Assembly: GCF_004103715.1 (NCBI RefSeq)
Contig: NZ_CP035282.1
Coordinates: 1,788,673-1,852,672, forward strand
Source of the DNA: Acidilutibacter cellobiosedens
GTDB lineage: Bacteria > Bacillota > Clostridia > Tissierellales > Acidilutibacteraceae
Length of the DNA: 64,000 nucleotides
Direction of reading: 5' to 3'
Below the pieces are notes generated by a model that did not search any database, was not told the DNA's origin, and saw nothing but the letters and a program-made list of their open reading frames with translations. Below are positions 1 through 64,000 of the stretch, one piece after another; position 1 is the first letter of the stretch, and every line of letters starts with the position of its first letter. Both the position numbers and the translations under genes were made by a program.

Positions 1-77
1 AGTTATTAACTGAAACTGTTGCAAATGCAGTATTGGAAGGAAAACAGGGAGAACAGATGGAAATTTCTGAGGAATAA
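1..77 (+). CDS. rpsB: 30S ribosomal protein S2, C-terminal end (partial)
   Basis: Only the last 24 codons are present, because the gene begins before the window. The frame starting at base 3 ends in a TAA at 75-77. It includes the segment NAVLEGKQGEQ, which resembles the usual S2 ending (ADAVLEGRQG). The position immediately before tsf is the near-universal bacterial order rpsB-tsf. S2 is a small-subunit protein needed for initiation. The identification rests on a short piece plus context. Confidence 0.85.
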   Translation, partial: LLTETVANAVLEGKQGEQMEISEE

Positions 78-84
78 ATAAGAG

Positions 85-132
85 GGTAAGGGGGAGAGAA
101 GATATTTTCTTATTTCACTCTTACCGTTTTTT
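85..132 (+). terminator. Hairpin with U-tract between rpsB and tsf
   Basis: GGTAAG (85-90) pairs with CTTACC (120-125), a smaller AGAA/TTCT hairpin sits inside, and GTTTTTT follows. It looks like a partial, intrinsic-type terminator that could lower tsf expression relative to rpsB. The strength is inferred and not demonstrated. Confidence 0.55.
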
Positions 133-153
133 GACAATAGAAGGAGGGATACG

Positions 154-801
154 ATGAGTATATCTGCATCACTTGTTAAAGAATTGAGAGAAAAAACAGG
201 CGTTGGAATGATGGATTGTAAAAGAGCATTGGAGGAAACCAATGGGGATGTTGAAAAAGCTGTTGATCTTCTGAGAGAAAGAGGATTATCCAAAGCAGCA
301 AAAAAAGCAGGAAGGGTAACTGCTGAAGGTTTAGTAGATGCATACATACACAATGGAAGAATAGGTGTTTTAATTGAAATAAATACAGAAACGGATTTTG
401 CTGCTAAAAGTAGTGATTTTAAGCAATTTATTAGAGACATGGCAATGCAAGTTGCTGCTTCCAGTCCTAAATATGTTTCTAAAGAAGATGTTCCGGAAGA
501 TGAAGTGGACAAAGAAAGAGAAATTCTTACTGAACAGGTAAAAAATGAAGGAAAACCGGAACATGTTGCTAATAAAATTGTTGAAGGAAGATTGGAAAAA
601 TTTTATGAAGAGGTATGCTTGCTGGAGCAGCCTTTTATCAGGGATACCAATATTAGAGTAAAGGATTTGCTCAATGAAAAGATTTCTAAGATAGGAGAAA
701 ATATAAAGATAAGAAGATTTGTAAGATACGAAGTCGGAGAAGGATTGGAAAAACGAGAAGAGAACTTTGCCGAAGAAGTTGCAAAACAAGTTAAAATGTA
801 A
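154..801 (+). CDS. tsf: Translation elongation factor Ts
   Basis: EF-Ts exchanges GDP for GTP on EF-Tu in the cytoplasm. The 215-residue protein opens with a UBA-like domain and carries the family segment KTGVGMMDCKRAL near residues 15-27. The exchange-core motif TETDFAAKSSDF is at about residues 77-88. The length fits the short EF-Ts type. The ATG at 154 follows the strong ribosome site AAGGAGGG. It lies 76 bases after rpsB and is separated from pyrH by a 48-base perfect palindrome. The assignment is secure. Confidence 0.97.
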   Translation: MSISASLVKELREKTGVGMMDCKRALEETNGDVEKAVDLLRERGLSKAAKKAGRVTAEGLVDAYIHNGRIGVLIEINTETDFAAKSSDFKQFIRDMAMQVAASSPKYVSKEDVPEDEVDKEREILTEQVKNEGKPEHVANKIVEGRLEKFYEEVCLLEQPFIRDTNIRVKDLLNEKISKIGENIKIRRFVRYEVGEGLEKREENFAEEVAKQVKM

Positions 802-849
802 ATTTTACTTAAATGGAGAACAAATATTTGTTCTCCATTTAAGTAAAAT
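802..849 (+). repeat. 48-base perfect palindrome after tsf
   Basis: Two 24-base arms meet with no loop at 825/826. It begins one base after the tsf stop codon. There is no U-tract on either side (AAAAAAAA follows on the + strand), so it is not a standard intrinsic terminator. It may act as an RNA-processing or mRNA-protecting hairpin, or as a protein-binding site. Confidence 0.85.
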
Positions 850-912
850 CTCAAAAAAAACAAGAAGGAATTATTGAGTTTATATAGAATTAAATATTTG
901 AGGAGGATTAGC

Positions 913-1629
913 ATGAGTCAGCCAAAATATAAGAGGATTGTATTGAAGTTGAGTGGGGAAGCTTTAGCTGGAGATAAAGGAGTAGGAATAGACGAAGATA
1001 CTATCGAAAAAATATCGGAACAGATAAAAAAGCTGCAAATTATGGGAACCGAGATAGCTATAGTGGTAGGAGGAGGAAATTTTTGGAGAGGACGTAGTGC
1101 TAAGGGAATGGATAGGGCTACTTCTGATTATATGGGGATGCTGGGAACTGTTATTAATGCTTTGGCATTACAGGATTCCTTAGAAAAAGCCGGAGTTATA
1201 ACAAGGGTTCAAAGTGCGATTGAAATGAGAGAGGTTGCGGAACCGTATATCAGAAGAAGGGCAATAAGACATTTGGAAAAAGGAAGAGTAGTTATATTTG
1301 CCGCGGGAACGGGAAATCCTTATTTTTCTACGGATACTACTGCTGCATTAAGAGCTGCTGAAATTGAAGCTGATGTGATATTGTTGGCCAAAAAAGGAGT
1401 CGACGGAGTTTACGATTCTGATCCTAAGATGAATTCAGAAGCCAAAAAATTCGAACAGTTAAAGTACATAGATATTTTAAATATGGGATTAAAGGTCATG
1501 GATTCGACAGCTACATCTCTATGTATGGATAATCAAATACCTTTAATTGTATTTGGTATCGATGAACCGGACAATATTATAAATGTTGTTCTCGGTAAAA
1601 AAATTGGAACTCAAGTAAAGGAGGAATAG
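913..1629 (+). CDS. pyrH: UMP kinase
   Basis: Phosphorylates UMP to UDP in pyrimidine nucleotide synthesis. It is a hexameric bacterial enzyme of the amino-acid-kinase fold. The 238-residue protein has the N-terminal KLSGEAL phosphate loop, the glycine-rich [10 protein letters not shown] stretch and the nucleotide-binding region [14 protein letters not shown] start it at the ATG at 913, seven bases after AGGAGG, not at an upstream in-frame TTG without a ribosome site. It is two bases from frr, in the standard tsf-pyrH-frr order. Confidence 0.97.
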
Positions 1630-1631
1630 CT

Positions 1632-2189
1632 ATGTATCTGGAAATTCATAAGGAAACAGAAGAGAGGATGAAAAAGACAATAGGTGTGTACAAAGAAGAA
1701 CTTGCAGGGATAAGAGCAGGAAGAGCAAATCCGTCTATTTTGGATAAAATTACTATTGAATATTATGGAGCCGTTACACCTTTAGTTCAGGTTGCGGGAA
1801 TATCTGCGCCGGAACCGAGACTTTTAGTTATACAGCCTTGGGATCCTAAGACAATTCCGTTGATTGAAAAGTCAATATTAAAGTCGGATCTCGGATTAAA
1901 TCCTTCCAATGATGGCAAGATTATTAGGCTCGTTATACCTCAATTGACGGAAGAACGAAGAAAGAGCTTGGTAAAGATGGTAAAAAAAGCTGCCGAGAAT
2001 GCTAAAGTTGCTGTAAGGAATACTCGACGAGACAGTAATGAAAAATTAAAAAAGATGGAAAAGAATAAAGAGATAAGTGAAGACGAAAGAAAGGAAGCTG
2101 AGGAAGAAACTCAGAAGATAACGGATAAATATGTGGAGGAGATTGATAAATTAACCTTGAAAAAGGAAAATGATCTCATGGAAGTATAA
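1632..2189 (+). CDS. frr: Ribosome recycling factor
   Basis: Splits post-termination ribosomes together with EF-G. The 185-residue length is typical. Visible family signatures are [13 protein letters not shown] (about 32-44) and [14 protein letters not shown] (about 96-109), followed by the long charged helix of the three-helix bundle. The ATG at 1632 follows AAGGAGGAAT. It is co-transcribed with pyrH and followed at once by an intrinsic terminator. Confidence 0.97.
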
Positions 2190-2193
2190 TTTT

Positions 2194-2220
2194 CCCCTTC
2201 TTCTAAAGAAGGGGCTTTTA
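2194..2220 (+). terminator. Intrinsic terminator after frr
   Basis: CCCCTTCTT (2194-2202) pairs with AAGAAGGGG (2206-2214) across a 3-base loop, then CTTTTATT follows. It lies 15-20 bases before the uppS ribosome site, so it separates the ribosomal operon from the lipid/isoprenoid operon or attenuates it. Confidence 0.85.
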
Positions 2221-2236
2221 TTAACTGGAGGTTGTA

Positions 2237-2989
2237 ATGTTGGAAAATAAAACGAATGAAGCGAACAGAATTAAAAACTTAATTGATAAAAATAGGCTGC
2301 CGCAGCATATATGTATAATAATGGATGGAAATGGAAGATGGGCTAAAAAAAGAAATATGCCGAGGACTTTTGGCCATCAGGAAGCAATGGAGAGAGTAAA
2401 GGAGATCGTTGAGGCAGCTACTAATATAGGAATTAAATATCTTACTTTGTATGCATTTTCTACAGAAAATTGGAAAAGACCTAAAGACGAAGTGGATAAT
2501 TTGATGAAGATTTTAATAAAATATCTCAGAAGTGAGCTGGATAAAATGTGTAAAAACCATATAAAATTTAATCCCATAGGTGATATAGAGGGCCTTCCCA
2601 AAGCCGTTATTTCTGAGATAAAAAAAACAGTTGAAAAAACTAAGGATAATAGTAAAATGGTATTGAACATTGCCTTAAATTATGGTGGAAGAGATGAAAT
2701 AATATATGGAATCAAAGGTCTTTTAAATGACATAAATTTGGGTAAAATTAGTATTGATGAAATAAACAGTGAGATGTTTTCCGATTATTTATATACTAAG
2801 GGCCAGCCTGATCCTGATTTATTGATAAGGTCAAGCGGAGAGCTTAGAATAAGTAATTTTATGCTTTATCAAATAGCTTATACTGAATTTTGGTTTTCCA
2901 ATATATACTGGCCTGATTTTACGGAAAAAAATTTTTATGAAGCAATCCTGGATTATCAAAAAAGAGACAGAAGATATGGGGGAATTTAA
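2237..2989 (+). CDS. uppS: Isoprenyl transferase (undecaprenyl diphosphate synthase type)
   Basis: Condenses isopentenyl diphosphate units with farnesyl diphosphate in cis to make the C55 lipid carrier for the cell wall. The 250-residue protein has the DGNGRWA catalytic and P-loop motif at about residues 30-36. It also has YAFSTENWKRP near 73-83 and DPDLLIRSSGE followed by SNF near 194-207, which bind pyrophosphate and IPP. The ATG at 2237 follows GGAGG. The stop abuts the GTG of cdsA, so translation is probably coupled. Confidence 0.96.
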   Translation: MLENKTNEANRIKNLIDKNRLPQHICIIMDGNGRWAKKRNMPRTFGHQEAMERVKEIVEAATNIGIKYLTLYAFSTENWKRPKDEVDNLMKILIKYLRSELDKMCKNHIKFNPIGDIEGLPKAVISEIKKTVEKTKDNSKMVLNIALNYGGRDEIIYGIKGLLNDINLGKISIDEINSEMFSDYLYTKGQPDPDLLIRSSGELRISNFMLYQIAYTEFWFSNIYWPDFTEKNFYEAILDYQKRDRRYGGI

Positions 2990-3778
2990 GTGAAAGATTT
3001 TGCCATCAGAACCATAAGCGGAATAATAGGAGTTATAATAGTCATGTTTATTGTTTCAAAAGGTGGAATAATGTTAGATTTGTCTATATTTTTTGTTTCC
3101 CTTATCGGAATATATGAATTAAACAAAGCATTTGGGAATATTAAAGATAACAAAATGGTTCCTAATATATGGCTGGGGATTTTGTTCACTTGTGGATTAT
3201 TTATCAATAGTATAAATAATAATGTTTTGCCTTTTAATCTTATGATCAATCTTATGATGCTGGTGCTTCTTATAATTATTGTATTAAACAAGAAGATTTC
3301 TGTTTATAATGTTTCAATAACTTTGTTTAGTGTTATGTATGTTCCTTTTTTTATGTTTCATATTGTATATTTGGATAAGAGCATATATATTTGGCTTGTA
3401 TTTATAATTGCCTGGGGAACAGATACTTTTGCTTATATTTTCGGCAACCTTATGGGGAAAAGAAAATTATGCCCTGAATTAAGTCCTCATAAAACTCTGG
3501 AGGGTTCTATAGGGGGAGTATTGGCAAGTATTTTTTTGGTATTGGCTTTTTCGATTTATTTTAATATTGCTCCCTTGTGGAAGATGATAATATTGTCTGT
3601 GCTGGGTTCCGTGGGAGCTCAATTTGGAGATTTAGCCGCATCCAGAATTAAAAGGACAGTAAATATTAAAGATTACGGATATATTATACCGGGGCATGGT
3701 GGAGTTTTAGATAGATTTGATAGTATAATTTTTGTTGCACCGATAGTATACTATTATGTATCATATATATTAAAGTAA
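2990..3778 (+). CDS. cdsA: Phosphatidate cytidylyltransferase
   Basis: Makes CDP-diacylglycerol from phosphatidate and CTP, the precursor of phosphatidylglycerol (see pgsA at 28,662). It is an integral membrane protein of 262 residues, almost entirely hydrophobic helices. The C-terminal family signature is clear: SRIKRTVNIKDYG, then PGHGGVLDRFDS. The start is the GTG touching the uppS stop. Many Firmicutes have dxr next; here the next gene is rseP, only 19 bases away. Confidence 0.95.
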   Translation: MKDFAIRTISGIIGVIIVMFIVSKGGIMLDLSIFFVSLIGIYELNKAFGNIKDNKMVPNIWLGILFTCGLFINSINNNVLPFNLMINLMMLVLLIIIVLNKKISVYNVSITLFSVMYVPFFMFHIVYLDKSIYIWLVFIIAWGTDTFAYIFGNLMGKRKLCPELSPHKTLEGSIGGVLASIFLVLAFSIYFNIAPLWKMIILSVLGSVGAQFGDLAASRIKRTVNIKDYGYIIPGHGGVLDRFDSIIFVAPIVYYYVSYILK

Positions 3779-3797
3779 AAGATAGGTGGTGTTATAA

Positions 3798-4808
3798 TTG
3801 AATACAGCTTTAGCTGTTATTTTTGTTTTTCTGATGGTTATCGTTCTTCACGAATTTGGACATTTTATCGTTGCAAAATTAGTGGGAATTAAAGTTAATG
3901 AATTTTCCGTGGGCATGGGTCCCAGAATATTTCATAAGAAAAAAGGTGAAACGGATTATTCTATTCGTGCTCTTCCTATAGGAGGATATGTAAAAATGGA
4001 GGGAGAGGATGAAAATTCTTCAGATCCCAGAAGTTTTAATAATAAGACTGTTGGTTCGAGAATAGCTGTAGTGGCTGCAGGAGCCATTATGAACTTTGTT
4101 TTGGCAATAATCGTCTTTGCAGTAGTTGCTTATATAGTGGGAAGACCTACTAACGTTATAGATAAAACAATTGAAAATTCTCCGGCTTATGAGGCAGGAT
4201 TAAAGAGCGGAGATAAAATTGTTGCCATAAATGATAAGGCGATCAATAGTTGGGACTCCATATCAGAAGGAATAAACAGTACCGAAGAAGGCCAGGAAGT
4301 AAAAATATCCATATTAAGGAATTCTCAAAAATCCGATTATTATTTAAAACCAAAGGTGGAAGACGGAAGAATGATTATAGGAATTTATCCGGCCTATGAA
4401 AAAAGCATTTCTTATTCTGCTAAAAGCGGATTTGAAACAACCGGTTCTATATTAAAATTAATGTTTAAAATTCCTTCAATGATATATAATAAGCAATTAA
4501 CTTCAAAAGATGTTTCAGGGCCTGTAGGAATAATATATACTATTGGAGAAGCCGCAAAATATGGATTTGCCAATGTGTTATATATCATGGGCTTCATCAG
4601 CGTGAATTTAGGATTTTTTAATCTTTTGCCCATACCTGCCCTTGACGGGAGCAGAATATTGTTTCTAATAATTGAATTTTTCAGAGGTAAACCTATAAAT
4701 CCTGAAAAAGAAGGATTTATTCATTTCGTTGGTTTTGTGGCATTGATACTTTTGATGATATTTGTTACCTATTCGGATATCTCCAGATTTAATTTACTTG
4801 GGAGGTGA
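3798..4808 (+). CDS. rseP: Site-2 intramembrane metalloprotease RseP/RasP
   Basis: Zinc protease cleaving membrane substrates such as anti-sigma factors and signal-peptide remnants. The 336-residue protein has HEFGH at about residues 18-22 inside the first membrane helix, a central PDZ domain (about 110-185), and the second metal motif NLLPIPALDG near 273-282. It starts at TTG 3798 after AGGTGGTG, six bases before ispG. Two ECF sigma systems occur elsewhere in the window, but any link to this protease is inference. Confidence 0.95.
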   Translation: MNTALAVIFVFLMVIVLHEFGHFIVAKLVGIKVNEFSVGMGPRIFHKKKGETDYSIRALPIGGYVKMEGEDENSSDPRSFNNKTVGSRIAVVAAGAIMNFVLAIIVFAVVAYIVGRPTNVIDKTIENSPAYEAGLKSGDKIVAINDKAINSWDSISEGINSTEEGQEVKISILRNSQKSDYYLKPKVEDGRMIIGIYPAYEKSISYSAKSGFETTGSILKLMFKIPSMIYNKQLTSKDVSGPVGIIYTIGEAAKYGFANVLYIMGFISVNLGFFNLLPIPALDGSRILFLIIEFFRGKPINPEKEGFIHFVGFVALILLMIFVTYSDISRFNLLGR

Positions 4809-4814
4809 TTTTAA

Positions 4815-5864
4815 ATGAAAAGAAGAAAAACAAGAAAAATATTTTTGGGGAAAGTTCCTATAGGAGGAGGATCCCCAATAACGGTTCAGTCAATGACCAA
4901 TACAAAAACCAATGATGTTGAAAAGACAGTTAATCAGATTCACCAATTGGAAGAGGCCGGCTGTGATATTGTAAGGGTGGCGGTTCCGGACTTAGATTCA
5001 TGCAATGCCATTAAGGAAATAAAGAAAAGGATTAATATACCCCTCGTTGCAGATGTTCATTTTGATTACAAATTAGCAATTGGTTCTGTGGAAAACGGGG
5101 CTGACGGCTTAAGAATTAATCCGGGGAATATTGGTTCCAGTGAACGGGTTAGAGAAGTCGTTAAGGCATGTAAGGAAAGAAATATTCCTATAAGAATAGG
5201 AGTGAATTCCGGTTCTGTTAAAAAAGAGTATTTGGAAAAATATAACGGAGTGAATGAATATTCCATAGTTTATAGTGCATTGGAACATGTAAGGATATTG
5301 GAAGATATGAACTTTAATAATATGAAAATATCTTTAAAGGCCAGTGATATAGCTCTTACGGTAAAATCTTACATGAAAATGGCCGAGTATGTTGATTATC
5401 CTTTCCATATAGGAATAACCGAGGCGGGTACTCCATGGAGAGGAACCATCAAGTCTGCTGTAGGGATAGGCGCTTTACTGTTCATGGGCTTAGGGGATAC
5501 TATAAGAGTTTCTTTAACTGGGGATCCTGTTGAAGAGGTGAAAGTCGGGAAGGAAATATTGAACTCCTTAGGGTTGTCTAATGATTCTTTGGAGATTATA
5601 TCCTGTCCTACCTGCGGAAGAACCCAAATTGATCTGATACAAATTGCAAATGAAGTTGAAAGAAGAACGAAGAATATAAAAAAGCATATTAAAATTGCTG
5701 TAATGGGATGTGCTGTAAACGGACCGGGGGAAGCAAGGGAAGCGGATATCGGAATTGCCGGTGGAAAAGGAAGCGGCCTTATATTTAAAAAAGGGGAGAT
5801 AATCAAAAAGGTAAAAGAAGAAGAATTGGTAAATGAATTCATGAAAGAAATAGAAAAGATGTAA
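4815..5864 (+). CDS. ispG: 4-hydroxy-3-methylbut-2-enyl-diphosphate synthase
   Basis: Reduces methylerythritol cyclodiphosphate to HMBPP in the MEP isoprenoid pathway, using a [4Fe-4S] cluster. The 349-residue protein begins with the TIM-barrel motif [12 protein letters not shown] and [11 protein letters not shown]. It carries cluster cysteines in SCPTCGRT and [11 protein letters not shown] near the C terminus. The ATG at 4815 follows GGGAGGTG. Its presence shows that the MEP pathway operates, which makes the missing neighbouring dxr noteworthy. Confidence 0.97.
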
Positions 5865-5900
5865 TCATTCCCAGATTAGAGGGAGGGATAGGAGTAACTG

Positions 5901-8900
5901 ATGAGTAAAAGCGTATCTTTAAATAAACTTATAAATGATAATCATATGGATTTAAATTTTACGGAAGATATTATTGTAAACAAAGTTAAGATCAACTTAG
6001 ATGAAAAATTGTTATCGGTTGATCTTAAATCTTTTAATATAATTGATGGCAAGGATATAGATAATTTGAAAGAAAAATTAAAAGAGAGATTTAATGAGTT
6101 TAGTGTGAAGATCAATATTAAATATGAAATTGAAAATTTCGATAAAAAGGATAATATAAATAAATATTTTAATAATATTATGTATTTAATAGATAAGGAA
6201 ACGCCGGCCAATAACCCTTGGAAGGAATATTTGAATTGGCATTTTTCGGAGGATACATTTTATATTGAAATAAACAATCGTATTGTATATGATATTTTGG
6301 AAAAGAACGGAATAATCCGTGATATAGATTTAAAAATTCATGATGAGGTTAATAAAAAGGCTCAATTTAAATTGATAAATAAAAATGATGATATTGATAG
6401 TAAGGAAGAATTTTTAAAGGGAACATTAAATGAGGAAAAAATTTTATCTAAAGCTATGATAGAAAATCAAAATAAAGTTTCAAACAATAAAACCAAGGAG
6501 AAAAGAAAATCTTCTTCCTATACCCTTGGCAAAAAGATTGAGGAAGAACCTATAGATATTTCTGAGATAAACTCCAATATATCTCATGCCGTCGTAAAGG
6601 GAGAAATATTTAATGTAGGAAAAAGAGAAATCAAGGGAGGAAAAAAGTTATATATTTTTAATATTACGGATTATACTAATTCCATTACCGTGAAATCATT
6701 TGTTGCTTCCAAAAAAGAAGAGGAGATGGACCTTTATATTAAAGAAGGAACATATGGAAAGGCAGAAGGAGATATAATATTTGATACATATTCCAAACAA
6801 TTGGTTTTAATGATGAAAAACTTTAATATTATGGATAAACCTAAAAGAATGGACAGTGCCGATGAAAAAAGGGTAGAACTTCACCTTCATACTCAGATGA
6901 GCTCAATGGATGGCATCAATAGTTTTTCTTCTTTGGTGGAGAGGGCTTCCCAATGGGGACATAAAGCAATAGCCATAACAGATCATGGAGTTGTCCAAGG
7001 ATTTCCTGAAGGAATGGAAGCCGGGAAAAAATACAATATAAAAATTCTTTATGGATTAGAAGGATATATGGTAAATGACAAGAGCAGTATACTGTCAAAT
7101 CCTCAAAATACTGAAATTAGTGATACCTATGTGGTATTTGATATAGAAACTACCGGATTGTCTCCCAATAATGATAAAATAACGGAAATAGGAGCGGTAA
7201 AAATAAAGAATGGAGAAATTCTCGAAAGGTATAATCAATTGATAAACCCGGAAATACCTATACCGGAAAAGATAGTCGATCTTACCGGAATTACAGATGA
7301 GCTGGTTAAAGATAAGCCTAAAATAAGTGAGATACTTCCTGATTTTTATTCTTTTATAGAAGGAGCCAACCTTGTTGCTCATAATGCGTCTTTTGATGTG
7401 GGATTTATCAGAGAAAATCTTAAGTTATTGGGAATTGATCTTAAAAATCCTGTTATAGATACGTTGGAGCTGTGCAGATCCCTGTTTCCGACTTTAAGAA
7501 ATCATAAATTGAACACTGTTGCCAAGCATTTAAATGTTTCCTTGGAAAACCACCACAGAGCAGTTGATGATGCAAAAGCTACTGCAGACATATTTTTAAT
7601 CTGCCTTGATATTCTGAAAAAAAAAGGAATTCAAAATATCAGCGAAATAAACAAGAAACTTTCAAATAATAAAAACCTTACTAAGGAAGATACTTATCAT
7701 ATTATTATATTTGCCAAAAACCTTGTGGGGATTAAAAATTTATACAGGTTAGTTACTGAATCCCATTTAAATTATTTTTACAGAAAGCCTCGAATTCCCA
7801 AGTCATTGATAGAAAACTACAGAGAAGGACTTTTAATTGGAAGTGCTTGCGAGGCAGGAGAATTATACAGAGGAATAATTAGGAATAAAGATGATAAAGA
7901 TATTGATGAGATAGTTAAATTTTATGATTATTTGGAGATCCAGCCTATAGGCAATAATATGCATCTGGTAAAAGAAGGAATAGTAAAAGACGAGGAAGAA
8001 CTTAAAAACATAAACAGAAAAATTGTTGAATTGGGAGAAAAATTTAATAAGATTGTGGTTGCTACAGGAGATGTGCATTTCTTGGATCCAAAAGATGAAA
8101 TATACAGAAGAATACTCATGTACGGTCAAGGGTTTCATGATGCGGAAGATCAGCCTCCTCTTTATTTTAAGACTACGGATGAAATGCTTGAAGAATTTAG
8201 TTATCTGGGAGAAAAGAAGGCTGAAGAAGTAGTAATAAAAAATACAAATTTCATAGCAGATAAAATTGAAGAATTTCTTCCTATTCCCGACGGAACTTTT
8301 CCTCCCGTAATCGAGAATTCGGATAAGGAGTTGACGGAAATTACTCACAAAAGGGCAAAGAAGATATATGGAGATCCTCTGCCGGATATTGTTAAGAAGA
8401 GACTTGAAAGGGAACTGAATTCAATTATTAAAAATGGCTATGCTGTCATGTATATAATTGCTCAGAAATTAGTCTCCAAATCCCTAAGTGACGGATATCT
8501 GGTAGGTTCAAGAGGATCTGTGGGTTCTTCTTTTGTTGCTACTATGAGTGGTATAACAGAGGTGAATCCTTTGCCGCCCCATTATATTTGCGAAAATTGT
8601 AAATACAGTGAATTTGTATTAGATAGTTCCGTAAGTTCAGGAATTGATATGGAGGATAAAGATTGCCCTAAATGCGGTAAAAAACTAATAAAGGAAGGAT
8701 ATAACATACCTTTTGAAGTTTTTCTCGGTTTTGAAGGAGATAAAGAGCCGGATATTGACTTGAATTTTGCCGGAGAGTATCAGCCTGTGGCTCATAAATA
8801 TACGGAAGAGCTCTTTGGAAAGGGGTATGTGTACAGAGCCGGTACAATAGGAACTATTGCCGAAAAGACAGCCTATGGATTTGTAAAAAAATATTTTACG

Positions 8901-10175
8901 GAAAAAGATATTTCCGTTCATCCCGCAGAGATAGAAAGGCTGGTAAAGGGATGTACCGGAATTAAGCGTACTTCGGGGCAGCACCCGGGAGGAGTAATGA
9001 TTGTACCTAAATACAAAGATATCCTTGATTTTACTCCTGTGCAATACCCAGCCAACGATAAAAAATCAGGAGTTATAACCACTCATTTTGATTATCATTC
9101 CATAAGCGGAAGGATATTAAAACTTGATATTCTTGGGCATGATGTTCCGAGTATAATACGAATGCTGGAAGATATCACAGGCGTTGATTCAAGAAAAATT
9201 CCTCTTGATGATGAGAAAACAATGGAGATCTTTGTTTCTGCAGATCCTCTTGGGATATCCGGAAAGGATATTAATACGGAAGTGGGTACTTTGGGAATAC
9301 CTGAATTCGGAACAAAGTTTGTAAGGCAGATGCTTGTCGATACAAAGCCTACAACTTTTGATGAACTGGTAAGAATATCCGGCCTTGCTCATGGAACCGA
9401 TGTGTGGCTTAATAACGCTCAGGAACTTATCAAGAATAAAACGGCTACATTGAAGAATGTTATATGTACGAGAGACGATATAATGCTTTATTTAATCAAT
9501 ATGGGACTTGATAATAAAAGAGCTTTTAAGATAATGGAAAGAGTAAGACATGGCAGGGGACTGACGGAAGAGGACGAAGATTATATGAGGGAAAATAATG
9601 TTCCGGAGTGGTATATAAATTCCTGCAACAAGATTAAGTATATGTTCCCTAGGGCTCATGCCGTAGCATATGTTATGATGTCCTTCAGGATTGCGTATTT
9701 TAAAGTCCATTACCCTCAAGCCTTTTATGCTACCTATTTTACAACTAAATCGGCCGATTTTGATGCGGAATTGGTACTTAAAGGAAAAAGTTTTGTGAAG
9801 TCAAAGATAAAAGAGCTGGAAGATAACGGAACCGAAAGAACCGCGAAGGAAAAAAATCTTTTAACTGTTTTGGAAGTAGTGCTGGAAATGTATTTGAGAG
9901 GTCTTTCTTTTGAGAAGGTGGACCTTTATAAATCCGACAGTGATAAGTTTATAATTGGAAAAGAAGGAATAATTCCTCCTTTAAAATCTCTTCAAGGAGT
10001 GGGAGAGACCGTTGCAAGAAATATCGTATCCGAAAGAGAAAAGAGAGAATTTATATCAAAGGAGGATTTGATAAACAGGACCAAAGCAAGTGTTACTGTA
10101 GTTGAAGCATTAGAAAACCACGGGTGTTTAAATGGACTTCCTGAAAGTAATCAAATCAGCCTATTTAGTGTTTGA
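5901..10175 (+). CDS. polC: DNA polymerase III alpha subunit, PolC type
   Basis: Replicative polymerase of low-GC Gram-positives with built-in proofreading. At 1,424 residues it is full length. In order it has an N-terminal domain, an OB fold (about 230-310), and a PHP domain starting with ELHLHTQMSSMDG near 326. A DnaQ-like exonuclease is inserted in the PHP domain (FDIETTGL near 412, HNASFD, HHRAVDDAKAT). There is a zinc-binding CENC...CPKC segment near 896-925 and the polymerase core (GSRGSVGSSF, PDIDLNFAGEYQ). The ATG at 5901 follows GGAGGGATAG. Intact PolC supports a Firmicute origin. Confidence 0.98.
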   Translation: MSKSVSLNKLINDNHMDLNFTEDIIVNKVKINLDEKLLSVDLKSFNIIDGKDIDNLKEKLKERFNEFSVKINIKYEIENFDKKDNINKYFNNIMYLIDKETPANNPWKEYLNWHFSEDTFYIEINNRIVYDILEKNGIIRDIDLKIHDEVNKKAQFKLINKNDDIDSKEEFLKGTLNEEKILSKAMIENQNKVSNNKTKEKRKSSSYTLGKKIEEEPIDISEINSNISHAVVKGEIFNVGKREIKGGKKLYIFNITDYTNSITVKSFVASKKEEEMDLYIKEGTYGKAEGDIIFDTYSKQLVLMMKNFNIMDKPKRMDSADEKRVELHLHTQMSSMDGINSFSSLVERASQWGHKAIAITDHGVVQGFPEGMEAGKKYNIKILYGLEGYMVNDKSSILSNPQNTEISDTYVVFDIETTGLSPNNDKITEIGAVKIKNGEILERYNQLINPEIPIPEKIVDLTGITDELVKDKPKISEILPDFYSFIEGANLVAHNASFDVGFIRENLKLLGIDLKNPVIDTLELCRSLFPTLRNHKLNTVAKHLNVSLENHHRAVDDAKATADIFLICLDILKKKGIQNISEINKKLSNNKNLTKEDTYHIIIFAKNLVGIKNLYRLVTESHLNYFYRKPRIPKSLIENYREGLLIGSACEAGELYRGIIRNKDDKDIDEIVKFYDYLEIQPIGNNMHLVKEGIVKDEEELKNINRKIVELGEKFNKIVVATGDVHFLDPKDEIYRRILMYGQGFHDAEDQPPLYFKTTDEMLEEFSYLGEKKAEEVVIKNTNFIADKIEEFLPIPDGTFPPVIENSDKELTEITHKRAKKIYGDPLPDIVKKRLERELNSIIKNGYAVMYIIAQKLVSKSLSDGYLVGSRGSVGSSFVATMSGITEVNPLPPHYICENCKYSEFVLDSSVSSGIDMEDKDCPKCGKKLIKEGYNIPFEVFLGFEGDKEPDIDLNFAGEYQPVAHKYTEELFGKGYVYRAGTIGTIAEKTAYGFVKKYFTEKDISVHPAEIERLVKGCTGIKRTSGQHPGGVMIVPKYKDILDFTPVQYPANDKKSGVITTHFDYHSISGRILKLDILGHDVPSIIRMLEDITGVDSRKIPLDDEKTMEIFVSADPLGISGKDINTEVGTLGIPEFGTKFVRQMLVDTKPTTFDELVRISGLAHGTDVWLNNAQELIKNKTATLKNVICTRDDIMLYLINMGLDNKRAFKIMERVRHGRGLTEEDEDYMRENNVPEWYINSCNKIKYMFPRAHAVAYVMMSFRIAYFKVHYPQAFYATYFTTKSADFDAELVLKGKSFVKSKIKELEDNGTERTAKEKNLLTVLEVVLEMYLRGLSFEKVDLYKSDSDKFIIGKEGIIPPLKSLQGVGETVARNIVSEREKREFISKEDLINRTKASVTVVEALENHGCLNGLPESNQISLFSV

Positions 10176-10199
10176 TTTTTGTTATAAATATGTTATAAT
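10172..10199 (+). promoter_or_regulatory. Probable sigma-A promoter for rimP-nusA operon
   Basis: TTGATT (10172-10177), a 16-base spacer and TATAAT (10194-10199). It overlaps the polC stop and precedes the structured rimP leader. Confidence 0.6.
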
Positions 10200-10227
10200 A
10201 TTATTGACAACAAGAGGAAGTATATTT

Positions 10228-10251
10228 AAAGAGTGGGAAAACCCACTCTTT
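10228..10251 (+). terminator. Leader hairpin before rimP
   Basis: AAAGAGTGGG and CCCACTCTTT form a perfect 10-bp stem with an AAAA loop, followed by GATTTATTTT. It resembles an intrinsic terminator inside the 5' leader. It may end polC transcripts or attenuate the nusA operon, which is known to be autoregulated in other bacteria. Confidence 0.7.
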
Positions 10252-10292
10252 GATTTATTTTAAAAGGCGGATAGAGAAATGGAGGTGATACT

Positions 10293-10757
10293 TTGAATAA
10301 AAAATCCATAATAAAGATGGTGGAGGAAATTTCAAATCCGGTTTTACGCGAAAATAACATAGAACTTGTAGATATAGAATTTGTAAAGGAGAATTCAAAT
10401 TATTTTTTGAGAATTTATATAGATAAGTCCAGCGGTATTACTGTTGATGATTGTCAGAAGGTGAGTGAGTATATAGGCAAAAAACTTGATGAAGTTGATC
10501 CCATTAATGTAAGTTATTATCTTGAGGTTTCATCTCCAGGGCTGGACAGACCTTTAAAGAGAGAAAGGGATTTAGAGAGAAGTCTCGGCAAAGATGTTGA
10601 TGTGAGTTTATATAAGGCCTTGCAGGGAAAGAAAAAGTTTTCTGGGGAATTAGTAAGTTTTAATGAAGATATCATAAAAATTACAGATAATGATATAGGT
10701 GAAATGGAAATACCAAGAAATAATATATCAAAAATAAAGCTGGCAATAAAATTTTAA
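10293..10757 (+). CDS. rimP: Ribosome maturation factor RimP
   Basis: Assists late 30S subunit assembly. The 154-residue length is usual. The N-terminal half includes the family segments ELVDIEFVKEN and LRIYIDKSSGITVDDCQKVS. The motif YYLEVSSPGLDRPLK is at about residues 74-88, followed by an Sm-like C-terminal domain. It starts at TTG 10293 after GGAGGTGA. It is the first gene of the rimP-nusA-ylxR-infB-rbfA operon. Confidence 0.96.
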   Translation: MNKKSIIKMVEEISNPVLRENNIELVDIEFVKENSNYFLRIYIDKSSGITVDDCQKVSEYIGKKLDEVDPINVSYYLEVSSPGLDRPLKRERDLERSLGKDVDVSLYKALQGKKKFSGELVSFNEDIIKITDNDIGEMEIPRNNISKIKLAIKF

Positions 10758-10771
10758 GGAGGTTAAGTTAA

Positions 10772-11821
10772 ATGAATGCCGAATTCATAGAGGCGCTTGA
10801 AGAAATTGAAAAGGAAAAAGGCATTTCAAAGGATGTAATATTTGATGCGCTTGAAGCAGCTCTCGTTTCAGGATACAAAAAGAATTTTGGTTCATCTCAG
10901 AATGTTGAAGTTAATATAGACAGAGAGATGGGAACTGTCAAAGTTTTTGCTAAAAAGACAGTTAAAGAAGTAGTTGAGGATTCTTTTTTAGATATAAGTT
11001 TGGATGAGGCCAAAAGAATTGATGATAAGTATCAAATCGGCGATATTATTATGATAGAAGTTACGCCGAAAAATTTTGGCAGAATAGCCGCACAAACAGC
11101 AAAACAGGTAGTAATGCAAAAAATTAAAGAAGCGGAAAGAGAAGTAGTATTTAATGAATTTGCCGGCAGGGAGAATGAAATAGTAACGGGGCTGATTCAA
11201 AGGATAAGTAAAAATATTATATACGTTGATCTTGGAAAGACGGAAGGGGTTCTTCCACCTTCGGAGCAGATAGAGGGAGAGACTTATAATCAGGGAGATC
11301 GATTAAAGTTATATATCCTTGAGGTTAAAAAAACCACTAAAGGCCCTCAAATAATACTTTCCAGATCTCATCCGGGTCTTGTAAGGAGATTGTTTGAACT
11401 GGAAGTTCCGGAAATACATGATGGAATAGTTGATATTTATGGAATTTCCCGTGAAGCAGGATCAAGGACTAAGATAGCTGTTTTTTCTAAGGATCCCGAC
11501 GTAGATCCTGTGGGAGCTTGCGTAGGTTTTAAGGGAAGCAGGGTAAAAGCTATAGTAAATGAGTTAAACGGAGAAAAAATAGATATAATTATATGGAGTA
11601 AAAATGTTGGAGAATTTATTTCAAACAGTTTAAGCCCTTCAAAAGTTTTGAAAGTGGAAGTAAATGAAAAAGAAAAATCTGCATTAGTAATAGTGCCCGA
11701 CTATCAGCTTTCTTTAGCTATAGGGAAGGAAGGACAAAATGCGAGACTTGCGGCTAAATTGACTAATTGGAAGATAGACATAAAGAGTGAGAAACAGTAT
11801 GAGGAAGGGAAAAAAGAATAG
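10772..11821 (+). CDS. nusA: Transcription termination/antitermination factor NusA
   Basis: Binds RNA polymerase and modulates pausing, termination and antitermination. The 349 residues are the short Gram-positive form. It has an N-terminal polymerase-binding domain (1-125), an S1 domain (about 130-200, VTGLIQRISKNIIYVDLG), and two KH domains including VGACVGFKGSRVKAI and LSLAIGKEGQNARLAAKLT. The ATG at 10772 follows AAGGAGG. No C-terminal acidic repeats are present, as expected for Firmicutes. Confidence 0.97.
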   Translation: MNAEFIEALEEIEKEKGISKDVIFDALEAALVSGYKKNFGSSQNVEVNIDREMGTVKVFAKKTVKEVVEDSFLDISLDEAKRIDDKYQIGDIIMIEVTPKNFGRIAAQTAKQVVMQKIKEAEREVVFNEFAGRENEIVTGLIQRISKNIIYVDLGKTEGVLPPSEQIEGETYNQGDRLKLYILEVKKTTKGPQIILSRSHPGLVRRLFELEVPEIHDGIVDIYGISREAGSRTKIAVFSKDPDVDPVGACVGFKGSRVKAIVNELNGEKIDIIIWSKNVGEFISNSLSPSKVLKVEVNEKEKSALVIVPDYQLSLAIGKEGQNARLAAKLTNWKIDIKSEKQYEEGKKE

Positions 11822-11834
11822 GAGGGTAGTTAAC

Positions 11835-12113
11835 TTGAAAAAAAGAAAAATTCCCCTGAGAAGGTGCGTAAGTTGTGGTGAAAGTAAGCCGAAAAAAGAG
11901 CTTATAAGATTAGTTAGGAATACAAATGATGAAATTGAAATCGATATGACAGGAAAAGTTAATGGAAGAGGAGCATATGTCTGCAGAAAAACGGAATGTA
12001 TTGAATTGGCAGGTAAAAGTAAAAAGCTTTCAAAATCTTTGGAAAAAGAAGTGCCGGAAGAAATATTTCAAGAACTTTTTAACTTAGCCCAGACCAATAA
12101 GGAAGAAGAGTGA
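11835..12113 (+). CDS. ylxR: YlxR family RNA-binding protein (RnpM)
   Basis: Small nucleic-acid-binding protein of the nusA-infB operon. The Bacillus homologue is reported to bind RNase P RNA and has been renamed RnpM. The 92-residue product opens with RRCVSCGESKPKKELIRLVR and has the family core GRGAYVC near residue 50. I chose TTG 11835, placed after GGAGGGTAG, because the longer frame would begin inside nusA without a ribosome site. The partner gene ylxQ (L7Ae-like), usual before infB, is absent. Confidence 0.92.
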   Translation: MKKRKIPLRRCVSCGESKPKKELIRLVRNTNDEIEIDMTGKVNGRGAYVCRKTECIELAGKSKKLSKSLEKEVPEEIFQELFNLAQTNKEEE

Positions 12114-12147
12114 AAATCACTTGTAAATTTACATTGGGGGTGTATAT

Positions 12148-14220
12148 ATGACAAAGATTAGAATTTATGAATTGGCAAAAGAACTCAATATACCAACTAA
12201 AGATCTTATGGATAAGATCTTAGAGTTAAAAATTCCCGCAAATAGTCACATGAGTACAATAGACGAGGAAGAGGCAGAGTTAATCAAGGAAATTATAGAA
12301 GAGGAAAGTGACAACAAAGTTAAAGATAAAATTTTTGAAGATTCTCCTGAAGTTCATAAAAATGATAAAATTAAAAATAAGGAAAAAGAAATAAAAGAAT
12401 CAAAAAAAGTAAAAAAAGAGGAAGCTGAAGAGAAGGAAGTTAAAGAAGTTAAAGAAGTTAAAGAAGAAAAAACCATACAAATTTATGATAATATAATAAT
12501 AAAGGATTTTGCAGAGAAAATGGAAGTTTCTCCTAGCCAAGTAATTACTAAACTAATAGGATTGGGAGTAATGGCTAACTTAAACCAACCTATTGATATT
12601 AACTCGGCTGTAATCGTAGGAAAGGAATTTGGATTTAATGTAGAGAGTATGAAAGAATCAGAAGAAAAAATGGACGAAGAAAGATTGGATTTTGAAGATT
12701 CTCCCGAAGATCTTCAGTGGAGACCACCGGTCGTTACGGTAATGGGTCATGTAGATCATGGCAAGACTTCTTTACTGGATGTTATAAGAAAAACTCATGT
12801 GACAAAACAGGAGGCAGGAGGAATTACCCAACATATAGGAGCTTCCACAGTTACTATTAATAAAAAGAAGATTGTATTTTTGGATACTCCCGGACATGAA
12901 GCTTTTACGGCTATGAGAGCAAGAGGTGCTCAGATTACTGATATTGCTGTTTTAGTAGTAGCGGCGGATGATGGGGTTATGCCTCAGACGATTGAAGCAA
13001 TAAATCATGCCAAGGCGGCGGGTATTCCTATTATTGTAGCAATAAATAAGATTGATAAGCCTTCCGCAAACATAGAAAGAATTAAGCAGGAATTAGTAGA
13101 ACAAGGATTGGTTCCCGAAGATTGGGGAGGAGATACAATATGTGTCCCTGTTTCGGCTTTGAAGAAGAAAGGAATAAACGATCTTTTGGAGATGATACTT
13201 CTTGTAGCTGAAATGCAGGAACTTAAAGCAAATCCCGACAGAAAAGCCGTTGGAGCCATAATTGAGGGAGAACTGGATAAGGGAAAGGGACCTTTAGCTA
13301 CCGTATTAGTTCAGAAGGGTACTTTGAAAGTAGGAGATGTAGTAGTGGCTGGTTCTGCTTATGGGAGAGTTCGCGCTATGTTTGACGATGTAGGTAAAAG
13401 GGTGAAAAAAGCTACTCCATCTATTCCCGTAGTTATATTGGGGTTATCTGAGGTACCTGAGGCAGGAGAACATTTATATGTAGTAGATGATGAAAAGAAA
13501 GCAAGATTGTATTCAGAAAAGAAAAAGGATAAATTTAGAGAAATACAGCTTAATGCCAACCAGAAAGTTTCGCTGGATGATCTTTTTGAGAAGATCCAAA
13601 TGGGCGAAGTAAAAGAATTAAATGTAGTAATAAAGGCTGATGTGAAGGGATCTATAGAAGCGGTTAAGCAGTCTTTAACAAAATTAAGTGTTGATGAGGT
13701 AAGGCTTAATGTAATTCATGACGGAGTTGGAGGAATTACAGATAGTGATGTTATGCTTGCATCGGCTTCCAATGCCATTTTAATAGGATTTAATGTAAGG
13801 CCTACCCTTTCGGCAATTGATTTGGCCAAAAGAGAAAAAGTGGATTTAAGAACTTACAGGGTTATATATGATGCTATTGAAGATATTAAATCCGCTATAA
13901 ATGGTATGTTGGAACCTACTATAAAAGAGGAGGTAATCGGAAGATCCGAAATAAGAGCTGTATTTAAAGTATCAGGGGTAGGAAATATTGCAGGTATTTA
14001 TGTTCTTCAAGGAAAGATCACGAGAAATTGCAAAGTACGACTTATAAGAAATGACGTAGTAATATTTGAAGGAGATGTATCATCTCTTAAGAGATTTAAA
14101 GATGATGTAAAGGAAATTTCATTCGGATATGAAGGTGGTCTTGGATTGGAGAATTTTAATGATATTAAAGAGGGAGATATAGTTGAATCATATATCTTAA
14201 AAGAAATACGTAAAGAATAA
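12148..14220 (+). CDS. infB: Translation initiation factor IF-2
   Basis: GTPase that delivers initiator tRNA to the ribosome. The 690-residue protein has an IF2_N domain (1-50), then a Lys/Glu-rich linker with a VKE triplet repeat at about residues 97-107, and a second IF2_N domain (about 111-160). The G domain carries [17 protein letters not shown] and NKIDKP. Domains II to IV follow. The ATG at 12148 follows GGGGGTG. The N-terminal linker is short compared with Proteobacteria, as usual for Clostridia. Confidence 0.98.
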
Positions 14221-14235
14221 GGGGTGCATCCTATT

Positions 14236-14613
14236 ATGAAGGATAAAAGAGTTAATAGAATTTCCGAAGAGGTAAAAAGAGTGGTTTCAGATTTGTTGAT
14301 AAATCATTTGAAGGATCCCAGAATAAATAAGATGACAAGTATAACTCATGTGGAAGTAACGAGGGACTTAAGATATGCTAAGATATACATCAGTGTTTAT
14401 GGAAACAAGGAAGAAAAAGAAAATACTATTGAGGGATTAAGAAATGCTAAGGGATTTATCAGAAAGGAAATAGGAGAACAGATAGATCTTAGATATGTTC
14501 CGGAACCCATATTTTATTTAGACGAATCTATTGAAAGAGGATTATATATGTCTCATTTAATAGATACGGTTACTAAGGAAGATAATTTTAAGAAAGGAAA
14601 TAAAAATGAATGA
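14236..14613 (+). CDS. rbfA: Ribosome-binding factor A
   Basis: Single KH-like domain protein needed for 16S rRNA 5'-end maturation and cold growth. The 125-residue product begins KDKRVNRISEEVKRVVSDLL and contains the family core HLKDPRI and ARIYIS-like AKIYISVYG. I use the ATG at 14236, nine bases after GGGGTG, instead of an upstream GTG that overlaps this ribosome site. Its end overlaps nrnA by eight bases. Confidence 0.95.
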   Translation: MKDKRVNRISEEVKRVVSDLLINHLKDPRINKMTSITHVEVTRDLRYAKIYISVYGNKEEKENTIEGLRNAKGFIRKEIGEQIDLRYVPEPIFYLDESIERGLYMSHLIDTVTKEDNFKKGNKNE

Positions 14614-15586
14614 TGAATTGAATTCCCTTATGGATAAGGCAATAGAGATTATAAAGAATTCTAATAACATATATATGGCTTCTCACGTAGACCCGGATGG
14701 AGATAACATAGGTTCTTTATTATCTATGAAATTATCGCTGAAAAAAATAGGCAAAAATGTAAATATAATAAAAGTGGATAATATACCTGGGGATTTTAAA
14801 TTTCTACCCTCTGTAGATTCGATAACTGATCAACCTTTTGATAAAAATGTTGATTTGTTTATCGCGTTGGATTCAGGAGATATGGAAAGGCTTGGAGTAG
14901 CCAAAGATTTTGCTCTTTGTGCAAATAATATTATAAATATAGATCATCATAAAACCAATACAAAGTTCGGAAATATAAATATTATTGATTCAAAGGTTAG
15001 TTCTACAGGAGAATTAGTGTATTTGCTTTTGAAAAGAATGAAAATTGATATTGATGAGGATATAGCTACTTGCATTTATACTGCTATAAGCTCAGATACA
15101 GGCAGTTTTATGTACGATAGTACTTCATCAAAAACTCATTTAATAGCTGCGGAACTTTTGAATACAGGAATGAACATGAATAAGGTGGTCATTAATTTAT
15201 ACCAGAATAGAAGTCTTGAAAAAACAAAATTATTTATTGCAGCATTAAATAAATTGGAATTTTTCCAAGAAGGAAAGATCGGCATTGTATCTATTACTCA
15301 GGAAATGCTGAAAAAATCCAATGCCAAAATGGAAGATTCGGAGGGAATAGTTTCTTTTTTAAGAGATACCGAAGGAGTAGAAGTAGCGGTAATTATGAAA
15401 GAAATAAAGGAAGATGAAATTAAAGTGAGTATGAGATCTAAGGAATATGTAGACGTATCGAAAATATGTCTCTTGTTTAGCGGAGGCGGACATAAGAGAG
15501 CAGCCGGATGTACAATATATGATTCTTTAGAAAGGTCAAAAAGTATGATTTTAAATGAAATATATAAAAGCATAGAGGAAAAATAG
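14606..15586 (+). CDS. nrnA: NrnA-type bifunctional oligoribonuclease / pAp phosphatase
   Basis: Degrades nano-RNA and dephosphorylates 3'-phosphoadenosine-5'-phosphate. The 326-residue DHH/DHHA1 protein shows SHVDPDGDNIGS near 27-38, LDSGD near 90 and IDHHKTN near 112-118. The DHHA1 glycine motif GGGHKRAAG is near 299-307. It overlaps rbfA, and its stop is immediately followed by the truB start, which indicates tight coupling. Family members in Clostridia usually occupy this same slot. Confidence 0.95.
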   Translation: MNDELNSLMDKAIEIIKNSNNIYMASHVDPDGDNIGSLLSMKLSLKKIGKNVNIIKVDNIPGDFKFLPSVDSITDQPFDKNVDLFIALDSGDMERLGVAKDFALCANNIINIDHHKTNTKFGNINIIDSKVSSTGELVYLLLKRMKIDIDEDIATCIYTAISSDTGSFMYDSTSSKTHLIAAELLNTGMNMNKVVINLYQNRSLEKTKLFIAALNKLEFFQEGKIGIVSITQEMLKKSNAKMEDSEGIVSFLRDTEGVEVAVIMKEIKEDEIKVSMRSKEYVDVSKICLLFSGGGHKRAAGCTIYDSLERSKSMILNEIYKSIEEK

Positions 15587-16471
15587 ATGGATGGGATTAT
15601 AAACGTATTTAAACCTAAGGGCATTACTTCTTACGACGTGATAAGGATGATAAAGAAAATTTTAAATATCAAAAAAGTAGGGCATACAGGTACTTTAGAT
15701 CCTAATGCCGGCGGAGTATTGCCCGTATGTGTAGGAAATGCCACGCGTTTAAGTGAATATATTCTTAATTCAAAAAAGGAATATATCGGGGAATTGACTT
15801 TAGGGTATGAAACGGATACTCAGGATGGAGACGGAAAGGTAATTAAATATTCAGATAAAATTGTAGAAGAAGAAGAAATCAAAATGGCCTTTGAAGGCTT
15901 TAAAGGTGAAATTGAACAGGTTCCTCCCATGTATTCTGCAATTAAGCATAAGGGGAAAAAATTATATGAACTGGCGAGAGAAGGCATAAATGTTGAAAGA
16001 AGCCCAAGAAATGTAACTATATATGATATGAATATTATTGAAATCCATGAAAACAAAGTATTATTTAAAGCTTTGTGTTCAAGGGGGACTTACATCAGAA
16101 CTTTATGCAATGATATAGGAGTTAAATTAGGAACTTATGGATATATGTCATACTTGCTTAGAACAAAAGTAGGTAATTTCGTTATTGAAGACGGAATGAG
16201 CATAGAAGAATTAGAAAAAAAGGTTAAGAATAATAAATTTGAGGATTTTCTTATTCCAATGGATGAGGCCTTACAGGATTGGAATTTTGTGAATGTAAAT
16301 GATGAAGATTGTTTTAAACTGATGAACGGTTTGACTATAGATGTATTGGGGGATTTAAAGGAAGGATTGAATAGAGTATATTGTCGAGATAAGTTCTTGG
16401 GAATTGGAAATGTGAAAAGCCATAATAATGTTAATATGCTAAAAATGAAAAAAGTTTTATGTAAAAGGTGA
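15587..16471 (+). CDS. truB: tRNA pseudouridine(55) synthase
   Basis: Forms pseudouridine 55 in the T-loop of tRNAs. The 294-residue protein has the catalytic aspartate in GHTGTLDPNAGGVLPVCVG (about 32-50). It also has the supporting motifs YEATLxLG-like YIGELTLGYETDTQDGDG and RGTYIRTLCNDIG. A weak C-terminal region replaces the full PUA domain. It begins directly after the nrnA stop and sits four bases before ribF. Confidence 0.96.
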   Translation: MDGIINVFKPKGITSYDVIRMIKKILNIKKVGHTGTLDPNAGGVLPVCVGNATRLSEYILNSKKEYIGELTLGYETDTQDGDGKVIKYSDKIVEEEEIKMAFEGFKGEIEQVPPMYSAIKHKGKKLYELAREGINVERSPRNVTIYDMNIIEIHENKVLFKALCSRGTYIRTLCNDIGVKLGTYGYMSYLLRTKVGNFVIEDGMSIEELEKKVKNNKFEDFLIPMDEALQDWNFVNVNDEDCFKLMNGLTIDVLGDLKEGLNRVYCRDKFLGIGNVKSHNNVNMLKMKKVLCKR

Positions 16472-16475
16472 TTAT

Positions 16476-17387
16476 ATGAATATTATTGATCTAAAGAACA
16501 ATGCTAATAAGGAATCTGATTATGCAGTTGCCTTGGGAAACTTTGACGGATTACATATAGGACATAGTATTTTGATAAAGGACATGATAGATGAAGGAAA
16601 AAAAAGAGGATTGAAAAATTCCGTTCTTATTTTTAAAAATTATACCAAGTCAGTTGTATATAATAAGAATTCAGAAATGCTTACTTCCAATGAACAAAAA
16701 TTTATATTATTAGAAGATATGGGAATTGATACTATATATATGATGAATTTTGATAAAGATATGATGCATCTTTCTCCGGAGGATTTTGTTAAAAATATAT
16801 TAGTGGATAAAATGAGAATAAAACTTGTAGCTGTAGGGTTTAATTATAGTTTTGGATATAAGGCTCAAGGGAAAGGAGATCTCTTAGCTAAATTAGGAAA
16901 TAAATATAATTTTGATGTAAAAATACTTCCTCCCGTTTATAAAGATGGGCTGATTGTAAGCAGTACCCTTATAAAAGATTTAATAAGAGAAGGAAATATT
17001 TCAAAGGCGAATTCCTTTTTAGGAAGGCCTTTTTCGATGGCAGGAAAAGTTATTTATGGCAAGAGGAGAGGCAGTTCTTTAGGGTTTCCTACAGCCAATA
17101 TGGAGAGAAAAATTAACTTCGTCGTTCCTAAAAACGGAGTTTATGAGACATCAACGATTGTAGGAGACAAGGAATATAAAAGCCTAACTAATATCGGCAG
17201 CAATCCTACTTTTAATAATAACAATATTACAATTGAAACATATATATTAAATTTTAATGAGAATATATACGGAAAGGAAATTACCGTGAATTTTTTGAGA
17301 TATTTAAGGGAAGAAAAAAAATTCTCTACTAAAGAAGAACTGATTATTCAAATGCATAAGGATGTAAATATGGTCAAAAGCGATTAA
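16476..17387 (+). CDS. ribF: Bifunctional riboflavin kinase / FAD synthetase
   Basis: Converts riboflavin to FMN and then FAD. The 303-residue protein has an N-terminal adenylyltransferase domain with LGNFDGLHIGH (about 20-30) and VSSTLIKDLI. The C-terminal riboflavin kinase domain carries GRGSxLGFPTAN-like KRRGSSLGFPTANM and NIGSNPTF. The ATG at 16476 follows AAGGTGATT. It is the last gene before the rpsO leader. Confidence 0.96.
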   Translation: MNIIDLKNNANKESDYAVALGNFDGLHIGHSILIKDMIDEGKKRGLKNSVLIFKNYTKSVVYNKNSEMLTSNEQKFILLEDMGIDTIYMMNFDKDMMHLSPEDFVKNILVDKMRIKLVAVGFNYSFGYKAQGKGDLLAKLGNKYNFDVKILPPVYKDGLIVSSTLIKDLIREGNISKANSFLGRPFSMAGKVIYGKRRGSSLGFPTANMERKINFVVPKNGVYETSTIVGDKEYKSLTNIGSNPTFNNNNITIETYILNFNENIYGKEITVNFLRYLREEKKFSTKEELIIQMHKDVNMVKSD

Positions 17388-17439
17388 CCGTATTTACTTT
17401 TATATAAGTATATGTTAAAATTATCTTGATCTTAAAATA

Positions 17440-17486
17440 CCTTTGACTATGTAAATCGTATCCTCGACGTTTTACTTAGTTAAAGG
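17440..17486 (+). promoter_or_regulatory. Structured rpsO 5' leader (possible S15 autoregulatory element)
   Basis: A 16-bp stem with one U-U mismatch pairs 17440-17455 with 17471-17486 around a 15-base loop containing TCCTCGACG. It ends 15 bases before the rpsO ribosome site. S15 represses its own mRNA through leader structures in several bacteria. The role here is inferred from position and fold. Confidence 0.55.
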
Positions 17487-17518
17487 CGAAATTTATGTAT
17501 AAGAGGAGGTGGATTTAG

Positions 17519-17788
17519 ATGTCGATGAGTAAGGAACAGAAAAAACAAATTATTGATGAGTATAAATTACATGATTTGGATACCGGATCACCGGAAGTTC
17601 AAATTGCAATTCTTACAAATAGAATTAATTCTTTAAATGAGCATTTGAAATTGCACAAGAAAGACCATCACTCAAGAAGAGGATTGCTGAAAATGGTTGG
17701 GCAGAGAAGGGGATTACTTAATTATCTTCAAAAGACAGATATTGAAAGATATCGTAGTCTTATTGCAAAGTTGGGCATAAGAGGCTAA
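17519..17788 (+). CDS. rpsO: 30S ribosomal protein S15
   Basis: Primary 16S rRNA-binding protein of the 30S platform. The 89-residue length is standard. Landmarks are the [34 protein letters not shown] region (residues 22 onward), which carries the conserved H-D-HHSRRG rRNA-contact motif. The ATG at 17519 follows AGGAGGTGG. An alternative ATG lies two codons later. It is flanked by its own leader and a strong terminator, so it is probably transcribed as a short unit. Confidence 0.98.
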
Positions 17789-17792
17789 ATTG

Positions 17793-17816
17793 GAGCGGGA
17801 GTTCTCCCGCTCTATT
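17793..17816 (+). terminator. Intrinsic terminator after rpsO
   Basis: GAGCGGGAG and CTCCCGCTC form a GC-rich 9-bp stem (17793-17812), followed by TATTAGTTTATT. Confidence 0.85.
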
Positions 17817-17832
17817 AGTTTATTATTAAAAT

Positions 17833-17863
17833 TTGACTTATATAATTATATAAGGGTTATAAT
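17833..17863 (+). promoter_or_regulatory. Possible sigma-A promoter for pnp
   Basis: TTGACT (17833-17838) and TATAAT (17858-17863) with a 19-base spacer, which is longer than ideal. It sits 32 bases before the pnp start. Confidence 0.45.
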
Positions 17864-17894
17864 ATTATTAAATATACAATAAAGGAGGTAGAAT

Positions 17895-20009
17895 ATGGAA
17901 AGAACTTTTGAATATGAGCTTGATAAAAGGAAACTAACAGTGAACATTGGCAAAGTTGCAGAGCAAGCTAACGGATCATGTTTGATTCGCTACGGTGATA
18001 CGGTTTTGCTGGTGACGGCATGTTCTTCAAAAGAGCCAAGGGAAGGGGTAGATTTCTTCCCATTAAGTGTAGACTATGAAGAAAAGTTGTATTCAGTAGG
18101 GAAAATACCCGGAGGATTTATCAAAAGAGAAGGTAAACCGAGTGAAAAGGCAATACTTACTTCGAGGCTTATCGATAGACCTATAAGACCACTTTTTCCT
18201 AAGGGATATAGAAATGATGTTCAGGTGATTGCTACGGTGTTAAGTGTTGATCAGGATTGCAGTCCTGATATTGTTGCTATGATAGGGTCTTCCGTAGCGT
18301 TAAGTATTTCAGATATACCTTTTCAAGGACCTACCGGTTCGGTAGCTGTAGGATTAATTGACGGAAAATTTATATTGAATCCTACAAGTGCTGAAAGAGA
18401 AAAGTCAGATCTCAGTTTAATTGTATCAGGTACCAAAGATGCGGTTATGATGGTAGAAGCGGGAGCCAATGAGGTGCCCGAAGATTTGATGCTGGAAGGA
18501 ATTCTTTTTGCTCATGAATATATCAAAGAAATCTGTAATTTCATTGAATCAATTCAAAAAGAAGTTGGAAAGGAAAAGCAAGAATATGAAGTATTCAAAC
18601 CCGATGAGTTAATTGAAAAAGAAGTAAAAGAATATGCAACAGACAAACTTAGAGAAGCAATTCACACAGTGGATAAGCAAGGAAGAGATGAAAATATCGA
18701 TAAATGTAAAGAAGAAGTGATGGAATATTTTTTAGAAAAATATCCTGAAAATGAAGAGGATATAGACGGTTCCTTGTATGATATTATAAAAGAAGAAGTA
18801 AGGAGCATGATTTTAAACGACGGTATCAGACCGGACAACAGAAAAGTTGATGAAATAAGGCCTATTACATGTGAAGTGGGAATACTTCCGAGAACTCATG
18901 GTTCAGGATTATTTACGAGAGGCCAAACTCAGGTTCTTACTATAACAACCCTTGGAGCTTCTGAGGATGTTCAGATAATCGACGGTCTCGGAAAAGAAGA
19001 ATCAAAACGATATATGCATCACTATAATTTTCCTCCTTATAGTACAGGAGAGACAAGAGTGATGAGAGGGCCCGGAAGGAGAGAAATAGGCCACGGTGCA
19101 TTGGCAGAAAGGGCATTAGAGCCGGTAATACCTTCAGAAGAGAATTTTCCTTATACCATCAGACTTGTTTCCGAAGTATTAAGTTCCAATGGTTCTACAT
19201 CTCAGGCAAGTGTGTGTGGAAGCACATTATCACTATTGGATGCCGGGGTTCCCATTAAAGCTCCTGTAGCAGGTGTAGCAATGGGGTTGATGAAGTCAGA
19301 AGATAAAGTAGTTATATTGACGGATATCCAAGGAATGGAAGATTTTCTTGGTGATATGGATTTTAAAGTAGCAGGAACCGAAAAAGGAATTACGGCTATT
19401 CAAATGGATATAAAGATAGCAGGAATAGGCAGGAATATTCTTAAAGAGGCACTGGAGAGAGCAAGAATAGGAAGATTATTTATACTCAATAAGATGAGAG
19501 AAGCAATAAGTTCTCCGAGGAAAGAATTATCTCCTTATGCTCCCAGAATATTTTCTATGAATGTAAATCCGGATAAGATAAGGGATATTATTGGTCCGGG
19601 GGGAAAGGTGATAAATAAGATAATTGATGAAACAGGAGTAAAAATAGATATAGACGAAAGCGGGAAAGTTGTAATTGCTGCTGAAAATATAGAAAATGGG
19701 AAGAAAGCAGTTAATTTAATTGAGAAAATAATAAAGGATGTAGAAGTTGGAGAAATATATCTGGGGAAGGTCACAAGAATAGTAAATTTCGGAGCTTTTG
19801 TAGAAATACTTAACGGGAAGGAAGGATTGGTTCATATATCGAATATAGCAAGAGAAAGGATAAACAAGGTAGAAGATGTACTGTCCGTTGGTGATGAAAT
19901 ACTTGTAAAAGTTATGGAAATAGATAATCAAGGTAGAATTAATTTATCGAGAAAAGCGGCTCTTCCTCCGGAAGATAAAGAAAGCGAAAAATCGAACGAT
20001 AAAAAGTAA
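17895..20009 (+). CDS. pnp: Polyribonucleotide nucleotidyltransferase (PNPase)
   Basis: Phosphorolytic 3'-5' exoribonuclease of mRNA decay. The 704-residue protein has two RNase PH-like domains separated by an all-helical linker. It then has a KH domain with [11 protein letters not shown] (about 570-580) and an S1 domain (about 625-695, [15 protein letters not shown]). The catalytic second PH core shows GxTQVL-like [13 protein letters not shown]. The ATG at 17895 follows AAAGGAGG. RNase Y is encoded at 35,292 in the same window. Confidence 0.98.
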
Positions 20010-20014
20010 AATGG

Positions 20015-20047
20015 CATGAACCGAGAAGTGGTTCATGTTTTTTTATT
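20015..20047 (+). terminator. Intrinsic terminator after pnp
   Basis: CATGAACC (20015-20022) pairs with GGTTCATG (20030-20037), followed by TTTTTTTATTTTTT. Confidence 0.9.
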
Positions 20048-20110
20048 TTTTTAATATATATTTGTTCAACCTTCGGAATATAAATATATTAATATATGGA
20101 GGTGTTGAAC

Positions 20111-20815
20111 GTGAAAGTATTTATTATTAAGAAGAGAGTTATCTATATTTTTCTTATTGCCGTAATTGTTTTAATTTCTTTTCTTTTACTCTATAATTTT
20201 TATAAGGTAAAAGAAACATTCAATAGGGATATTTATTATAAAGGAAAAACCCAGGAGAATATCATTGCATTTACCTGTAATGTGGACTGGGGAGGTGAAT
20301 ATATACCGGATATGTTAAATATCCTTAAGGAAAATAATACAAAGATAACATTTTTTGTCACAGGAAAATGGGCGGAAAAAAATCCGGATTTACTGAAAAA
20401 AATGTATTATGAAGGCCATGAAATAGGAAATCACGGATATATGCACAGAGATTACGGAGAACTTAGTTATGAATTAAATAAGCAAGAAATACAAAAATGT
20501 CAGGAGATTATTAATGGAATTTTAGGAAAGTCTTCCATGTATTTTGCCCCTCCTTCCGGCTCATATAATGATAATACTATTAAAGCCTGCAATGAATTAA
20601 ATTATGATATAATTATGTGGAGTATTGATACTATAGATTGGAGGGAAGACAGTTCGGAAGAAAAAATAATTGAAAGGGTACTTAAAAAGCCTGAAAATTC
20701 TTCTATCGTACTTATGCATCCTACGGAAAGGACGGTAAAGGCGTTGCCTAAAATAATTGATTCTCTTAAAGACAGAGGATTTAGTATAGGAAATATCAGT
20801 GATGTTTTGGAATAA
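20111..20815 (+). CDS. ylxY: Polysaccharide deacetylase, YlxY/PdaA-like
   Basis: NodB-homology-domain protein, probably an extracytoplasmic amidohydrolase acting on peptidoglycan or another glycan. The 234-residue product has one N-terminal membrane anchor (about residues 9-28). The NodB motifs run from FTCNVDWGGE (TFDDG equivalent) through GHEIGNHGYMHRD (HxxxH metal site) to APPSGSYN. In Bacillus, ylxY also follows pnp and precedes mlpA. The first catalytic motif is altered: CNVDWG replaces TFDDG, so activity is uncertain. GTG 20111 is preferred because the upstream ATG overlaps the GGAGGTG ribosome site. Confidence 0.87.
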   Translation: MKVFIIKKRVIYIFLIAVIVLISFLLLYNFYKVKETFNRDIYYKGKTQENIIAFTCNVDWGGEYIPDMLNILKENNTKITFFVTGKWAEKNPDLLKKMYYEGHEIGNHGYMHRDYGELSYELNKQEIQKCQEIINGILGKSSMYFAPPSGSYNDNTIKACNELNYDIIMWSIDTIDWREDSSEEKIIERVLKKPENSSIVLMHPTERTVKALPKIIDSLKDRGFSIGNISDVLE

Positions 20816-20899
20816 ATTTGTATTGAAATTAGTAAAAAACTAAAATATAATATTTTTAAATCCTTTTTTTATTGTAATTGTCAATGGAGGAATGAATTG

Positions 20900-22174
20900 A
20901 TGTATTTAAAATACAAATTGAATAACGGAATAACAGTTGTCATGGAAGAAATGCCTTACATGCAATCTGCATCTATAGGAATATTGATTAATAACGGATC
21001 AGTAAATGAGAAAAAAGAAATAAACGGAGTATCCCATTTTATTGAGCATATGCTTTTTAAAGGAACAGATAAAAGGTCCGCAAAGGAAATATCGGAAACT
21101 ATTGATAACATAGGAGGACAATTAAATGCTTTTACTGATAAAGAGTATACATGTTTTTATTCCAAGGTATTGAGCTGTCATATATCCATAGCAATTGACG
21201 TATTATCGGATATGATGATTAATTCTAAATTTTTGGAAGAAGATATGGAAAGAGAAAAAAAGGTCATATCGGAAGAAATAAATATGTATCTTGATTCTCC
21301 GGAAGATGCAGTCTATGATTTGTTGTATGAAACCATATATAAAGACACACCTTTGTCTTTATCTGTATTGGGAACGGAAGACAGCTTAAATTCTTTAAGC
21401 AGAGAGGGTATAGTTGATTATTATCACAAGTATTATAATCCCGAAAATATGGTAATATCTGTGGCAGGAAATATAAAATCAAAAGAAATAATAAAAATAC
21501 TTGAAGAAAAATTTGGCGGAATGACTAATGAGAAAAAAGGACAAGCTCATTTAATTCAAGAGCCTTTAAACTTCAATGATATAAAAGGAATGGTAAAGAA
21601 AACAGAGCAATTAAATTTTTGTATCGGAATGGAAGGAGTATCAAGGGAGAGTGATGATACATACCCTTTGTTAATATTAAACACTGCCTTGGGAGGAAGC
21701 AGCAGTTCTATACTGTTTCAAAAAATCAGAGAAGAGGAAGGACTTGCTTATACCGTTTATTCGACTCCTTTTTTCCATAGAAATACAGGAATATTTTCAA
21801 TATATGCAGGTTTAAATTCAAATAATATATTGGAATTTGCGAAGATAATAAAAAAAGAAATAAAAAATATCAAAGACAATTCAATATCCTCAGATGATCT
21901 TTTAAAGTTAAAAGAACAGTTGAAGGGAAGTTACATATTAGGTTTAGAAAGTACTTTAAGCAGAATGATGGAATTAGGAAAATCTCAATTACTTTTTGAA
22001 AAAGTGATAACTTCCGAAGATGTTATTAAAAAAATAGATAAAGTAACATTGGAGGATATTAAAAGAGTGTCGGAGAATATTTTTGACTTTAGAAAATATG
22101 ACATAGCATATGTAGGAGAAATTTCAAAAAAAGAAAAAATAGAGTCCGAGTTAAAAAATATTTTATTTATATGA
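20900..22174 (+). CDS. mlpA: M16 family zinc peptidase (MlpA/YmxG-like)
   Basis: Processing-peptidase-like protein related to mitochondrial MPP. The 424-residue protein has the inverted zinc motif HFIEH (about residues 47-51) in SHFIEHMLFKGT. The downstream metal glutamate lies in EEINMYLDSPED, and a second M16 domain follows without a motif. The YlxY-MlpA order repeats that of Bacillus. The ATG at 20900 follows GGAGG by nine bases; an adjacent TTG is an alternative. The substrate is unknown from sequence. Confidence 0.93.
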   Translation: MYLKYKLNNGITVVMEEMPYMQSASIGILINNGSVNEKKEINGVSHFIEHMLFKGTDKRSAKEISETIDNIGGQLNAFTDKEYTCFYSKVLSCHISIAIDVLSDMMINSKFLEEDMEREKKVISEEINMYLDSPEDAVYDLLYETIYKDTPLSLSVLGTEDSLNSLSREGIVDYYHKYYNPENMVISVAGNIKSKEIIKILEEKFGGMTNEKKGQAHLIQEPLNFNDIKGMVKKTEQLNFCIGMEGVSRESDDTYPLLILNTALGGSSSSILFQKIREEEGLAYTVYSTPFFHRNTGIFSIYAGLNSNNILEFAKIIKKEIKNIKDNSISSDDLLKLKEQLKGSYILGLESTLSRMMELGKSQLLFEKVITSEDVIKKIDKVTLEDIKRVSENIFDFRKYDIAYVGEISKKEKIESELKNILFI

Positions 22175-22184
22175 GGTGAATTTG

Positions 22185-22616
22185 ATGAAAGTAAAAATAG
22201 TAAATAAAAGTACTCTTCCGATTCCCGAATATAAAACTCAAAATTCATCGGGAGTTGATCTATATGCTAATATAGAAGGTGAAATAGTAATAAAACCTTT
22301 AGAGAGAAAATTGATACCTACAGGTATATACGTAGAAATTCCTGAAGGCTATGAAGGACAAATAAGGGCAAGAAGCGGTTTGGCATTAAATCATGGGATT
22401 ACCTTAACAAACGGCATAGGTACTGTTGACAGCGACTACAGGGGAGAAATAAAAGTGCTTTTAATTAATTTGGGAAAAGAAAATTATACTATTAAAAGAG
22501 GAGACAGAATAGCCCAATTAGTTCTTATTAAATATGAGAAAATTTTATTTGAAGAAGTAGAAGAGATAGATGAAACTTATAGGGGGACAGGAGGCTTTGG
22601 TCATACGGGAAAATAA
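22185..22616 (+). CDS. dut: dUTP diphosphatase
   Basis: Hydrolyses dUTP to dUMP, keeping uracil out of DNA and feeding dTMP synthesis. The 143-residue trimeric-type protein shows all five motifs: SGVDLYAN, ARSGLALNHGIT, GTVDSDYRGEI, RGDRIAQLVL and the C-terminal RGTGGFGHTG. The ATG at 22185 follows GAGGTG, which itself includes an upstream in-frame GTG that I reject. It sits right behind mlpA. Confidence 0.96.
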   Translation: MKVKIVNKSTLPIPEYKTQNSSGVDLYANIEGEIVIKPLERKLIPTGIYVEIPEGYEGQIRARSGLALNHGITLTNGIGTVDSDYRGEIKVLLINLGKENYTIKRGDRIAQLVLIKYEKILFEEVEEIDETYRGTGGFGHTGK

Positions 22617-22708
22617 TATCATAAAAAATGTCATCATAAATGATAACATAAATCAAAAAAGAAAACATATATTTAAATAGATAACCAATTCAATTAAGGA
22701 GGGATTTT

Positions 22709-22948
22709 ATGAGATTAAGTGAAATTAGCTCCAAAGAAATAGTTAATTTAAACGATGGAGCGAGATTAGGAATATTGGCCGACGTAGACTTCTTTATAAA
22801 TGAAAAAAGCGGTCAGATTATATCCCTTTTAGTGCCGGAAAGAAAATTTCAGCTTAAATTTTTTTCGGAAAGATCTGAAATGGAGATCCCATGGAACTCT
22901 ATAAGAAAGATAGGAAATGATATGATAATAATTGAAATGGACTTATAA
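22709..22948 (+). CDS. ymxH: YmxH/YlmC family PRC-barrel protein
   Basis: Small 79-residue beta-barrel protein with the typical opening MRLSEISSKEIVNLNDGARLG and the closing segment IPWNSIRKIGNDMIII. In Bacillus ymxH follows mlpA; here dut lies between. It belongs to a family linked to sporulation genomes, but its biochemical role is not known. The ATG at 22709 follows AAGGAGGG. A short weak hairpin lies in the 92-base gap before it. Confidence 0.9.
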   Translation: MRLSEISSKEIVNLNDGARLGILADVDFFINEKSGQIISLLVPERKFQLKFFSERSEMEIPWNSIRKIGNDMIIIEMDL

Positions 22949-23019
22949 AAATTATCACCATAATTATTATAAAACCATACTATAAACTAACGAAAATTAA
23001 CTTGAGGTGATGTATACTT

Positions 23020-24234
23020 ATGAAAATAATTGTTCAAAAATTTGGAGGAACTTCTGTTTCTTCTTCTGAGAGCAGACGAATTGTATTGAAAAAAATAATT
23101 GATAAGGTTAAAGAAGGATATCATGTTGTAGTCGTAGTTTCGGCCATGGGAAGAAAAGGAAGTCCTTATTCTACTGACTCCTTATTAGATCTAATAAATA
23201 AAGAAGCTCTTAATCCAAGAGAGATAGATTTACTTTTATCTTGCGGAGAGATTATCTCAGGAGTTACTCTTTCCAGTATGATAAGAGAAAAGGGATATAA
23301 AGCGAAAGTACTTACGGGAAGACTTGCAGGAATCAAAACAAATGATAATTTTGGCAATGCCGAAGTGTTGGATGTGGACCCATCAAATATTATTAATAGT
23401 TTGAAGGATGGAAATATAGTAATAGTAGCAGGATTTCAAGGGGTCAATTCCAATGGAGAAATAACGACTCTCGGAAGAGGAGGAAGCGATATAACCGCAG
23501 TAGTGTTAGGGAAAGCTTTGCACTGCAATCAGGTTGAAATATTTACTGATGTAGACGGTGTTATGACCGCAGATCCTAATATAGTAGAAAATGCAAAAGT
23601 AATTAAGACCATGTGCTATTCAGAGGTATATCAATTGGCAGAAAACGGGGCAAAGGTCATCCATCCTAAAGCAGTAGAAATTGCTCAGCAATCGAATATT
23701 TCATTGGTAATAAAAAATACCTTCACCGATAGCGAAGGGACGATTATTGAAAAAGCAGATACGAATTTTTATAATAATAGAAAAAAACAGTTTAATGACA
23801 AAATACTTACGGGTATAACATTCAAAAAAGGGCGTAATCAAATAAAAGTAAAAACAGATGATGAAAAAAATGAAACGGAAAGGTTAATGAATGATATTAC
23901 TATAAACAAAATAAATATAGATTTAATTAATTTTTTTATAGATGAAAAAATATTTACAGTAGAAGATAAGGATCTTCCTGTTATGACAAACATACTAAAG
24001 GAAGGAAATTATAAATATGATATAATAAAAAATTGCTGTAAGCTCAGTGCGGTGGGATATAAAATGCATGGAGTTCCGGGAGTCATGGCAAAAATAGTTA
24101 ATGCTCTCTGGAAAAACAATATTAAGATATTACAATCTTCAGATTCTCACAATACAATATGGTGCTTGATATATGAAAAGGATGCTGAAGCTGCCTTAAA
24201 AATACTCCATGAAGAATTTGAAATGTATAAATAA
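23020..24234 (+). CDS. dapG: Aspartokinase
   Basis: Phosphorylates aspartate, the first step to lysine, diaminopimelate, methionine and threonine. The 404-residue protein has the kinase motif KFGGTSVSS at the N terminus and GRGGSDITAV at about 155-164. Two C-terminal ACT regulatory domains follow (from about 263). The neighbourhood (upstream ymxH, downstream tepA and ftsK) matches Bacillus dapG, the DAP-sensitive isozyme, so I use that symbol; lysC is possible. There is no lysine riboswitch upstream, unlike the transporter at 54-56 kb. Confidence 0.9.
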   Translation: MKIIVQKFGGTSVSSSESRRIVLKKIIDKVKEGYHVVVVVSAMGRKGSPYSTDSLLDLINKEALNPREIDLLLSCGEIISGVTLSSMIREKGYKAKVLTGRLAGIKTNDNFGNAEVLDVDPSNIINSLKDGNIVIVAGFQGVNSNGEITTLGRGGSDITAVVLGKALHCNQVEIFTDVDGVMTADPNIVENAKVIKTMCYSEVYQLAENGAKVIHPKAVEIAQQSNISLVIKNTFTDSEGTIIEKADTNFYNNRKKQFNDKILTGITFKKGRNQIKVKTDDEKNETERLMNDITINKINIDLINFFIDEKIFTVEDKDLPVMTNILKEGNYKYDIIKNCCKLSAVGYKMHGVPGVMAKIVNALWKNNIKILQSSDSHNTIWCLIYEKDAEAALKILHEEFEMYK

Positions 24235-24240
24235 AAATGA

Positions 24241-24285
24241 ATAAAGGAGATGCTGCAAATTAAATTTGCAGCATCTCCTTTATTT
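24241..24285 (+). terminator. Long intrinsic terminator after dapG
   Basis: Two perfect 21-base arms (24241-24261 and 24263-24283) are centred on one unpaired base. The sequence ends CTCCTTTATTTC. Confidence 0.85.
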
Positions 24286-24408
24286 CAATCACATGGGAAT
24301 TTAATACCTGATTGTTTAAAAAATATTAGAATATAATGTTAGAATATTATTATCTCAATAGTAGAAACTATATATTGTTATTATGCACAATATGGAGGTA
24401 TCATTATA

Positions 24409-25071
24409 ATGAACGATGATAAAAACAATGAAAATATCGAAGAGTTAGGCATCCCCAATTCAAGCAAAATCCCTAATGATATTCAATTTCTTACAATTAT
24501 AGGTGAAATAGAAGGTCACACAATATGTCCCCCTCAAAAGAAAACAACGAAATATGAACATATAATTCCTTTACTGATTTCAGTTATGGAGAATCCGGAT
24601 ATAAAAGGTCTGTTTGTAATACTTAATACTGTAGGGGGAGATGTGGAGGCAGGACTTGCGCTGGCGGAAATGATTAACAGCATAAATAAGCCAAAAGTTT
24701 CATTGGTACTCGGAGGAGGACACAGTATCGGAGTTCCTCTGGCTACAGCCACAGATTATTCGTTTATAGTTCCTACTGCCACAATGACTATACATCCTAT
24801 AAGAACTTCAGGATTGGTAATAGGTGTGCCTCAAACATTTAGATATTTTGAGAAGATGCAGCAAAGAATAATAGATTTTATAGTGAGAACATCAAGTATT
24901 AAAAAGGGGGAGCTGAAGAAACTTATGTATGCTACTGACGAAATCGCCAATGACATAGGAACTATTTTAGTTGGTCAAGAGGCAGTAGATTACGGGATTA
25001 TAAATGAAGTAGGGGGATTTGACAAAGCTCTTTCCAAATTAAGAACTTTAATAAAAGAGGGACTTAATTAA
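24409..25071 (+). CDS. tepA: ClpP-fold serine protease TepA (YmfB-like)
   Basis: Clp-protease-like protein. The Bacillus relative TepA (translocation-enhancing protein) sits in the same place before the ftsK/spoIIIE homologue. The 220-residue sequence has NTVGGDVEAGLA (about 66-77), the likely nucleophile serine in GGGHSIGVPLAT (about 102-113) and the histidine in TIHPIRTSG (about 126-134). It lacks a signal peptide. The ATG at 24409 follows ATGGAGG. Its true substrate is not visible from sequence. Confidence 0.9.
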   Translation: MNDDKNNENIEELGIPNSSKIPNDIQFLTIIGEIEGHTICPPQKKTTKYEHIIPLLISVMENPDIKGLFVILNTVGGDVEAGLALAEMINSINKPKVSLVLGGGHSIGVPLATATDYSFIVPTATMTIHPIRTSGLVIGVPQTFRYFEKMQQRIIDFIVRTSSIKKGELKKLMYATDEIANDIGTILVGQEAVDYGIINEVGGFDKALSKLRTLIKEGLN

Positions 25072-25187
25072 TAGTACAACTTTATAATTTGTGTTATAAT
25101 TACATAGACAAACATTAATTTTCAACTTATTTTACTAAAAGAAGGATTTTCATATTATTTATAGAATTTATTTTTGAGGTGGTCCCG

Positions 25188-27326
25188 TTGAAGAAGAAAA
25201 AAAAAGGAAAAATAGAATTAGATAAAGAAATTATAGGTATTGTACTAATACTTCTGGGAATATTATCGATTTTCAGTTTATTTAGTGATAAAACAGGAAT
25301 TGTGGGAGAGTTTTTAAAGAATATTTATCTTCAGTTAATGGGTTTTGGAGGTTTTATATTTCCGTTAATACTTATAGCTATAGGGATATTTTTTATGGCA
25401 AATAAATTGGATATAGATGAGGATAGAAAGGCTTTTTATAGTATAGTAATATTTTTATGTGTATTGACAATTATTGATATAAGCAAAATGGGCAATATGA
25501 CATTTGTGAAAAGAATTCAATTAGCTTTTCAGTATGGAGAATCAGGTTTAGGCGGGGGCATATTGGGAGCTTTTTTGGGTTATATATTTTTTAAGCTCTT
25601 TGGTTCTATAGGTTCTTATATAATATTATCTTTTGTTATAGTCATAAATATTATGCTTATATCCGAAATTAAAATATCTAAGATTAAAATAGCAAAATTG
25701 TTTAGTCATAGAAATAGGAGACCTACATATAATTCCGTTGAGCCAAAAACGATTGAGGAAGATGAAAAAAAAGAAGGAATAAAGATATTGGATTATACCA
25801 AAAATGAGGAAGAAAAAGAAGATAAAAAAAACAATATGGAAAATATAAAATATGAAAACAAAGATAAGGCTGCAGATAATCTGAAAATTTTTAACAGCCA
25901 TCAAAAAAATAAAACTTCTTATAAATTTCCTCCCATGGAATTTTTAAAAAGTTCGGATCTTAATACGGATTATAGTGACAAAAAAGAAATATTTGGGAAT
26001 GCAAGAAAGATTGAAGAAACCATGAGAAGCTTCGGAATTGATGCTCATGTAACTCAAATAAGCAAGGGACCTACAATTACCCTATATGAGCTTCAACCTT
26101 CTCCTGGAGTAAAGGTAAGCAAAATAGTTAATTTATCCGATGATATTGCCTTGAATTTGGCGAGTTCCGATATTAGAATAGAGGCTCCCATACCGGGAAA
26201 GGCGGCAGTGGGAATAGAAGTCCCCAACAGGAAAAAAAGCAATGTGTACTTAAAGGAAATATTACAGTCGGAAGAGTATAATAACATTTCTTCAAAGATT
26301 CCTTTTGCTTTGGGAAAGGATATATCAGGAAAGCCTATAGTTGCCAATATTGAAAAGATGCCTCATCTTCTTATAGCAGGGGCTACAGGTTCCGGGAAAA
26401 GCGTATGTATAAATACTATTATTATGAGCATATTGTACAAAGCAACTCCCGATGAGGTAAAATTATTGTTGATTGATCCCAAGGTGGTGGAGTTAAGTAT
26501 ATACAATAAAATTCCTCATTTACTTACTCCTGTTGTAACGGATGCCAAAAAAGCTAAATTTGCTTTAAATTGGGCTGTCGAAGAAATGACCCGAAGGTAT
26601 AAGATCTTTGCTAAAAACAATGTCAGGGATATTTACAGTTATAATGCAAAAGTAGAAAAGGAAGAACCAGAAAATAAATTATGTCAGATAGTGATTATAA
26701 TTGATGAATTGGCAGACTTGATGATGGTGGCGGCTCAAGAGATTGAAGATTACATATGCAGATTGGCCCAAATGGCAAGGGCAGCAGGTATGTATTTGAT
26801 TATAGCAACTCAAAGACCTTCTGTAGATGTAATAACTGGAACCATAAAAGCAAATATTCCCTCAAGAATATCCTTTGCCGTTACCAGCAGTATTGATTCA
26901 AGAACTATATTGGATATGGGGGGTGGAGAAAAATTACTGGGGAAGGGAGATATGCTGTTTTTCCCTTCAGGATATTCAAAGCCTGTGAGAATTCAGGGAG
27001 CTTTTATAAGCGAAGAAGAAGTTGAAAAAGTGGTACAATTCTTGAAAGAAGAGAATGAAATAGAATATGACGAGAGCATAGCGGAAGAAATAGACAATCC
27101 TCATGAAGAAACTCCCGGTATTGATGACGATTTACTTCCCGATGCTATAGATTTAGTAATAAATGAAGGACAGGCATCTATATCTTTTCTTCAAAGAAAA
27201 TTGAAAATAGGATATTCAAGAGCAGGAAGATTAATAGATGAAATGGAGAGAAGAGGAATTGTAGGAAAATCCGAAGGAAGTAAGCCAAGGAAGGTTCTAA
27301 TGGATAGGGACAGTATTAATTCTTAG
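25188..27326 (+). CDS. ftsK: DNA translocase FtsK/SpoIIIE
   Basis: Septum-anchored ATPase that pumps chromosomal DNA. The 712-residue protein has four N-terminal membrane segments (about 15-155) and a charged linker. The motor domain carries Walker A GATGSGKSV near 398 and Walker B IIDELADLMM near 504. The C-terminal winged-helix gamma domain (from about 647, DAIDLVINEGQAS) reads polar DNA motifs. TTG 25188 follows GAGGTGG. One gene may serve both division and sporulation, though a second copy elsewhere cannot be excluded. Confidence 0.96.
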   Translation: MKKKKKGKIELDKEIIGIVLILLGILSIFSLFSDKTGIVGEFLKNIYLQLMGFGGFIFPLILIAIGIFFMANKLDIDEDRKAFYSIVIFLCVLTIIDISKMGNMTFVKRIQLAFQYGESGLGGGILGAFLGYIFFKLFGSIGSYIILSFVIVINIMLISEIKISKIKIAKLFSHRNRRPTYNSVEPKTIEEDEKKEGIKILDYTKNEEEKEDKKNNMENIKYENKDKAADNLKIFNSHQKNKTSYKFPPMEFLKSSDLNTDYSDKKEIFGNARKIEETMRSFGIDAHVTQISKGPTITLYELQPSPGVKVSKIVNLSDDIALNLASSDIRIEAPIPGKAAVGIEVPNRKKSNVYLKEILQSEEYNNISSKIPFALGKDISGKPIVANIEKMPHLLIAGATGSGKSVCINTIIMSILYKATPDEVKLLLIDPKVVELSIYNKIPHLLTPVVTDAKKAKFALNWAVEEMTRRYKIFAKNNVRDIYSYNAKVEKEEPENKLCQIVIIIDELADLMMVAAQEIEDYICRLAQMARAAGMYLIIATQRPSVDVITGTIKANIPSRISFAVTSSIDSRTILDMGGGEKLLGKGDMLFFPSGYSKPVRIQGAFISEEEVEKVVQFLKEENEIEYDESIAEEIDNPHEETPGIDDDLLPDAIDLVINEGQASISFLQRKLKIGYSRAGRLIDEMERRGIVGKSEGSKPRKVLMDRDSINS

Positions 27327-27343
27327 CGGAAAGGAAGAAAAAA

Positions 27344-28675
27344 TTGGACTATATATCAATAGTAACTATGGGTTGTTCAAAGAATGAAATTGATTCGGAA
27401 TTGATGAAAAGTATTTTGCAAAAAGAAGGGCATATTTTAACTAAGGAATATGATAAGGCCGATATAATTATTGTCAATACCTGTGGTTTTATAAAGACGG
27501 CAAAAGAAGAGTCAATTAAAGCAATATGGGAAATGACCGAATATAAGACCATGGGGAAATGTAAATATTTAATATTGGCTGGGTGCCTTGCTGAGAGGTA
27601 TTCCAAGGAACTTATGGAAGAGATATCTGAAGTGGATGGAATAATAGGAACTGGTAATATAAAAGACATTGCAAAGATAATAAAAGAATTAAAAATGAAG
27701 GGAAATAGGATTTGTAATGTTAAAAATATAGATAGCGATTATGTGGAGGATATCCAAAGGATTACTGACGGTTATACGTCTTATTTGAAAATTTCGGAAG
27801 GATGCGATAATTTTTGCTCTTACTGTATAATACCGAAGCTCAGAGGTAGATATAGAAGCAGAAGGATGGAGAATATTATTGAAGAAGCCAGAAATCTATC
27901 TAAAAACGGTACGAAGGAATTAATTTTGATTGCTCAAAATACAACAGATTATGGGATAGATATTTATGGAGAGTATAAACTTCCACAATTATTGAATGAA
28001 TTAAATAAGATTAAAGGTATCCGATGGATAAGAATATTATATATGTATCCCGACAATTTTACGAAAGAATTGATATCCGCTATTTCTCAATGTGAAAAAG
28101 TAGTCAAATATGTGGATATACCTATACAACACATAAATGATTATATACTAAAAAAAATGAACAGAAATATTTCAAAAGAGAATATAACAAATTTGATTTA
28201 CAGTTTAAGAAAAAATATACCGGATATAATTATAAGGACTACTCTCATAGTGGGATTTCCGGGAGAAAAAGAAGAATATTTCAATGAACTTGTTGAGTAT
28301 GTAAAATCCGTTAAATTTGACAGACTAGGGGTTTTTACCTATTCAAGAGAAGAAGGGACTGCTGCTTATAATTTTGATGATCAAATACCGGAAAGAATTA
28401 AAAATTTAAGAAGAGATATGATAATGAAAGTTCAGCAAAATATATCAGCACAAAAAAATAAAGAAAAGTTGAATCATGTATATCCAGCCATGGTGGAAGA
28501 ACAATTGGAAGAGGATTTGTATGCGGGAAGGACTTATATGGATAGCCCTGAAATTGATGGTGTATTGTATATCGAGAGTAATGAGGAATTACAAATCGGG
28601 GATTTTTATAATGTTAGAATTACAGATTCCTTAGAATATGATTTGATAGGAGAGGTTTATCATGAATTTACCTAA
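27344..28675 (+). CDS. rimO: Ribosomal protein S12 methylthiotransferase RimO
   Basis: Radical-SAM enzyme that methylthiolates Asp of ribosomal protein S12. The 443-residue protein has the UPF0004 domain with cysteines in TMGCSKNEID, NTCGFI and AGCLAERY. The radical-SAM cluster motif CDNFCSYC is at about residues 157-164, and a C-terminal TRAM domain follows. The presence of three N-domain cysteines and the RimO-like GCSKN motif favour RimO over MiaB. TTG 27344 follows GGAAGG. It overlaps pgsA by 14 bases. Confidence 0.94.
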   Translation: MDYISIVTMGCSKNEIDSELMKSILQKEGHILTKEYDKADIIIVNTCGFIKTAKEESIKAIWEMTEYKTMGKCKYLILAGCLAERYSKELMEEISEVDGIIGTGNIKDIAKIIKELKMKGNRICNVKNIDSDYVEDIQRITDGYTSYLKISEGCDNFCSYCIIPKLRGRYRSRRMENIIEEARNLSKNGTKELILIAQNTTDYGIDIYGEYKLPQLLNELNKIKGIRWIRILYMYPDNFTKELISAISQCEKVVKYVDIPIQHINDYILKKMNRNISKENITNLIYSLRKNIPDIIIRTTLIVGFPGEKEEYFNELVEYVKSVKFDRLGVFTYSREEGTAAYNFDDQIPERIKNLRRDMIMKVQQNISAQKNKEKLNHVYPAMVEEQLEEDLYAGRTYMDSPEIDGVLYIESNEELQIGDFYNVRITDSLEYDLIGEVYHEFT

Positions 28676-29207
28676 CAAATTGACTATTTTTAGAATATGT
28701 TTGGTGCCGTTTTTTGTTTTTTTCTTATTTTCAAATTTAAAATATGGTCAATATATTGCTGTATCTATTTTTATTTTAGCATCACTTACAGATACTTTAG
28801 ACGGTCATATAGCAAGAAGCAGAAATTTGATAACTACATTTGGAAAATTCATGGATCCATTAGCTGATAAAATATTGGTTTCAGCAGCATTTATATCGTT
28901 GGTAGAACTGGGGAAGGTTCCTTCGTGGATTGTGATTATTATCATTTCAAGAGAATTGGCTATAACGGGCTTTAGAACAGTTGCAGTATCTGAAGGAGTA
29001 ACAATAGCTGCAGATAAGTGGGGAAAGATGAAAACCGTAACTCAGCTAATTGCTGTAATAGCTTTGCTTTTAAATAATTACCCTTTTAGTTTGATTAATT
29101 TTCCCTTTGATAAGATAATGCTTTATATATCCGTTGTATTTACGATAATTTCTGGGGTAAACTATATTTATGTTAATAGAAAAGTATTGAAATCCGAAAA
29201 AAAATGA
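28662..29207 (+). CDS. pgsA: CDP-diacylglycerol-glycerol-3-phosphate 3-phosphatidyltransferase
   Basis: Makes phosphatidylglycerophosphate, using the CDP-diacylglycerol produced by cdsA. The 181-residue integral membrane protein has the CDP-alcohol phosphotransferase signature D-x2-DG-x2-AR-x8-G-x3-D-x3-D, seen as DTLDGHIAR...GKFMDPLAD near residues 44-66. The ATG at 28662 lies inside the end of rimO, preceded by GGAGAGG, implying coupled translation. The rimO-pgsA-cinA-recA order is common in Firmicutes. Confidence 0.95.
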   Translation: MNLPNKLTIFRICLVPFFVFFLFSNLKYGQYIAVSIFILASLTDTLDGHIARSRNLITTFGKFMDPLADKILVSAAFISLVELGKVPSWIVIIIISRELAITGFRTVAVSEGVTIAADKWGKMKTVTQLIAVIALLLNNYPFSLINFPFDKIMLYISVVFTIISGVNYIYVNRKVLKSEKK

Positions 29208-29223
29208 TACAGGAGATGTTTAT

Positions 29224-30459
29224 ATGAAAGCTGAAATTATTAATGTAGGAACTGAATTGCTTCTGGGAAGTACTTTAAATACAAACGCTCAATTCTTATC
29301 CCAAAGACTGGCCGAATTGGGAGAAGAGGTATATTTCCATACTGTTGTGGGAGATAATCGAGGTAGATTGAAAGATGCACTCAATTTAGCTTTGAAGCGT
29401 TCTCAACTTATTATATTGACGGGAGGTCTGGGACCAACCCAGGATGATCTGACAAAGGAAGTAGTATGCGAAACGTTAAATTTAAAATTAAATTTAAATA
29501 AAGAGGTATTAAATGAAATAAAGAGATATTTTAATAAACTCCATAGAGAAATGAGTGAGAACAACATTAAACAGGCTTACATACCTGAAAATTCCATAGT
29601 GCTGAAAAATGATATAGGAACGGCTCCAGGAGTTTTAGTAAATTGGAACGACAAAAAGATAGCCATTCTTCCCGGGCCTCCCAATGAGATGAAGACAATG
29701 TTTAATAAGTATTTATCCCCATTGATTAAGGAGAACTATATTATAAAATCCAAAACATTAAAGACTATCGGCATTAGTGAATCAACTCTTGAGTTGATGA
29801 TAAAAGATTTTATTGATTCTCAAACTAATCCTACTATTGCAACATATGTAAAAGAAGGGCAGGTAGATGTTAAAATTACGGCTAAGGAAGAGAATAAGGA
29901 GAATTCCGATGATTTAATAAATGATATGGTAGAAAAGGTAGAGAAAAGAATCGGCAAATATATATATTCTTATGATGATGAAACAATAGAGGAAGCTTTA
30001 TATAAAATTTTGAAGGATAGGGGATTTAAAATTGCCTTCTGTGAATCATGTACAGGAGGATTGGTATCCGGCAGATTTACGAAGATCCCCGGTGTTTCCC
30101 AAGTATTTGACAGAGGAATAGTTACTTACAGCAACAGGGCTAAGGTTGAAGAATTGAATGTAAAGGAAGACACCTTAAGAAAGTATGGAGCCGTCAGTGA
30201 AGAGACTGCCATTGAAATGGCAGAGGGACTGTTGAAAAAATCAAATGTGGATATAGCTTTATCTACTACGGGGATTGCAGGTCCCGACGGAGGAAGTGAA
30301 GAAAAACCCGTAGGTCTTGTATATATAGGAGTTGCAACTAAGGAAGGTTCCCATGCCGTTAAATTTACTTTTCCCGGGAACAGAATAAGTATTCAGAACA
30401 GAACGGCAACAATGGTTTTCGATGAGGGAAGAAAGTGTTTATTGAAATTAAATAATTAA
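29224..30459 (+). CDS. cinA: CinA family competence/damage-inducible protein
   Basis: The family includes NMN deamidase and ADP-ribose pyrophosphatase activities. The 411-residue protein has an N-terminal MoCF-like domain with the GTELLLGST and LTGGLGPTQDDLT motifs. The C-terminal CinA (PncC-type) domain (about 260-405) shows FCESCTGG, VTYSN and STTGIAGPDGG. Both halves are present, so both activities are possible. The ATG at 29224 follows CAGGAGATG. It is directly upstream of recA, as in Bacillus and Streptococcus, but recA has its own promoter. Confidence 0.95.
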   Translation: MKAEIINVGTELLLGSTLNTNAQFLSQRLAELGEEVYFHTVVGDNRGRLKDALNLALKRSQLIILTGGLGPTQDDLTKEVVCETLNLKLNLNKEVLNEIKRYFNKLHREMSENNIKQAYIPENSIVLKNDIGTAPGVLVNWNDKKIAILPGPPNEMKTMFNKYLSPLIKENYIIKSKTLKTIGISESTLELMIKDFIDSQTNPTIATYVKEGQVDVKITAKEENKENSDDLINDMVEKVEKRIGKYIYSYDDETIEEALYKILKDRGFKIAFCESCTGGLVSGRFTKIPGVSQVFDRGIVTYSNRAKVEELNVKEDTLRKYGAVSEETAIEMAEGLLKKSNVDIALSTTGIAGPDGGSEEKPVGLVYIGVATKEGSHAVKFTFPGNRISIQNRTATMVFDEGRKCLLKLNN

Positions 30460-30461
30460 AA

Positions 30462-30490
30462 TTGACTAATACAATCAAATGTTATAAAAT
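30462..30490 (+). promoter_or_regulatory. Sigma-A promoter of recA
   Basis: TTGACT (30462-30467), a 17-base spacer and TAAAAT (30485-30490). The LexA box lies just downstream, around or just after the expected transcription start. Confidence 0.75.
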
Positions 30491-30501
30491 ATTATATATA
30501 G

Positions 30502-30515
30502 CGAACTAATGTTCG
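30502..30515 (+). promoter_or_regulatory. LexA (DinR) SOS box of recA
   Basis: CGAACTAATGTTCG is a perfect palindrome in both flanks and matches the Gram-positive SOS consensus CGAAC-N4-GTTCG. It sits 44 bases before the recA start and 12 bases after the -10 element. The cognate repressor gene is at 62,386. Confidence 0.93.
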
Positions 30516-30558
30516 AAAATATACGGAAGGTGGTGACTCCAGTAATACTGGGCATATC

Positions 30559-31626
30559 ATGGCAGATTCAAAGAATAAGAATAACGAAAACAGTAAGGAA
30601 AAAGCTTTGGAAGTAGCCATCACTCAGATAGAAAAACAATTTGGAAAGGGTTCCATAATGAGGCTCGGAGAAAACAGCAAAATGAATGTCGAGTCCATTC
30701 CTACAGGAGCCTTAAGTTTGGACATCGCATTGGGGATTGGAGGACTTCCTAAGGGAAGAATAATTGAAGTATTTGGGCCTGAATCATCGGGTAAGACTAC
30801 CGTTGCACTACATTCCATAGCGGAATCTCAAAAACTGGGAGGTATAGCAGCATTTATAGATGCAGAGCATGCATTGGATCCTGTATATGCTAAAAATTTA
30901 GGAGTGGATATAGATAATTTGATAGTTTCACAGCCGGATACAGGCGAGCAGGCCTTGGAAATTGCTGAGGCTTTGGTCAGGAGCAATGCTATAGATGTAA
31001 TCGTATTGGACTCGGTAGCTGCTTTGGTTCCAAAGGCTGAAATCGAAGGAGAGATGGGAGATAGTCATGTAGGATTGCAGGCAAGATTAATGTCTCAGGC
31101 ATTGAGAAAATTAGCCGGTGCTATAAGCAGATCGAATGCCATAATCATATTCATAAATCAGCTTCGTGAGAAGATTGGGATAAGCTACGGAAATCCTGAA
31201 ACCACAACAGGAGGAAGGGCACTTAAATTTTATGCTTCCGTAAGGCTTGATGTTAGGAAAATAGATTCTATTAAGCAGGGAGATGACATTATTGGCAACA
31301 GAGTTAAGGTCAAAGTTGTCAAAAATAAGGTAGCTCCTCCTTTTAAACAGGCTGAATTTGATATTATGTACGGCAAGGGAATTTCAAAGGAAGGAAACAT
31401 TGTGGATTTGGGGGTTACATCTGAAATTATCAATAAGTCCGGTTCGTGGTACAGCTATGGAGAAGATAGATTGGGACAAGGAAGAGAAAATGTTAAAGAT
31501 TATTTTAAAGAACACAAAGATATTGCAGACGAAATTGAGAACAAAATCAGAGAAAAAAATGGATTGAAACCTTTGGAATTGAAAAAAGTAAGTAAAGAGA
31601 AAAAGGATAAAGAAAAAGCAGAGTAA
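30559..31626 (+). CDS. recA: Recombinase RecA
   Basis: Strand-exchange protein and co-protease for LexA. The 355-residue protein shows Walker [10 protein letters not shown] near residues 73-81, the L1/L2 DNA-binding loops (around [17 protein letters not shown] and [14 protein letters not shown]) and INQLREKIG. It ends in a charged tail. The ATG at 30559 is used because it lies in a conserved reading context, although only a weak ribosome site (GGAAGGTGGTG, 30 bases upstream) is visible. No recX follows. Instead, a split SbcCD-like operon starts 63 bases downstream. Confidence 0.98.
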
Positions 31627-31638
31627 AGTGTATTTTAG

Positions 31639-31666
31639 AGACCTCCTTGTTTTCATAAGGGGGTCT
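31639..31666 (+). terminator. Hairpin after recA without a U-tract
   Basis: AGACCTCCTT (31639-31648) pairs with AAGGGGGTCT (31657-31666) including one G-U. TGAAGC follows instead of T residues, so read-through into the nuclease genes is plausible. Confidence 0.5.
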
Positions 31667-31689
31667 TGAAGCAGGAGGAAATATAAAAG

Positions 31690-32676
31690 TTGAAAATACT
31701 TTATTTTACAGATACTCACATAAGAGGAACTACTCCACAAAATAGAAAGGATAATTTGGTGGAGACTTTGGAGAAAAAATTTAATGAGGTAATCGGGATA
31801 ATAAATGAAGAAAATATTGATTATGTAATTCACGGAGGAGATCTTTTCGACAGGCCTGATGTTTCGGTTTCGATAGTAAGTAAGTTTGCGGAAATATTGA
31901 ATAAAATTAAAGTTCCCATATATATAGTCTCTGGCAACCATGATATATACGGCCATAATCCTGAAACATTGGGTAAAACCATGCTTGGACTTTTAAATGC
32001 GATTAACATTCTTCATGTTATCGACAGCGGAGAAAAGATTATACTTGAAAAGAATGGTGTAAAAGTTCAACTAACAGGCCAGCCGTATATTTATAATTTA
32101 GACGATCCTATTAACAGAGATAAATACATTATAAAGTCTAAGCCTGATAATATAAAATATCTCATTCATGTAGTTCATGGAATGCTTTTGGACAGACCAT
32201 TTATAAAAGGGATCCCTTATACTCTGATAGATGATATAAAGGAAACTAAAGCGGATATTACTTTATGCGGACATTATCATTCGGGATTTGGAATTAAGAT
32301 TATAGATGGAAAATATTTTATCAATCCGGGAAGCTTAATACGTATCACAAACAGTGTTAAAGAAATTGAAAGAATTCCTCAGGTGGTTATTATGGATCTT
32401 TCAAAGAAAATAGATATAAAACTTGTTCCATTAAAAACAGCTCAAAAGGGAGAATTAATCCTTGACAGAAAGGAAATAGAAAACTATATGTACAAGAACG
32501 AAAGGTTGAATGAATTTAAACAATCTATAGATGAAACGGTTAATTTTGACAAACTGGATATCAATAAAATACTTTCGGAAATATCACATACAGAAGGAAT
32601 TAAACCCCAAGTAAAAGAAGAGGCTCTAAGACGAATTGCTTCTTCCCAGATTAAGTTTTCAGGAGATGATATATGA
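31690..32676 (+). CDS. SbcD/Mre11-like metallophosphoesterase nuclease
   Basis: Probable two-metal DNA nuclease of the Mre11-SbcD family. The 328-residue protein shows every phosphoesterase motif in order: DTHIRG (8-13), GGDLFDRP (about 51-58), SGNHDIYG (about 80-87), VHG (about 161) and GHYHSG (about 195-200). A C-terminal region would bind the ATPase partner. TTG 31690 follows CAGGAGG. Its stop is one base before the Rad50-like gene, so the two are almost certainly co-translated. It is shorter than E. coli SbcD (about 400 residues) and resembles phage gp47-type nucleases. Confidence 0.88.
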   Translation: MKILYFTDTHIRGTTPQNRKDNLVETLEKKFNEVIGIINEENIDYVIHGGDLFDRPDVSVSIVSKFAEILNKIKVPIYIVSGNHDIYGHNPETLGKTMLGLLNAINILHVIDSGEKIILEKNGVKVQLTGQPYIYNLDDPINRDKYIIKSKPDNIKYLIHVVHGMLLDRPFIKGIPYTLIDDIKETKADITLCGHYHSGFGIKIIDGKYFINPGSLIRITNSVKEIERIPQVVIMDLSKKIDIKLVPLKTAQKGELILDRKEIENYMYKNERLNEFKQSIDETVNFDKLDINKILSEISHTEGIKPQVKEEALRRIASSQIKFSGDDI

Positions 32677-32677
32677 T

Positions 32678-34120
32678 ATGACCTATATCAAGAAGGTGAT
32701 TTTAGAAAATTTTCAATCTCATAAACATACTGAAATACTGTTTGATGAGCATTTAAATGTGATAGTAGGTCCTTCTGACCAAGGAAAGAGTGCTATAATC
32801 AGAGGAATTCAATGGGCATTGTTTAATGAACCCTCAGGAGATTTTTTTATAAGAGAAGGAGAAAAGGAATGTAGCATAATCATATATTTTAGTGACAATA
32901 CAGCTATTAAAAGATATAAGAGCAGAAGCAAAAATTTGTATTATTATTATGACGAATTTGGAAAAGAAACTATATACGAGGGATTTGGTCTTGAAGTTCC
33001 AAAAGAAATAGTCGATAAGATTAAAATAAGAAAGATTTTCTTATCCGGAAAACAATCTAATGCCATCAATATAAGCGAACAATTGGAAGGTCCATTTCTT
33101 TTATCGGAAAATACGAATACAAGGGCAAATGCCATAGGACGGTTAATAGGAGTACATATAGTAGATGATGCGATAAAGGATACATTGAAAGATAAGACAA
33201 ATTTAAATAGCTTAAAGAAAAACAACGAAGAACAATATCAAAATCTGTCCGATGATCTTAAAAAATATGATTATTTAGACGATTTAAAAAGAATATTAGA
33301 TAAATTTGAAATAATACAAGGGAGTATAAATGAGAAACAAGCCAAATTAGAAAAATTGATTGGTATCAGAAAGGACTACATAGATTGTTCGAATAATATA
33401 GGAAACGTTAAGAGCATTATAAACAGATTAGAAAATATTGATATAGTAAAAGAAAAATCAGACAGATTAAATAATTGTATCAGAATATATAATATAGTAA
33501 ACAGTAAAAAGGTCAATTTAATTAATATAGATGAGAAGATAAATGAAAACTTAAATATATTGAAATATTCATCTAATATAGATGAAATGGGTAATATTTT
33601 AATTAATCTCGATGATAAAACAAAGAAGTTATTGCTATTAAAATCAATAGATGAAAAATACAGATATATTAATAAAAATTTATCTGATAGTAATTTAATA
33701 ATAGAAAATTTGAAGACCATATATATTGTTAGTAATATGACGGATGATATCGAAAAGAATATTCACGGATTAAACAACCTTTCAACCATATATAAAAATC
33801 TCATGGATTTGGACAAGAGAATAGAACAGGGAAATAATTATATAAAAAAATTTAAAAATATTTCTGAAGGTGATCTTTTAGTTCAGAATATAAGCGGTAA
33901 ATTAAAGGGATTTAATACTTTTATTAATGTAGAAAAGCGTTACACTGATATTCTAAGCAATATAAATAATACAAATAAGATTATCAAAGATGAAAAGGAT
34001 AATATATCATTATTTCTCGAAGAATATAAATCCTTATTATTGAAACTGGGTATTTGTCCCCTTTGTTTAAGTAAGATAGATTCAAAAACAATTGAAAAGA
34101 TAATATCAAATTATAGTTAA
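32678..34120 (+). CDS. N-terminal half of an SbcC/Rad50-like ATPase ending in a zinc hook
   Basis: AAA/SMC-type ATPase piece of 480 residues. It has the SMC-N opening (KKVILENFQSHKHTEI), Walker A GPSDQGKS at residues 31-38 and a Q-loop-like segment. About 280 residues of helical coiled coil follow, and CPLC sits at 460-463, only 17 residues from the end. No signature motif or Walker B occurs, so it cannot hydrolyse ATP alone. The missing half is encoded at 34,465. I start it at the ATG at 32678, after AGGAGATG, because the longer frame lies inside the nuclease gene. Confidence 0.85.
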   Translation: MTYIKKVILENFQSHKHTEILFDEHLNVIVGPSDQGKSAIIRGIQWALFNEPSGDFFIREGEKECSIIIYFSDNTAIKRYKSRSKNLYYYYDEFGKETIYEGFGLEVPKEIVDKIKIRKIFLSGKQSNAINISEQLEGPFLLSENTNTRANAIGRLIGVHIVDDAIKDTLKDKTNLNSLKKNNEEQYQNLSDDLKKYDYLDDLKRILDKFEIIQGSINEKQAKLEKLIGIRKDYIDCSNNIGNVKSIINRLENIDIVKEKSDRLNNCIRIYNIVNSKKVNLINIDEKINENLNILKYSSNIDEMGNILINLDDKTKKLLLLKSIDEKYRYINKNLSDSNLIIENLKTIYIVSNMTDDIEKNIHGLNNLSTIYKNLMDLDKRIEQGNNYIKKFKNISEGDLLVQNISGKLKGFNTFINVEKRYTDILSNINNTNKIIKDEKDNISLFLEEYKSLLLKLGICPLCLSKIDSKTIEKIISNYS

Positions 34121-34202
34121 TTGAAGTCTTATTATTGAAAGTTTAAAATATAAATACATTAGGATAGTATTTTAACTTATAATTTATGAGGAGTGTATAA
34201 GC

Positions 34203-34454
34203 ATGCAGGATTATGAAAAAAAATTAAATACTTTGAAGGATGATCTGGAGAAAGCAAAATCTTTGAGATATAAGGCGGAAGCAAGGCTGGAACAGTTAAA
34301 TAAACAAAAAGAAGATTTGATTAAGGAACTTGAAAGCTTAAAAGTTAATCCTAATAATTTAGATGAAGAAATTAAAAAACTCACCTTAGAGATAGATTCT
34401 TTATTCGATGAGGCCAATAAACTTCTTCCAAAAGATTTATTGGAAAAGAAATGA
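34203..34454 (+). CDS. Small coiled-coil protein of the split SbcCD locus
   Basis: 83 residues, almost wholly charged heptad-like helix (residues 1-45 and 50-70) with a KVNPNN break near 50-54. It has no cysteine, signal peptide or membrane segment. The ATG at 34203 follows GAGGAGTG. It lies between the two Rad50-like halves, ten bases before the second, and may be an accessory or bridging coil of the complex. I do not recognise the family. Confidence 0.75.
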   Translation: MQDYEKKLNTLKDDLEKAKSLRYKAEARLEQLNKQKEDLIKELESLKVNPNNLDEEIKKLTLEIDSLFDEANKLLPKDLLEKK

Positions 34455-34464
34455 GTGACTTATT

Positions 34465-35121
34465 ATGATATCCAATTTAGAAGACCTTAATAAAAACATA
34501 GATAATTTAAAAAGACTGTATTCTAAGGAAAGCGGAAAGAAAGAAAAAATACTGGAACAGATGGAGAAAGTGAAAAAGGAAATAAATGAAATCGATTCAA
34601 AGATCGATTTATTGGAAGAAGTAAATTTATTGCTTCAGAAAACTTCCGAATTTGCGAGGGAACAATCTAAAAAGCAGATAGAAACGTTAGTAACTAATTG
34701 TTTGCAGTATGTTTTTGAAAATGACATGGAATTCAATATTGATATAGTAGAATTAAGAAATAAACCTAATGCTGAGTTTTATGTAATTTCCCGTTATGGT
34801 ACTCATACCATAAAGACAAAACCGGAGTTATCAAGAGGAGGAGGAGTTGTAGACGTTATTTCTTTAGCATTGAGAATTGCTTTTATGCAGATATACAGAC
34901 CACAAATATGCGGCCCCCTCATATTAGACGAACCTGCTAAACATGTGAGCGAAGAATATATATTCAACGTAGCGGATTTTTTGCAGAAAACTTCGGAGAT
35001 GTTCAATAAGCAGATTATAATGGTTACTCATAATAATTATTTGTCATCTATCGGAACAAATGCCTACCGAGTAGAATTAAAGGGCTCAGAAAGCATTGTA
35101 AGGAAGATAACGCCTGATTAA
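34465..35121 (+). CDS. C-terminal half of an SbcC/Rad50-like ATPase
   Basis: 218 residues supplying what the gene at 32,678 lacks. It opens with a coiled coil (1-75). It then has an ABC-type signature LSRGGGVVDV at about 122-131, Walker B PLILDEP with D155/E156, and the H-loop histidine in VTHNN (H189). There is no Walker A. A dimer with the N-terminal half would rebuild a complete Rad50 head, in the reverse of the usual one-chain layout. It is close to the coiled-coil gene upstream and followed by the rny promoter. Confidence 0.85.
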   Translation: MISNLEDLNKNIDNLKRLYSKESGKKEKILEQMEKVKKEINEIDSKIDLLEEVNLLLQKTSEFAREQSKKQIETLVTNCLQYVFENDMEFNIDIVELRNKPNAEFYVISRYGTHTIKTKPELSRGGGVVDVISLALRIAFMQIYRPQICGPLILDEPAKHVSEEYIFNVADFLQKTSEMFNKQIIMVTHNNYLSSIGTNAYRVELKGSESIVRKITPD

Positions 35122-35125
35122 TAAC

Positions 35126-35154
35126 TTGACATATTTTCTTAAAAGTAATAAAAT
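35126..35154 (+). promoter_or_regulatory. Sigma-A promoter of rny
   Basis: TTGACA (35126-35131), a 17-base spacer and TAAAAT (35149-35154). A leader of about 130 bases follows before rny. Confidence 0.75.
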
Positions 35155-35196
35155 TAAATCGTATGTAAAGCTATACTTGTAAATAGTGTAGACTCT

Positions 35197-35225
35197 ATAA
35201 GCCGCGATTATCCGGTTTATATTTT
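35197..35225 (+). terminator. Terminator-like hairpin in the rny leader
   Basis: ATAAGCCG (35197-35204) pairs with CGGTTTAT (35213-35220) with one G-U, followed by ATTTTTATTAA. It could attenuate rny. Regulation of RNase Y mRNA by such a hairpin is inference only. Confidence 0.4.
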
Positions 35226-35291
35226 TATTAATTATTGTAAATTAAGTACTTTTGGAACTTGAAAATTAAATAGAAAGGGAGGTGCAGCGTT

Positions 35292-36821
35292 ATTGAACTT
35301 CTAAAATTAGTTATAAGTGCCATAATTGGAATCATCGCTGGTTTTTATATAAGAAGAACAATCAGTGAAGGAAAGATAAAAAATTCTGAGGAATTAGCCA
35401 AGAAAATTTTAGATGATGCAAATAAAGATGCAGAAACAAAGAAAAAAGAAGTGTTATTGGAAGCAAAAGAAGAGATTCATAAGATGAGAAGTGAATTTGA
35501 AAAAGAAAGCAGAGAAAGAAGAAATGAACTTCAAAAATTAGAAAGACGGTTAATGCATAGAGAAGAATCTCTTGATAGAAAAAGTGAAAGTTTAGAAAAA
35601 AAGGATGATTTAGTTTCTAAAAAAATAAAGGAATTAGATGAGAAAGAAGAGCTTATAAATCAGCTTTATGAAAAGCAAGTTGAAGAATTGGAAAGATTAT
35701 CAGGCTTGACGTCAGAAGAAGCCAAGGAATTGCTTCTCAATGATGTTAAGAAAGAAATAACTCATGAATCTGCTATAATGATTAAAGAAATTGAGAGCAA
35801 GGCAAAGGAGGAAGCTGATAAAAAAGCCAGGGAAATCATTTCCTGTGCCATCCAAAAATGTGCTTCTGATCATGTTGCTGAGACTACGGTGACGGTAGTT
35901 CCTTTGCCAAATGATGAAATGAAAGGCAGAATCATTGGAAGAGAAGGTAGAAATATTAGAACTTTAGAAACACTTACGGGAATTGATTTGATTATAGATG
36001 ATACACCGGAAGCCGTAGTTCTTTCAGGATTTGATCCTATAAGAAGAGAAGTTGCGAGAATTGCATTGGAAAAGTTGATAATCGATGGAAGAATACATCC
36101 GGCAAGAATAGAGGAAATGGTTGAAAAAGCCAAAAAGGAAGTAGAGAATATCATAAGAGAAGCGGGAGAGCAAGCTGCTTTTGAATGCGGAATAAACGGT
36201 TTACACCCTGAACTTATAAAACTATTGGGTAGACTTAAATATAGAACAAGTTACGGGCAAAATGTATTAAGGCATTCTATTGAAGTTTCTCGTTTAGCAG
36301 GAGTGATGGCATCGGAATTGGGTGCTGATGTTAAAATTGCTAAAAGAGCAGGACTTTTGCACGATATAGGTAAGGCTGTAGATCATGAAGTTGAAGGACC
36401 TCATGTTACAATTGGAGTGGATTTGGCTAAGAAATATAAGGAGTCGAAGGAAGTGCTTCATGCAATTGCTGCTCATCATGGAGATATTGAACCACAAACA
36501 GTTGAAGCGGTGTTAGTTCAGGCGGCGGATGCCATATCTGCTGCAAGACCGGGAGCAAGAAGAGAAACGCTGGAAGCATACATCAAAAGACTTGAAAAAC
36601 TTGAAGAAATAGCTAATTCTTTTGAGGGAATCGAGAAATCTTATGCCATACAAGCAGGTCGTGAGATAAGAATAATGGTTAAACCGGAATTAATTAATGA
36701 TGATGAGATTGTTCATACTGCCAGAGAGATAGTCAAAAGAGTAGAAGAGGAACTTGACTATCCGGGTCAAATAAAGGTAAATGTAATAAGAGAGACAAGG
36801 GCAATAGAATATGCAAAATAA
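35292..36821 (+). CDS. rny: Ribonuclease Y (probable AUU start)
   Basis: Membrane-anchored endoribonuclease that starts mRNA decay in Firmicutes. The full frame gives 509 residues: an N-terminal membrane helix ([16 protein letters not shown]), a long coiled coil (about 25-190), a KH domain with [19 protein letters not shown], and an HD domain (about 330-430) with [18 protein letters not shown] and HHGD. The first ATG/GTG/TTG in frame is at 35451 and would delete the membrane anchor. The only codon correctly spaced behind GGGAGGTG is ATT at 35292, so I infer a rare AUU start. Bacillus has ymdB next; here it is absent. Confidence 0.93.
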
Positions 36822-36935
36822 AGGGCAGCCTTTTTGAAACCGTTTAAGGTCAATTTCGAACTAAAAAAAGATGATTTTTTTATGAGTTATAAAAAAGAGC
36901 GAAAATTTTCAAAAGCAAAAATATTTTTAAATAAA

Positions 36936-36962
36936 AGAGGATTTTACTAATATTTGTAGAAT
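36936..36962 (+). promoter_or_regulatory. Sigma-H promoter of spoVS
   Basis: AGAGGATTT (36936-36944), 11 bases, then GTAGAAT (956-962 of that kb). This fits the Bacillus sigma-H consensus RnAGGAWWT-N11/12-RnnGAAT at every fixed position. Bacillus spoVS is a known sigma-H gene. The site is 68 bases before the start codon. Confidence 0.8.
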
Positions 36963-37029
36963 AAAGAATTATAGTCATATATAAATATATAATTCATAAT
37001 AAATAATTTTGGTAGAGGGGGATATTTTA

Positions 37030-37290
37030 ATGGATGTATTAAAAGTATCAGCAAAATCAAGTCCAAATTCTGTTGCAGGAGCTCTTGCGGGAGTATTAAG
37101 AGAAAAAGGTTCTGCCGAGATTCAAGCTATTGGTGCGGGGGCTTTGAACCAGGCTGTCAAGGCAGTTGCCATTGCCAGAGGTTTTGTTGCACCCAGCGGT
37201 ATTGATTTAATATGTATACCAGCTTTTACAGACATTGAAATTGACGGTGAGGAAAGAACAGCTATTAAGTTAATTATTGAGCCGAGATAG
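37030..37290 (+). CDS. spoVS: Stage V sporulation protein S
   Basis: Small Alba-like nucleic-acid-binding protein required for late sporulation in Bacillus. At 86 residues it has the exact family length. Conserved segments are LKVSAKSSPNSVAGALAG, IGAGALNQAVKAVAIARGFVAPSG and ERTAIKLIIEPR. I place the start at the ATG at 37030 after AGAGGGGG; a longer frame has no ribosome site. It stands alone between a sigma-H promoter and a strong terminator. Confidence 0.97.
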   Translation: MDVLKVSAKSSPNSVAGALAGVLREKGSAEIQAIGAGALNQAVKAVAIARGFVAPSGIDLICIPAFTDIEIDGEERTAIKLIIEPR

Positions 37291-37298
37291 TATTTTTT

Positions 37299-37330
37299 AA
37301 AAAGTCTGCCATATATGGCAGACTTTTTAT
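37299..37330 (+). terminator. Intrinsic terminator after spoVS
   Basis: Two perfect 15-base arms meet at 37313/37314, with AAAAAGTCTGCC opening and GGCAGACTTTTT closing. Confidence 0.9.
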
Positions 37331-37356
37331 AATTTATAGAAAAATTTCATTTTACC

Positions 37357-37386
37357 TTGGAAGCTTTTTTATATTAATGATATAAT
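37357..37386 (+). promoter_or_regulatory. Possible sigma-A promoter of the PHP-padR operon
   Basis: TTGGAA (37357-37362), an 18-base spacer and TATAAT (37381-37386), about 90 bases before the PHP gene. Confidence 0.5.
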
Positions 37387-37475
37387 AATAGTATAAAAGG
37401 TCAAGTATAAATTAGGAAAGAAAATAATTTTTCTATGGGTTATAAATATAGTGCTATAAATTTGGGAGTGATATC

Positions 37476-38297
37476 TTGATTTTAACTGCAGATTTACATA
37501 TTCATACAACTTATTCCGATGGATTGCTAACTCCTGATGAAGTTATTAAAATAGCTTTTCGAAAAGGTTTATATGCCATAAGTATTACCGATCATGATAC
37601 TGTTGCGGGGATAAGAAAATTTGAAAATAGTCAAGTTAAAGTTATTCCCGGCATTGAATTTGGCTGTGTATTTGAAGGAGAAGACGTTCATATATTAGGA
37701 TATTTTTCAAAATATTTTTTGCCTAAAATTAGTGAAAAGGTTAGTTTTTTGAAAGAAAAAAGAATCGAGAGATGTTCCGAGATTATAAAAAAACTGAATA
37801 ATCAAGGATTGAAGATAGATATGGAAGATGTTTGTATTTATACCCAAAATGGTTTAATCGGGAGGCCTCATATAGCGAGAGCGCTGATTGAAAAGGGATA
37901 TGTACATTCTATGAGGGAAGCTTTTGATCTGTATCTGAACAGGGGTTGCCCGGCTTATGTGGAAAGATGCAGCTTGTCTATTAAAGAAACTATAGATTTA
38001 ATTCATGAAGAAGAAGGAATAGCTGTATTGGCTCATCCGGGATTAATAAAAAGAAAAGAAATTATAGATTATGTTATAAAGGAAGGAATAGACGGATTAG
38101 AAGTGATTCATTCAAAGCATACTCATGAAGATGTTGTATATTTTTTAAGTTTGGCCAAGAAGAAAAATCTTTTGATAACAGGAGGTTCCGATTCTCATGG
38201 AGATTTGATAGATGGGGAATATTTAATTGGAAGGTATTATGTTCCTGTTGATAATCTGATGAAGGGTGAAAGGAGGATAAGTATTGACCAATTATAA
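37476..38297 (+). CDS. PHP-domain phosphoesterase (YciV/TrpH-like)
   Basis: Metal-dependent phosphoesterase of the polymerase-and-histidinol-phosphatase family. E. coli YciV-type members act on 3',5'-bisphosphates and short RNA. The 273-residue protein begins with DLHIHTTYSDGLLTPDEV (6-23) and contains SITDHDTVAG, PGIEFG, VLAHPG and GGSDSHGD, the usual metal ligands. TTG 37476 follows GGGAGTGAT. Its last 14 bases overlap the padR gene, so the two are one operon. Confidence 0.88.
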   Translation: MILTADLHIHTTYSDGLLTPDEVIKIAFRKGLYAISITDHDTVAGIRKFENSQVKVIPGIEFGCVFEGEDVHILGYFSKYFLPKISEKVSFLKEKRIERCSEIIKKLNNQGLKIDMEDVCIYTQNGLIGRPHIARALIEKGYVHSMREAFDLYLNRGCPAYVERCSLSIKETIDLIHEEEGIAVLAHPGLIKRKEIIDYVIKEGIDGLEVIHSKHTHEDVVYFLSLAKKKNLLITGGSDSHGDLIDGEYLIGRYYVPVDNLMKGERRISIDQL

Positions 38298-38667
38298 AGG
38301 TGAAAGAAATAGGCAGTTTCCATCTAAGATAAGCACGACGTCTTTTGTAAAATTATATATACTTCATCTGCTTAAAGAGAAAAGTTATTATGGAAATGAG
38401 ATAATTGATGAAATCAAGTTAAGAATGGAAAATAAATGGATTCCAAGTCCCGGAATGGTATATCCTCTATTAAGGGAAATGGAAGAGAAGGGATATATAA
38501 TAGGTTCTTGGGATCAGCCTGATAAAAGATCTATAAGAAGATATCGCATTACCGATGAGGGGTATAAACATTATAAAATAATTCTTCTCCAATACAAGAC
38601 AATATTTGAAGATTCTTTGATAATAATTAAAAATACATTAAAAGATATATATAACATTAAAATCTAA
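38284..38667 (+). CDS. PadR-family transcriptional regulator
   Basis: Winged-helix repressor of 127 residues. It has the PadR opening FVKLYILHLLKEKSYYGNEIIDEI (about 22-45) and the recognition region WIPSPGMVYPLLREMEEKGYI. A wing, RRYRITDEGYKHYK, and a short C-terminal dimer helix follow. It starts at TTG 38284 within the end of the PHP gene after GGAGGAT. Likely targets are its own operon or the aminotransferase 17 bases downstream. That is inferred from position only. Confidence 0.88.
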   Translation: MTNYKGERNRQFPSKISTTSFVKLYILHLLKEKSYYGNEIIDEIKLRMENKWIPSPGMVYPLLREMEEKGYIIGSWDQPDKRSIRRYRITDEGYKHYKIILLQYKTIFEDSLIIIKNTLKDIYNIKI

Positions 38668-38684
38668 AGGGAGGTATAAATAAT

Positions 38685-39878
38685 ATGAACCTGAATTTAT
38701 CAAAAAAAGGATTAAGCATTGCTCCGTCTGTTACTCTTGAGATAACCGCTAAAGCCAAAGCGATGAAAGCAAAAGGGATAGATGTTGTTGAGTTTGGTGT
38801 TGGTGAACCCGATTTCAATACACCTTCTAATATTTCCGAAGAAGGTATAAAGGCAATTAAGGAGGGAAAAACAAAATATACTCCTGCCTCTGGTATAATC
38901 GAATTAAAAGAAGCTATCTGTAAAAAATTTAGCAGGGATAACGGATTGAAATATAATCCAAATAACATCGTAATTTCAAACGGGGCAAAGCAATCCTTAT
39001 ACAATTCCCTTATGGCTATATTGGATCCGGGAGATGAAGTTATTGTTTCTATTCCTTATTGGGTAAGTTATCCCCAGCTTGTACAAATTGCAGGAGGGGT
39101 TCCGGTATATGTTCAAACAAAAGAAGAAAATGGTTTTAAATGCAAAGTGGAGGATTTGGACGCGGTTTTAACCAAAAAGACAAAAGCTATAATACTTAAC
39201 AGTCCGAATAATCCTACAGGTATTATATATAATTCTTCCGATTTAAAGGCTATAGCAGAATGGGCAGTAAAAAATAATATTTTCGTTATTTCGGATGAAA
39301 TCTATGAGAAGCTCATATATGGAGGAGAGAAACATACAAGCATAGCTTCATTAGGTGATGATATTAAAAGATTGACCATGGTTGTAAACGGTATGTCAAA
39401 GGCTTATGCCATGACAGGATGGAGAATAGGATATGTCGCAGCAGATGAAAAGGTAGCAAAGGTTATGGGAAGTATCCAAAGCCATATTACATCCCATCCG
39501 TGTTCCATAGCTCAATATGCCAGTGTAGAGGGATTAAACGGAAATCAGGATAGTGTTGAAAATATGAGAAAACAGTTTGAAGAAAGAAGAAACCATATGG
39601 TGAAAAAGGTAAATTCCATTGAAGGCTTGAGCTGTAAAATGCCAAAGGGTGCTTTTTATGTAATGGTTAATTATAAAAAGTTAAAGGGAAAGACAATAAA
39701 AGGAAAGGAAATTAGAAGTTCCCTTGATTTTGCACAACTTCTTCTTGAGGAAGGAAAGGTAGCGGTAATACCGGGAGCAGCTTTTGGAGAAGATGATTAC
39801 ATAAGGCTTTCTTATGCGACTTCTTTAGAAAATATAGAAAAGGGAACAAATAGAATTAAAGATGTAATTGAGAATTAG
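38685..39878 (+). CDS. aspC: Class I/II pyridoxal-phosphate aminotransferase (aspartate aminotransferase type)
   Basis: Transaminase interconverting aspartate and 2-oxoglutarate with oxaloacetate and glutamate. The 397-residue protein shows VEFGVGEPDFNTPSNI, the NSPNNPTG motif (about 169-176), DEIYEKLIYG and the lysine Schiff-base site in GMSKAYAMTGWRIGY (about 237-251). It is the Ib subgroup (Bacillus AspB/PatA-like). The ATG at 38685 follows AAAGGGAGG. Substrate range cannot be set from sequence. Confidence 0.9.
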   Translation: MNLNLSKKGLSIAPSVTLEITAKAKAMKAKGIDVVEFGVGEPDFNTPSNISEEGIKAIKEGKTKYTPASGIIELKEAICKKFSRDNGLKYNPNNIVISNGAKQSLYNSLMAILDPGDEVIVSIPYWVSYPQLVQIAGGVPVYVQTKEENGFKCKVEDLDAVLTKKTKAIILNSPNNPTGIIYNSSDLKAIAEWAVKNNIFVISDEIYEKLIYGGEKHTSIASLGDDIKRLTMVVNGMSKAYAMTGWRIGYVAADEKVAKVMGSIQSHITSHPCSIAQYASVEGLNGNQDSVENMRKQFEERRNHMVKKVNSIEGLSCKMPKGAFYVMVNYKKLKGKTIKGKEIRSSLDFAQLLLEEGKVAVIPGAAFGEDDYIRLSYATSLENIEKGTNRIKDVIEN

Positions 39879-39895
39879 ATTTAATATAAAAAGAT

Positions 39896-39940
39896 AAAAG
39901 CAGGTTTGCATAATATAATTATGCAAACCTGCTTTTTGTA
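39896..39940 (+). terminator. Intrinsic terminator after aspC, with shared apical core
   Basis: Two 19-base perfect arms (39896-39914 and 39918-39936) end in CTGCTTTTTG. The apical 25 bases (39904-39928) recur at 59103-59127 and 61003-61027. Confidence 0.88.
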
Positions 39941-40098
39941 AATTATAAATTTTCCATTAAATAGGTTTCAAAAAAGGCCTACTAATGTGCCATTGTTTAA
40001 CTGTAGACTTTTTTATTTTGTATATTAAATTTTTAATATATAAAATAAAAAAATTCGGGTATTGTATATATAGGTAGATATAAAGGAGAGTGTTAAAT

Positions 40099-41190
40099 AT
40101 GACAAATATAATTATTTCTCCAAGCAAATATGTTCAAGGCAGAAATGAATTGTACAATTTATATGAACATGTTCATTCGTTGGGCAACAAATTCCTGATT
40201 TTGGCCAGCGAAAACGGAATAAAACGAACAAAAAATATAATAGAGAATAGTTTTAAAAATAAGGATTCCAAATTAGTTTTTGAACCTTTCAACGGCGAAT
40301 GTTCTAAAAATGAAATAGAAAGAATAAAAAAAGTGTTAATTGAGGAAAGCTGCAATGTGATAATAGGAATAGGCGGAGGAAAGGTATTTGATACGGCAAA
40401 GGCAGTCGGATATTATAGTCATATTCCCGTAGTCATAATTCCGACAATTGCTTCCACAGATGCTCCCTGTAGCGCATTATCCGTAATTTATACGGAGGAA
40501 GGTGAATTTAGTGAATATTTGTTCCTTCCGAAGAATCCGGAAGTTGTGTTGGTGGATACGTCTATAATTTCAAAGGCTCCCGTAAGATTACTTGTTGCGG
40601 GAATGGGAGATGCATTGGCAACATATTTTGAGGCAAGAGCTTGCGTAAGAGCTGATGCAAATACGATGGCAGGAGGAAAAGCAACTCAGGCCGCTTTTGC
40701 TATTGCTGAATTATGTTATAAAACTTTAATGAGAGATGGACTAAAAGCAAAACTTGCGGTAGAAAAGAAAGTTGTTACCAGGGCAGTGGAAAATATCGTA
40801 GAAGCAAATACTTACTTAAGCGGCATAGGATTTGAAAGCTGTGGGTTAGCTGCGGCCCATGCAGTACACAATGGATTTACCGTTATTAGCGAATGTCACC
40901 ATCTTTATCATGGAGAAAAAGTCGCATTTGGAACTATAGTTCAGCTAATATTAGAAAATAGCCCATCAGAAGAAATTGAGGAAGTTATAAATTTCTGTAT
41001 ACAAGTAGGCCTCCCTATAACATTAGGAGATATGGGAATTCATGATTTAAGAGAAGAGGATATTATGAAGGTAGCGGAAGTTTCCTGCGCCGAAGGAGAT
41101 ACCATGCATAATATGCCGTTCAAAGTAGAAGCCGAAGATGTATACTCCGCTATAATTGCGGCGGACAATTTAGGAAGAATGTATAAATAA
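40099..41190 (+). CDS. gldA: Glycerol dehydrogenase-like iron/zinc alcohol dehydrogenase
   Basis: NAD-dependent oxidation of glycerol to dihydroxyacetone is the usual role. The 363-residue protein has the dinucleotide loop GIGGGKVFDTAKAVG (about 94-108) and the typical PTIASTDAPCSALSVIY. Metal-site residues lie in GMGDALATYFEAR and AAAHAVHNG, with YHGEKVAFG near 275. I use the ATG at 40099, 11 bases after AAGGAGAG, over a GTG too close to it. It is flanked by terminators and stands alone. Confidence 0.9.
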   Translation: MTNIIISPSKYVQGRNELYNLYEHVHSLGNKFLILASENGIKRTKNIIENSFKNKDSKLVFEPFNGECSKNEIERIKKVLIEESCNVIIGIGGGKVFDTAKAVGYYSHIPVVIIPTIASTDAPCSALSVIYTEEGEFSEYLFLPKNPEVVLVDTSIISKAPVRLLVAGMGDALATYFEARACVRADANTMAGGKATQAAFAIAELCYKTLMRDGLKAKLAVEKKVVTRAVENIVEANTYLSGIGFESCGLAAAHAVHNGFTVISECHHLYHGEKVAFGTIVQLILENSPSEEIEEVINFCIQVGLPITLGDMGIHDLREEDIMKVAEVSCAEGDTMHNMPFKVEAEDVYSAIIAADNLGRMYK

Positions 41191-41210
41191 ATTTTAAATT
41201 AACATTATAT

Positions 41211-41256
41211 AAAATAAAGAACGAGTTCTAACAAAAAACTTGTTCTTTATTTTATA
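41211..41256 (+). terminator. Intrinsic terminator after gldA
   Basis: Seventeen-base arms (41211-41227 and 41237-41253) with one G-U pair, reading AAAATAAAGAAC...GTTCTTTATTTTATAA. Confidence 0.8.
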
Positions 41257-41364
41257 ATTAATACTCATAATAAATATTATCATAAATGATGATATAAAAA
41301 ACAAATCTAAACAACTCATATAAATAAACATATAAAAAAATTTAAATTTTCCTATATCTATCTC

Positions 41365-41390
41365 TGTAACTTTTCTACCATTCCTTCGAA
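41365..41390 (+). promoter_or_regulatory. ECF-type promoter heading the ABC/peptidase locus
   Basis: TGTAAC (41365-41370), 16 bases (starting TTTTC), then CGAA (41387-41390). This matches Bacillus ECF promoters such as those of SigX/SigM (TGTAAC or TGAAAC, N16-17, CGnn). A sigma gene of this class lies in the operon at 45,209, so positive autoregulation is likely. Confidence 0.68.
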
Positions 41391-41410
41391 TATATAGTGG
41401 AGGGATGATA

Positions 41411-42301
41411 ATGAATATAAAATTGGAAAACATCAGTAAAAGATATAAAAGCATAAAAGCACTGGAGAACATTAATTTAAGTATAGATTCTCCGGCTATG
41501 ATAGGATTTGTGGGACCTAACGGGGCGGGAAAAAGTACCCTTATGAAAATATTGGTAGGCCAGCTCCTTCCTACAAATGGCAGTATCACAATAGACGGGA
41601 TTCCTTTAAACAAGAATGAAAGATATCTTAAAGAAAGACTCGGATATCTGCCTCAGGATTTTGGGCTATATGAGGAATTGAAAGTGGATGAGTTTCTGGA
41701 TTATATTGCTTCCCTGAAGGGAATAAAAAAGAACAAATCAGAAGCTGTCGACAGAGCTATAAGCATGACAAGTTTAAAAGAAAAAAGAAAGTACAAGATA
41801 AGAACCCTTTCGGGAGGGCAAAAACAGAGGGTAGGAATTGCCCAAGCCATACTTAACAATCCGGAACTGCTTATAGTGGACGAGCCCACTGTAGGTCTTG
41901 ATCCGGAAGAGAGAATAAGGTTTAGAAATCTCTTTTCCGAAGGTTCAAAAGACAGAATAGTTATATTATCAACTCATATTATTGAAGATGTAGAATCAAT
42001 ATGTAATTCAATTATTGTTTTAAATAAAGGGAAAATATTTTTTGTCGGAGAACCCAATGAACTGATTAAAGAGGCTTTGGAACATGTAGGAACTATAGAA
42101 ATTGAAGGAAATGAGAGAGAAAAAATATTAAAAAGTGAAGTAAAGGGTGAATTCAAGATTACTTCAACGGTTATTACCCCCAAAGGGACTAAATACAGGA
42201 TCGTATCGGAAAAACTGCCCTCATCTTTTGATAAAATAACTCCTTCTTTAGAAGATGCTTATATATATTGCATGTTGAAAGGAGAAACTGAAAATGAATG
42301 A
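41411..42301 (+). CDS. ABC transporter ATP-binding protein (intact)
   Basis: BcrA/CcmA-like ATPase of an ABC-2 exporter. The 296-residue protein has all motifs: Walker A GPNGAGKST, Q-loop YLPQDFGLY, signature [13 protein letters not shown], Walker B LLIVDEPTVGLD and H-loop STHIIED, plus a C-terminal extension of about 90 residues. I prefer the ATG at 41411 after GGAGGG over the ATG two codons upstream. It overlaps the fusion permease by eight bases. The cargo is not known. Confidence 0.92.
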   Translation: MNIKLENISKRYKSIKALENINLSIDSPAMIGFVGPNGAGKSTLMKILVGQLLPTNGSITIDGIPLNKNERYLKERLGYLPQDFGLYEELKVDEFLDYIASLKGIKKNKSEAVDRAISMTSLKEKRKYKIRTLSGGQKQRVGIAQAILNNPELLIVDEPTVGLDPEERIRFRNLFSEGSKDRIVILSTHIIEDVESICNSIIVLNKGKIFFVGEPNELIKEALEHVGTIEIEGNEREKILKSEVKGEFKITSTVITPKGTKYRIVSEKLPSSFDKITPSLEDAYIYCMLKGETENE

Positions 42302-44453
42302 AATTAAATATATGTTCAAATCTAAGATAATAATTATATTGATTTTAATTACATGTATAATATTGGCAATAGGAGTCAATTCATTAAATATGACAAACGA
42401 TTTTAAGCTGTTTTATTTAAAAAGAACATCATCAACCATATCCTTTAATTCCGCAAAATTTGGTGCTGAAATTTGCTCCATGTTATTTGCTTTATTTACC
42501 GCATTGACTTTAGATAAGGATAAAAGAAATAAAAGTAAAAGTATCATAGAGTCGAATTTAAACTATTTAAGTATAGTAAAAATCAGGATTATCTCCATAG
42601 TATTTTATGCTGTTTTGACGACTATAATGGGAATGGCAATGGTTATGATTGTACAGAAGGTTAAATATGGCATACCCATTGATATCTATTACTATTTATT
42701 TAGCTACGGGCTCATATTTTTCTTAACTATTTTGTTTTCCGTTTTAATAATATCGGGATTATATTTGTTAACAGAAAGTTTGGACATGAGCATTATAACT
42801 TTCGGATTGCTTTTTATCAAAAGTTTGACATCAAACAATTATTTATTGAACTGGATAGGAACCAATATGGATGTGGTTTCGGATTTTACGGGCATTGGCC
42901 CTGTAAGCAAGACAATTATTTATAATAGACTATTATGGTTTTTTATTTCCATGTCCGTATTTTTTATAGGGTTACTGTTCAGAAGAAGATATGAAAATAA
43001 AATATGGAAATCATTTCTGATAAATATAAAAAACAAGGGACTACTGGTTTTAACCATATTTAGTTTATTGGGAAGCAGCTTTGCCTATGCTAAAGAGCCC
43101 TATACTTCAGAGCCGGCAAATAACATTGAGGTACATTCCGATGAAAATATATATTTAAAAGGCATTTATCCCGAAGTAGACTTCAATACCAAAGGAGGAG
43201 AGATGAATGCTCACGTTTTATATGACCTCATAAATAAAGGTTCTGAGACAATAAAATTTTATATAAATGAGGGACTTAAAATAAATTCTCTAAGAGTTAA
43301 CGGAGAGAAAACGGAGTACAAAAAAGTTAAGAATGAGAACATCATCGAAATACCCATACCTTCTGAGGAAAAAATAAAAATAGAATTTTTCTATGAAGGG
43401 AAAGTAAAATGTGACAGAGATGGGGTAGGAAGAGCAATGCCGGGTTATATTTCCAAAGACAGCATATATCTTCTTGAAGTTTCGAATTGGATATTCAGAC
43501 CTATAGTCCAAAAGGGCGATTTAATAGATATTTCCGGATATTTATCAGCTTCGAAGGATTTAACCGTAATTACACCCGGAAAACTTGTAAGTGTAGAATC
43601 AAAAGGGGATAAAAATAAATGGATATTTGAATATAGTTCCCATACTGCGGATATAGGAGCATTTGCGGGAAAATATAAAAAGACTGAAATTAATGTAGAA
43701 AATATGACCGTCGAATTTTATTATGCTCCAAAACACGAAGAATACGTGAAAAACATGAAGATAGAAGAACATATAAAAAATATGATGAAATATTATATTG
43801 AAAACATAGGAGAATATTATTCAAAAAAGTATCCGCTGAAAATTGCCGAAGTTTCCATATATAAAAGAGGAGGCCATTCTTCCGAAAATGTCATAACTTT
43901 TTCAGAAAATAGTGTGAATCGTGAGGAAAGCATGTATTCCGTAGAGAATGAAAAGGAACAAATAAATGATTTCGGAAGAGTTTCCGTTTATGCCGATGAC
44001 ATTCAGCTTATTGCTCACGAAATGGCTCATCAATGGTGGGGCACAGGTGTAAATATTATAGAAAATAGCCCTTGGTCTTCGGAAGGACTTGCAAATTATT
44101 CTTCTTATAAATATATACAAAAAGAGTTCGGAGATATGATTTCATCAAATGTTTTTTTAAGTCCTTGGAAAAACAGAGTGGCTGAGCTTAAGAATTATTA
44201 TTATATAAAAAATAAGGATATGAGAGACAAATTGAATCCCAAATTTATAAAGTCCTTAGAAATGGAAAATAAGCAGACCGAATTGTATTATTTGATGCCT
44301 CTTGAGCTTCTAAAGGGAGAAGAAATTCAGGGAGAAAAGGTCTTTTCTGAAGGAATAAAAAGAGTTTATAAAAAATATTTATTGAAGAATTTGACATATA
44401 ATGAGTTTCTTAAAGAAATGAATCTCACCAAGGAGGCGATTGAGGTTGAATAA
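42294..44453 (+). CDS. ABC-2 permease fused to an M1-type metallopeptidase domain
   Basis: 719 residues. The first about 255 hold six or so membrane segments of the ABC-2 type. A signal-like boundary follows near GSSFAYAKEP. About 450 residues outside the membrane carry HEMAHQWWG (zinc site, 575-583) and a glutamate 18 residues after the second histidine in WSSEGLANY. This matches gluzincin (M1) active sites, with a one-residue-shorter spacing than most aminopeptidases. The combination suggests a transporter that trims its peptide cargo or a substrate outside the cell. The ATG overlaps the ATPase. Confidence 0.85.
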   Translation: MNEIKYMFKSKIIIILILITCIILAIGVNSLNMTNDFKLFYLKRTSSTISFNSAKFGAEICSMLFALFTALTLDKDKRNKSKSIIESNLNYLSIVKIRIISIVFYAVLTTIMGMAMVMIVQKVKYGIPIDIYYYLFSYGLIFFLTILFSVLIISGLYLLTESLDMSIITFGLLFIKSLTSNNYLLNWIGTNMDVVSDFTGIGPVSKTIIYNRLLWFFISMSVFFIGLLFRRRYENKIWKSFLINIKNKGLLVLTIFSLLGSSFAYAKEPYTSEPANNIEVHSDENIYLKGIYPEVDFNTKGGEMNAHVLYDLINKGSETIKFYINEGLKINSLRVNGEKTEYKKVKNENIIEIPIPSEEKIKIEFFYEGKVKCDRDGVGRAMPGYISKDSIYLLEVSNWIFRPIVQKGDLIDISGYLSASKDLTVITPGKLVSVESKGDKNKWIFEYSSHTADIGAFAGKYKKTEINVENMTVEFYYAPKHEEYVKNMKIEEHIKNMMKYYIENIGEYYSKKYPLKIAEVSIYKRGGHSSENVITFSENSVNREESMYSVENEKEQINDFGRVSVYADDIQLIAHEMAHQWWGTGVNIIENSPWSSEGLANYSSYKYIQKEFGDMISSNVFLSPWKNRVAELKNYYYIKNKDMRDKLNPKFIKSLEMENKQTELYYLMPLELLKGEEIQGEKVFSEGIKRVYKKYLLKNLTYNEFLKEMNLTKEAIEVE

Positions 44454-45189
44454 CATCGGATTAATGAAATATGAAATTAAAAGAATAGTCGGGTCTAAAA
44501 AATATCTGTATGTTCTTTTGCTGATTGCAGCCACTACCTATGATTCATTGACAAGATTGGTAATAAACGGATATCTGGGTACAGCACCTTTCTCCCAGTG
44601 GACTTATGCTTTTTTTATAAGCATGATTTCCCCGGTATTAATGGCTTCAATGATATTTATTGTGTCGGATATTTTCAATGAAAAGGAAATAAGAGTAAGA
44701 AGTATAATATATTCATCGCCTATATCCCAAATCCAATACTATATGTTGAAGTCCTCTTCGGTATTTGTTATATTTATTTTGACATCTTTGGTTCCGATTT
44801 TTATGAGCTTTATATATTATAAGGCCATATTCGGATACAGTGAATTTGGAAGCTTTATAAAATTTATAATCGTTTTTTTGCTTCCGACTTTCATATTCCT
44901 TCTGGGCTTAAGTATGATATTGGGAAAGATTAACGGAAAACTGATTTATGTGTTAATTCCTATTACATTTTTGATGGGAATGTTGAATTTTGATAATATA
45001 ATACCTATATGGGCCGATATATTCGGAAACAATTTCCTGAGCACATATTCATATATGATGCTTTTGGGAAGGAAAACTGAAGCCGTGGCCTTTAAATTTC
45101 CAAGTTCATTTATCTTTACAAGACTGGAATTAATTATTTTAGGAATAATATTCTTGGTATATACATTCATAAAAACAGAAAAAAAATAA
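44446..45189 (+). CDS. ABC-2-type permease
   Basis: 247-residue integral membrane protein with six hydrophobic stretches starting near residues 17, 50, 98, 130, 160 and 225. The opening (MKYEIKRIVGSKKYLYVLLLI) resembles ABC-2 permeases. I use TTG 44446, nine bases after AAGGAGG, over TTG 44440. It overlaps the end of the fusion permease. It would partner with the ATPase at 41,411 or with the fusion protein as a heterodimer. Confidence 0.8.
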   Translation: MNNIGLMKYEIKRIVGSKKYLYVLLLIAATTYDSLTRLVINGYLGTAPFSQWTYAFFISMISPVLMASMIFIVSDIFNEKEIRVRSIIYSSPISQIQYYMLKSSSVFVIFILTSLVPIFMSFIYYKAIFGYSEFGSFIKFIIVFLLPTFIFLLGLSMILGKINGKLIYVLIPITFLMGMLNFDNIIPIWADIFGNNFLSTYSYMMLLGRKTEAVAFKFPSSFIFTRLELIILGIIFLVYTFIKTEKK

Positions 45190-45208
45190 TGTTTTGGGAG
45201 GTGAAAAA

Positions 45209-45724
45209 GTGGATGAACAGTTGAAACTATTGAAAAACGGAGATGAACAAGCCTTCGAAGAATTTGTAATCAAATATAGAAAGCAAGCTGTAACCTTTGC
45301 AATGAGCATATTAAAGGACTATTATGCTGCTGAGGATATAGTACAGGACAGTTTCGCCGTATTTTATGTATACCGAGAAAGGCTTAATAATTATAGTACT
45401 GCCAAATCCTACTTATTTTCCATTATACACAACAAAACCGTAGATTATATCAGAAAGAACAATAAAAATTTAAATCTGAAATTTGGTGCTGTATCCACTT
45501 TTTCTCCTGAAGAACAGGTAATAAATAAAGAAAAGGAAGAAAGGTTTACAAGGAGTTTTAACAGTTTAAATTTCAATCAAAAAAAGGTGCTTTATCTATA
45601 TGCTTTTCAGGAATTATCATATAAGGAAATAGCTGAAATATTGGGTATGAGCTTGGCACAAGTTAAAATAACCATTTTTCGTGCAAGAAAAAAACTAAAA
45701 GATTTTTATGGAGAGGTGGATTAA
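45209..45724 (+). CDS. ECF-family sigma factor
   Basis: 171-residue group IV sigma factor. Region 2 (about residues 10-85) includes KYRKQAVTFAMSILKDYYAAEDIVQDSFAVFY. Region 4 (about 110-165) includes SYKEIAEILGMSLAQVKITIFRARKKLKDF. The GTG at 45209 follows GGGAGGTG; a TTG at 45194 overlaps the ribosome site. The next gene begins directly after its stop. An ECF-type promoter heads the same operon at 41,365. Confidence 0.93.
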   Translation: MDEQLKLLKNGDEQAFEEFVIKYRKQAVTFAMSILKDYYAAEDIVQDSFAVFYVYRERLNNYSTAKSYLFSIIHNKTVDYIRKNNKNLNLKFGAVSTFSPEEQVINKEKEERFTRSFNSLNFNQKKVLYLYAFQELSYKEIAEILGMSLAQVKITIFRARKKLKDFYGEVD

Positions 45725-46039
45725 ATGGATAGCCGGGAAAATGATCATAAATATATAAATGAAATATGGAGACGAATTAATATTAAGGAATATGATAAAA
45801 TTCAACTTCAGAAAATTAAGGAAAACAAAAAAACATTAAAAAGAATACGAATTCGTTGGATGACGTCTACATTTGGAATTTCATCTGCCGTGTCATTAAC
45901 TCTATATTTTAAATTCGGAATGGGAATGAAATTGATATTGATGTCAACTCTTATTTTTTTAGTTTCATCTCAACTATACGAATATTTTTCATTTAAGGAG
46001 ATAAAAAGGAGGATATACCGTGAAAATAGAGGTTATTAA
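45725..46039 (+). CDS. Small membrane protein next to the ECF sigma factor
   Basis: 104 residues. A basic cytoplasmic-looking segment (1-45) precedes two hydrophobic stretches (about 49-66 and 69-86) and a basic tail. The ATG directly follows the sigma stop, the usual place for an anti-sigma factor. Length and topology are compatible with that role, but no recognised anti-sigma motif (such as HxxxCxxC) is present. It overlaps the next ATPase by 20 bases. Family unrecognised. Confidence 0.75.
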   Translation: MDSRENDHKYINEIWRRINIKEYDKIQLQKIKENKKTLKRIRIRWMTSTFGISSAVSLTLYFKFGMGMKLILMSTLIFLVSSQLYEYFSFKEIKRRIYRENRGY

Positions 46040-46697
46040 ACTGGTAAAAAATTATGGTGGGATAAAGGCTTTGGATGATATAAGCCTTAGCATTATAGGC
46101 AGCGGTATCTACGGATTGTTGGGTTCTGAGGGTGCAGGGAAAACCACATTTATGAGAATATTATCTACTGTAACAGCCAAAACCTCAGGAGAAATTTATA
46201 TTGACGGAATAAGTATAGAAAATAAAAAGGCTATAAGAAAAATGATAGGATATCTTCCTCGGGAGTTTTCTTTTTATCCTGATTTCACGGTATATGAAAC
46301 ATTAGATTATTTTGCCGTTCTTTCCGGTAAAAAGTTTCTCAGAGGAGAAATATATGACATATTGGAAAGAGTGAACCTTCAGGATTTATATAAAGAAAAA
46401 ATAAAAACTCTTTCCAAAAGCATGAAAAAAAGATTAGGAATAGCAGTAATTACGGTAAAAGACCCTCAGGTAATCATAGCAGATGAACCGACAGCAGGTC
46501 TTGATAAGGAGGAAAAGGTAAGAATCAAAAACATATTTTTTGAAATTGGAAAGGATAAAACCGTTATTTTATCTGCTTCTGTTGCTGAAGATATGGAAGG
46601 ATGTAATACCATAATAGTTTTAAACAGAGGAAATGTAATCTATAACGGTATGGTCTTGGAGGATGCTTGTATGAAGTTTAGAGAGAAAGAGGTATAA
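46020..46697 (+). CDS. ABC transporter ATP-binding protein with degenerate motifs
   Basis: 225 residues. Walker A GSEGAGKT (35-42) and Walker B ADEPTAGLD (D155, E156) are intact. Three other catalytic motifs are changed: the Q-loop Gln is Arg (R81, YLPREF), the signature is LSKSM instead of LSGGQ (131-135), and the H-loop His is Ser (S187). It likely binds ATP but hydrolyses it poorly, either as the impaired partner of the ATPase at 41,411 or as a regulator. GTG 46020 overlaps the preceding gene. Confidence 0.88.
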   Translation: MKIEVIKLVKNYGGIKALDDISLSIIGSGIYGLLGSEGAGKTTFMRILSTVTAKTSGEIYIDGISIENKKAIRKMIGYLPREFSFYPDFTVYETLDYFAVLSGKKFLRGEIYDILERVNLQDLYKEKIKTLSKSMKKRLGIAVITVKDPQVIIADEPTAGLDKEEKVRIKNIFFEIGKDKTVILSASVAEDMEGCNTIIVLNRGNVIYNGMVLEDACMKFREKEV

Positions 46698-46701
46698 AAA
46701 T

Positions 46702-47823
46702 ATGTTTGGGAAAATTTTTTCAAAGGAATTAAAACAACAATTTAGAAGTTTTACTATTGTCATATTAATAGTATCTGCATTTCTATTTTACTATACTCAA
46801 TTTATCGGTGATTTGAAGCAGTGGTGGATAAAACCCATTCCACTCAGGACCGATACTGAAGTAATTTTGGAGAAAAGAGAAAAAGGGTTTGCAATAGATA
46901 ACAAAGATGTTGAGAAAGCCGTATACGAAAGTATGAAAGCCGATTATGAATCAGGATATACTTTAAGGATAAGAGGAATAAGCAGGATATATGAGAAAAT
47001 AAATAATAGTCAGAAACAAGTTTTGAAAGAAGCTATAGATGAAATTGAGAACAAGTCTCTCAGTATTTCTTATAACGAATTTGAAAAAATTATGAAGTCT
47101 GTAGACAATGCCTTGGGAGGAAATACATCCTATAGTGAAAAATATTACTTATCTATTTTTGCTGTCCAAGGTCCCTATGAATCGGAAATGAAAAGATATA
47201 ATAAAATTCTTAAAGAAGATAGAGTTACCAATGCTTATGCAAGACTTTTTGCGGATTATATGGGTGTGGGTGTAGGTTTTTTCGTGGTTTTTATTACGGC
47301 ATTTACTTTTATTAAGGATAGAAGATATAGTGTAAATGAATTTATATATACAAGTCAAGTTTCTTCTTTTGAATATGTGGGAGGAAAATATTTGGCAGAT
47401 GTACTGATATCTTTCTTTATAGTGTTATTGGCGGCAGGCCATGCTACCTTTATGTTTTACGAATTTTCAAAATTAAACGGAGATCCCATATCCTACGGGG
47501 CATTTTTCAAATATACGGCTTTGTGGATTTTACCTACTATTATGTTTGTGTCATCCTTAAGCTATGTATCTCAGCTTATCTTTGACAATGGTATTATACC
47601 TATAATAATACAGTTTATACTTTGGATATATAGTATAAACATGGACAACAAATTCAATAAATATATAATCAGATTTAACAGGATAGTCCCTTATTCTGAG
47701 TTTAAAACCTTTGAAAACAGTATATTTATAAACCGAATTTTCTTTACACTATTGTCAATACTTTTGTTTTTTATAGCAGTAAAGCTGTGGGATAAAAAAA
47801 GAGTTGACAATTTCAGTAGATGA
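46702..47823 (+). CDS. ABC-2-type permease with large extracytoplasmic loop
   Basis: 373 residues. One hydrophobic segment near residues 17-37 is followed by an about 140-residue hydrophilic stretch and then five or so helices (about 185-370). It opens MFGKIFSKELKQQFRSF, like ABC-2 permeases. It is four bases downstream of the degenerate ATPase, so the two are probably a pair. The hydrophilic stretch probably lies outside the membrane. Substrate unknown. Confidence 0.8.
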   Translation: MFGKIFSKELKQQFRSFTIVILIVSAFLFYYTQFIGDLKQWWIKPIPLRTDTEVILEKREKGFAIDNKDVEKAVYESMKADYESGYTLRIRGISRIYEKINNSQKQVLKEAIDEIENKSLSISYNEFEKIMKSVDNALGGNTSYSEKYYLSIFAVQGPYESEMKRYNKILKEDRVTNAYARLFADYMGVGVGFFVVFITAFTFIKDRRYSVNEFIYTSQVSSFEYVGGKYLADVLISFFIVLLAAGHATFMFYEFSKLNGDPISYGAFFKYTALWILPTIMFVSSLSYVSQLIFDNGIIPIIIQFILWIYSINMDNKFNKYIIRFNRIVPYSEFKTFENSIFINRIFFTLLSILLFFIAVKLWDKKRVDNFSR

Positions 47824-47872
47824 TTATAGAATAGTATTAAATAATAGAATGAATATGTAGGAGGTTCATTAT

Positions 47873-48250
47873 ATGAGACTCAGCAATTCCGAGCTAAATG
47901 TTATGGAAGTAATCTGGAATGAAAAGTATATAAACGAAAGAAATGAAATACAGGCCCTGGAAGTAGCAAAGGTATTGGAAAAAGAATTAGGGTGGAAAAG
48001 AAATACTACTTATACTGTTTTAAAGAAGCTGATCGATAAAGGGGCTATAGAAAGGTATTATCCAAACTATACCATTAAACCATTGGTATCTAAAGAAGAA
48101 ATTGCAATAACTGAAACAGAGAGATTAATTGACGGCATATTTAAAGGTTCTGCAATAAATTATCTATCAACATTTTTGAGCACAAAAAAATTATCTTCGA
48201 AGGATATAGAAGAGATTAAAAAGATGTTTGACAAATTGGATAAAGCTTAA
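47873..48250 (+). CDS. blaI: BlaI/MecI family transcriptional repressor
   Basis: Winged-helix repressor cleaved when its partner M56 peptidase senses a signal. The 125-residue protein has the family opening LSNSELNVMEVIWNE and the recognition helix region GWKRNTTYTVLKKLIDKGAIER (about 42-63). C-terminal helices for dimerisation follow. The ATG at 47873 follows AGGAGG. The M56 gene starts 20 bases later. In known systems the pair controls beta-lactamase or stress genes; here the likely targets are the neighbouring peptidase genes. I saw no clear TACA...TGTA operator. Confidence 0.88.
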   Translation: MRLSNSELNVMEVIWNEKYINERNEIQALEVAKVLEKELGWKRNTTYTVLKKLIDKGAIERYYPNYTIKPLVSKEEIAITETERLIDGIFKGSAINYLSTFLSTKKLSSKDIEEIKKMFDKLDKA

Positions 48251-48270
48251 AACGGTTTGGAAGTGAAATT

Positions 48271-49560
48271 ATGTATATTATCGAAAGAGGTCTTATAGCG
48301 GGGATATTCATTGCTGTTATTGTATTATTAAGAAAATTCTTAATTTATAGAGCGCCTAAATATACTGTTATGGTTCTATGGGTAATCATTATTCTCCGAT
48401 TGATAACGCCGTTTTATATTCAACCGGACTTTAAAATTCCAGAGAAGGATTTTTTAAAAAACAGTACTGGGTCCATTTTGCCCAGATTGAATTTATACAT
48501 ATATAATTTCGAAGATAATTTCAACTTTAGGTTTCCGAGATTATATCAATATATAACCATATTGATTATAGGCATTTATGTAATTCTTCATATACATTGG
48601 CAAATAAAAAGATTAAGGCGATCAACGAAAGTTGACTACAGTGAAGAAATTAAATATTGGATGGGAAGCGATCTTTCAAAAAGGAAGATAGTGATACTAA
48701 AAAATGATGATATTAGGACTCCAATTACTTATGGGGTTTTCAAACCAAAAATAATATTTCCGGAAAACGTTTTAAATAATGACAATATAAACTTAAAATA
48801 CATTTTGGAACATGAGTTTATACATATAAAGAGATTTGATCAAATTTGGAAAATAGTTATAAATATAATAATATGCATATACTGGTTTAACCCTCTGATT
48901 TGGGTTATGTATAAGTATATCAACAGAGACTTGGAAATTACATGTGATAAGGAAATTTTGGACAAGTTGGGATATAAAATAAAAAAAGAATATATTGAAA
49001 CGATATTATTTCTATCCCAAAAAGAGAATGATTTTAAAGATTTTGCATCGGGTTTTGGTATTCATCCGACGAGGGAAAGAGTAAAGGCTATCGTGGAATA
49101 TAAAAAGTCAAGAGTTTTATCACGGATCATAAGTGTAATAACGGTATTATTCTTCATGCTTTCTTTTGTTAAATCAGAAGGATACGGAAAAATTCCGAAA
49201 ACCATAGAAAACTATACCGAAAAGGATGATGGTGATTTAATACAGCATAGTATGTCTGAACACGATATTTTGGATTCCTATGACAATGAAAGCTATTCCT
49301 TTAAAATGAATTCCCTCACGACCGGAGACTATAATCAATTCAGAACCGAGATACACAGCACCTCATCGCCAGGAGATAAGAAGGAGTACAAGCTCGTTAT
49401 TACAGAAGGAGGAGAGGAAATATACAGCAAAATATATCGGAACGACATCAATATAACTACCATAAACGCAAAGCATGGAAAGAAATATAAAATTACGATA
49501 TTAAATATGGCAGATACGATATTCACTTATGATATAGAGATAACAAGGAAAAGAAAATAA
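48271..49560 (+). CDS. M56 (BlaR1/MecR1-like) membrane metallopeptidase sensor
   Basis: 429 residues. It has four membrane helices (about 5-25, 31-50, 90-108, 195-212) and a zinc motif HEFIH at residues 181-185 with the DREITC-like RDLEITCDKEIL. A further helix is near 290. The extracytoplasmic C-terminal region (about 300-429) is not the penicillin-binding sensor of BlaR1, so the ligand differs from beta-lactams. It pairs with blaI upstream. Confidence 0.88.
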   Translation: MYIIERGLIAGIFIAVIVLLRKFLIYRAPKYTVMVLWVIIILRLITPFYIQPDFKIPEKDFLKNSTGSILPRLNLYIYNFEDNFNFRFPRLYQYITILIIGIYVILHIHWQIKRLRRSTKVDYSEEIKYWMGSDLSKRKIVILKNDDIRTPITYGVFKPKIIFPENVLNNDNINLKYILEHEFIHIKRFDQIWKIVINIIICIYWFNPLIWVMYKYINRDLEITCDKEILDKLGYKIKKEYIETILFLSQKENDFKDFASGFGIHPTRERVKAIVEYKKSRVLSRIISVITVLFFMLSFVKSEGYGKIPKTIENYTEKDDGDLIQHSMSEHDILDSYDNESYSFKMNSLTTGDYNQFRTEIHSTSSPGDKKEYKLVITEGGEEIYSKIYRNDINITTINAKHGKKYKITILNMADTIFTYDIEITRKRK

Positions 49561-49576
49561 AAAGAGCTTTTTATTT
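49555..49576 (+). terminator. AT-rich palindrome at the end of the M56 gene
   Basis: AAATAAAAAG and CTTTTTATTT flank AG and overlap the stop codon. Weak as a terminator, but it marks the end of the blaI-M56 operon. Confidence 0.4.
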
Positions 49577-49591
49577 AATGCCATATGCTGA
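49577..49591 (+). repeat. Left 15-base inverted repeat around the small secreted gene
   Basis: AATGCCATATGCTGA. Its exact reverse complement is at 50023-50037, enclosing a 461-base unit that contains only the small secreted protein gene. Confidence 0.8.
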
Positions 49592-49653
49592 GTACATCAA
49601 AGGGTAATAGAGACTTAAGATAACAATAGAAAGAATAATAAAAGGGGAGTAAT

Positions 49654-49986
49654 ATGATGAAAAAATATATATCTGTTTTTTTAGTTGTGTTGTTAATGTT
49701 TGCAATATTTGTTCCAGTATTTGCAGACACAGATGATAGTCAAATAGAAGGTCAAGAAGAAATCATGTCACCAATATGTCCTGAATGTGGAAGAGGGAGT
49801 TTTCTAAAATATGATACAGTTGAAAGAGGTCAAGAAACAGAAACTGAAGATTGCTATTATGAAGGTTGTATAGTGACCAAAACATATCAACTATATGAAG
49901 ATTATTACAGATGTACGTATTGTGGACATACTGATAGTGCTGAGCGAAGAACACTGATTTCTACAAGGCATTCAATAAATCATTAA
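49654..49986 (+). CDS. Small secreted Cys-rich (zinc-ribbon-like) protein
   Basis: 110 residues with a signal peptide (MMKKYISVFLVVLLMFAIFVPVFA, cleavage likely after the FA near residue 24). The mature part has CPEC (42-45), CYYEGC (67-72) and CTYC (89-92), and ends RHSINH. The four CxxC cysteines fit a zinc ribbon. Residues about 63-110 are homologous to the C-terminal tail of the M28 protein at 52,015, which has lost the second CxxC. The ATG at 49654 follows GGGGAG. A second ATG is the next codon. Function unknown; possible peptide signal, metal protein or peptidase substrate. Confidence 0.8.
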   Translation: MMKKYISVFLVVLLMFAIFVPVFADTDDSQIEGQEEIMSPICPECGRGSFLKYDTVERGQETETEDCYYEGCIVTKTYQLYEDYYRCTYCGHTDSAERRTLISTRHSINH

Positions 49987-50022
49987 TAAATTTAACCTTA
50001 TCATATTTAATTAATTAAAATA

Positions 50023-50037
50023 TCAGCATATGGCATT
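50023..50037 (+). repeat. Right 15-base inverted repeat around the small secreted gene
   Basis: TCAGCATATGGCATT, exact reverse complement of 49577-49591. It is followed by TTTTTTTAT and the leader of the first M28 gene. Confidence 0.8.
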
Positions 50038-50074
50038 TTTTTATATTATACCTAAAGATAAAGGAGGAGAAAAA

Positions 50075-52018
50075 ATGAATAGAAAAAATATCAAAAAAGT
50101 CATATTTTTGTTAATCATACTTCTTTTACTGACAGGCTGTGCTAAAGAAACATTAAAGCCTGATTTTTCAACGGTAAAAAGTACTTTATATGCATTGGAA
50201 GACATCGAATACAGGGGAATTAATACAAAGGGAAACTATGAATTTACGGATAATCTAAAAAAATATTTAAAAAACCTGGAAAGCGATAATCTGAAGATGT
50301 ATACTCAGGAATTTACGGTGAAAATGGGGGAGAATCCAAAACTCATCATATCCGACGAGGACAGCGGTATTTCTTTTGATATGGATAATGCCAAATTTAC
50401 CTCCTTAAATACAGAAAAGATGAAAATACATAATGCTGTGGTTACTGATGATTTAAATGAGATTAAAAATAACAAGGAAGAAGACTATATATATTTAATA
50501 AGGGATATTAAAAATTTAGGCAAAAGCCAGTATTATGCCAATATCGTTGCAACTATCGCTTTAAGCAAAGCTGAAAATGATGATATCTTTCCTATGGTAG
50601 AAGACGGGATTCCCGGACTTCTTGTAGATGAACAAACTTTAAAAAAAGCAGAAAAATTCAACAATAAGAGTGCAGAAATATCATTAGAAGCGGATATAAA
50701 GGATGTCAAATTGGAAAATGTCTATATGATATATGGGAAAAATGAAAATAAGGATGCCTTGGTATTGAGTGCTCATTTTGATTCAATAGGGAAGAGTGAA
50801 GTAAAATATTCTAAGGGGATACTCGACAACGGAAGCGGAGTAGCCGTGGTATTGGACAGCCTCCGCAGGACAATCAATGAAAAGCTGAATACGGATAAGG
50901 ATATAGTCTTTGCATTTTTTAATGCCGAGGAAGGACGGCTTTTGGGAAGTAAAGAATTCAGTACCTTGATGGATCAAAAATATAGTAATGTAATAGATAT
51001 AAATTTCGACTGTCTCGGAGAAAAGGGAACCGATACTATATACTACGGGATGTCCGACAGCATATCCGAAGATTTGGTAAAGAAAAATGTAGAAGAGGTT
51101 TTTTCGGATAAATACCCTGTTGAAAAATATGATTATTATCCGTCGGACCATAGAAATTTTGCAAACTATATTTACATATATAATATGAAATATCCGGACT
51201 CCGTTATTATTCATACATCAAAAGATAATATAGATATTATGGACATAAATAAATTGGAGGATATTTCAAAAAAATGCTTTGATTTTGTCAGACAGATATC
51301 TCAAGTCAAGACGAACGAATTGATGACGAAAAATGTCCAAACATCGGTTCATAAAGAAGTTACATATATGAATTCATTAAATTTTGGAGAATATGTTTTT
51401 TATGAATACAAAGATGAACATACGGATAAGATTGATTTTTACATTCAGGATAAGTATAAAATGACTGTAAACAGCTTATCTGATATAGATGAAAATTCCT
51501 TGAGAAATATGGAGGTTGAGGATGGAAGTTATAGCCTATATATAGATTTTGACTTACCGGAGATACCTTATGATGGAAAAAAGTTAGACAAAGTAGAAAA
51601 TTATTTTGACGAAACTCCGAGCTTTAAAGAGCTATACAATAAGTTTCCTATAAAAAGAGTTTCCATTTTATGTTATAAAAATAATGACCTTGACCAGCAC
51701 CAATACGGTTTTTACTTCCAGAAGTATGATTCCGAGACTAAAAAGGCCATAGGGGACTATTATGACAAGAACTTTGAAAGTATGGATAATTTAGTTAAAA
51801 AGAAAAATGAAGAAAGAAATATATATATAGGGAATGAACAAAACGGAAACAGGTATATAAAAAGTATAAGAACTACTTTTTCAGAAGGAGAATACTACTA
51901 TGTATGTACATTTGATTTGTTTGATGATGAACTGTCCAAGTTATCCGATGAAGAACTGATGAAATTAAATTCAAAATATATAAATGATGTATATAAGATG
52001 GTGAATAAGTTAAAATGA
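50075..52018 (+). CDS. M28 family lipoprotein peptidase (first tandem copy)
   Basis: 647-residue exported zinc peptidase. The signal peptide ends in the lipobox LTGC (about 19-22), so it is anchored to the outer membrane face. The zinc-ligand motifs of M28 are visible: AHFDS (233-237), LDNGSG, NAEEG, NFDCLG and SDHRNF. The last about 260 residues form a further domain I do not recognise. The ATG at 50075 follows AAAGGAGGAG. The N-terminal about 140 residues nearly match the next gene. Its substrate may be a peptide exported by the upstream ABC system. Confidence 0.88.
   Translation: MNRKNIKKVIFLLIILLLLTGCAKETLKPDFSTVKSTLYALEDIEYRGINTKGNYEFTDNLKKYLKNLESDNLKMYTQEFTVKMGENPKLIISDEDSGISFDMDNAKFTSLNTEKMKIHNAVVTDDLNEIKNNKEEDYIYLIRDIKNLGKSQYYANIVATIALSKAENDDIFPMVEDGIPGLLVDEQTLKKAEKFNNKSAEISLEADIKDVKLENVYMIYGKNENKDALVLSAHFDSIGKSEVKYSKGILDNGSGVAVVLDSLRRTINEKLNTDKDIVFAFFNAEEGRLLGSKEFSTLMDQKYSNVIDINFDCLGEKGTDTIYYGMSDSISEDLVKKNVEEVFSDKYPVEKYDYYPSDHRNFANYIYIYNMKYPDSVIIHTSKDNIDIMDINKLEDISKKCFDFVRQISQVKTNELMTKNVQTSVHKEVTYMNSLNFGEYVFYEYKDEHTDKIDFYIQDKYKMTVNSLSDIDENSLRNMEVEDGSYSLYIDFDLPEIPYDGKKLDKVENYFDETPSFKELYNKFPIKRVSILCYKNNDLDQHQYGFYFQKYDSETKKAIGDYYDKNFESMDNLVKKKNEERNIYIGNEQNGNRYIKSIRTTFSEGEYYYVCTFDLFDDELSKLSDEELMKLNSKYINDVYKMVNKLK
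50141..50558 (+). repeat. Near-identical segment, first M28 copy
   Basis: 418 bases with very few differences from 52099-52516 (constant offset of 1,958). Similarity falls sharply outside the segment, suggesting recent duplication or gene conversion. Confidence 0.85.
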
Positions 52019-54135
52019 TTAAAAGAGAAAAAATGGTAAGAAAAAATATAAAAAAAATAATATTATTGTCAGCCGCCCTTCTTTTATTAATGGGGTGTGC
52101 CAAAGAAACATTAAAGCCTGATTTTTCAACGGTAAAAAGTACTTTATATGCGTTAGAAGATATCGAATACAGGGGAATTAATGCAAAGGGAAACTATGAA
52201 TTTACGGATAATCTGAAAAAATATTTGAGAAGCCTGGAAAGCGATAATCTGAAGATGTATACCCAGGAATTTACGGTGAAGATGGGGGAAAATCCGAAAC
52301 TCATCATATCCGACGAGGACAGCGGTATTTCTTTTGATATGGATAATGCCAAATTTACCTCTTTAAATACAGAAAAGATGAAAATACATAATGCTGTGGT
52401 TACTGATGATTTAAATGAGATTAAAAATAACAAGGAAGAAGACTATATATATTTAATAAGTGATATTAAAAATTTAGGCAAAAGCCAGTATTATGCCAAT
52501 ATCGTTGCAACTATCGTTTTAGGTGGGGCTGAAAATGACGGTATACCTCCTTTAGTAAAGGAAGATGCTATGAGACTGCGTGTAGATGAACAAAGTTTTA
52601 AAAAAGCAGAAAAATTCAGCAATAAGAGTGTCGAGATATCATTAGAAGCGGATATAAAGGATGTCAAATTGGAAAATGTTTATATGATATATGGGAAAAA
52701 TGAAAATAAGGATGCCTTGGTATTGAGTGCTCATTTTGATTCAATAGGAAAGAGTGAAGGAAAGTATTCAAAAGGTATACTCGACAACGGAAGCGGAGTA
52801 GCCGTTGTATTGGACAGCCTCCATAGGACAATCGATGAAAAGATAAATACGGATAAGGATATAGTCTTTGCGTTCCTTAATGCTGAAGAAGAAGGACTTT
52901 CGGGAAGCAAAGAATTCAGTACCTTGATGAATTTAAAATACAATAATGTAATAGATATAAATTTCGATTGTATTGGAGAAAAGGGGACTGATACCGTATA
53001 CTACGGAATGTCGAACAGCATATCAGAGGATTTAATAAAGAAGAATATGAATAATATCTTTGGGGATAAGTATTCCCTTAAAGAAGACAATCAGTATCTT
53101 TCAGACCATGTTAATTTTACAAATTATATTTATATATATAATATGGACTATGAGAAAACATTATATCCCAATACATCAAAGGATAATGCAGATGCCGTAG
53201 ATATGGACAAATTGGAGGATATCTCGAATATGTCCTTTGATTTTATCAAGCAAATTGCTCGGACCAAAACAGATAAATTGTTGAATGGAAACGTACAAAC
53301 ATCGGTGAATAAGATGACTACATATATGAATTCTTTGGATTTCGGAGAATATGTTTTTTATGAGCTCAGTAACGAACACCCGGAACAAATTAATTTTTAT
53401 GTTCAGAATCAATACAGGACGACTGTAAGCAGCTTGTCCGATTTGGATGAAAGTTTTTGCGGAAGTATGGAAATTGAGGATGGAACTTATAACTTAAATA
53501 TGGACTTCGATCTTCCCGGAAAGCCTTACAGAGGAGAAACGTTGGATAAAGCAATAAACTATTTCAGAAGAAAACCAACCTTTAAAGAACTGTACGATAA
53601 ATTTCCCATAGGAGGCTTTGGTATTCTATGCTATAAAAATAATGATCCTTCTGACATTCAGTATAGTTTTTATATCAATAAGTATGATTCCGAGACTAAA
53701 AAGGCCATAGGAGATTATTATGAAAAGGATTTTGAGAACATGACCAATTTGGTGAAAAAAAAGGACGGAGAAAGAAATATCTATATAGGGGAGGAACAAA
53801 ACGGAAATGAGAATATAAAGGTTATAAATACCACTTTTTCAAAGGGAGAATACTACTATGTATGTAAACTCAGGCTGTTTGACAGTGAACTGTCTAAATT
53901 GTCTGATGATGAACTGATAAACTTAAATTCAAGATATGTAGACGATGCATGTAGAGTTACAGACAGAACCGTTTTAGTAGATTGGTATACGGAGACCGAA
54001 GATTGTTATTATGTGGGCTGCATAATAAGTAAAGTATATTATAAGTATGAAGATCGCTACAGAAATTCGGATTCCGAAAATGATGTTAATATTCGAGTAG
54101 AATTAGTCAATACCATGCACTCTATAAAGCATTAA
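52015..54135 (+). CDS. M28 family lipoprotein peptidase (second tandem copy) with extra C-terminal tail
   Basis: 706 residues from the ATG overlapping the previous stop (ATGA). The ATG at 52033 aligns better with the start of the first copy. The lipobox is LMGC. Zinc-ligand motifs are AHFDS, LDNGSG, NAEEE, NFDCIG and SDHVNF. Residues about 655-706 extend beyond the first copy and match the small secreted protein at 49,654 (ETEDCYY-GC near 660-669 and HSI-H at the end). The CTYC pair of that protein is replaced by NSDSEN. This looks like a fusion of a peptidase with that domain. Confidence 0.87.
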   Translation: MIKREKMVRKNIKKIILLSAALLLLMGCAKETLKPDFSTVKSTLYALEDIEYRGINAKGNYEFTDNLKKYLRSLESDNLKMYTQEFTVKMGENPKLIISDEDSGISFDMDNAKFTSLNTEKMKIHNAVVTDDLNEIKNNKEEDYIYLISDIKNLGKSQYYANIVATIVLGGAENDGIPPLVKEDAMRLRVDEQSFKKAEKFSNKSVEISLEADIKDVKLENVYMIYGKNENKDALVLSAHFDSIGKSEGKYSKGILDNGSGVAVVLDSLHRTIDEKINTDKDIVFAFLNAEEEGLSGSKEFSTLMNLKYNNVIDINFDCIGEKGTDTVYYGMSNSISEDLIKKNMNNIFGDKYSLKEDNQYLSDHVNFTNYIYIYNMDYEKTLYPNTSKDNADAVDMDKLEDISNMSFDFIKQIARTKTDKLLNGNVQTSVNKMTTYMNSLDFGEYVFYELSNEHPEQINFYVQNQYRTTVSSLSDLDESFCGSMEIEDGTYNLNMDFDLPGKPYRGETLDKAINYFRRKPTFKELYDKFPIGGFGILCYKNNDPSDIQYSFYINKYDSETKKAIGDYYEKDFENMTNLVKKKDGERNIYIGEEQNGNENIKVINTTFSKGEYYYVCKLRLFDSELSKLSDDELINLNSRYVDDACRVTDRTVLVDWYTETEDCYYVGCIISKVYYKYEDRYRNSDSENDVNIRVELVNTMHSIKH
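52099..52516 (+). repeat. Near-identical segment, second M28 copy
   Basis: Partner of 50141-50558. Within it, only a few residues differ (for example T/A and K/R changes), whereas later parts of the two proteins differ at a much larger fraction of positions. Confidence 0.85.
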
Positions 54136-54180
54136 AAAATTCATATTTGATTTTCCCTTAATATAAGTAGAAATAATAAT

Positions 54181-54209
54181 CAGGATACTATCGTGTATAT
54201 AGTATCCTG
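54181..54209. terminator. Bidirectional terminator between M28 and lysine transporter genes
   Basis: CAGGATACTAT (54181-54191) pairs with ATAGTATCCTG (54199-54209). AT-rich tracts lie on both sides and the flanking genes converge here. Confidence 0.8.
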
Positions 54210-54215
54210 ATTTGA

Positions 54216-54950
54216 TTATTGTACTGCAAGCTTTAAGAATTCTCTGGTTCGTTTTTTTACCGGATTGCTAAAGATCTGTTCTGAACTTCCTTCTTCTTCA
54301 ATGATACCTTTATCCATAAAGACTACCCGATCCGAAACATCCTTTGCAAATTTCATTTCATGAGTTACTATAATCATCGTAAGTCCGGTCTGAGCAAGTT
54401 TTTTTATAATTTTCAGAACTTCTTCCACCATTTCTGGGTCAAGAGCTGATGTGGGTTCATCAAACAGCATAATATCCGGTTCCATAGAGAGAGCTCTTGC
54501 AATAGCTACTCTCTGTTTTTGACCTCCGGATAATTGCTTTGGCCTTGCATTAATATATTTATCCATTTCAACTGTTTTCAGATATTTCATAGCTGTTTTT
54601 TTAGCTTCTTCCTTTGAACGCTTCAACACTTTTATTTGTCCTAAGGTACAATTATCTAATATGTTGTAATTATTAAATAAATTGAACTGCTGAAAAACCA
54701 TGCCTAAATTTGTTCTGTATCCGTATATGTCATGAATGTCATCTAAAATATTTCTGCCCTTATATATGATTTTTCCTCCGTTCGGTTTTTCCAAAAGATT
54801 GACACAGCGAAGGAGCGTTGATTTACCTGATCCGGAAGAACCTATGATACAAATTACTTCTCCTTCATTTACGGAAAAATTAATATCTTTTAGTATTTCG
54901 TGGGTTCCGAATGATTTGTTTAAATGCTGAATATCAATAATTTTCTTCAT
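54216..54950 (-). CDS. Lysine ABC transporter ATP-binding protein (GlnQ family)
   Basis: 244-residue polar-amino-acid importer ATPase. Motifs: Walker [10 protein letters not shown] (about 36-44), Q-loop MVFQQFNLF, signature [15 protein letters not shown], Walker [15 protein letters not shown] and VTHEM. On its own it could serve any polar amino acid. The lysine riboswitch at 56,706-56,891 in front of the operon makes lysine the likely substrate. It is the last gene of the - strand operon. Confidence 0.93.
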
Positions 54951-54985
54951 ATAGTCCTCATCCCTTCTAAATTACTTAAAAATTT

Positions 54986-55720
54986 TTAGAAATTCCTGTT
55001 TACATTTGCGGTATATATAGAATAGTTTTCGGGACCATCCAATTTCTTTTCAACAAAATATAAGATTCGTGTTACTGTAAAGGTCATTATAAAATAAAGG
55101 ATACATGCAACGAAAAATGATTCGAAGTATCTGAAGTTATTGCCTGAAATTGATTTCGTCTGAAAATATAATTCCGATACGGAAATCACATTGAGTACGG
55201 ACGTATCCTTTATATTTATTACAAATTCGTTACCGATTGACGGCAAAATATTTCGTATTCCCTGGGGCAATACTATATTCCACATGGTTTGAATATGATT
55301 CATTCCTATAGAACGGGCTGCATCAGACTGACCTTCATCAACAGAAACGATGCCTCCGCGGATAATTTCCGCCATGTATGCTCCGGTGTTAACGGAAACA
55401 ATAATAATTGCTGCATACAACTTATTAATATCTATATCAAAGGCCAAAGCAGAACCGTAATATATAACCATTGCCTGTACGATCATGGGTGTTCCCCTGA
55501 ATAACTCTACGTACATAAAAAGAACAGCATCAATAATTTTAAGAAAAACTTTCTTTATTCCTCTTTCAGGAAGCGGAATGGTACGAATAATTCCTACCAA
55601 TAAGCCTATTATGAAACCTATAACAGTACCTATTGTGGAAATAAAAAGAGTCATTCCTGCTCCGCGAAGGAACATAGGCCAGTTTTCCGAGACAATCCTT
55701 ATTATCCATTCTAAACTCAT
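54986..55720 (-). CDS. Lysine ABC transporter permease
   Basis: 244-residue HEQRO/HisM-type inner-membrane permease with five or so helices. The conserved EAA loop shows ARSIGMNHIQTMWNIVLPQGIRNILPSIGNEF (about 135-165). Other family motifs are FRGTPMIVQAM and AYMAEIIRGGI. It lies 13 bases downstream of the binding protein and 35 upstream of the ATPase gene in the same operon. Confidence 0.92.
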   Translation of the reverse strand: MSLEWIIRIVSENWPMFLRGAGMTLFISTIGTVIGFIIGLLVGIIRTIPLPERGIKKVFLKIIDAVLFMYVELFRGTPMIVQAMVIYYGSALAFDIDINKLYAAIIIVSVNTGAYMAEIIRGGIVSVDEGQSDAARSIGMNHIQTMWNIVLPQGIRNILPSIGNEFVINIKDTSVLNVISVSELYFQTKSISGNNFRYFESFFVACILYFIMTFTVTRILYFVEKKLDGPENYSIYTANVNRNF

Positions 55721-55733
55721 TTTTTTTCACCTC

Positions 55734-56558
55734 TTAATTGGCTATAGGTTGATTTTTGATAGCATTATCCATTAGAGTTTTTTGTTCTTTTTCCGAAATT
55801 TTTGATAATATTTTATTGATTTTTTCAGTCAGGTCACTATTTTTTGCAATTCCTACAGCTATGGCAGTATCATCATCAGATGTAGTAAAGCCGTCTTTTA
55901 ATTCTACCATTTTGAAATCCTTGTCGGCAGTTTCCGCACTGATTCCTTCGGGACGTTCCGATACATATCCATCTATTATTCCCGATTTAAGAGCAACTCT
56001 CATTGCTGAAAAGTTATCCATAGCAGGCTGCTTTTTTACACCCTTAATCTGATCGATTACTGTATAGTGAAATGTGTTTAACTGGGCCGTTATTTTTGCT
56101 CCTTTAAAATCATTTAAGGAATCTGCTTTTTCATAAGCTCCGTCTTTTTTTACAACCATGACCAAATCCGATTTATAGTAGTTATCTGAAAAATCTATGG
56201 TTTCTTTTCGCTTAGCGGTAGGGGACATACCTGCTATTATTGCATCAATTTTTCCTGAAGTTAGTGCCGGCACAAGGCCGTCCCATTCAATTTTAACAAT
56301 AACTAATTTTTTTCCTAAACCTTCAGCAATTCTTTTAGCTATTTCAACATCATATCCGCCTGCATATTCTTTACTTCCATCAATTTTTACAGCACCATTG
56401 GAGCTGTCCATTTGAGTCCAATTGAATGGAGGATATAAAGCTTCAAGGCCTACTCTAAAAGGTTCAGTTTTCTCAGAAGCATTGCTTGTCCCGCATCCTG
56501 TTAAAAGTACAAGTGTCATCATGCAAACTAATGTTAATAATAATATCTTTTTCTTCAT
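55734..56558 (-). CDS. Lysine ABC transporter substrate-binding lipoprotein
   Basis: 274-residue extracellular solute-binding protein (family 3). The signal peptide ends in LLTGC, so it is a lipoprotein. Ligand-pocket motifs are VGLEALYPPFNW, GYDVEIAKRIAEGLGKKLV and GKIDAIIAGMSPTAKRKETIDFSDNYY. I use the ATG at 56558 behind AGGAGATG; the upstream frame is riboswitch leader. Lysine is inferred from the riboswitch. Confidence 0.93.
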   Translation of the reverse strand: MKKKILLLTLVCMMTLVLLTGCGTSNASEKTEPFRVGLEALYPPFNWTQMDSSNGAVKIDGSKEYAGGYDVEIAKRIAEGLGKKLVIVKIEWDGLVPALTSGKIDAIIAGMSPTAKRKETIDFSDNYYKSDLVMVVKKDGAYEKADSLNDFKGAKITAQLNTFHYTVIDQIKGVKKQPAMDNFSAMRVALKSGIIDGYVSERPEGISAETADKDFKMVELKDGFTTSDDDTAIAVGIAKNSDLTEKINKILSKISEKEQKTLMDNAIKNQPIAN

Positions 56559-56633
56559 GTCTATCCATCTCCTCTTTATATTGAATACAGTTGTAATATA
56601 TAGTACTATCTGATTTTTAGGGAATTTTGCCAA

Positions 56634-56667
56634 ATAAAAAAAGACATAAGGTGAACTTAAGTCTTTT
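56634..56667 (-). terminator. Expression-platform terminator of the lysine riboswitch
   Basis: On the - strand AAAGAC-U-UAAG pairs with CUUA-U-GUCUUU around a 5-base loop, then UUUUUAUUU. It lies between aptamer and first gene, so lysine binding would cause premature termination. Confidence 0.85.
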
Positions 56668-56705
56668 ATATATTATTTAACCTTAAATCCCTCTCTTTTC
56701 CCCTA

Positions 56706-56891
56706 ATGAGATAGCACAACTCAATAAACTTGGGATATGTGTTTATTGAGACAGTCCTGCAATTCTTAACTGCAGGCCCAGCAAATAATACTGAGAAATA
56801 TTATAAACTTCGGCGATATCTCCTTCTCCTTAGCATCAATGCTTTCTCGAACTCCGCTAAAGACTGTTAGAATATCGCGCCTCTACCTCAC
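56706..56891 (-). ncRNA. Lysine riboswitch (L box)
   Basis: The 186-base aptamer on the - strand carries the conserved segments GGTAGAGGCGCGA, AGGAGATATCGCCGAAG, TTGCTGG, GGACTGTC and CTATCTCAT, in the order of Bacillus lysC. P1 pairs 56883-56891 with 56706-56714 (nine bp). A terminator follows. It controls the lysine transporter operon and represses it when lysine is plentiful. Confidence 0.95.
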
Positions 56892-56906
56892 TTGAAAAAG
56901 TGAGGT
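56885..56906. repeat. Hairpin overlapping the 5' strand of riboswitch P1
   Basis: ACCTCACTT and AAGTGAGGT flank GAAA. On the - strand its second arm includes GTGAGG of P1, so this hairpin and P1 exclude each other. Confidence 0.7.
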
Positions 56907-56929
56907 TTTATTAAATTGTATTATTTTAT

Positions 56930-56958
56930 AGTTTACAACAATAAAGGATATATGTCAA
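56930..56958 (-). promoter_or_regulatory. Sigma-A promoter of the lysine transporter operon
   Basis: Reverse-strand TTGACA (56958-56953), a 17-base spacer and TAAACT (56935-56930), placing the start of RNA about 15-20 bases before the pre-P1 hairpin. Confidence 0.75.
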
Positions 56959-57136
56959 GCTATTCAGTTTATTTTTTTGACGAAATTCCTTATATTTTAT
57001 ACAAAGTAGGGAAGAGTATGGGATATTAAAATATTTTAGCTTATGTGATAGTATAAAAGAAAGAGAAATGGTAACGAATATAAAATGTAGTTTGTAAAAC
57101 TTTAAAATTTTAATATTAATTAAAGAAGGTGAAAAT

Positions 57137-57604
57137 ATGAATGACAAAGAATATTCCAAACCGGATAGAGAGACTCTAAAGAAAAAACTTACTCCTATTC
57201 AGTATGAAGTAACTCAACAAAACATGACGGAAAGACCGTTTCAAAATGAATATTGGGACCATAATGAAGAGGGAATATATGTTGACATAGTTTCCGGAGA
57301 ACCTTTATTTACTTCCAAGGATAAATTTGATTCGGGATGCGGTTGGCCGAGCTTTTCAAAGCCTATAAAAGATGAAAATATTATAGAAAAATCAGATAAA
57401 AGCCATGGCATGATAAGAACAGAAGTGAAAAGTAAATATGGCAATTCTCATCTGGGCCATGTTTTTAACGACGGACCCAAGGAAATGGGGGGATTAAGAT
57501 ACTGTATAAACAGTGCTTCCCTGAAATTTATAAAAAAAGAGGACTTAGAAAAAGAAGGATATGGAGAATATCTGAAATTCTTTCAAATTGATGTTGACAA
57601 ATAG
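57137..57604 (+). CDS. msrB: Peptide-methionine (R)-S-oxide reductase
   Basis: Repairs oxidised methionine, R form. The 155-residue protein has the family motifs GCGWPSF (about 68-74), GHVFNDGP and [11 protein letters not shown] with the catalytic cysteine at about 129. The four zinc-binding cysteines of many MsrB (two CxxC pairs) are absent, so it is the zinc-free type. The cysteine in GCGWPS may be the recycling residue. The ATG at 57137 follows GAAGGTG. It converges with the iclR gene. Confidence 0.94.
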
Positions 57605-57627
57605 TAAGATAAACATGTTTTCAAATT

Positions 57628-57664
57628 TTCAAAGAGGAAAGAAATAACTTTTATCCTCTTTGAA
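57628..57664. terminator. Bidirectional terminator between msrB and iclR gene
   Basis: TTCAAAGAGGA (57628-57638) pairs with TCCTCTTTGAA (57654-57664) around a 15-base loop. Confidence 0.75.
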
Positions 57665-57670
57665 GATTTC

Positions 57671-58426
57671 TTAGATAAAACCAAGTTTTTGTGAAATTTC
57701 TCTTGTGTATTGAACCAAACTTAAGCCTATTTCCCTACATAGATCTTCATTCATCCTGGATGTAGGACCTGAAATACTGATTGCTGCAAAAGGCATATTA
57801 TTATGGTTTAGTATTGGTGCTGCGATACAGTGTAATCCAATTTCAAGTTCTTCAAAATCCTCCGCATATCCTTTCTTTTTTATGTTTTCCAAAGATTCAA
57901 TCAATGTTTTTTTATCACATATTGTGTTGCTTGTGAATTTGGTTAATTCCATCCTGCTAATTTTATCTTTTAATATTTCAGAAGAAAGATTAGCAAGTAT
58001 AGCTTTTCCTACTGCTGTACAATGAAGAGGTTGCCTTCCTCCCACTAAAGTACTGATAGCAATGGAAAGAGGACTTTCTACTTTTTCCAGATATATTACC
58101 GATAAATCATGTAATATAACTAAATTAGCTGTTTCATGATACATATTAACTAATCGTTCTAAATAAGGGACAACTATATGTCTTAGAGACGAATTCACTT
58201 TGGTACCTAATCGAAATAGCTTAAGACCCAATTTATATTTTCCTGAATTATCATTTTTTTCAAGAATACCATTTGCATATAGTGTAGAAATTAAACCAAA
58301 GGTAGTACTTTTATGAAGCCCTACCAATTTGCTAATCTCCGTAACTCCTAATTCTTCATTATTTTCAAAGCAATTTAATATTTTTATTGCTCTGTCTACC
58401 GATTGTATAATTTTTTCATTATCCAA
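57671..58426 (-). CDS. IclR-family transcriptional regulator
   Basis: 251-residue DNA-binding regulator. An N-terminal winged helix (about residues 1-70, SVDRAIKILNCFENN, VTEISKLVGLHKSTTFGLISTL) precedes the effector-binding IclR domain. KdgR-like members sense sugar acids or aromatic acids, but the ligand here is unknown. I use TTG 58426, which follows AGGGGG, over the upstream ATG frame. A 13-bp inverted repeat just upstream may be its operator. Confidence 0.9.
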   Translation of the reverse strand: MDNEKIIQSVDRAIKILNCFENNEELGVTEISKLVGLHKSTTFGLISTLYANGILEKNDNSGKYKLGLKLFRLGTKVNSSLRHIVVPYLERLVNMYHETANLVILHDLSVIYLEKVESPLSIAISTLVGGRQPLHCTAVGKAILANLSSEILKDKISRMELTKFTSNTICDKKTLIESLENIKKKGYAEDFEELEIGLHCIAAPILNHNNMPFAAISISGPTSRMNEDLCREIGLSLVQYTREISQKLGFI

Positions 58427-58449
58427 TTGAATACCCCCTAACAATATTA

Positions 58450-58486
58450 GTGTTATATTATAGAACTATATATTATAATATAACAC
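58450..58486. promoter_or_regulatory. Inverted repeat upstream of iclR gene, possible operator
   Basis: GTGTTATATTATA (58450-58462) and TATAATATAACAC (58474-58486) are perfect 13-base arms 11 bases apart. A - strand TATAAT lies inside, consistent with autorepression. Confidence 0.55.
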
Positions 58487-58620
58487 AAAACACTATCATT
58501 ATAACATATAAAATAACAAAAAAACAACCTTATTTAAATAATAAATCATCTATTGCTTTTTATTGAATCTTTTTGTATTGTAGTATAATAAGGGTTAGAG
58601 TCAAGGAGGTAACTGATAAA

Positions 58621-59070
58621 ATGGACTGGAATATTAGAAAATTTGAAGATTTAAATAATAAGGAATTATATGATATTTTGAGATTAAGAAATCAAGTGTT
58701 TATTGTGGAACAGAATTGTCCTTATGAGGATTGCGATAATAGAGATAAAGATGCCTATCATTTATTTTTAGAGAATAATGAAGAAATAATCGCATATTTG
58801 AGAATATTAAAAAGGGGAGTTTCATATGAAGAAGTTTCTATCGGGAGAGTTGTTGTGGATAAAAAATATCGTAGAAAAGATATAGCCAGAAATATGATGG
58901 TAAAGGCAATAGATTTTATTGAAAGAAGTTTAAAAGAAAGAGAAATTAGAATTTCAGCTCAAGCATATCTTGTAAATTTCTATAAAAGTTTTGGATTTAA
59001 AGAAGTTTCTGAACCATACTTGGAAGATAACATACCTCATATTGAAATGTTTTATAGTAGGGTAATATAA
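58621..59070 (+). CDS. GNAT acetyltransferase, ElaA-like
   Basis: 149-residue N-acetyltransferase fold. It shows the ElaA pattern LYDILRLRNQVFIVEQNCPYEDCDNRD and the acetyl-CoA loop RRKDIARNMMVKA (about 82-94). IGRVVVDKKYRR precedes it and SFGFKEVSEPYLEDNIPHIEM comes at the end. The ATG at 58621 follows AAGGAGGTAA; the longer frame lacks a ribosome site. Acceptor unknown. It is divergent from the iclR gene. Confidence 0.88.
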   Translation: MDWNIRKFEDLNNKELYDILRLRNQVFIVEQNCPYEDCDNRDKDAYHLFLENNEEIIAYLRILKRGVSYEEVSIGRVVVDKKYRRKDIARNMMVKAIDFIERSLKEREIRISAQAYLVNFYKSFGFKEVSEPYLEDNIPHIEMFYSRVI

Positions 59071-59093
59071 AGTAATATAACAATATTGAAAAA

Positions 59094-59136
59094 CGATTAT
59101 TAGTTTACATAATATTATTATGTAAACTAATAATCG
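59094..59136 (+). terminator. Hairpin after ElaA gene, with shared apical core
   Basis: Twenty-base arms (59094-59113, 59117-59136), CGATTATTAG...CTAATAATCG, followed by TCTTCC. The U-tract is poor. The central 25 bases (59103-59127) match two other hairpins in the window. Confidence 0.8.
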
Positions 59137-59289
59137 TCTTCCTAAGCAAAAATAAATTCTTAGAAAATTTTTCTGGGAATTTATTTTTGTTTGGAGATAG
59201 ATTTTATAATTTTATTACGAAATAATAGGTGAAGGAACTAAAAGATGACTACATGTAGGATTTAATTTTAGTTAGAGAAGGTGAAATTT

Positions 59290-59856
59290 TTGAAAATAAC
59301 CGAAGAAAATTTTATACAGGAGATGAAATCAGGGAATGAAAAATCCTTAGATTATGTAATAGATAATTATGCTTGGATAATAAAAACTGTTCTTAAGAAT
59401 CATCTTCATTATATTCCAAATTATTATGAGGATTGTATGAATGATTGCTTACTTGCAATTTGGGAGAATATTGATTCATATAGTCCCGAGATATCTGCTT
59501 TTAAAAATTGGGTTGGTGGAATTGCTAAATATAAAGCTATAGATTATAAAAGAAAGTATCTGAAAGAAATGAAGAACAAAAATATTGAAGATGAAATAAT
59601 TCCCGTAGAAGATAAATCTTTAGAAAAAATCATTTCTAAAGAAATAAGTGAAGAGACAGAGGAAATGCTGAATCTATTGTCTCCTGAAGATAAAAATATT
59701 TTTAAAAAACTATATATTGAAGAATTTAATATGGACGAGGTAAGCGATAAAACAGGGCTTACTAAATCAGTAATATATAATAGGATTTCCCGCGGAAGAA
59801 ACAAAATCAAGAATTTGTTTAATTTAAAAGGAGGTAAGGATAGTGAAAAAGTCTAA
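59290..59856 (+). CDS. ECF-family sigma factor paired with DUF4179 protein
   Basis: 188-residue sigma-70 family protein. Region 2 covers about 20-85 (DYVIDNYAWIIKTVLKNHL, YYEDCMNDCLLAIWENID). Region 4 covers about 125-180 (FNMDEVSDKTGLTKSVIYNRISRGRNKIKNLF). TTG 59290 is favoured, seven bases after AAGGTG, over GTG 59281. The stop overlaps the next gene by 14 bases. This sigma plus DUF4179 arrangement recurs in many Clostridia and Bacilli, where the partner acts as an anti-sigma or sensor. Confidence 0.88.
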   Translation: MKITEENFIQEMKSGNEKSLDYVIDNYAWIIKTVLKNHLHYIPNYYEDCMNDCLLAIWENIDSYSPEISAFKNWVGGIAKYKAIDYKRKYLKEMKNKNIEDEIIPVEDKSLEKIISKEISEETEEMLNLLSPEDKNIFKKLYIEEFNMDEVSDKTGLTKSVIYNRISRGRNKIKNLFNLKGGKDSEKV

Positions 59857-60898
59857 AAACATGTATGAACTGATAAATAACATGGAGTTCAACTTAGAAG
59901 GCTATGAAATACAAGAATTAAGTGATATAGAGAAGCAAAACTTAAAAAATAATTTTAAGAAGAAAAAGCTTAATTTTAAAAAGATTGTTACTGTTGCGGC
60001 AGCTTTAGTTTTAACTGTAGGAATTTTTAGTCAAACGGAAACCGGTAAATATGTATATGCCGCTTTTGAGTCAAAGGTTTCAAAAATATCATATTCTATC
60101 GGAAAATCTCTTGGCATTGAAAGAAATATTGAGCCTTATTCAAATGTAGTCGGACAAGTGAGAGAAGATAATGGAGTTGAAGTAAAATTAGGGGAAGTGA
60201 TTATAGATAAAGATGAATTAATCTTTTCTACCATAGTAAATGCAAATAAGCCCGTAGAATTTGCTCGTTTTGATACTGAAATTTTTATAAACGGAGAAAA
60301 ACTTACAAATTATAGTATGTCAGGAACCGGAGGAGCAATAGACGATTCTCAAGAAACAATTTTTATGGTTGATTCTGTTGATGTAAAAGGTATCGAATTA
60401 AATAAAGATGTAGATATAAATATTATATTAAGAAATATGAATTATTTTGACGGGAAAGATGAAAAAAAGATAAGCGGAAAATGGGAATTTGAATTTACTG
60501 CAAATGGCGACGAACTTGCAGCTGATACTTATACATTGCCAATGAACTATTCATTTAATATAGACAATTTAAATTATAATTTGGAGGAATTCAGATATAA
60601 TCCGGTAAATCAAAAGATAATCGGAAAAATTAGAGGAGAGTCCGACAAAGATTATGAATTGGATCTGAGAGGTCAGGACAATTTAGGAAATAAGGTGGTT
60701 TTTTCATTGAGAAGGATGAGTGATAAAAATTTTATACTTGCTTATGAAAATATTTACGGAGATTTATCCGATAAAGCTGCATCTGTTACTTTAACTCCTT
60801 ATGCCCGGGAATTTCCTAAAAAGAGCGGTAAGGTAAGCGGAGAATTTAAAAAAGTAGGAGAGAGCTTTACCATTAATTTAAAGTCTAAAACGAAATAA
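59843..60898 (+). CDS. DUF4179 membrane protein, probable anti-sigma partner
   Basis: 351 residues. The cytoplasmic N terminus (about 1-45), a single membrane helix (about 50-67, KIVTVAAALVLTVGIF) and a large extracytoplasmic domain (70-351) with beta-rich repeats fit DUF4179. GTG 59843 follows AAAGGAGG and lies inside the sigma gene. The topology fits transmembrane inhibition of the sigma factor. Ligand unknown. Confidence 0.85.
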   Translation: MKKSKNMYELINNMEFNLEGYEIQELSDIEKQNLKNNFKKKKLNFKKIVTVAAALVLTVGIFSQTETGKYVYAAFESKVSKISYSIGKSLGIERNIEPYSNVVGQVREDNGVEVKLGEVIIDKDELIFSTIVNANKPVEFARFDTEIFINGEKLTNYSMSGTGGAIDDSQETIFMVDSVDVKGIELNKDVDINIILRNMNYFDGKDEKKISGKWEFEFTANGDELAADTYTLPMNYSFNIDNLNYNLEEFRYNPVNQKIIGKIRGESDKDYELDLRGQDNLGNKVVFSLRRMSDKNFILAYENIYGDLSDKAASVTLTPYAREFPKKSGKVSGEFKKVGESFTINLKSKTK

Positions 60899-60990
60899 AG
60901 AATGTGATTTTGTAGGAGCGTTAATTATATATTTAAATATATTAAAAAAACCCTTTTAAGGTAAATTGGATTTTCCTCTGGGCTATAAAG

Positions 60991-61039
60991 AATCCTCGAT
61001 AGGTTTACATAATAAAATTATGAAAACTTATTGAGGATT
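60991..61039 (+). terminator. Hairpin after DUF4179 gene, with shared apical core
   Basis: A 12-bp outer stem (AATCCTCGATAG / TTATTGAGGATT, with two G-U) encloses the same 25-base core as 39904 and 59103, at 61003-61027. TTTTTAAC follows. One A-A mismatch lies in the core stem. Confidence 0.78.
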
Positions 61040-61228
61040 TTTTAACTGAAGAATAAAGATAAAAAAGATTTTATATCATTGGCAAAGTAAATTCCGTGGA
61101 TATTAAAAATTACAGTATAATAAATTACTAAATAAAGTAAACAGCAGGATAATTATTATGGTTATTAGACAAAATTATAAAACTTATAGAATAAAACTAA
61201 AATAATTTATGCTAATAAAAATATTTTT

Positions 61229-61267
61229 ATATTCTAAAGAAGGATTTTTCAATTCTTTATCGAATAT
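61229..61267 (+). repeat. Hairpin in the region before the XerC-like gene
   Basis: ATATTC-TAAAGAA (61229-61241) pairs with TTCTTTA-tc-GAATAT (61253-61267) with a two-base bulge. Confidence 0.5.
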
Positions 61268-61273
61268 ATAACA

Positions 61274-61303
61274 TTAGTCACAAAATGTTTATTTTGTGAC
61301 TAA
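61274..61303 (+). repeat. Perfect inverted repeat 35 bases before the XerC-like gene
   Basis: TTAGTCACAAAAT (61274-61286), a GTTT loop and ATTTTGTGACTAA (61291-61303), then GATTTAAACTTTTTTC. Possible leader terminator, operator or recombinase site. Confidence 0.6.
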
Positions 61304-61337
61304 GATTTAAACTTTTTTCGAAAGGGAATGATATGAT

Positions 61338-62306
61338 ATGGAAAACATGCCGGCTATACTAAGAGATTACTTGGATTATATGGAGACAATTAAGGGAAAA
61401 TCTCCAAACACGGTAAAGGAATATTACTTTGATCTGAGAACTATGCTTAGATTTATGAAAAAAAGATTTAAATTAGTGGATAAAAATATTTCTTACGACA
61501 ATATAAATATTGATGATGTTGATATCCAATTGATAAAAAGAATTCGTCTTCAGGACCTCCACGGATATATTTCTTATATAGATAAACAGAGAAACAACGG
61601 CAATTATGCAAAATCAAGAAAAGTAGCAAGCATCCGTTCTTTTTTCCATTATCTTTTTAGCATAATTGAAGTTATAGAAGAAAATCCCGCTGAAAATTTA
61701 GAATTTCCCAAGAAGGATAACCGCCAACCCGTTTATTTAACTTTAGAAGAAGCAGAAAATCTTTTGGATGTTGTACAAAAAAATCCAAATGAAATATATA
61801 GGAAAAGAGATTATGCAATTATTACCCTATTTCTTAACTGCGGTCTCAGACTATCCGAACTTGTAAGTATAGACATGGATAAGATTAGAAATGATACCTT
61901 ATCAGTAATAGGAAAAGGAAATAAAGAAAGGACTATTTACTTAAATGAATCATGTATAGAAGCTATTAGCAGATACATTGATGTCCGCCCTTATTCTGAT
62001 AAGGAAAAGGAAGCTTTATTCTTGAGCAAAAGAAGGCAGCGAATCAGCAATAGAGCTGTTCAGCATATGGTTGATAAATATTTAAAAGATGCGGGTTTAG
62101 ATACATCTGTTTATTCTACCCATAAATTGAGACATACGGCAGCTACATTGATGTATAAATACGGCGATGTTGATATCAGAGCTTTACAGGAAATTTTAGG
62201 CCATGAAAGCGTAGCTACTACTCAAATATATACCCATATAGATGACGAAAGATTGAGACAAGCTGTAAAAAGTAATCCTCTCTCTAAAATCAAGACAAAG
62301 GATTAA
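61338..62306 (+). CDS. XerC/XerD-like tyrosine recombinase
   Basis: 322-residue site-specific recombinase. It has an N-terminal SAM-like core-binding domain (about 5-115) and a C-terminal catalytic domain with the full R-K-H-R-H-Y set: [28 protein letters not shown] and TQIYTH. The ATG at 61338 follows AAAGGG. In many Clostridia a XerC-type gene lies beside lexA, so this is more likely a chromosomal-dimer or house recombinase than a mobile-element integrase. A site such as dif is not visible here. Confidence 0.88.
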
Positions 62307-62313
62307 TCTTATA

Positions 62314-62325
62314 GAACTTATGTTT
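62314..62325 (+). promoter_or_regulatory. LexA box of lexA (one mismatch)
   Basis: GAACTTATGTTT, against GAAC-N4-GTTC in the recA box, so one position differs. It overlaps the -35 element. Confidence 0.72.
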
Positions 62326-62352
62326 GAATTTTGTAATTTTGTATGTTATAAT
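62324..62352 (+). promoter_or_regulatory. Sigma-A promoter of lexA
   Basis: TTGAAT (62324-62329), a 17-base spacer and TATAAT (62347-62352), 33 bases before the lexA start. Confidence 0.82.
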
Positions 62353-62385
62353 TCTTGTAATAAATTTTTTATAGGAGTGTTCTAT

Positions 62386-63000
62386 ATGTATGAAGATCTA
62401 AATGCGAAACAATCTGAAATTTTAAATTTTATTAAAGATGAAGTAAATCAGAAAGGATACCCCCCTTCTGTCAGAGAGATATGCCGTGCTGTAAAACTAA
62501 GTTCTACTTCTTCCGTTCATGCTCATTTAGAAAAACTTCAAAAAAAGGGTTACATAAAAAAAGACCCTTCTAAACCGAGGGCCATAGAAATACTTTACGG
62601 TGATTATACCAATTCCAGTAGAAAAACTGTTCAAGTCCCCATTATAGGAAAGGTTACTGCCGGTCAGCCTATTCTTGCGGTACAAAATTTTGATGGCATG
62701 TTTCCCCTGCCTAAAAATTTTGTGGCAGATAATGATGTCTTTATGTTGAAAGTCTATGGAGAAAGTATGATCGATGCGGGAATATACGACGGAGATTATG
62801 TAATAGTAAGGCAACAGACTACTGCCGAAAACGGTGATATAATCGTAGCACTTATTGACGAAGAAAGTGCTACCGTTAAAAGATTTTTTAAGGAAAAAGA
62901 CCATATACGGCTTCAACCTGAAAATCCTACAATGGATCCTATAATCGTTAAAAATGTAATAGTATTGGGAAAAGTCATAGGATTGTTTAGAAAAATGTAA
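62386..63000 (+). CDS. lexA: SOS repressor LexA
   Basis: Repressor of SOS genes that self-cleaves on contact with RecA filaments. The 204-residue protein has an N-terminal winged helix (about residues 1-65, with [22 protein letters not shown]). The cleavage site is Ala92-Gly93 and the S24 catalytic pair is Ser127 (GESMID) and Lys165. I set the start at the ATG at 62386, after TAGGAGTG; a longer frame would run through the promoter. The boxes at recA and lexA are in this window. Confidence 0.97.
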
Positions 63001-63004
63001 TTCT

Positions 63005-63697
63005 TTACATAGCATTTTTGGCAGCTTCAATCATCTTGGAGCAGCATTTTTTTACTGTATAATTTTCTAAAAACAATCCTGACGTTCCACCTGTTAAAAT
63101 ATCAGCCCCTGCCTTTACAATTATTGGAATTGTACTTACATTAACATTTCCATCTGCTTGAATTCTTGTCTTTAAATCTGCATCATTTAACATTTTTCTC
63201 ATCTGACGAATATGTTTAACTGCTGTAGTTTGCATTTTTTGTCCCGAAAATCCCGGATTAACTGTAAGCTTTAATATCCACGGGACTTCCTTTGCCAATG
63301 ATATAAAATCCTCTCCCGGCGGAGTTGTTGATTTATAGGCAAGTATTGGTTCTGCTCCGTAATGGCGGATCATACCAAATATTTTATTGAAATTTTTCAC
63401 AGCCTCATAATGAACTGCTATATAATCCGCCCCATTTTTAGCGTAATTCTCTATAAATTTTTCGGGCTCATATACTGCTAAATGTACTTCAATAGGTAAA
63501 TCGGTTTCTTTGCTCATACATTTTAAAGTAGGTTCACCTAAGATAAAACACCTGTTAAATTTTCCGTCCACTACATCAAAATGATAAAAAGATACCCCGC
63601 TCTTTTCTACTTCTTCCATATCCTTTTTTAGATGACAAAGGTCCATACATGATACAGAAGCAGATATGTTAATATCATTTTCTATTATTTTTTTCAT
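63005..63697 (-). CDS. Ribulose-phosphate 3-epimerase family protein
   Basis: 230-residue TIM-barrel epimerase of the pentose-phosphate or related sugar-phosphate route. Motifs are HFDVVDGKF, VHLAVYEPEKFI, ADYIAVHYEA, LKLTVNPGFSGQ and IQADGNVN, the usual metal and phosphate sites with moderate changes. This could be an allulose-6-phosphate or other variant epimerase. The ATG at 63697 starts the gene. It is close downstream of a transaldolase-like gene on the same strand. Confidence 0.84.
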   Translation of the reverse strand: MKKIIENDINISASVSCMDLCHLKKDMEEVEKSGVSFYHFDVVDGKFNRCFILGEPTLKCMSKETDLPIEVHLAVYEPEKFIENYAKNGADYIAVHYEAVKNFNKIFGMIRHYGAEPILAYKSTTPPGEDFISLAKEVPWILKLTVNPGFSGQKMQTTAVKHIRQMRKMLNDADLKTRIQADGNVNVSTIPIIVKAGADILTGGTSGLFLENYTVKKCCSKMIEAAKNAM

Positions 63698-63715
63698 CGA
63701 AGCTCTTCCCTTTAT

Positions 63716-64000
63716 TTATAAATTATAGATAGACTTTTCTTTTCCAAAGATGTTTTCCCAATCTAAAGTAAAATCTCCTATAGCTTTTTGTATTGAAGGC
63801 ATCATAAGTGAATCATGTAAAATTTGAGGTGGTACTGTTACGGCTTGTGAACCTGAAGAAAATGCATCTACGACCTGCCCTATATTTCTAAAACTTGCTG
63901 TAAGTATTTCTGTTGAATAATTATATTTATTTATCATATTTGCTGTTGTTTCTATTACCTCTCTTGGATTTATACCTATATTCTCCATTCTGTTAAAATA
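63716..64000 (-). CDS. Transaldolase / fructose-6-phosphate aldolase-like protein, C-terminal part
   Basis: The gene runs off the window; 94 codons are present. The reading frame continues upstream of the visible ATG as YFNR, like the FxGR segment of transaldolases. The fragment contains TEILTASFRNIGQVVDAFSSGSQAVTVPP, the usual C-terminal part. With the neighbouring epimerase this suggests a sugar-phosphate operon. The active-site lysine is outside the window. Confidence 0.8.
   Translation of the reverse strand, partial: YFNRMENIGINPREVIETTANMINKYNYSTEILTASFRNIGQVVDAFSSGSQAVTVPPQILHDSLMMPSIQKAIGDFTLDWENIFGKEKSIYNL

Follow-up and report, generated by a model that had tools for sequence, protein, structure and literature searches.

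The 64,000-nucleotide stretch of the Acidilutibacter cellobiosedens genome analyzed here (the window) carries, between 41405 and 54135, twelve genes (A to L) that look like a conserved seven-gene operon followed by two unrelated neighbour units. In the reading that we favour, with a probability of about 0.45, the operon A-G would encode an ECF-autoregulated exporter that is built like a lantibiotic-protection transporter, holds a peptidase tethered outside the cell and serves in the defence against peptide antibiotics. It is probably switched on by envelope stress. Gene calls and Pfam searches recovered all twelve genes that a first-pass annotation had listed for 41365-54135, on the + strand and with the places and families it had assigned. 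Its proposal that they form a single module was supported for A-G (41405-47823) and found no support for the BlaI/M56 pair and the Cys/M28 genes downstream. The locus is thus an example of twelve same-strand genes resembling a module, though only seven form one.

With the called starts, the genes A-G either overlap or are separated by at most 4 bp. The first (A, 41405..42301, with the ATG at 41411 as the probable true start) codes for an ABC ATPase (ABC_tran, 6.4e-36) with all motifs intact in an alignment of 10 sequences, and is followed by the gene for a 719-aa permease fused to an M1 peptidase (B, 42294..44453) and that for a second permease of 249 aa (C, 44440..45189), whose match to ABC2_membrane_3 lies below the cut-off. 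An ECF sigma factor (D, 45194..45724; Sigma70_r2 and r4 in Pfam; probable true start GTG 45209) and a small membrane protein (E, 45725..46039) precede a second ABC ATPase (F, 46020..46697; ABC_tran) and a third permease (G, 46702..47823), which was recognized from a sub-cut-off ABC2_membrane_3 match, its hydropathy with a long loop after the first helix, and its conservation in the cassette. This seven-gene order is kept in 8 other genomes of the order Tissierellales. Among 249 Tissierellales genomes, the fusion protein B occurs in 16, that of A. cellobiosedens included; C follows it in 15 of the 16 other loci, and five further loci possess A-B-C. The operon is a union of two ABC modules that occur apart elsewhere. 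Its natural variants comprise the loss of the permease in genome G050 and, for the second ATPase, absence in genome G012 and decay in the window: judged by alignment, F has lost the Q-loop Gln, the LSGG signature and the H-loop His, all of which are retained in 9/9 relatives having F (G012, without F, is outside every F count). As read from these motifs, F has ceased to be a normal ATPase in the window.

An ECF-type promoter, TGTAACTTTT-N12-CGAATA, heads the operon (41365..41392, + strand), as found by an exact-match search and by aligning the cassette fronts. Its consensus, TGTAACTTTT-N12-CGWATA, has an exact match at the cassette in 11/11 genomes with a D-type ECF and none in the 4 genomes without one. 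Altogether, the 15 genomes searched yielded 14 exact matches, every one of them upstream of an ECF operon. Of these, 11 belong to the cassette; the other 3 precede a paralogous ECF gene with envelope-modification genes (MBOAT and DHHW/AlgX-like) behind it. Because the aligned fronts were extracted via the motif itself, their identity inside it arises by construction; independent support comes from the single exact cassette match per genome and the absence of matches elsewhere. G050 has lost the first gene, and there the promoter sits before the ECF gene instead. The 64-kb window contains no second copy, and none stands before the BlaI gene, J or K. Placed ahead of its own operon, this promoter points, at the sequence level, to autoregulation by D.

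Orthologues of D occur at 10 other loci, and in 10/10 of these E comes next, the G012 copy being identified from its position, its length and the alignment (it has no blastp match). A homologue of E that is 27% identical follows an ECF gene outside the order as well. Hydropathy analysis of E gave one segment above the threshold, and neither Pfam nor NCBIfam provided a match. Its position after D and its hydropathy make E a candidate anti-sigma factor for D. A zf-HC2 anti-sigma label given by eye in genome G048 was dropped, as Pfam did not support it.

In the predicted structure of B, residues 1-266 form seven membrane helices, which are followed by an M1 fold; hydropathy analysis yielded only 5 segments, so that the count of seven rests on the model. 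The peptidase part (residues 270-719; 43101..44450, + strand) was delimited by predicted structure and Foldseek, scores 38.6 against Peptidase_M1 (Pfam cut-off 27.7) and is predicted to lie on the outer side of the membrane. H575, E576, H579, E597 and Y665 are invariant in two alignments, and B hence combines the Pfam domain of an M1 metallopeptidase with the HExxH, Glu and Tyr residues of its active site. In M1 aminopeptidases, the GAMEN motif holds the free N-terminus. B lacks this motif: the window has GGHSSEN in its place, G012 has GGHSSAN, and G048 has yet another sequence; the Glu of -SEN- may stand in for that of GAMEN. Since the motif is both altered and variable, aminopeptidase action of B is not assured. 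Permease/M1 fusions range from Clostridia to Treponema and Flavobacteriales among the best 80 of 278 matches, and B had no match in the plasmid collection. Among the open-licence papers listed by our searches (for one of them, 12 of 353 matches), no title or opening abstract lines described such a fusion, and the matches to 'peptidase M1...' that were opened dealt with M14 or M16 and not with M1.

In the favoured reading, an outside signal would free D from E, and free D would then transcribe A-G, its own gene among them, starting at the 41365 promoter. Together, A, B and C would form an ABC-2 exporter of one ATPase and two permeases, as in lantibiotic-protection transporters, with B carrying its M1 metallopeptidase at the outer face of the membrane. 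This complex would most likely shield the envelope by moving a peptide antibiotic off the membrane, which would then be trimmed there; F and G would derive from a second ABC exporter that is free-standing elsewhere. The sequences themselves show the order of the genes, the conserved promoter, the M1 fold with its catalytic residues and the losses in F; we infer the anti-sigma role of E, the outer position of M1, the export direction of A-B-C and its peptide-antibiotic substrate. With 150.8 bits, A stays far under the cut-off (309.75) of the lantibiotic-protection ATPase family TIGR03740 (NCBIfam); this score counts against a lantibiotic-type reading, as does the size of B, which is much larger than CprB. 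Besides the conserved gene order and promoter and the M1 fold with its catalytic residues, the favoured reading draws on a sensor kinase or response regulator that is encoded upstream of A-B-C on the same strand in 6/12 named loci and in 2 loci of the order, an arrangement also seen in CprABC-type operons. The 5/12 named loci without a recognizable regulator, together with the M1 part that G050 keeps without the permease part or ATPase A, count against the favoured explanation.

Less probable, yet the strongest competitor, is the view that the M1 part is a housekeeping or nutrient-acquiring surface peptidase and that the ABC part, controlled by envelope stress, maintains membrane or lipid homeostasis, with a cargo other than a peptide. 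The M1 part of G050 retains its catalytic residues without the permease or ATPase A, so that the peptidase may act alone; moreover, MBOAT/DHHW genes are driven by the paralogous ECF that shares this promoter, and the family scoring best with A, albeit below its cut-off, is that of the GldA-type ATPases. Against this stands the retention of the fusion across numerous loci, with identities as low as about 21% among the matches listed, which suggests that peptidase and permease work jointly.

The favoured reading can be sharpened into an unlikely form, in which A-B-C would be a new kind of peptide-antibiotic protection: the complex would extract the peptide from the membrane and cut it via its pump-borne outer peptidase, under a dedicated autoregulated ECF with a conserved promoter, and would, in this lineage, be joined by a second exporter whose ATPase has become a non-hydrolysing partner.

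The physical union of peptidase and transporter would also suit a machine for the maturation and export of an endogenous peptide (a signal or a bacteriocin), formed by A-B-C or the whole operon and trimming its product outside through M1; ECF autoregulation might fit such a peptide circuit. We consider this improbable: nine complete cassettes share the same seven genes, and a search for ORFs of at least 60 aa in the relatives revealed no recurrent precursor-like gene. The only extra conserved gene, present in 6 of these cassettes, codes by its look for a 208-220-aa membrane protein.

Downstream of G, the gaps widen to 49 bp before the BlaI gene, 93 bp before the Cys gene and 85 bp before K (start 50072). 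What appears to be a second unit (47873..49560) consists of a BlaI-type repressor (H, 47873-48250; Penicillinase_R) and an M56 peptidase (I, 48271-49560; Peptidase_M56). A promoter-like site at 47804-47832 fits at 11/12 positions; sites of this kind are, however, no commoner in the region than expected by chance (78 vs 71.9). Sensing of beta-lactams by this pair was rejected, as neither a sensor domain nor a classic operator is present: I reaches 94.2 bits with the BlaR1 model (cut-off 400) and has M56 as its sole Pfam match above the cut-off, Pfam and NCBIfam detected no penicillin-binding sensor domain at its C-terminus, and TACA-N0-3-TGTA is absent from the 200 bp upstream of the BlaI gene. 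BlaI may control J and K, but control through the inverted repeat that surrounds J was rejected; we found no AATRCCATAT-type site in the 200 bp before the BlaI gene in the window, or before that gene in 12 of 13 M56 loci, the thirteenth of which showed no BlaI.

The remaining genes look like a third unit. J (49654..49986), known from its gene call and sequence features, encodes a secreted protein whose six Cys include two CxxC pairs, and has no Pfam family above the cut-off; it is located upstream of an M28 gene in 4/7 genomes with a J match. It is flanked by a perfect 15-bp inverted repeat (+ strand; left arm 49577..49591, right arm 50023-50037). J might be carried by a small mobile element; the genome has no other pair of these arms, and no clear target duplication was visible by eye. 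M28 peptidases bind zinc through the ligands H, D, E, D and H. All of these are present in the lipoprotein K (50072..52018; Peptidase_M28, 5e-30; alignment). The second M28 lipoprotein, L (52033..54135; Peptidase_M28), is 75% identical to K; in the alignment, its last zinc His is replaced by Asn, this His being kept in K and in 5/5 other alignable relatives (the sequence from G194 does not extend to this position), and L is therefore predicted to lack an active M28 site. The L gene ends, at 53986-54132, in a degenerate repeat of the tail of J.

Homologues of BlaI, M56, J and M28, which the first-pass annotation had counted as parts of the module, are absent from all 16 other loci of the B fusion in 15 other genomes, within flanks of 0.9 to 9.2 kb per side (one locus has only 14 bp on one side). 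In genomes that also carry the fusion, M28 and M56 genes lie at least 170 kb off or on another contig. Conversely, 14 J or M28 loci contain no homologue of A-G except for a 26% identical ECF in one genome. Hence the genes at 47873-54135 are, to judge from sequence, scattered in relatives without common regulation, and those at 41405-47823 are not. That all twelve genes act jointly, under the dual control of the ECF and the BlaI/M56 pair, on a peptide that is exported or sensed and processed outside by M1 and M28, is suggested by their single strand, their tight spacing, the lack of a listed + strand terminator-like site between G and the BlaI gene, and one genome outside the order with a BlaI homologue about 3.5 kb upstream of a G homologue (three other genes and an ATPase lie between), but this idea was rejected as very improbable because of the synteny and the ECF promoter distribution, and the decay of F and L argues against it as well. 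The operon may still be co-transcribed with its downstream neighbours in the source strain. An anti-phage role was discarded too; PADLOC, run on 9 proteins (A-E, G and I-K), matched A alone, with generic ATPase models. For permease/M1 fusions in general, the locus offers a test handle through its short conserved ECF promoter, its compact operon and its natural variants.

Comparison with known systems places the parts of the locus as follows. H-I resemble BlaI-BlaR1 and MecI-MecR1 in the succession of a BlaI-type repressor and an M56 membrane peptidase, and differ in that I has no penicillin-sensor domain. B shares its M1 fold (Foldseek) and the HExxH...E...Y residues with IRAP, ERAP1/2, the tricorn factor F3 and LTA4H, with TM-scores by query length of 0.34-0.40. 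Typical M1 peptidases have 18 residues between the second His and the Glu; B has 17, an altered GAMEN motif and a fused ABC permease. Set beside the SigY operon of Bacillus subtilis, in which an ECF, a small membrane protein, an ATPase and a permease are arranged in series, D-E-F-G has the same gene order; that operon is not known to contain an M1 fusion. BceAB-type transporters are matched by the predicted large outside part on the permease and the regulation by envelope stress. In the single permease BceB, this part is situated between helices 7 and 8 of ten (PMC5786555), whereas in B it is a C-terminal M1 enzyme. CprABC-type operons are adjoined by a sensor kinase/response regulator (PMC5786555), and CprB (~27 kDa) and CprC (~29 kDa) have six helices each (PMC5786555, PMC9858009). 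Like CprABC and LanFEG, A-B-C places one ATPase next to two different permeases (the Pfam match of C being below the cut-off), with a two-component system beside it in relatives. It departs from them in that B, with 719 aa and seven modelled helices, and C, with 249 aa, are not six-helix permeases of similar size, and in that the operon A-G possesses the M1 fusion, the ECF regulator and an attached second ABC pair.

The first-pass annotation had proposed that the twelve genes between 41365 and 54135 form one module. Gene calls and family matches bear out its description of every gene, and the module itself dissolves in the synteny of the order's relatives, which shows three units. For this comparison, we used 249 genomes of the order, including the 3.74-Mb single-contig genome of Acidilutibacter cellobiosedens but no genus or family mates of it. 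The first unit is the cassette at 41405-47823, consisting of an ABC ATPase (A), a permease fused to an M1 peptidase (B), a second permease (C; A-B-C, 41405-45189), an ECF sigma factor (D), a small membrane protein and candidate anti-sigma factor (E), a second ATPase (F), and a third permease (G). The B fusion was present in 16 of the 249 genomes, own included (E 1e-20 or better), and the surroundings of all 16 loci in the 15 other genomes (two in G239) were inspected over 0.9-9.2 kb per side (in G191, one of the sides spans just 14 bp). The order A-B-C-D-E-F-G was found in eight of these genomes (G027, G209, G038, G025, G244, G241, G239, and G240). The G012 cassette lacks F but has A, B, C, D, and G, with E assigned by place and alignment; in G050, A, C, and the permease moiety of B are gone, the M1 part stands at a small distance, and what remains of the cassette is D to F plus a truncated G. 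At five loci, A-B-C occurs without a D-type ECF (G187, G101, G224, the second locus of G239 with a stop inside B, and G048, where an ECF of another type follows); the G191 contig breaks off within B, which C follows.

Homologues of BlaI, M56, M28, and the secreted protein J, which has two CxxC pairs, were found at none of the 16 other B loci within the stretches covered. In the window, these are the BlaI/M56 genes (47873-49560), J (49654-49986), and the M28 lipoproteins K (50072-52018) and L (52033-54135). Across the order sample, own genome included, K was found in 10, J in 7, and M56 in 69 of the 249 genomes; where the fusion is also present, their matches lie at least 170 kb away (G038, G241, and G187) or on other contigs (G025, G239, G240, G048, and G101). 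J precedes an M28 gene in four of the seven genomes with a match (own, G030, G050, and, decayed, G038) but not in G021, G025, or G150, and neither BlaI nor M56 was seen in the 14 loci inspected around J and M28. From this distribution, we regard J plus M28 as a small pair that recurs across genomes and BlaI/M56 as the third unit. Evidence to the contrary comes from G515, a genome outside the order, where about 3.5 kb separate a BlaI homologue (37%) from a G homologue downstream of it; the genes there (L254 5245-10986) run in the order BlaI, a lipoprotein-like gene, a two-component system (recognized by eye), and an ATPase-G-follower set. In G025 (L165 4022-8705), a J-like secreted protein has two neighbours, another ECF gene and a second small Cys protein that is also secreted.

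J is enclosed by a perfect 15-bp inverted repeat (49577-50037); in 300 shufflings of the two flanks of J, the longest repeat reached at most 12 bp. At one mismatch, the arms match these two sites and one more in the own genome. A related pair, the only two AATRCCATATRNTG matches in G038, encloses the decayed J there (L154 7445-7731). Matches to AATRCCATATRNTG number four in the own genome, six in G030, and one or two in each of three others, compared with one in all for the backward control; the repeat finder returned no arms of at least 10 bp for J of G030 or G050. The arms may be operators, or they may bound a segment that is mobile or invertible. In L, Asn replaces the last zinc His, and its tail is a decayed copy of the J tail without the CxxC pairs, indicating that this copy is the trace of a tandem duplication. 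A 14-pair hairpin (54178-54212) separates the M28 genes from the converging genes of an amino-acid-type ABC transporter and is probably a two-way terminator.

The cassette itself appears composite. The class sample of 391 genomes yielded G homologues in 10, own included, and the surroundings of all nine others were covered. In seven, an ATPase lies ahead of G or of the site where G would be; it is missing in G535, which the contig end cuts, and in G607, whose G is shortened. A protein of 204-223 aa follows G in seven, and in G556 and G535 the contig stops too early. By eye, a sensor system stands before G in six loci (G515, G443, G509, G387, G556, and G535), and an ECF replaces it in G422 and G607; in G422, an E-like protein (27%, E 1.5e-6) lies between ECF and ATPase. 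D-E-F-G thus resembles an independent module, onto which A-B-C would have been joined. Among nine complete cassettes, a follower of 208-220 aa is present after G in six and absent in the window, G027, and G209. Among 12 Firmicutes/spirochaete fusion loci, a same-strand sensor kinase or regulator lies within two genes upstream in six (L062, L068, L069, L071, and L075, and L070; Pfam for five, likeness to L069 for L070); it is more distant in L073, and none was recognized near the fusion in L064, L065, L066, L067, and L072.

In the window, F has decayed: alignment with relatives shows GYLPR vs. GYLPQ, LSKSM vs. LSGGM/LSAGM, and SASVA vs. STH, and its length is 225 residues vs. 243-298. The Q and H are kept in all nine relatives that have F, LSGG in eight, with LSAG in G050. 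Identity of F to G244 is 61.0% in the window and 72.2% in G027; the corresponding pairs of values for A, B, C, and G lie 0.2-3.2 points apart, those for E are 46.5 and 53.5%, and for D 74.7 and 67.1%.

The motif TGTAACTTTT-N12-CGWATA directly precedes the ribosome site of A. Up to one mismatch was allowed in a search of 15 chosen genomes, of which 11 carry a D-type ECF and four lack it. The cassette carries 11 of the 14 exact matches, one per genome with a D-type ECF, and in G050 the promoter still stands before D although A is lost; the four genomes without D (G187, G048, G030, and G016) have no exact match. The remaining three exact matches (G038, G239, and G241) stand before an ECF paralogous to D (37-38% identity), after which come another small protein and DUF4358, MBOAT acyltransferase, and DHHW/AlgX-like genes (Pfam on G038 only; L198 3248-7627, L199 2717-7066, L200 7302-2971), perhaps a cross-regulated envelope modification operon. 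Eight scattered single-mismatch sites look like chance, given 14 sites for the backward control at up to one mismatch in the 15 genomes. In the 40 bp preceding the motif, no column exceeds 73% identity among the 11 cassette fronts. In the window, the cassette promoter is the only match at up to one mismatch, and at up to two there are six sites, fewer than the 8.35 expected.

B is predicted (from 11 sequences, mean pLDDT 76) to fold into seven long helices, followed by a strand-rich and then a helical part; hydropathy alone gives five segments. Foldseek placed IRAP, ERAP1, ERAP2, and other M1 enzymes as best solved structures (about 480 columns, E 1e-14; TM-scores by query length 0.34-0.40). 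Two alignments (6 and 11 sequences) show no variation at H575, E576, H579, E597, and Y665, and the GAMEN motif, variable among relatives, reads GGHSSEN in the window. Because of the odd helix count and a positive stretch before helix 7, the peptidase part would lie outside the cell if the N-terminus is inside. Among the best 80 of 278 relatives, named genomes range from Clostridium sp. Cult3 and Eisenbergiella through to Treponema and Flavobacteriales; the two Flavobacteriales loci inspected (L074 and L077) have single proteins of 1164 and 1210 aa preceded by an A-like ATPase. Two loci (L021 9315-13153; L018 14608-17634) include an M16 peptidase gene: in G050, the M1 part stands alone on a one-helix anchor after a shortened PreP-like M16 gene, and in G027, a full M16 gene lies a few genes upstream of the cassette.

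The best explanation, to which we assign a probability of roughly 45%, is an ECF-driven A-G exporter of CprABC-like build with an external peptidase. A role in envelope homeostasis, instead of peptide-antibiotic protection, is a less likely but serious rival; it draws on G050, which retains the M1 peptidase without the pump, and because of this genome the two readings are weighted as they are. CprABC-type transporters (PMC5786555) combine a single ATPase with two permeases under an envelope-type regulator that varies, and the exporter A-B-C has this build in common with them. Since it lacks two features of CprABC, we do not class it as CprABC; we take it to work like a CprABC-type transporter with a peptidase added, with a putative substrate and direction.
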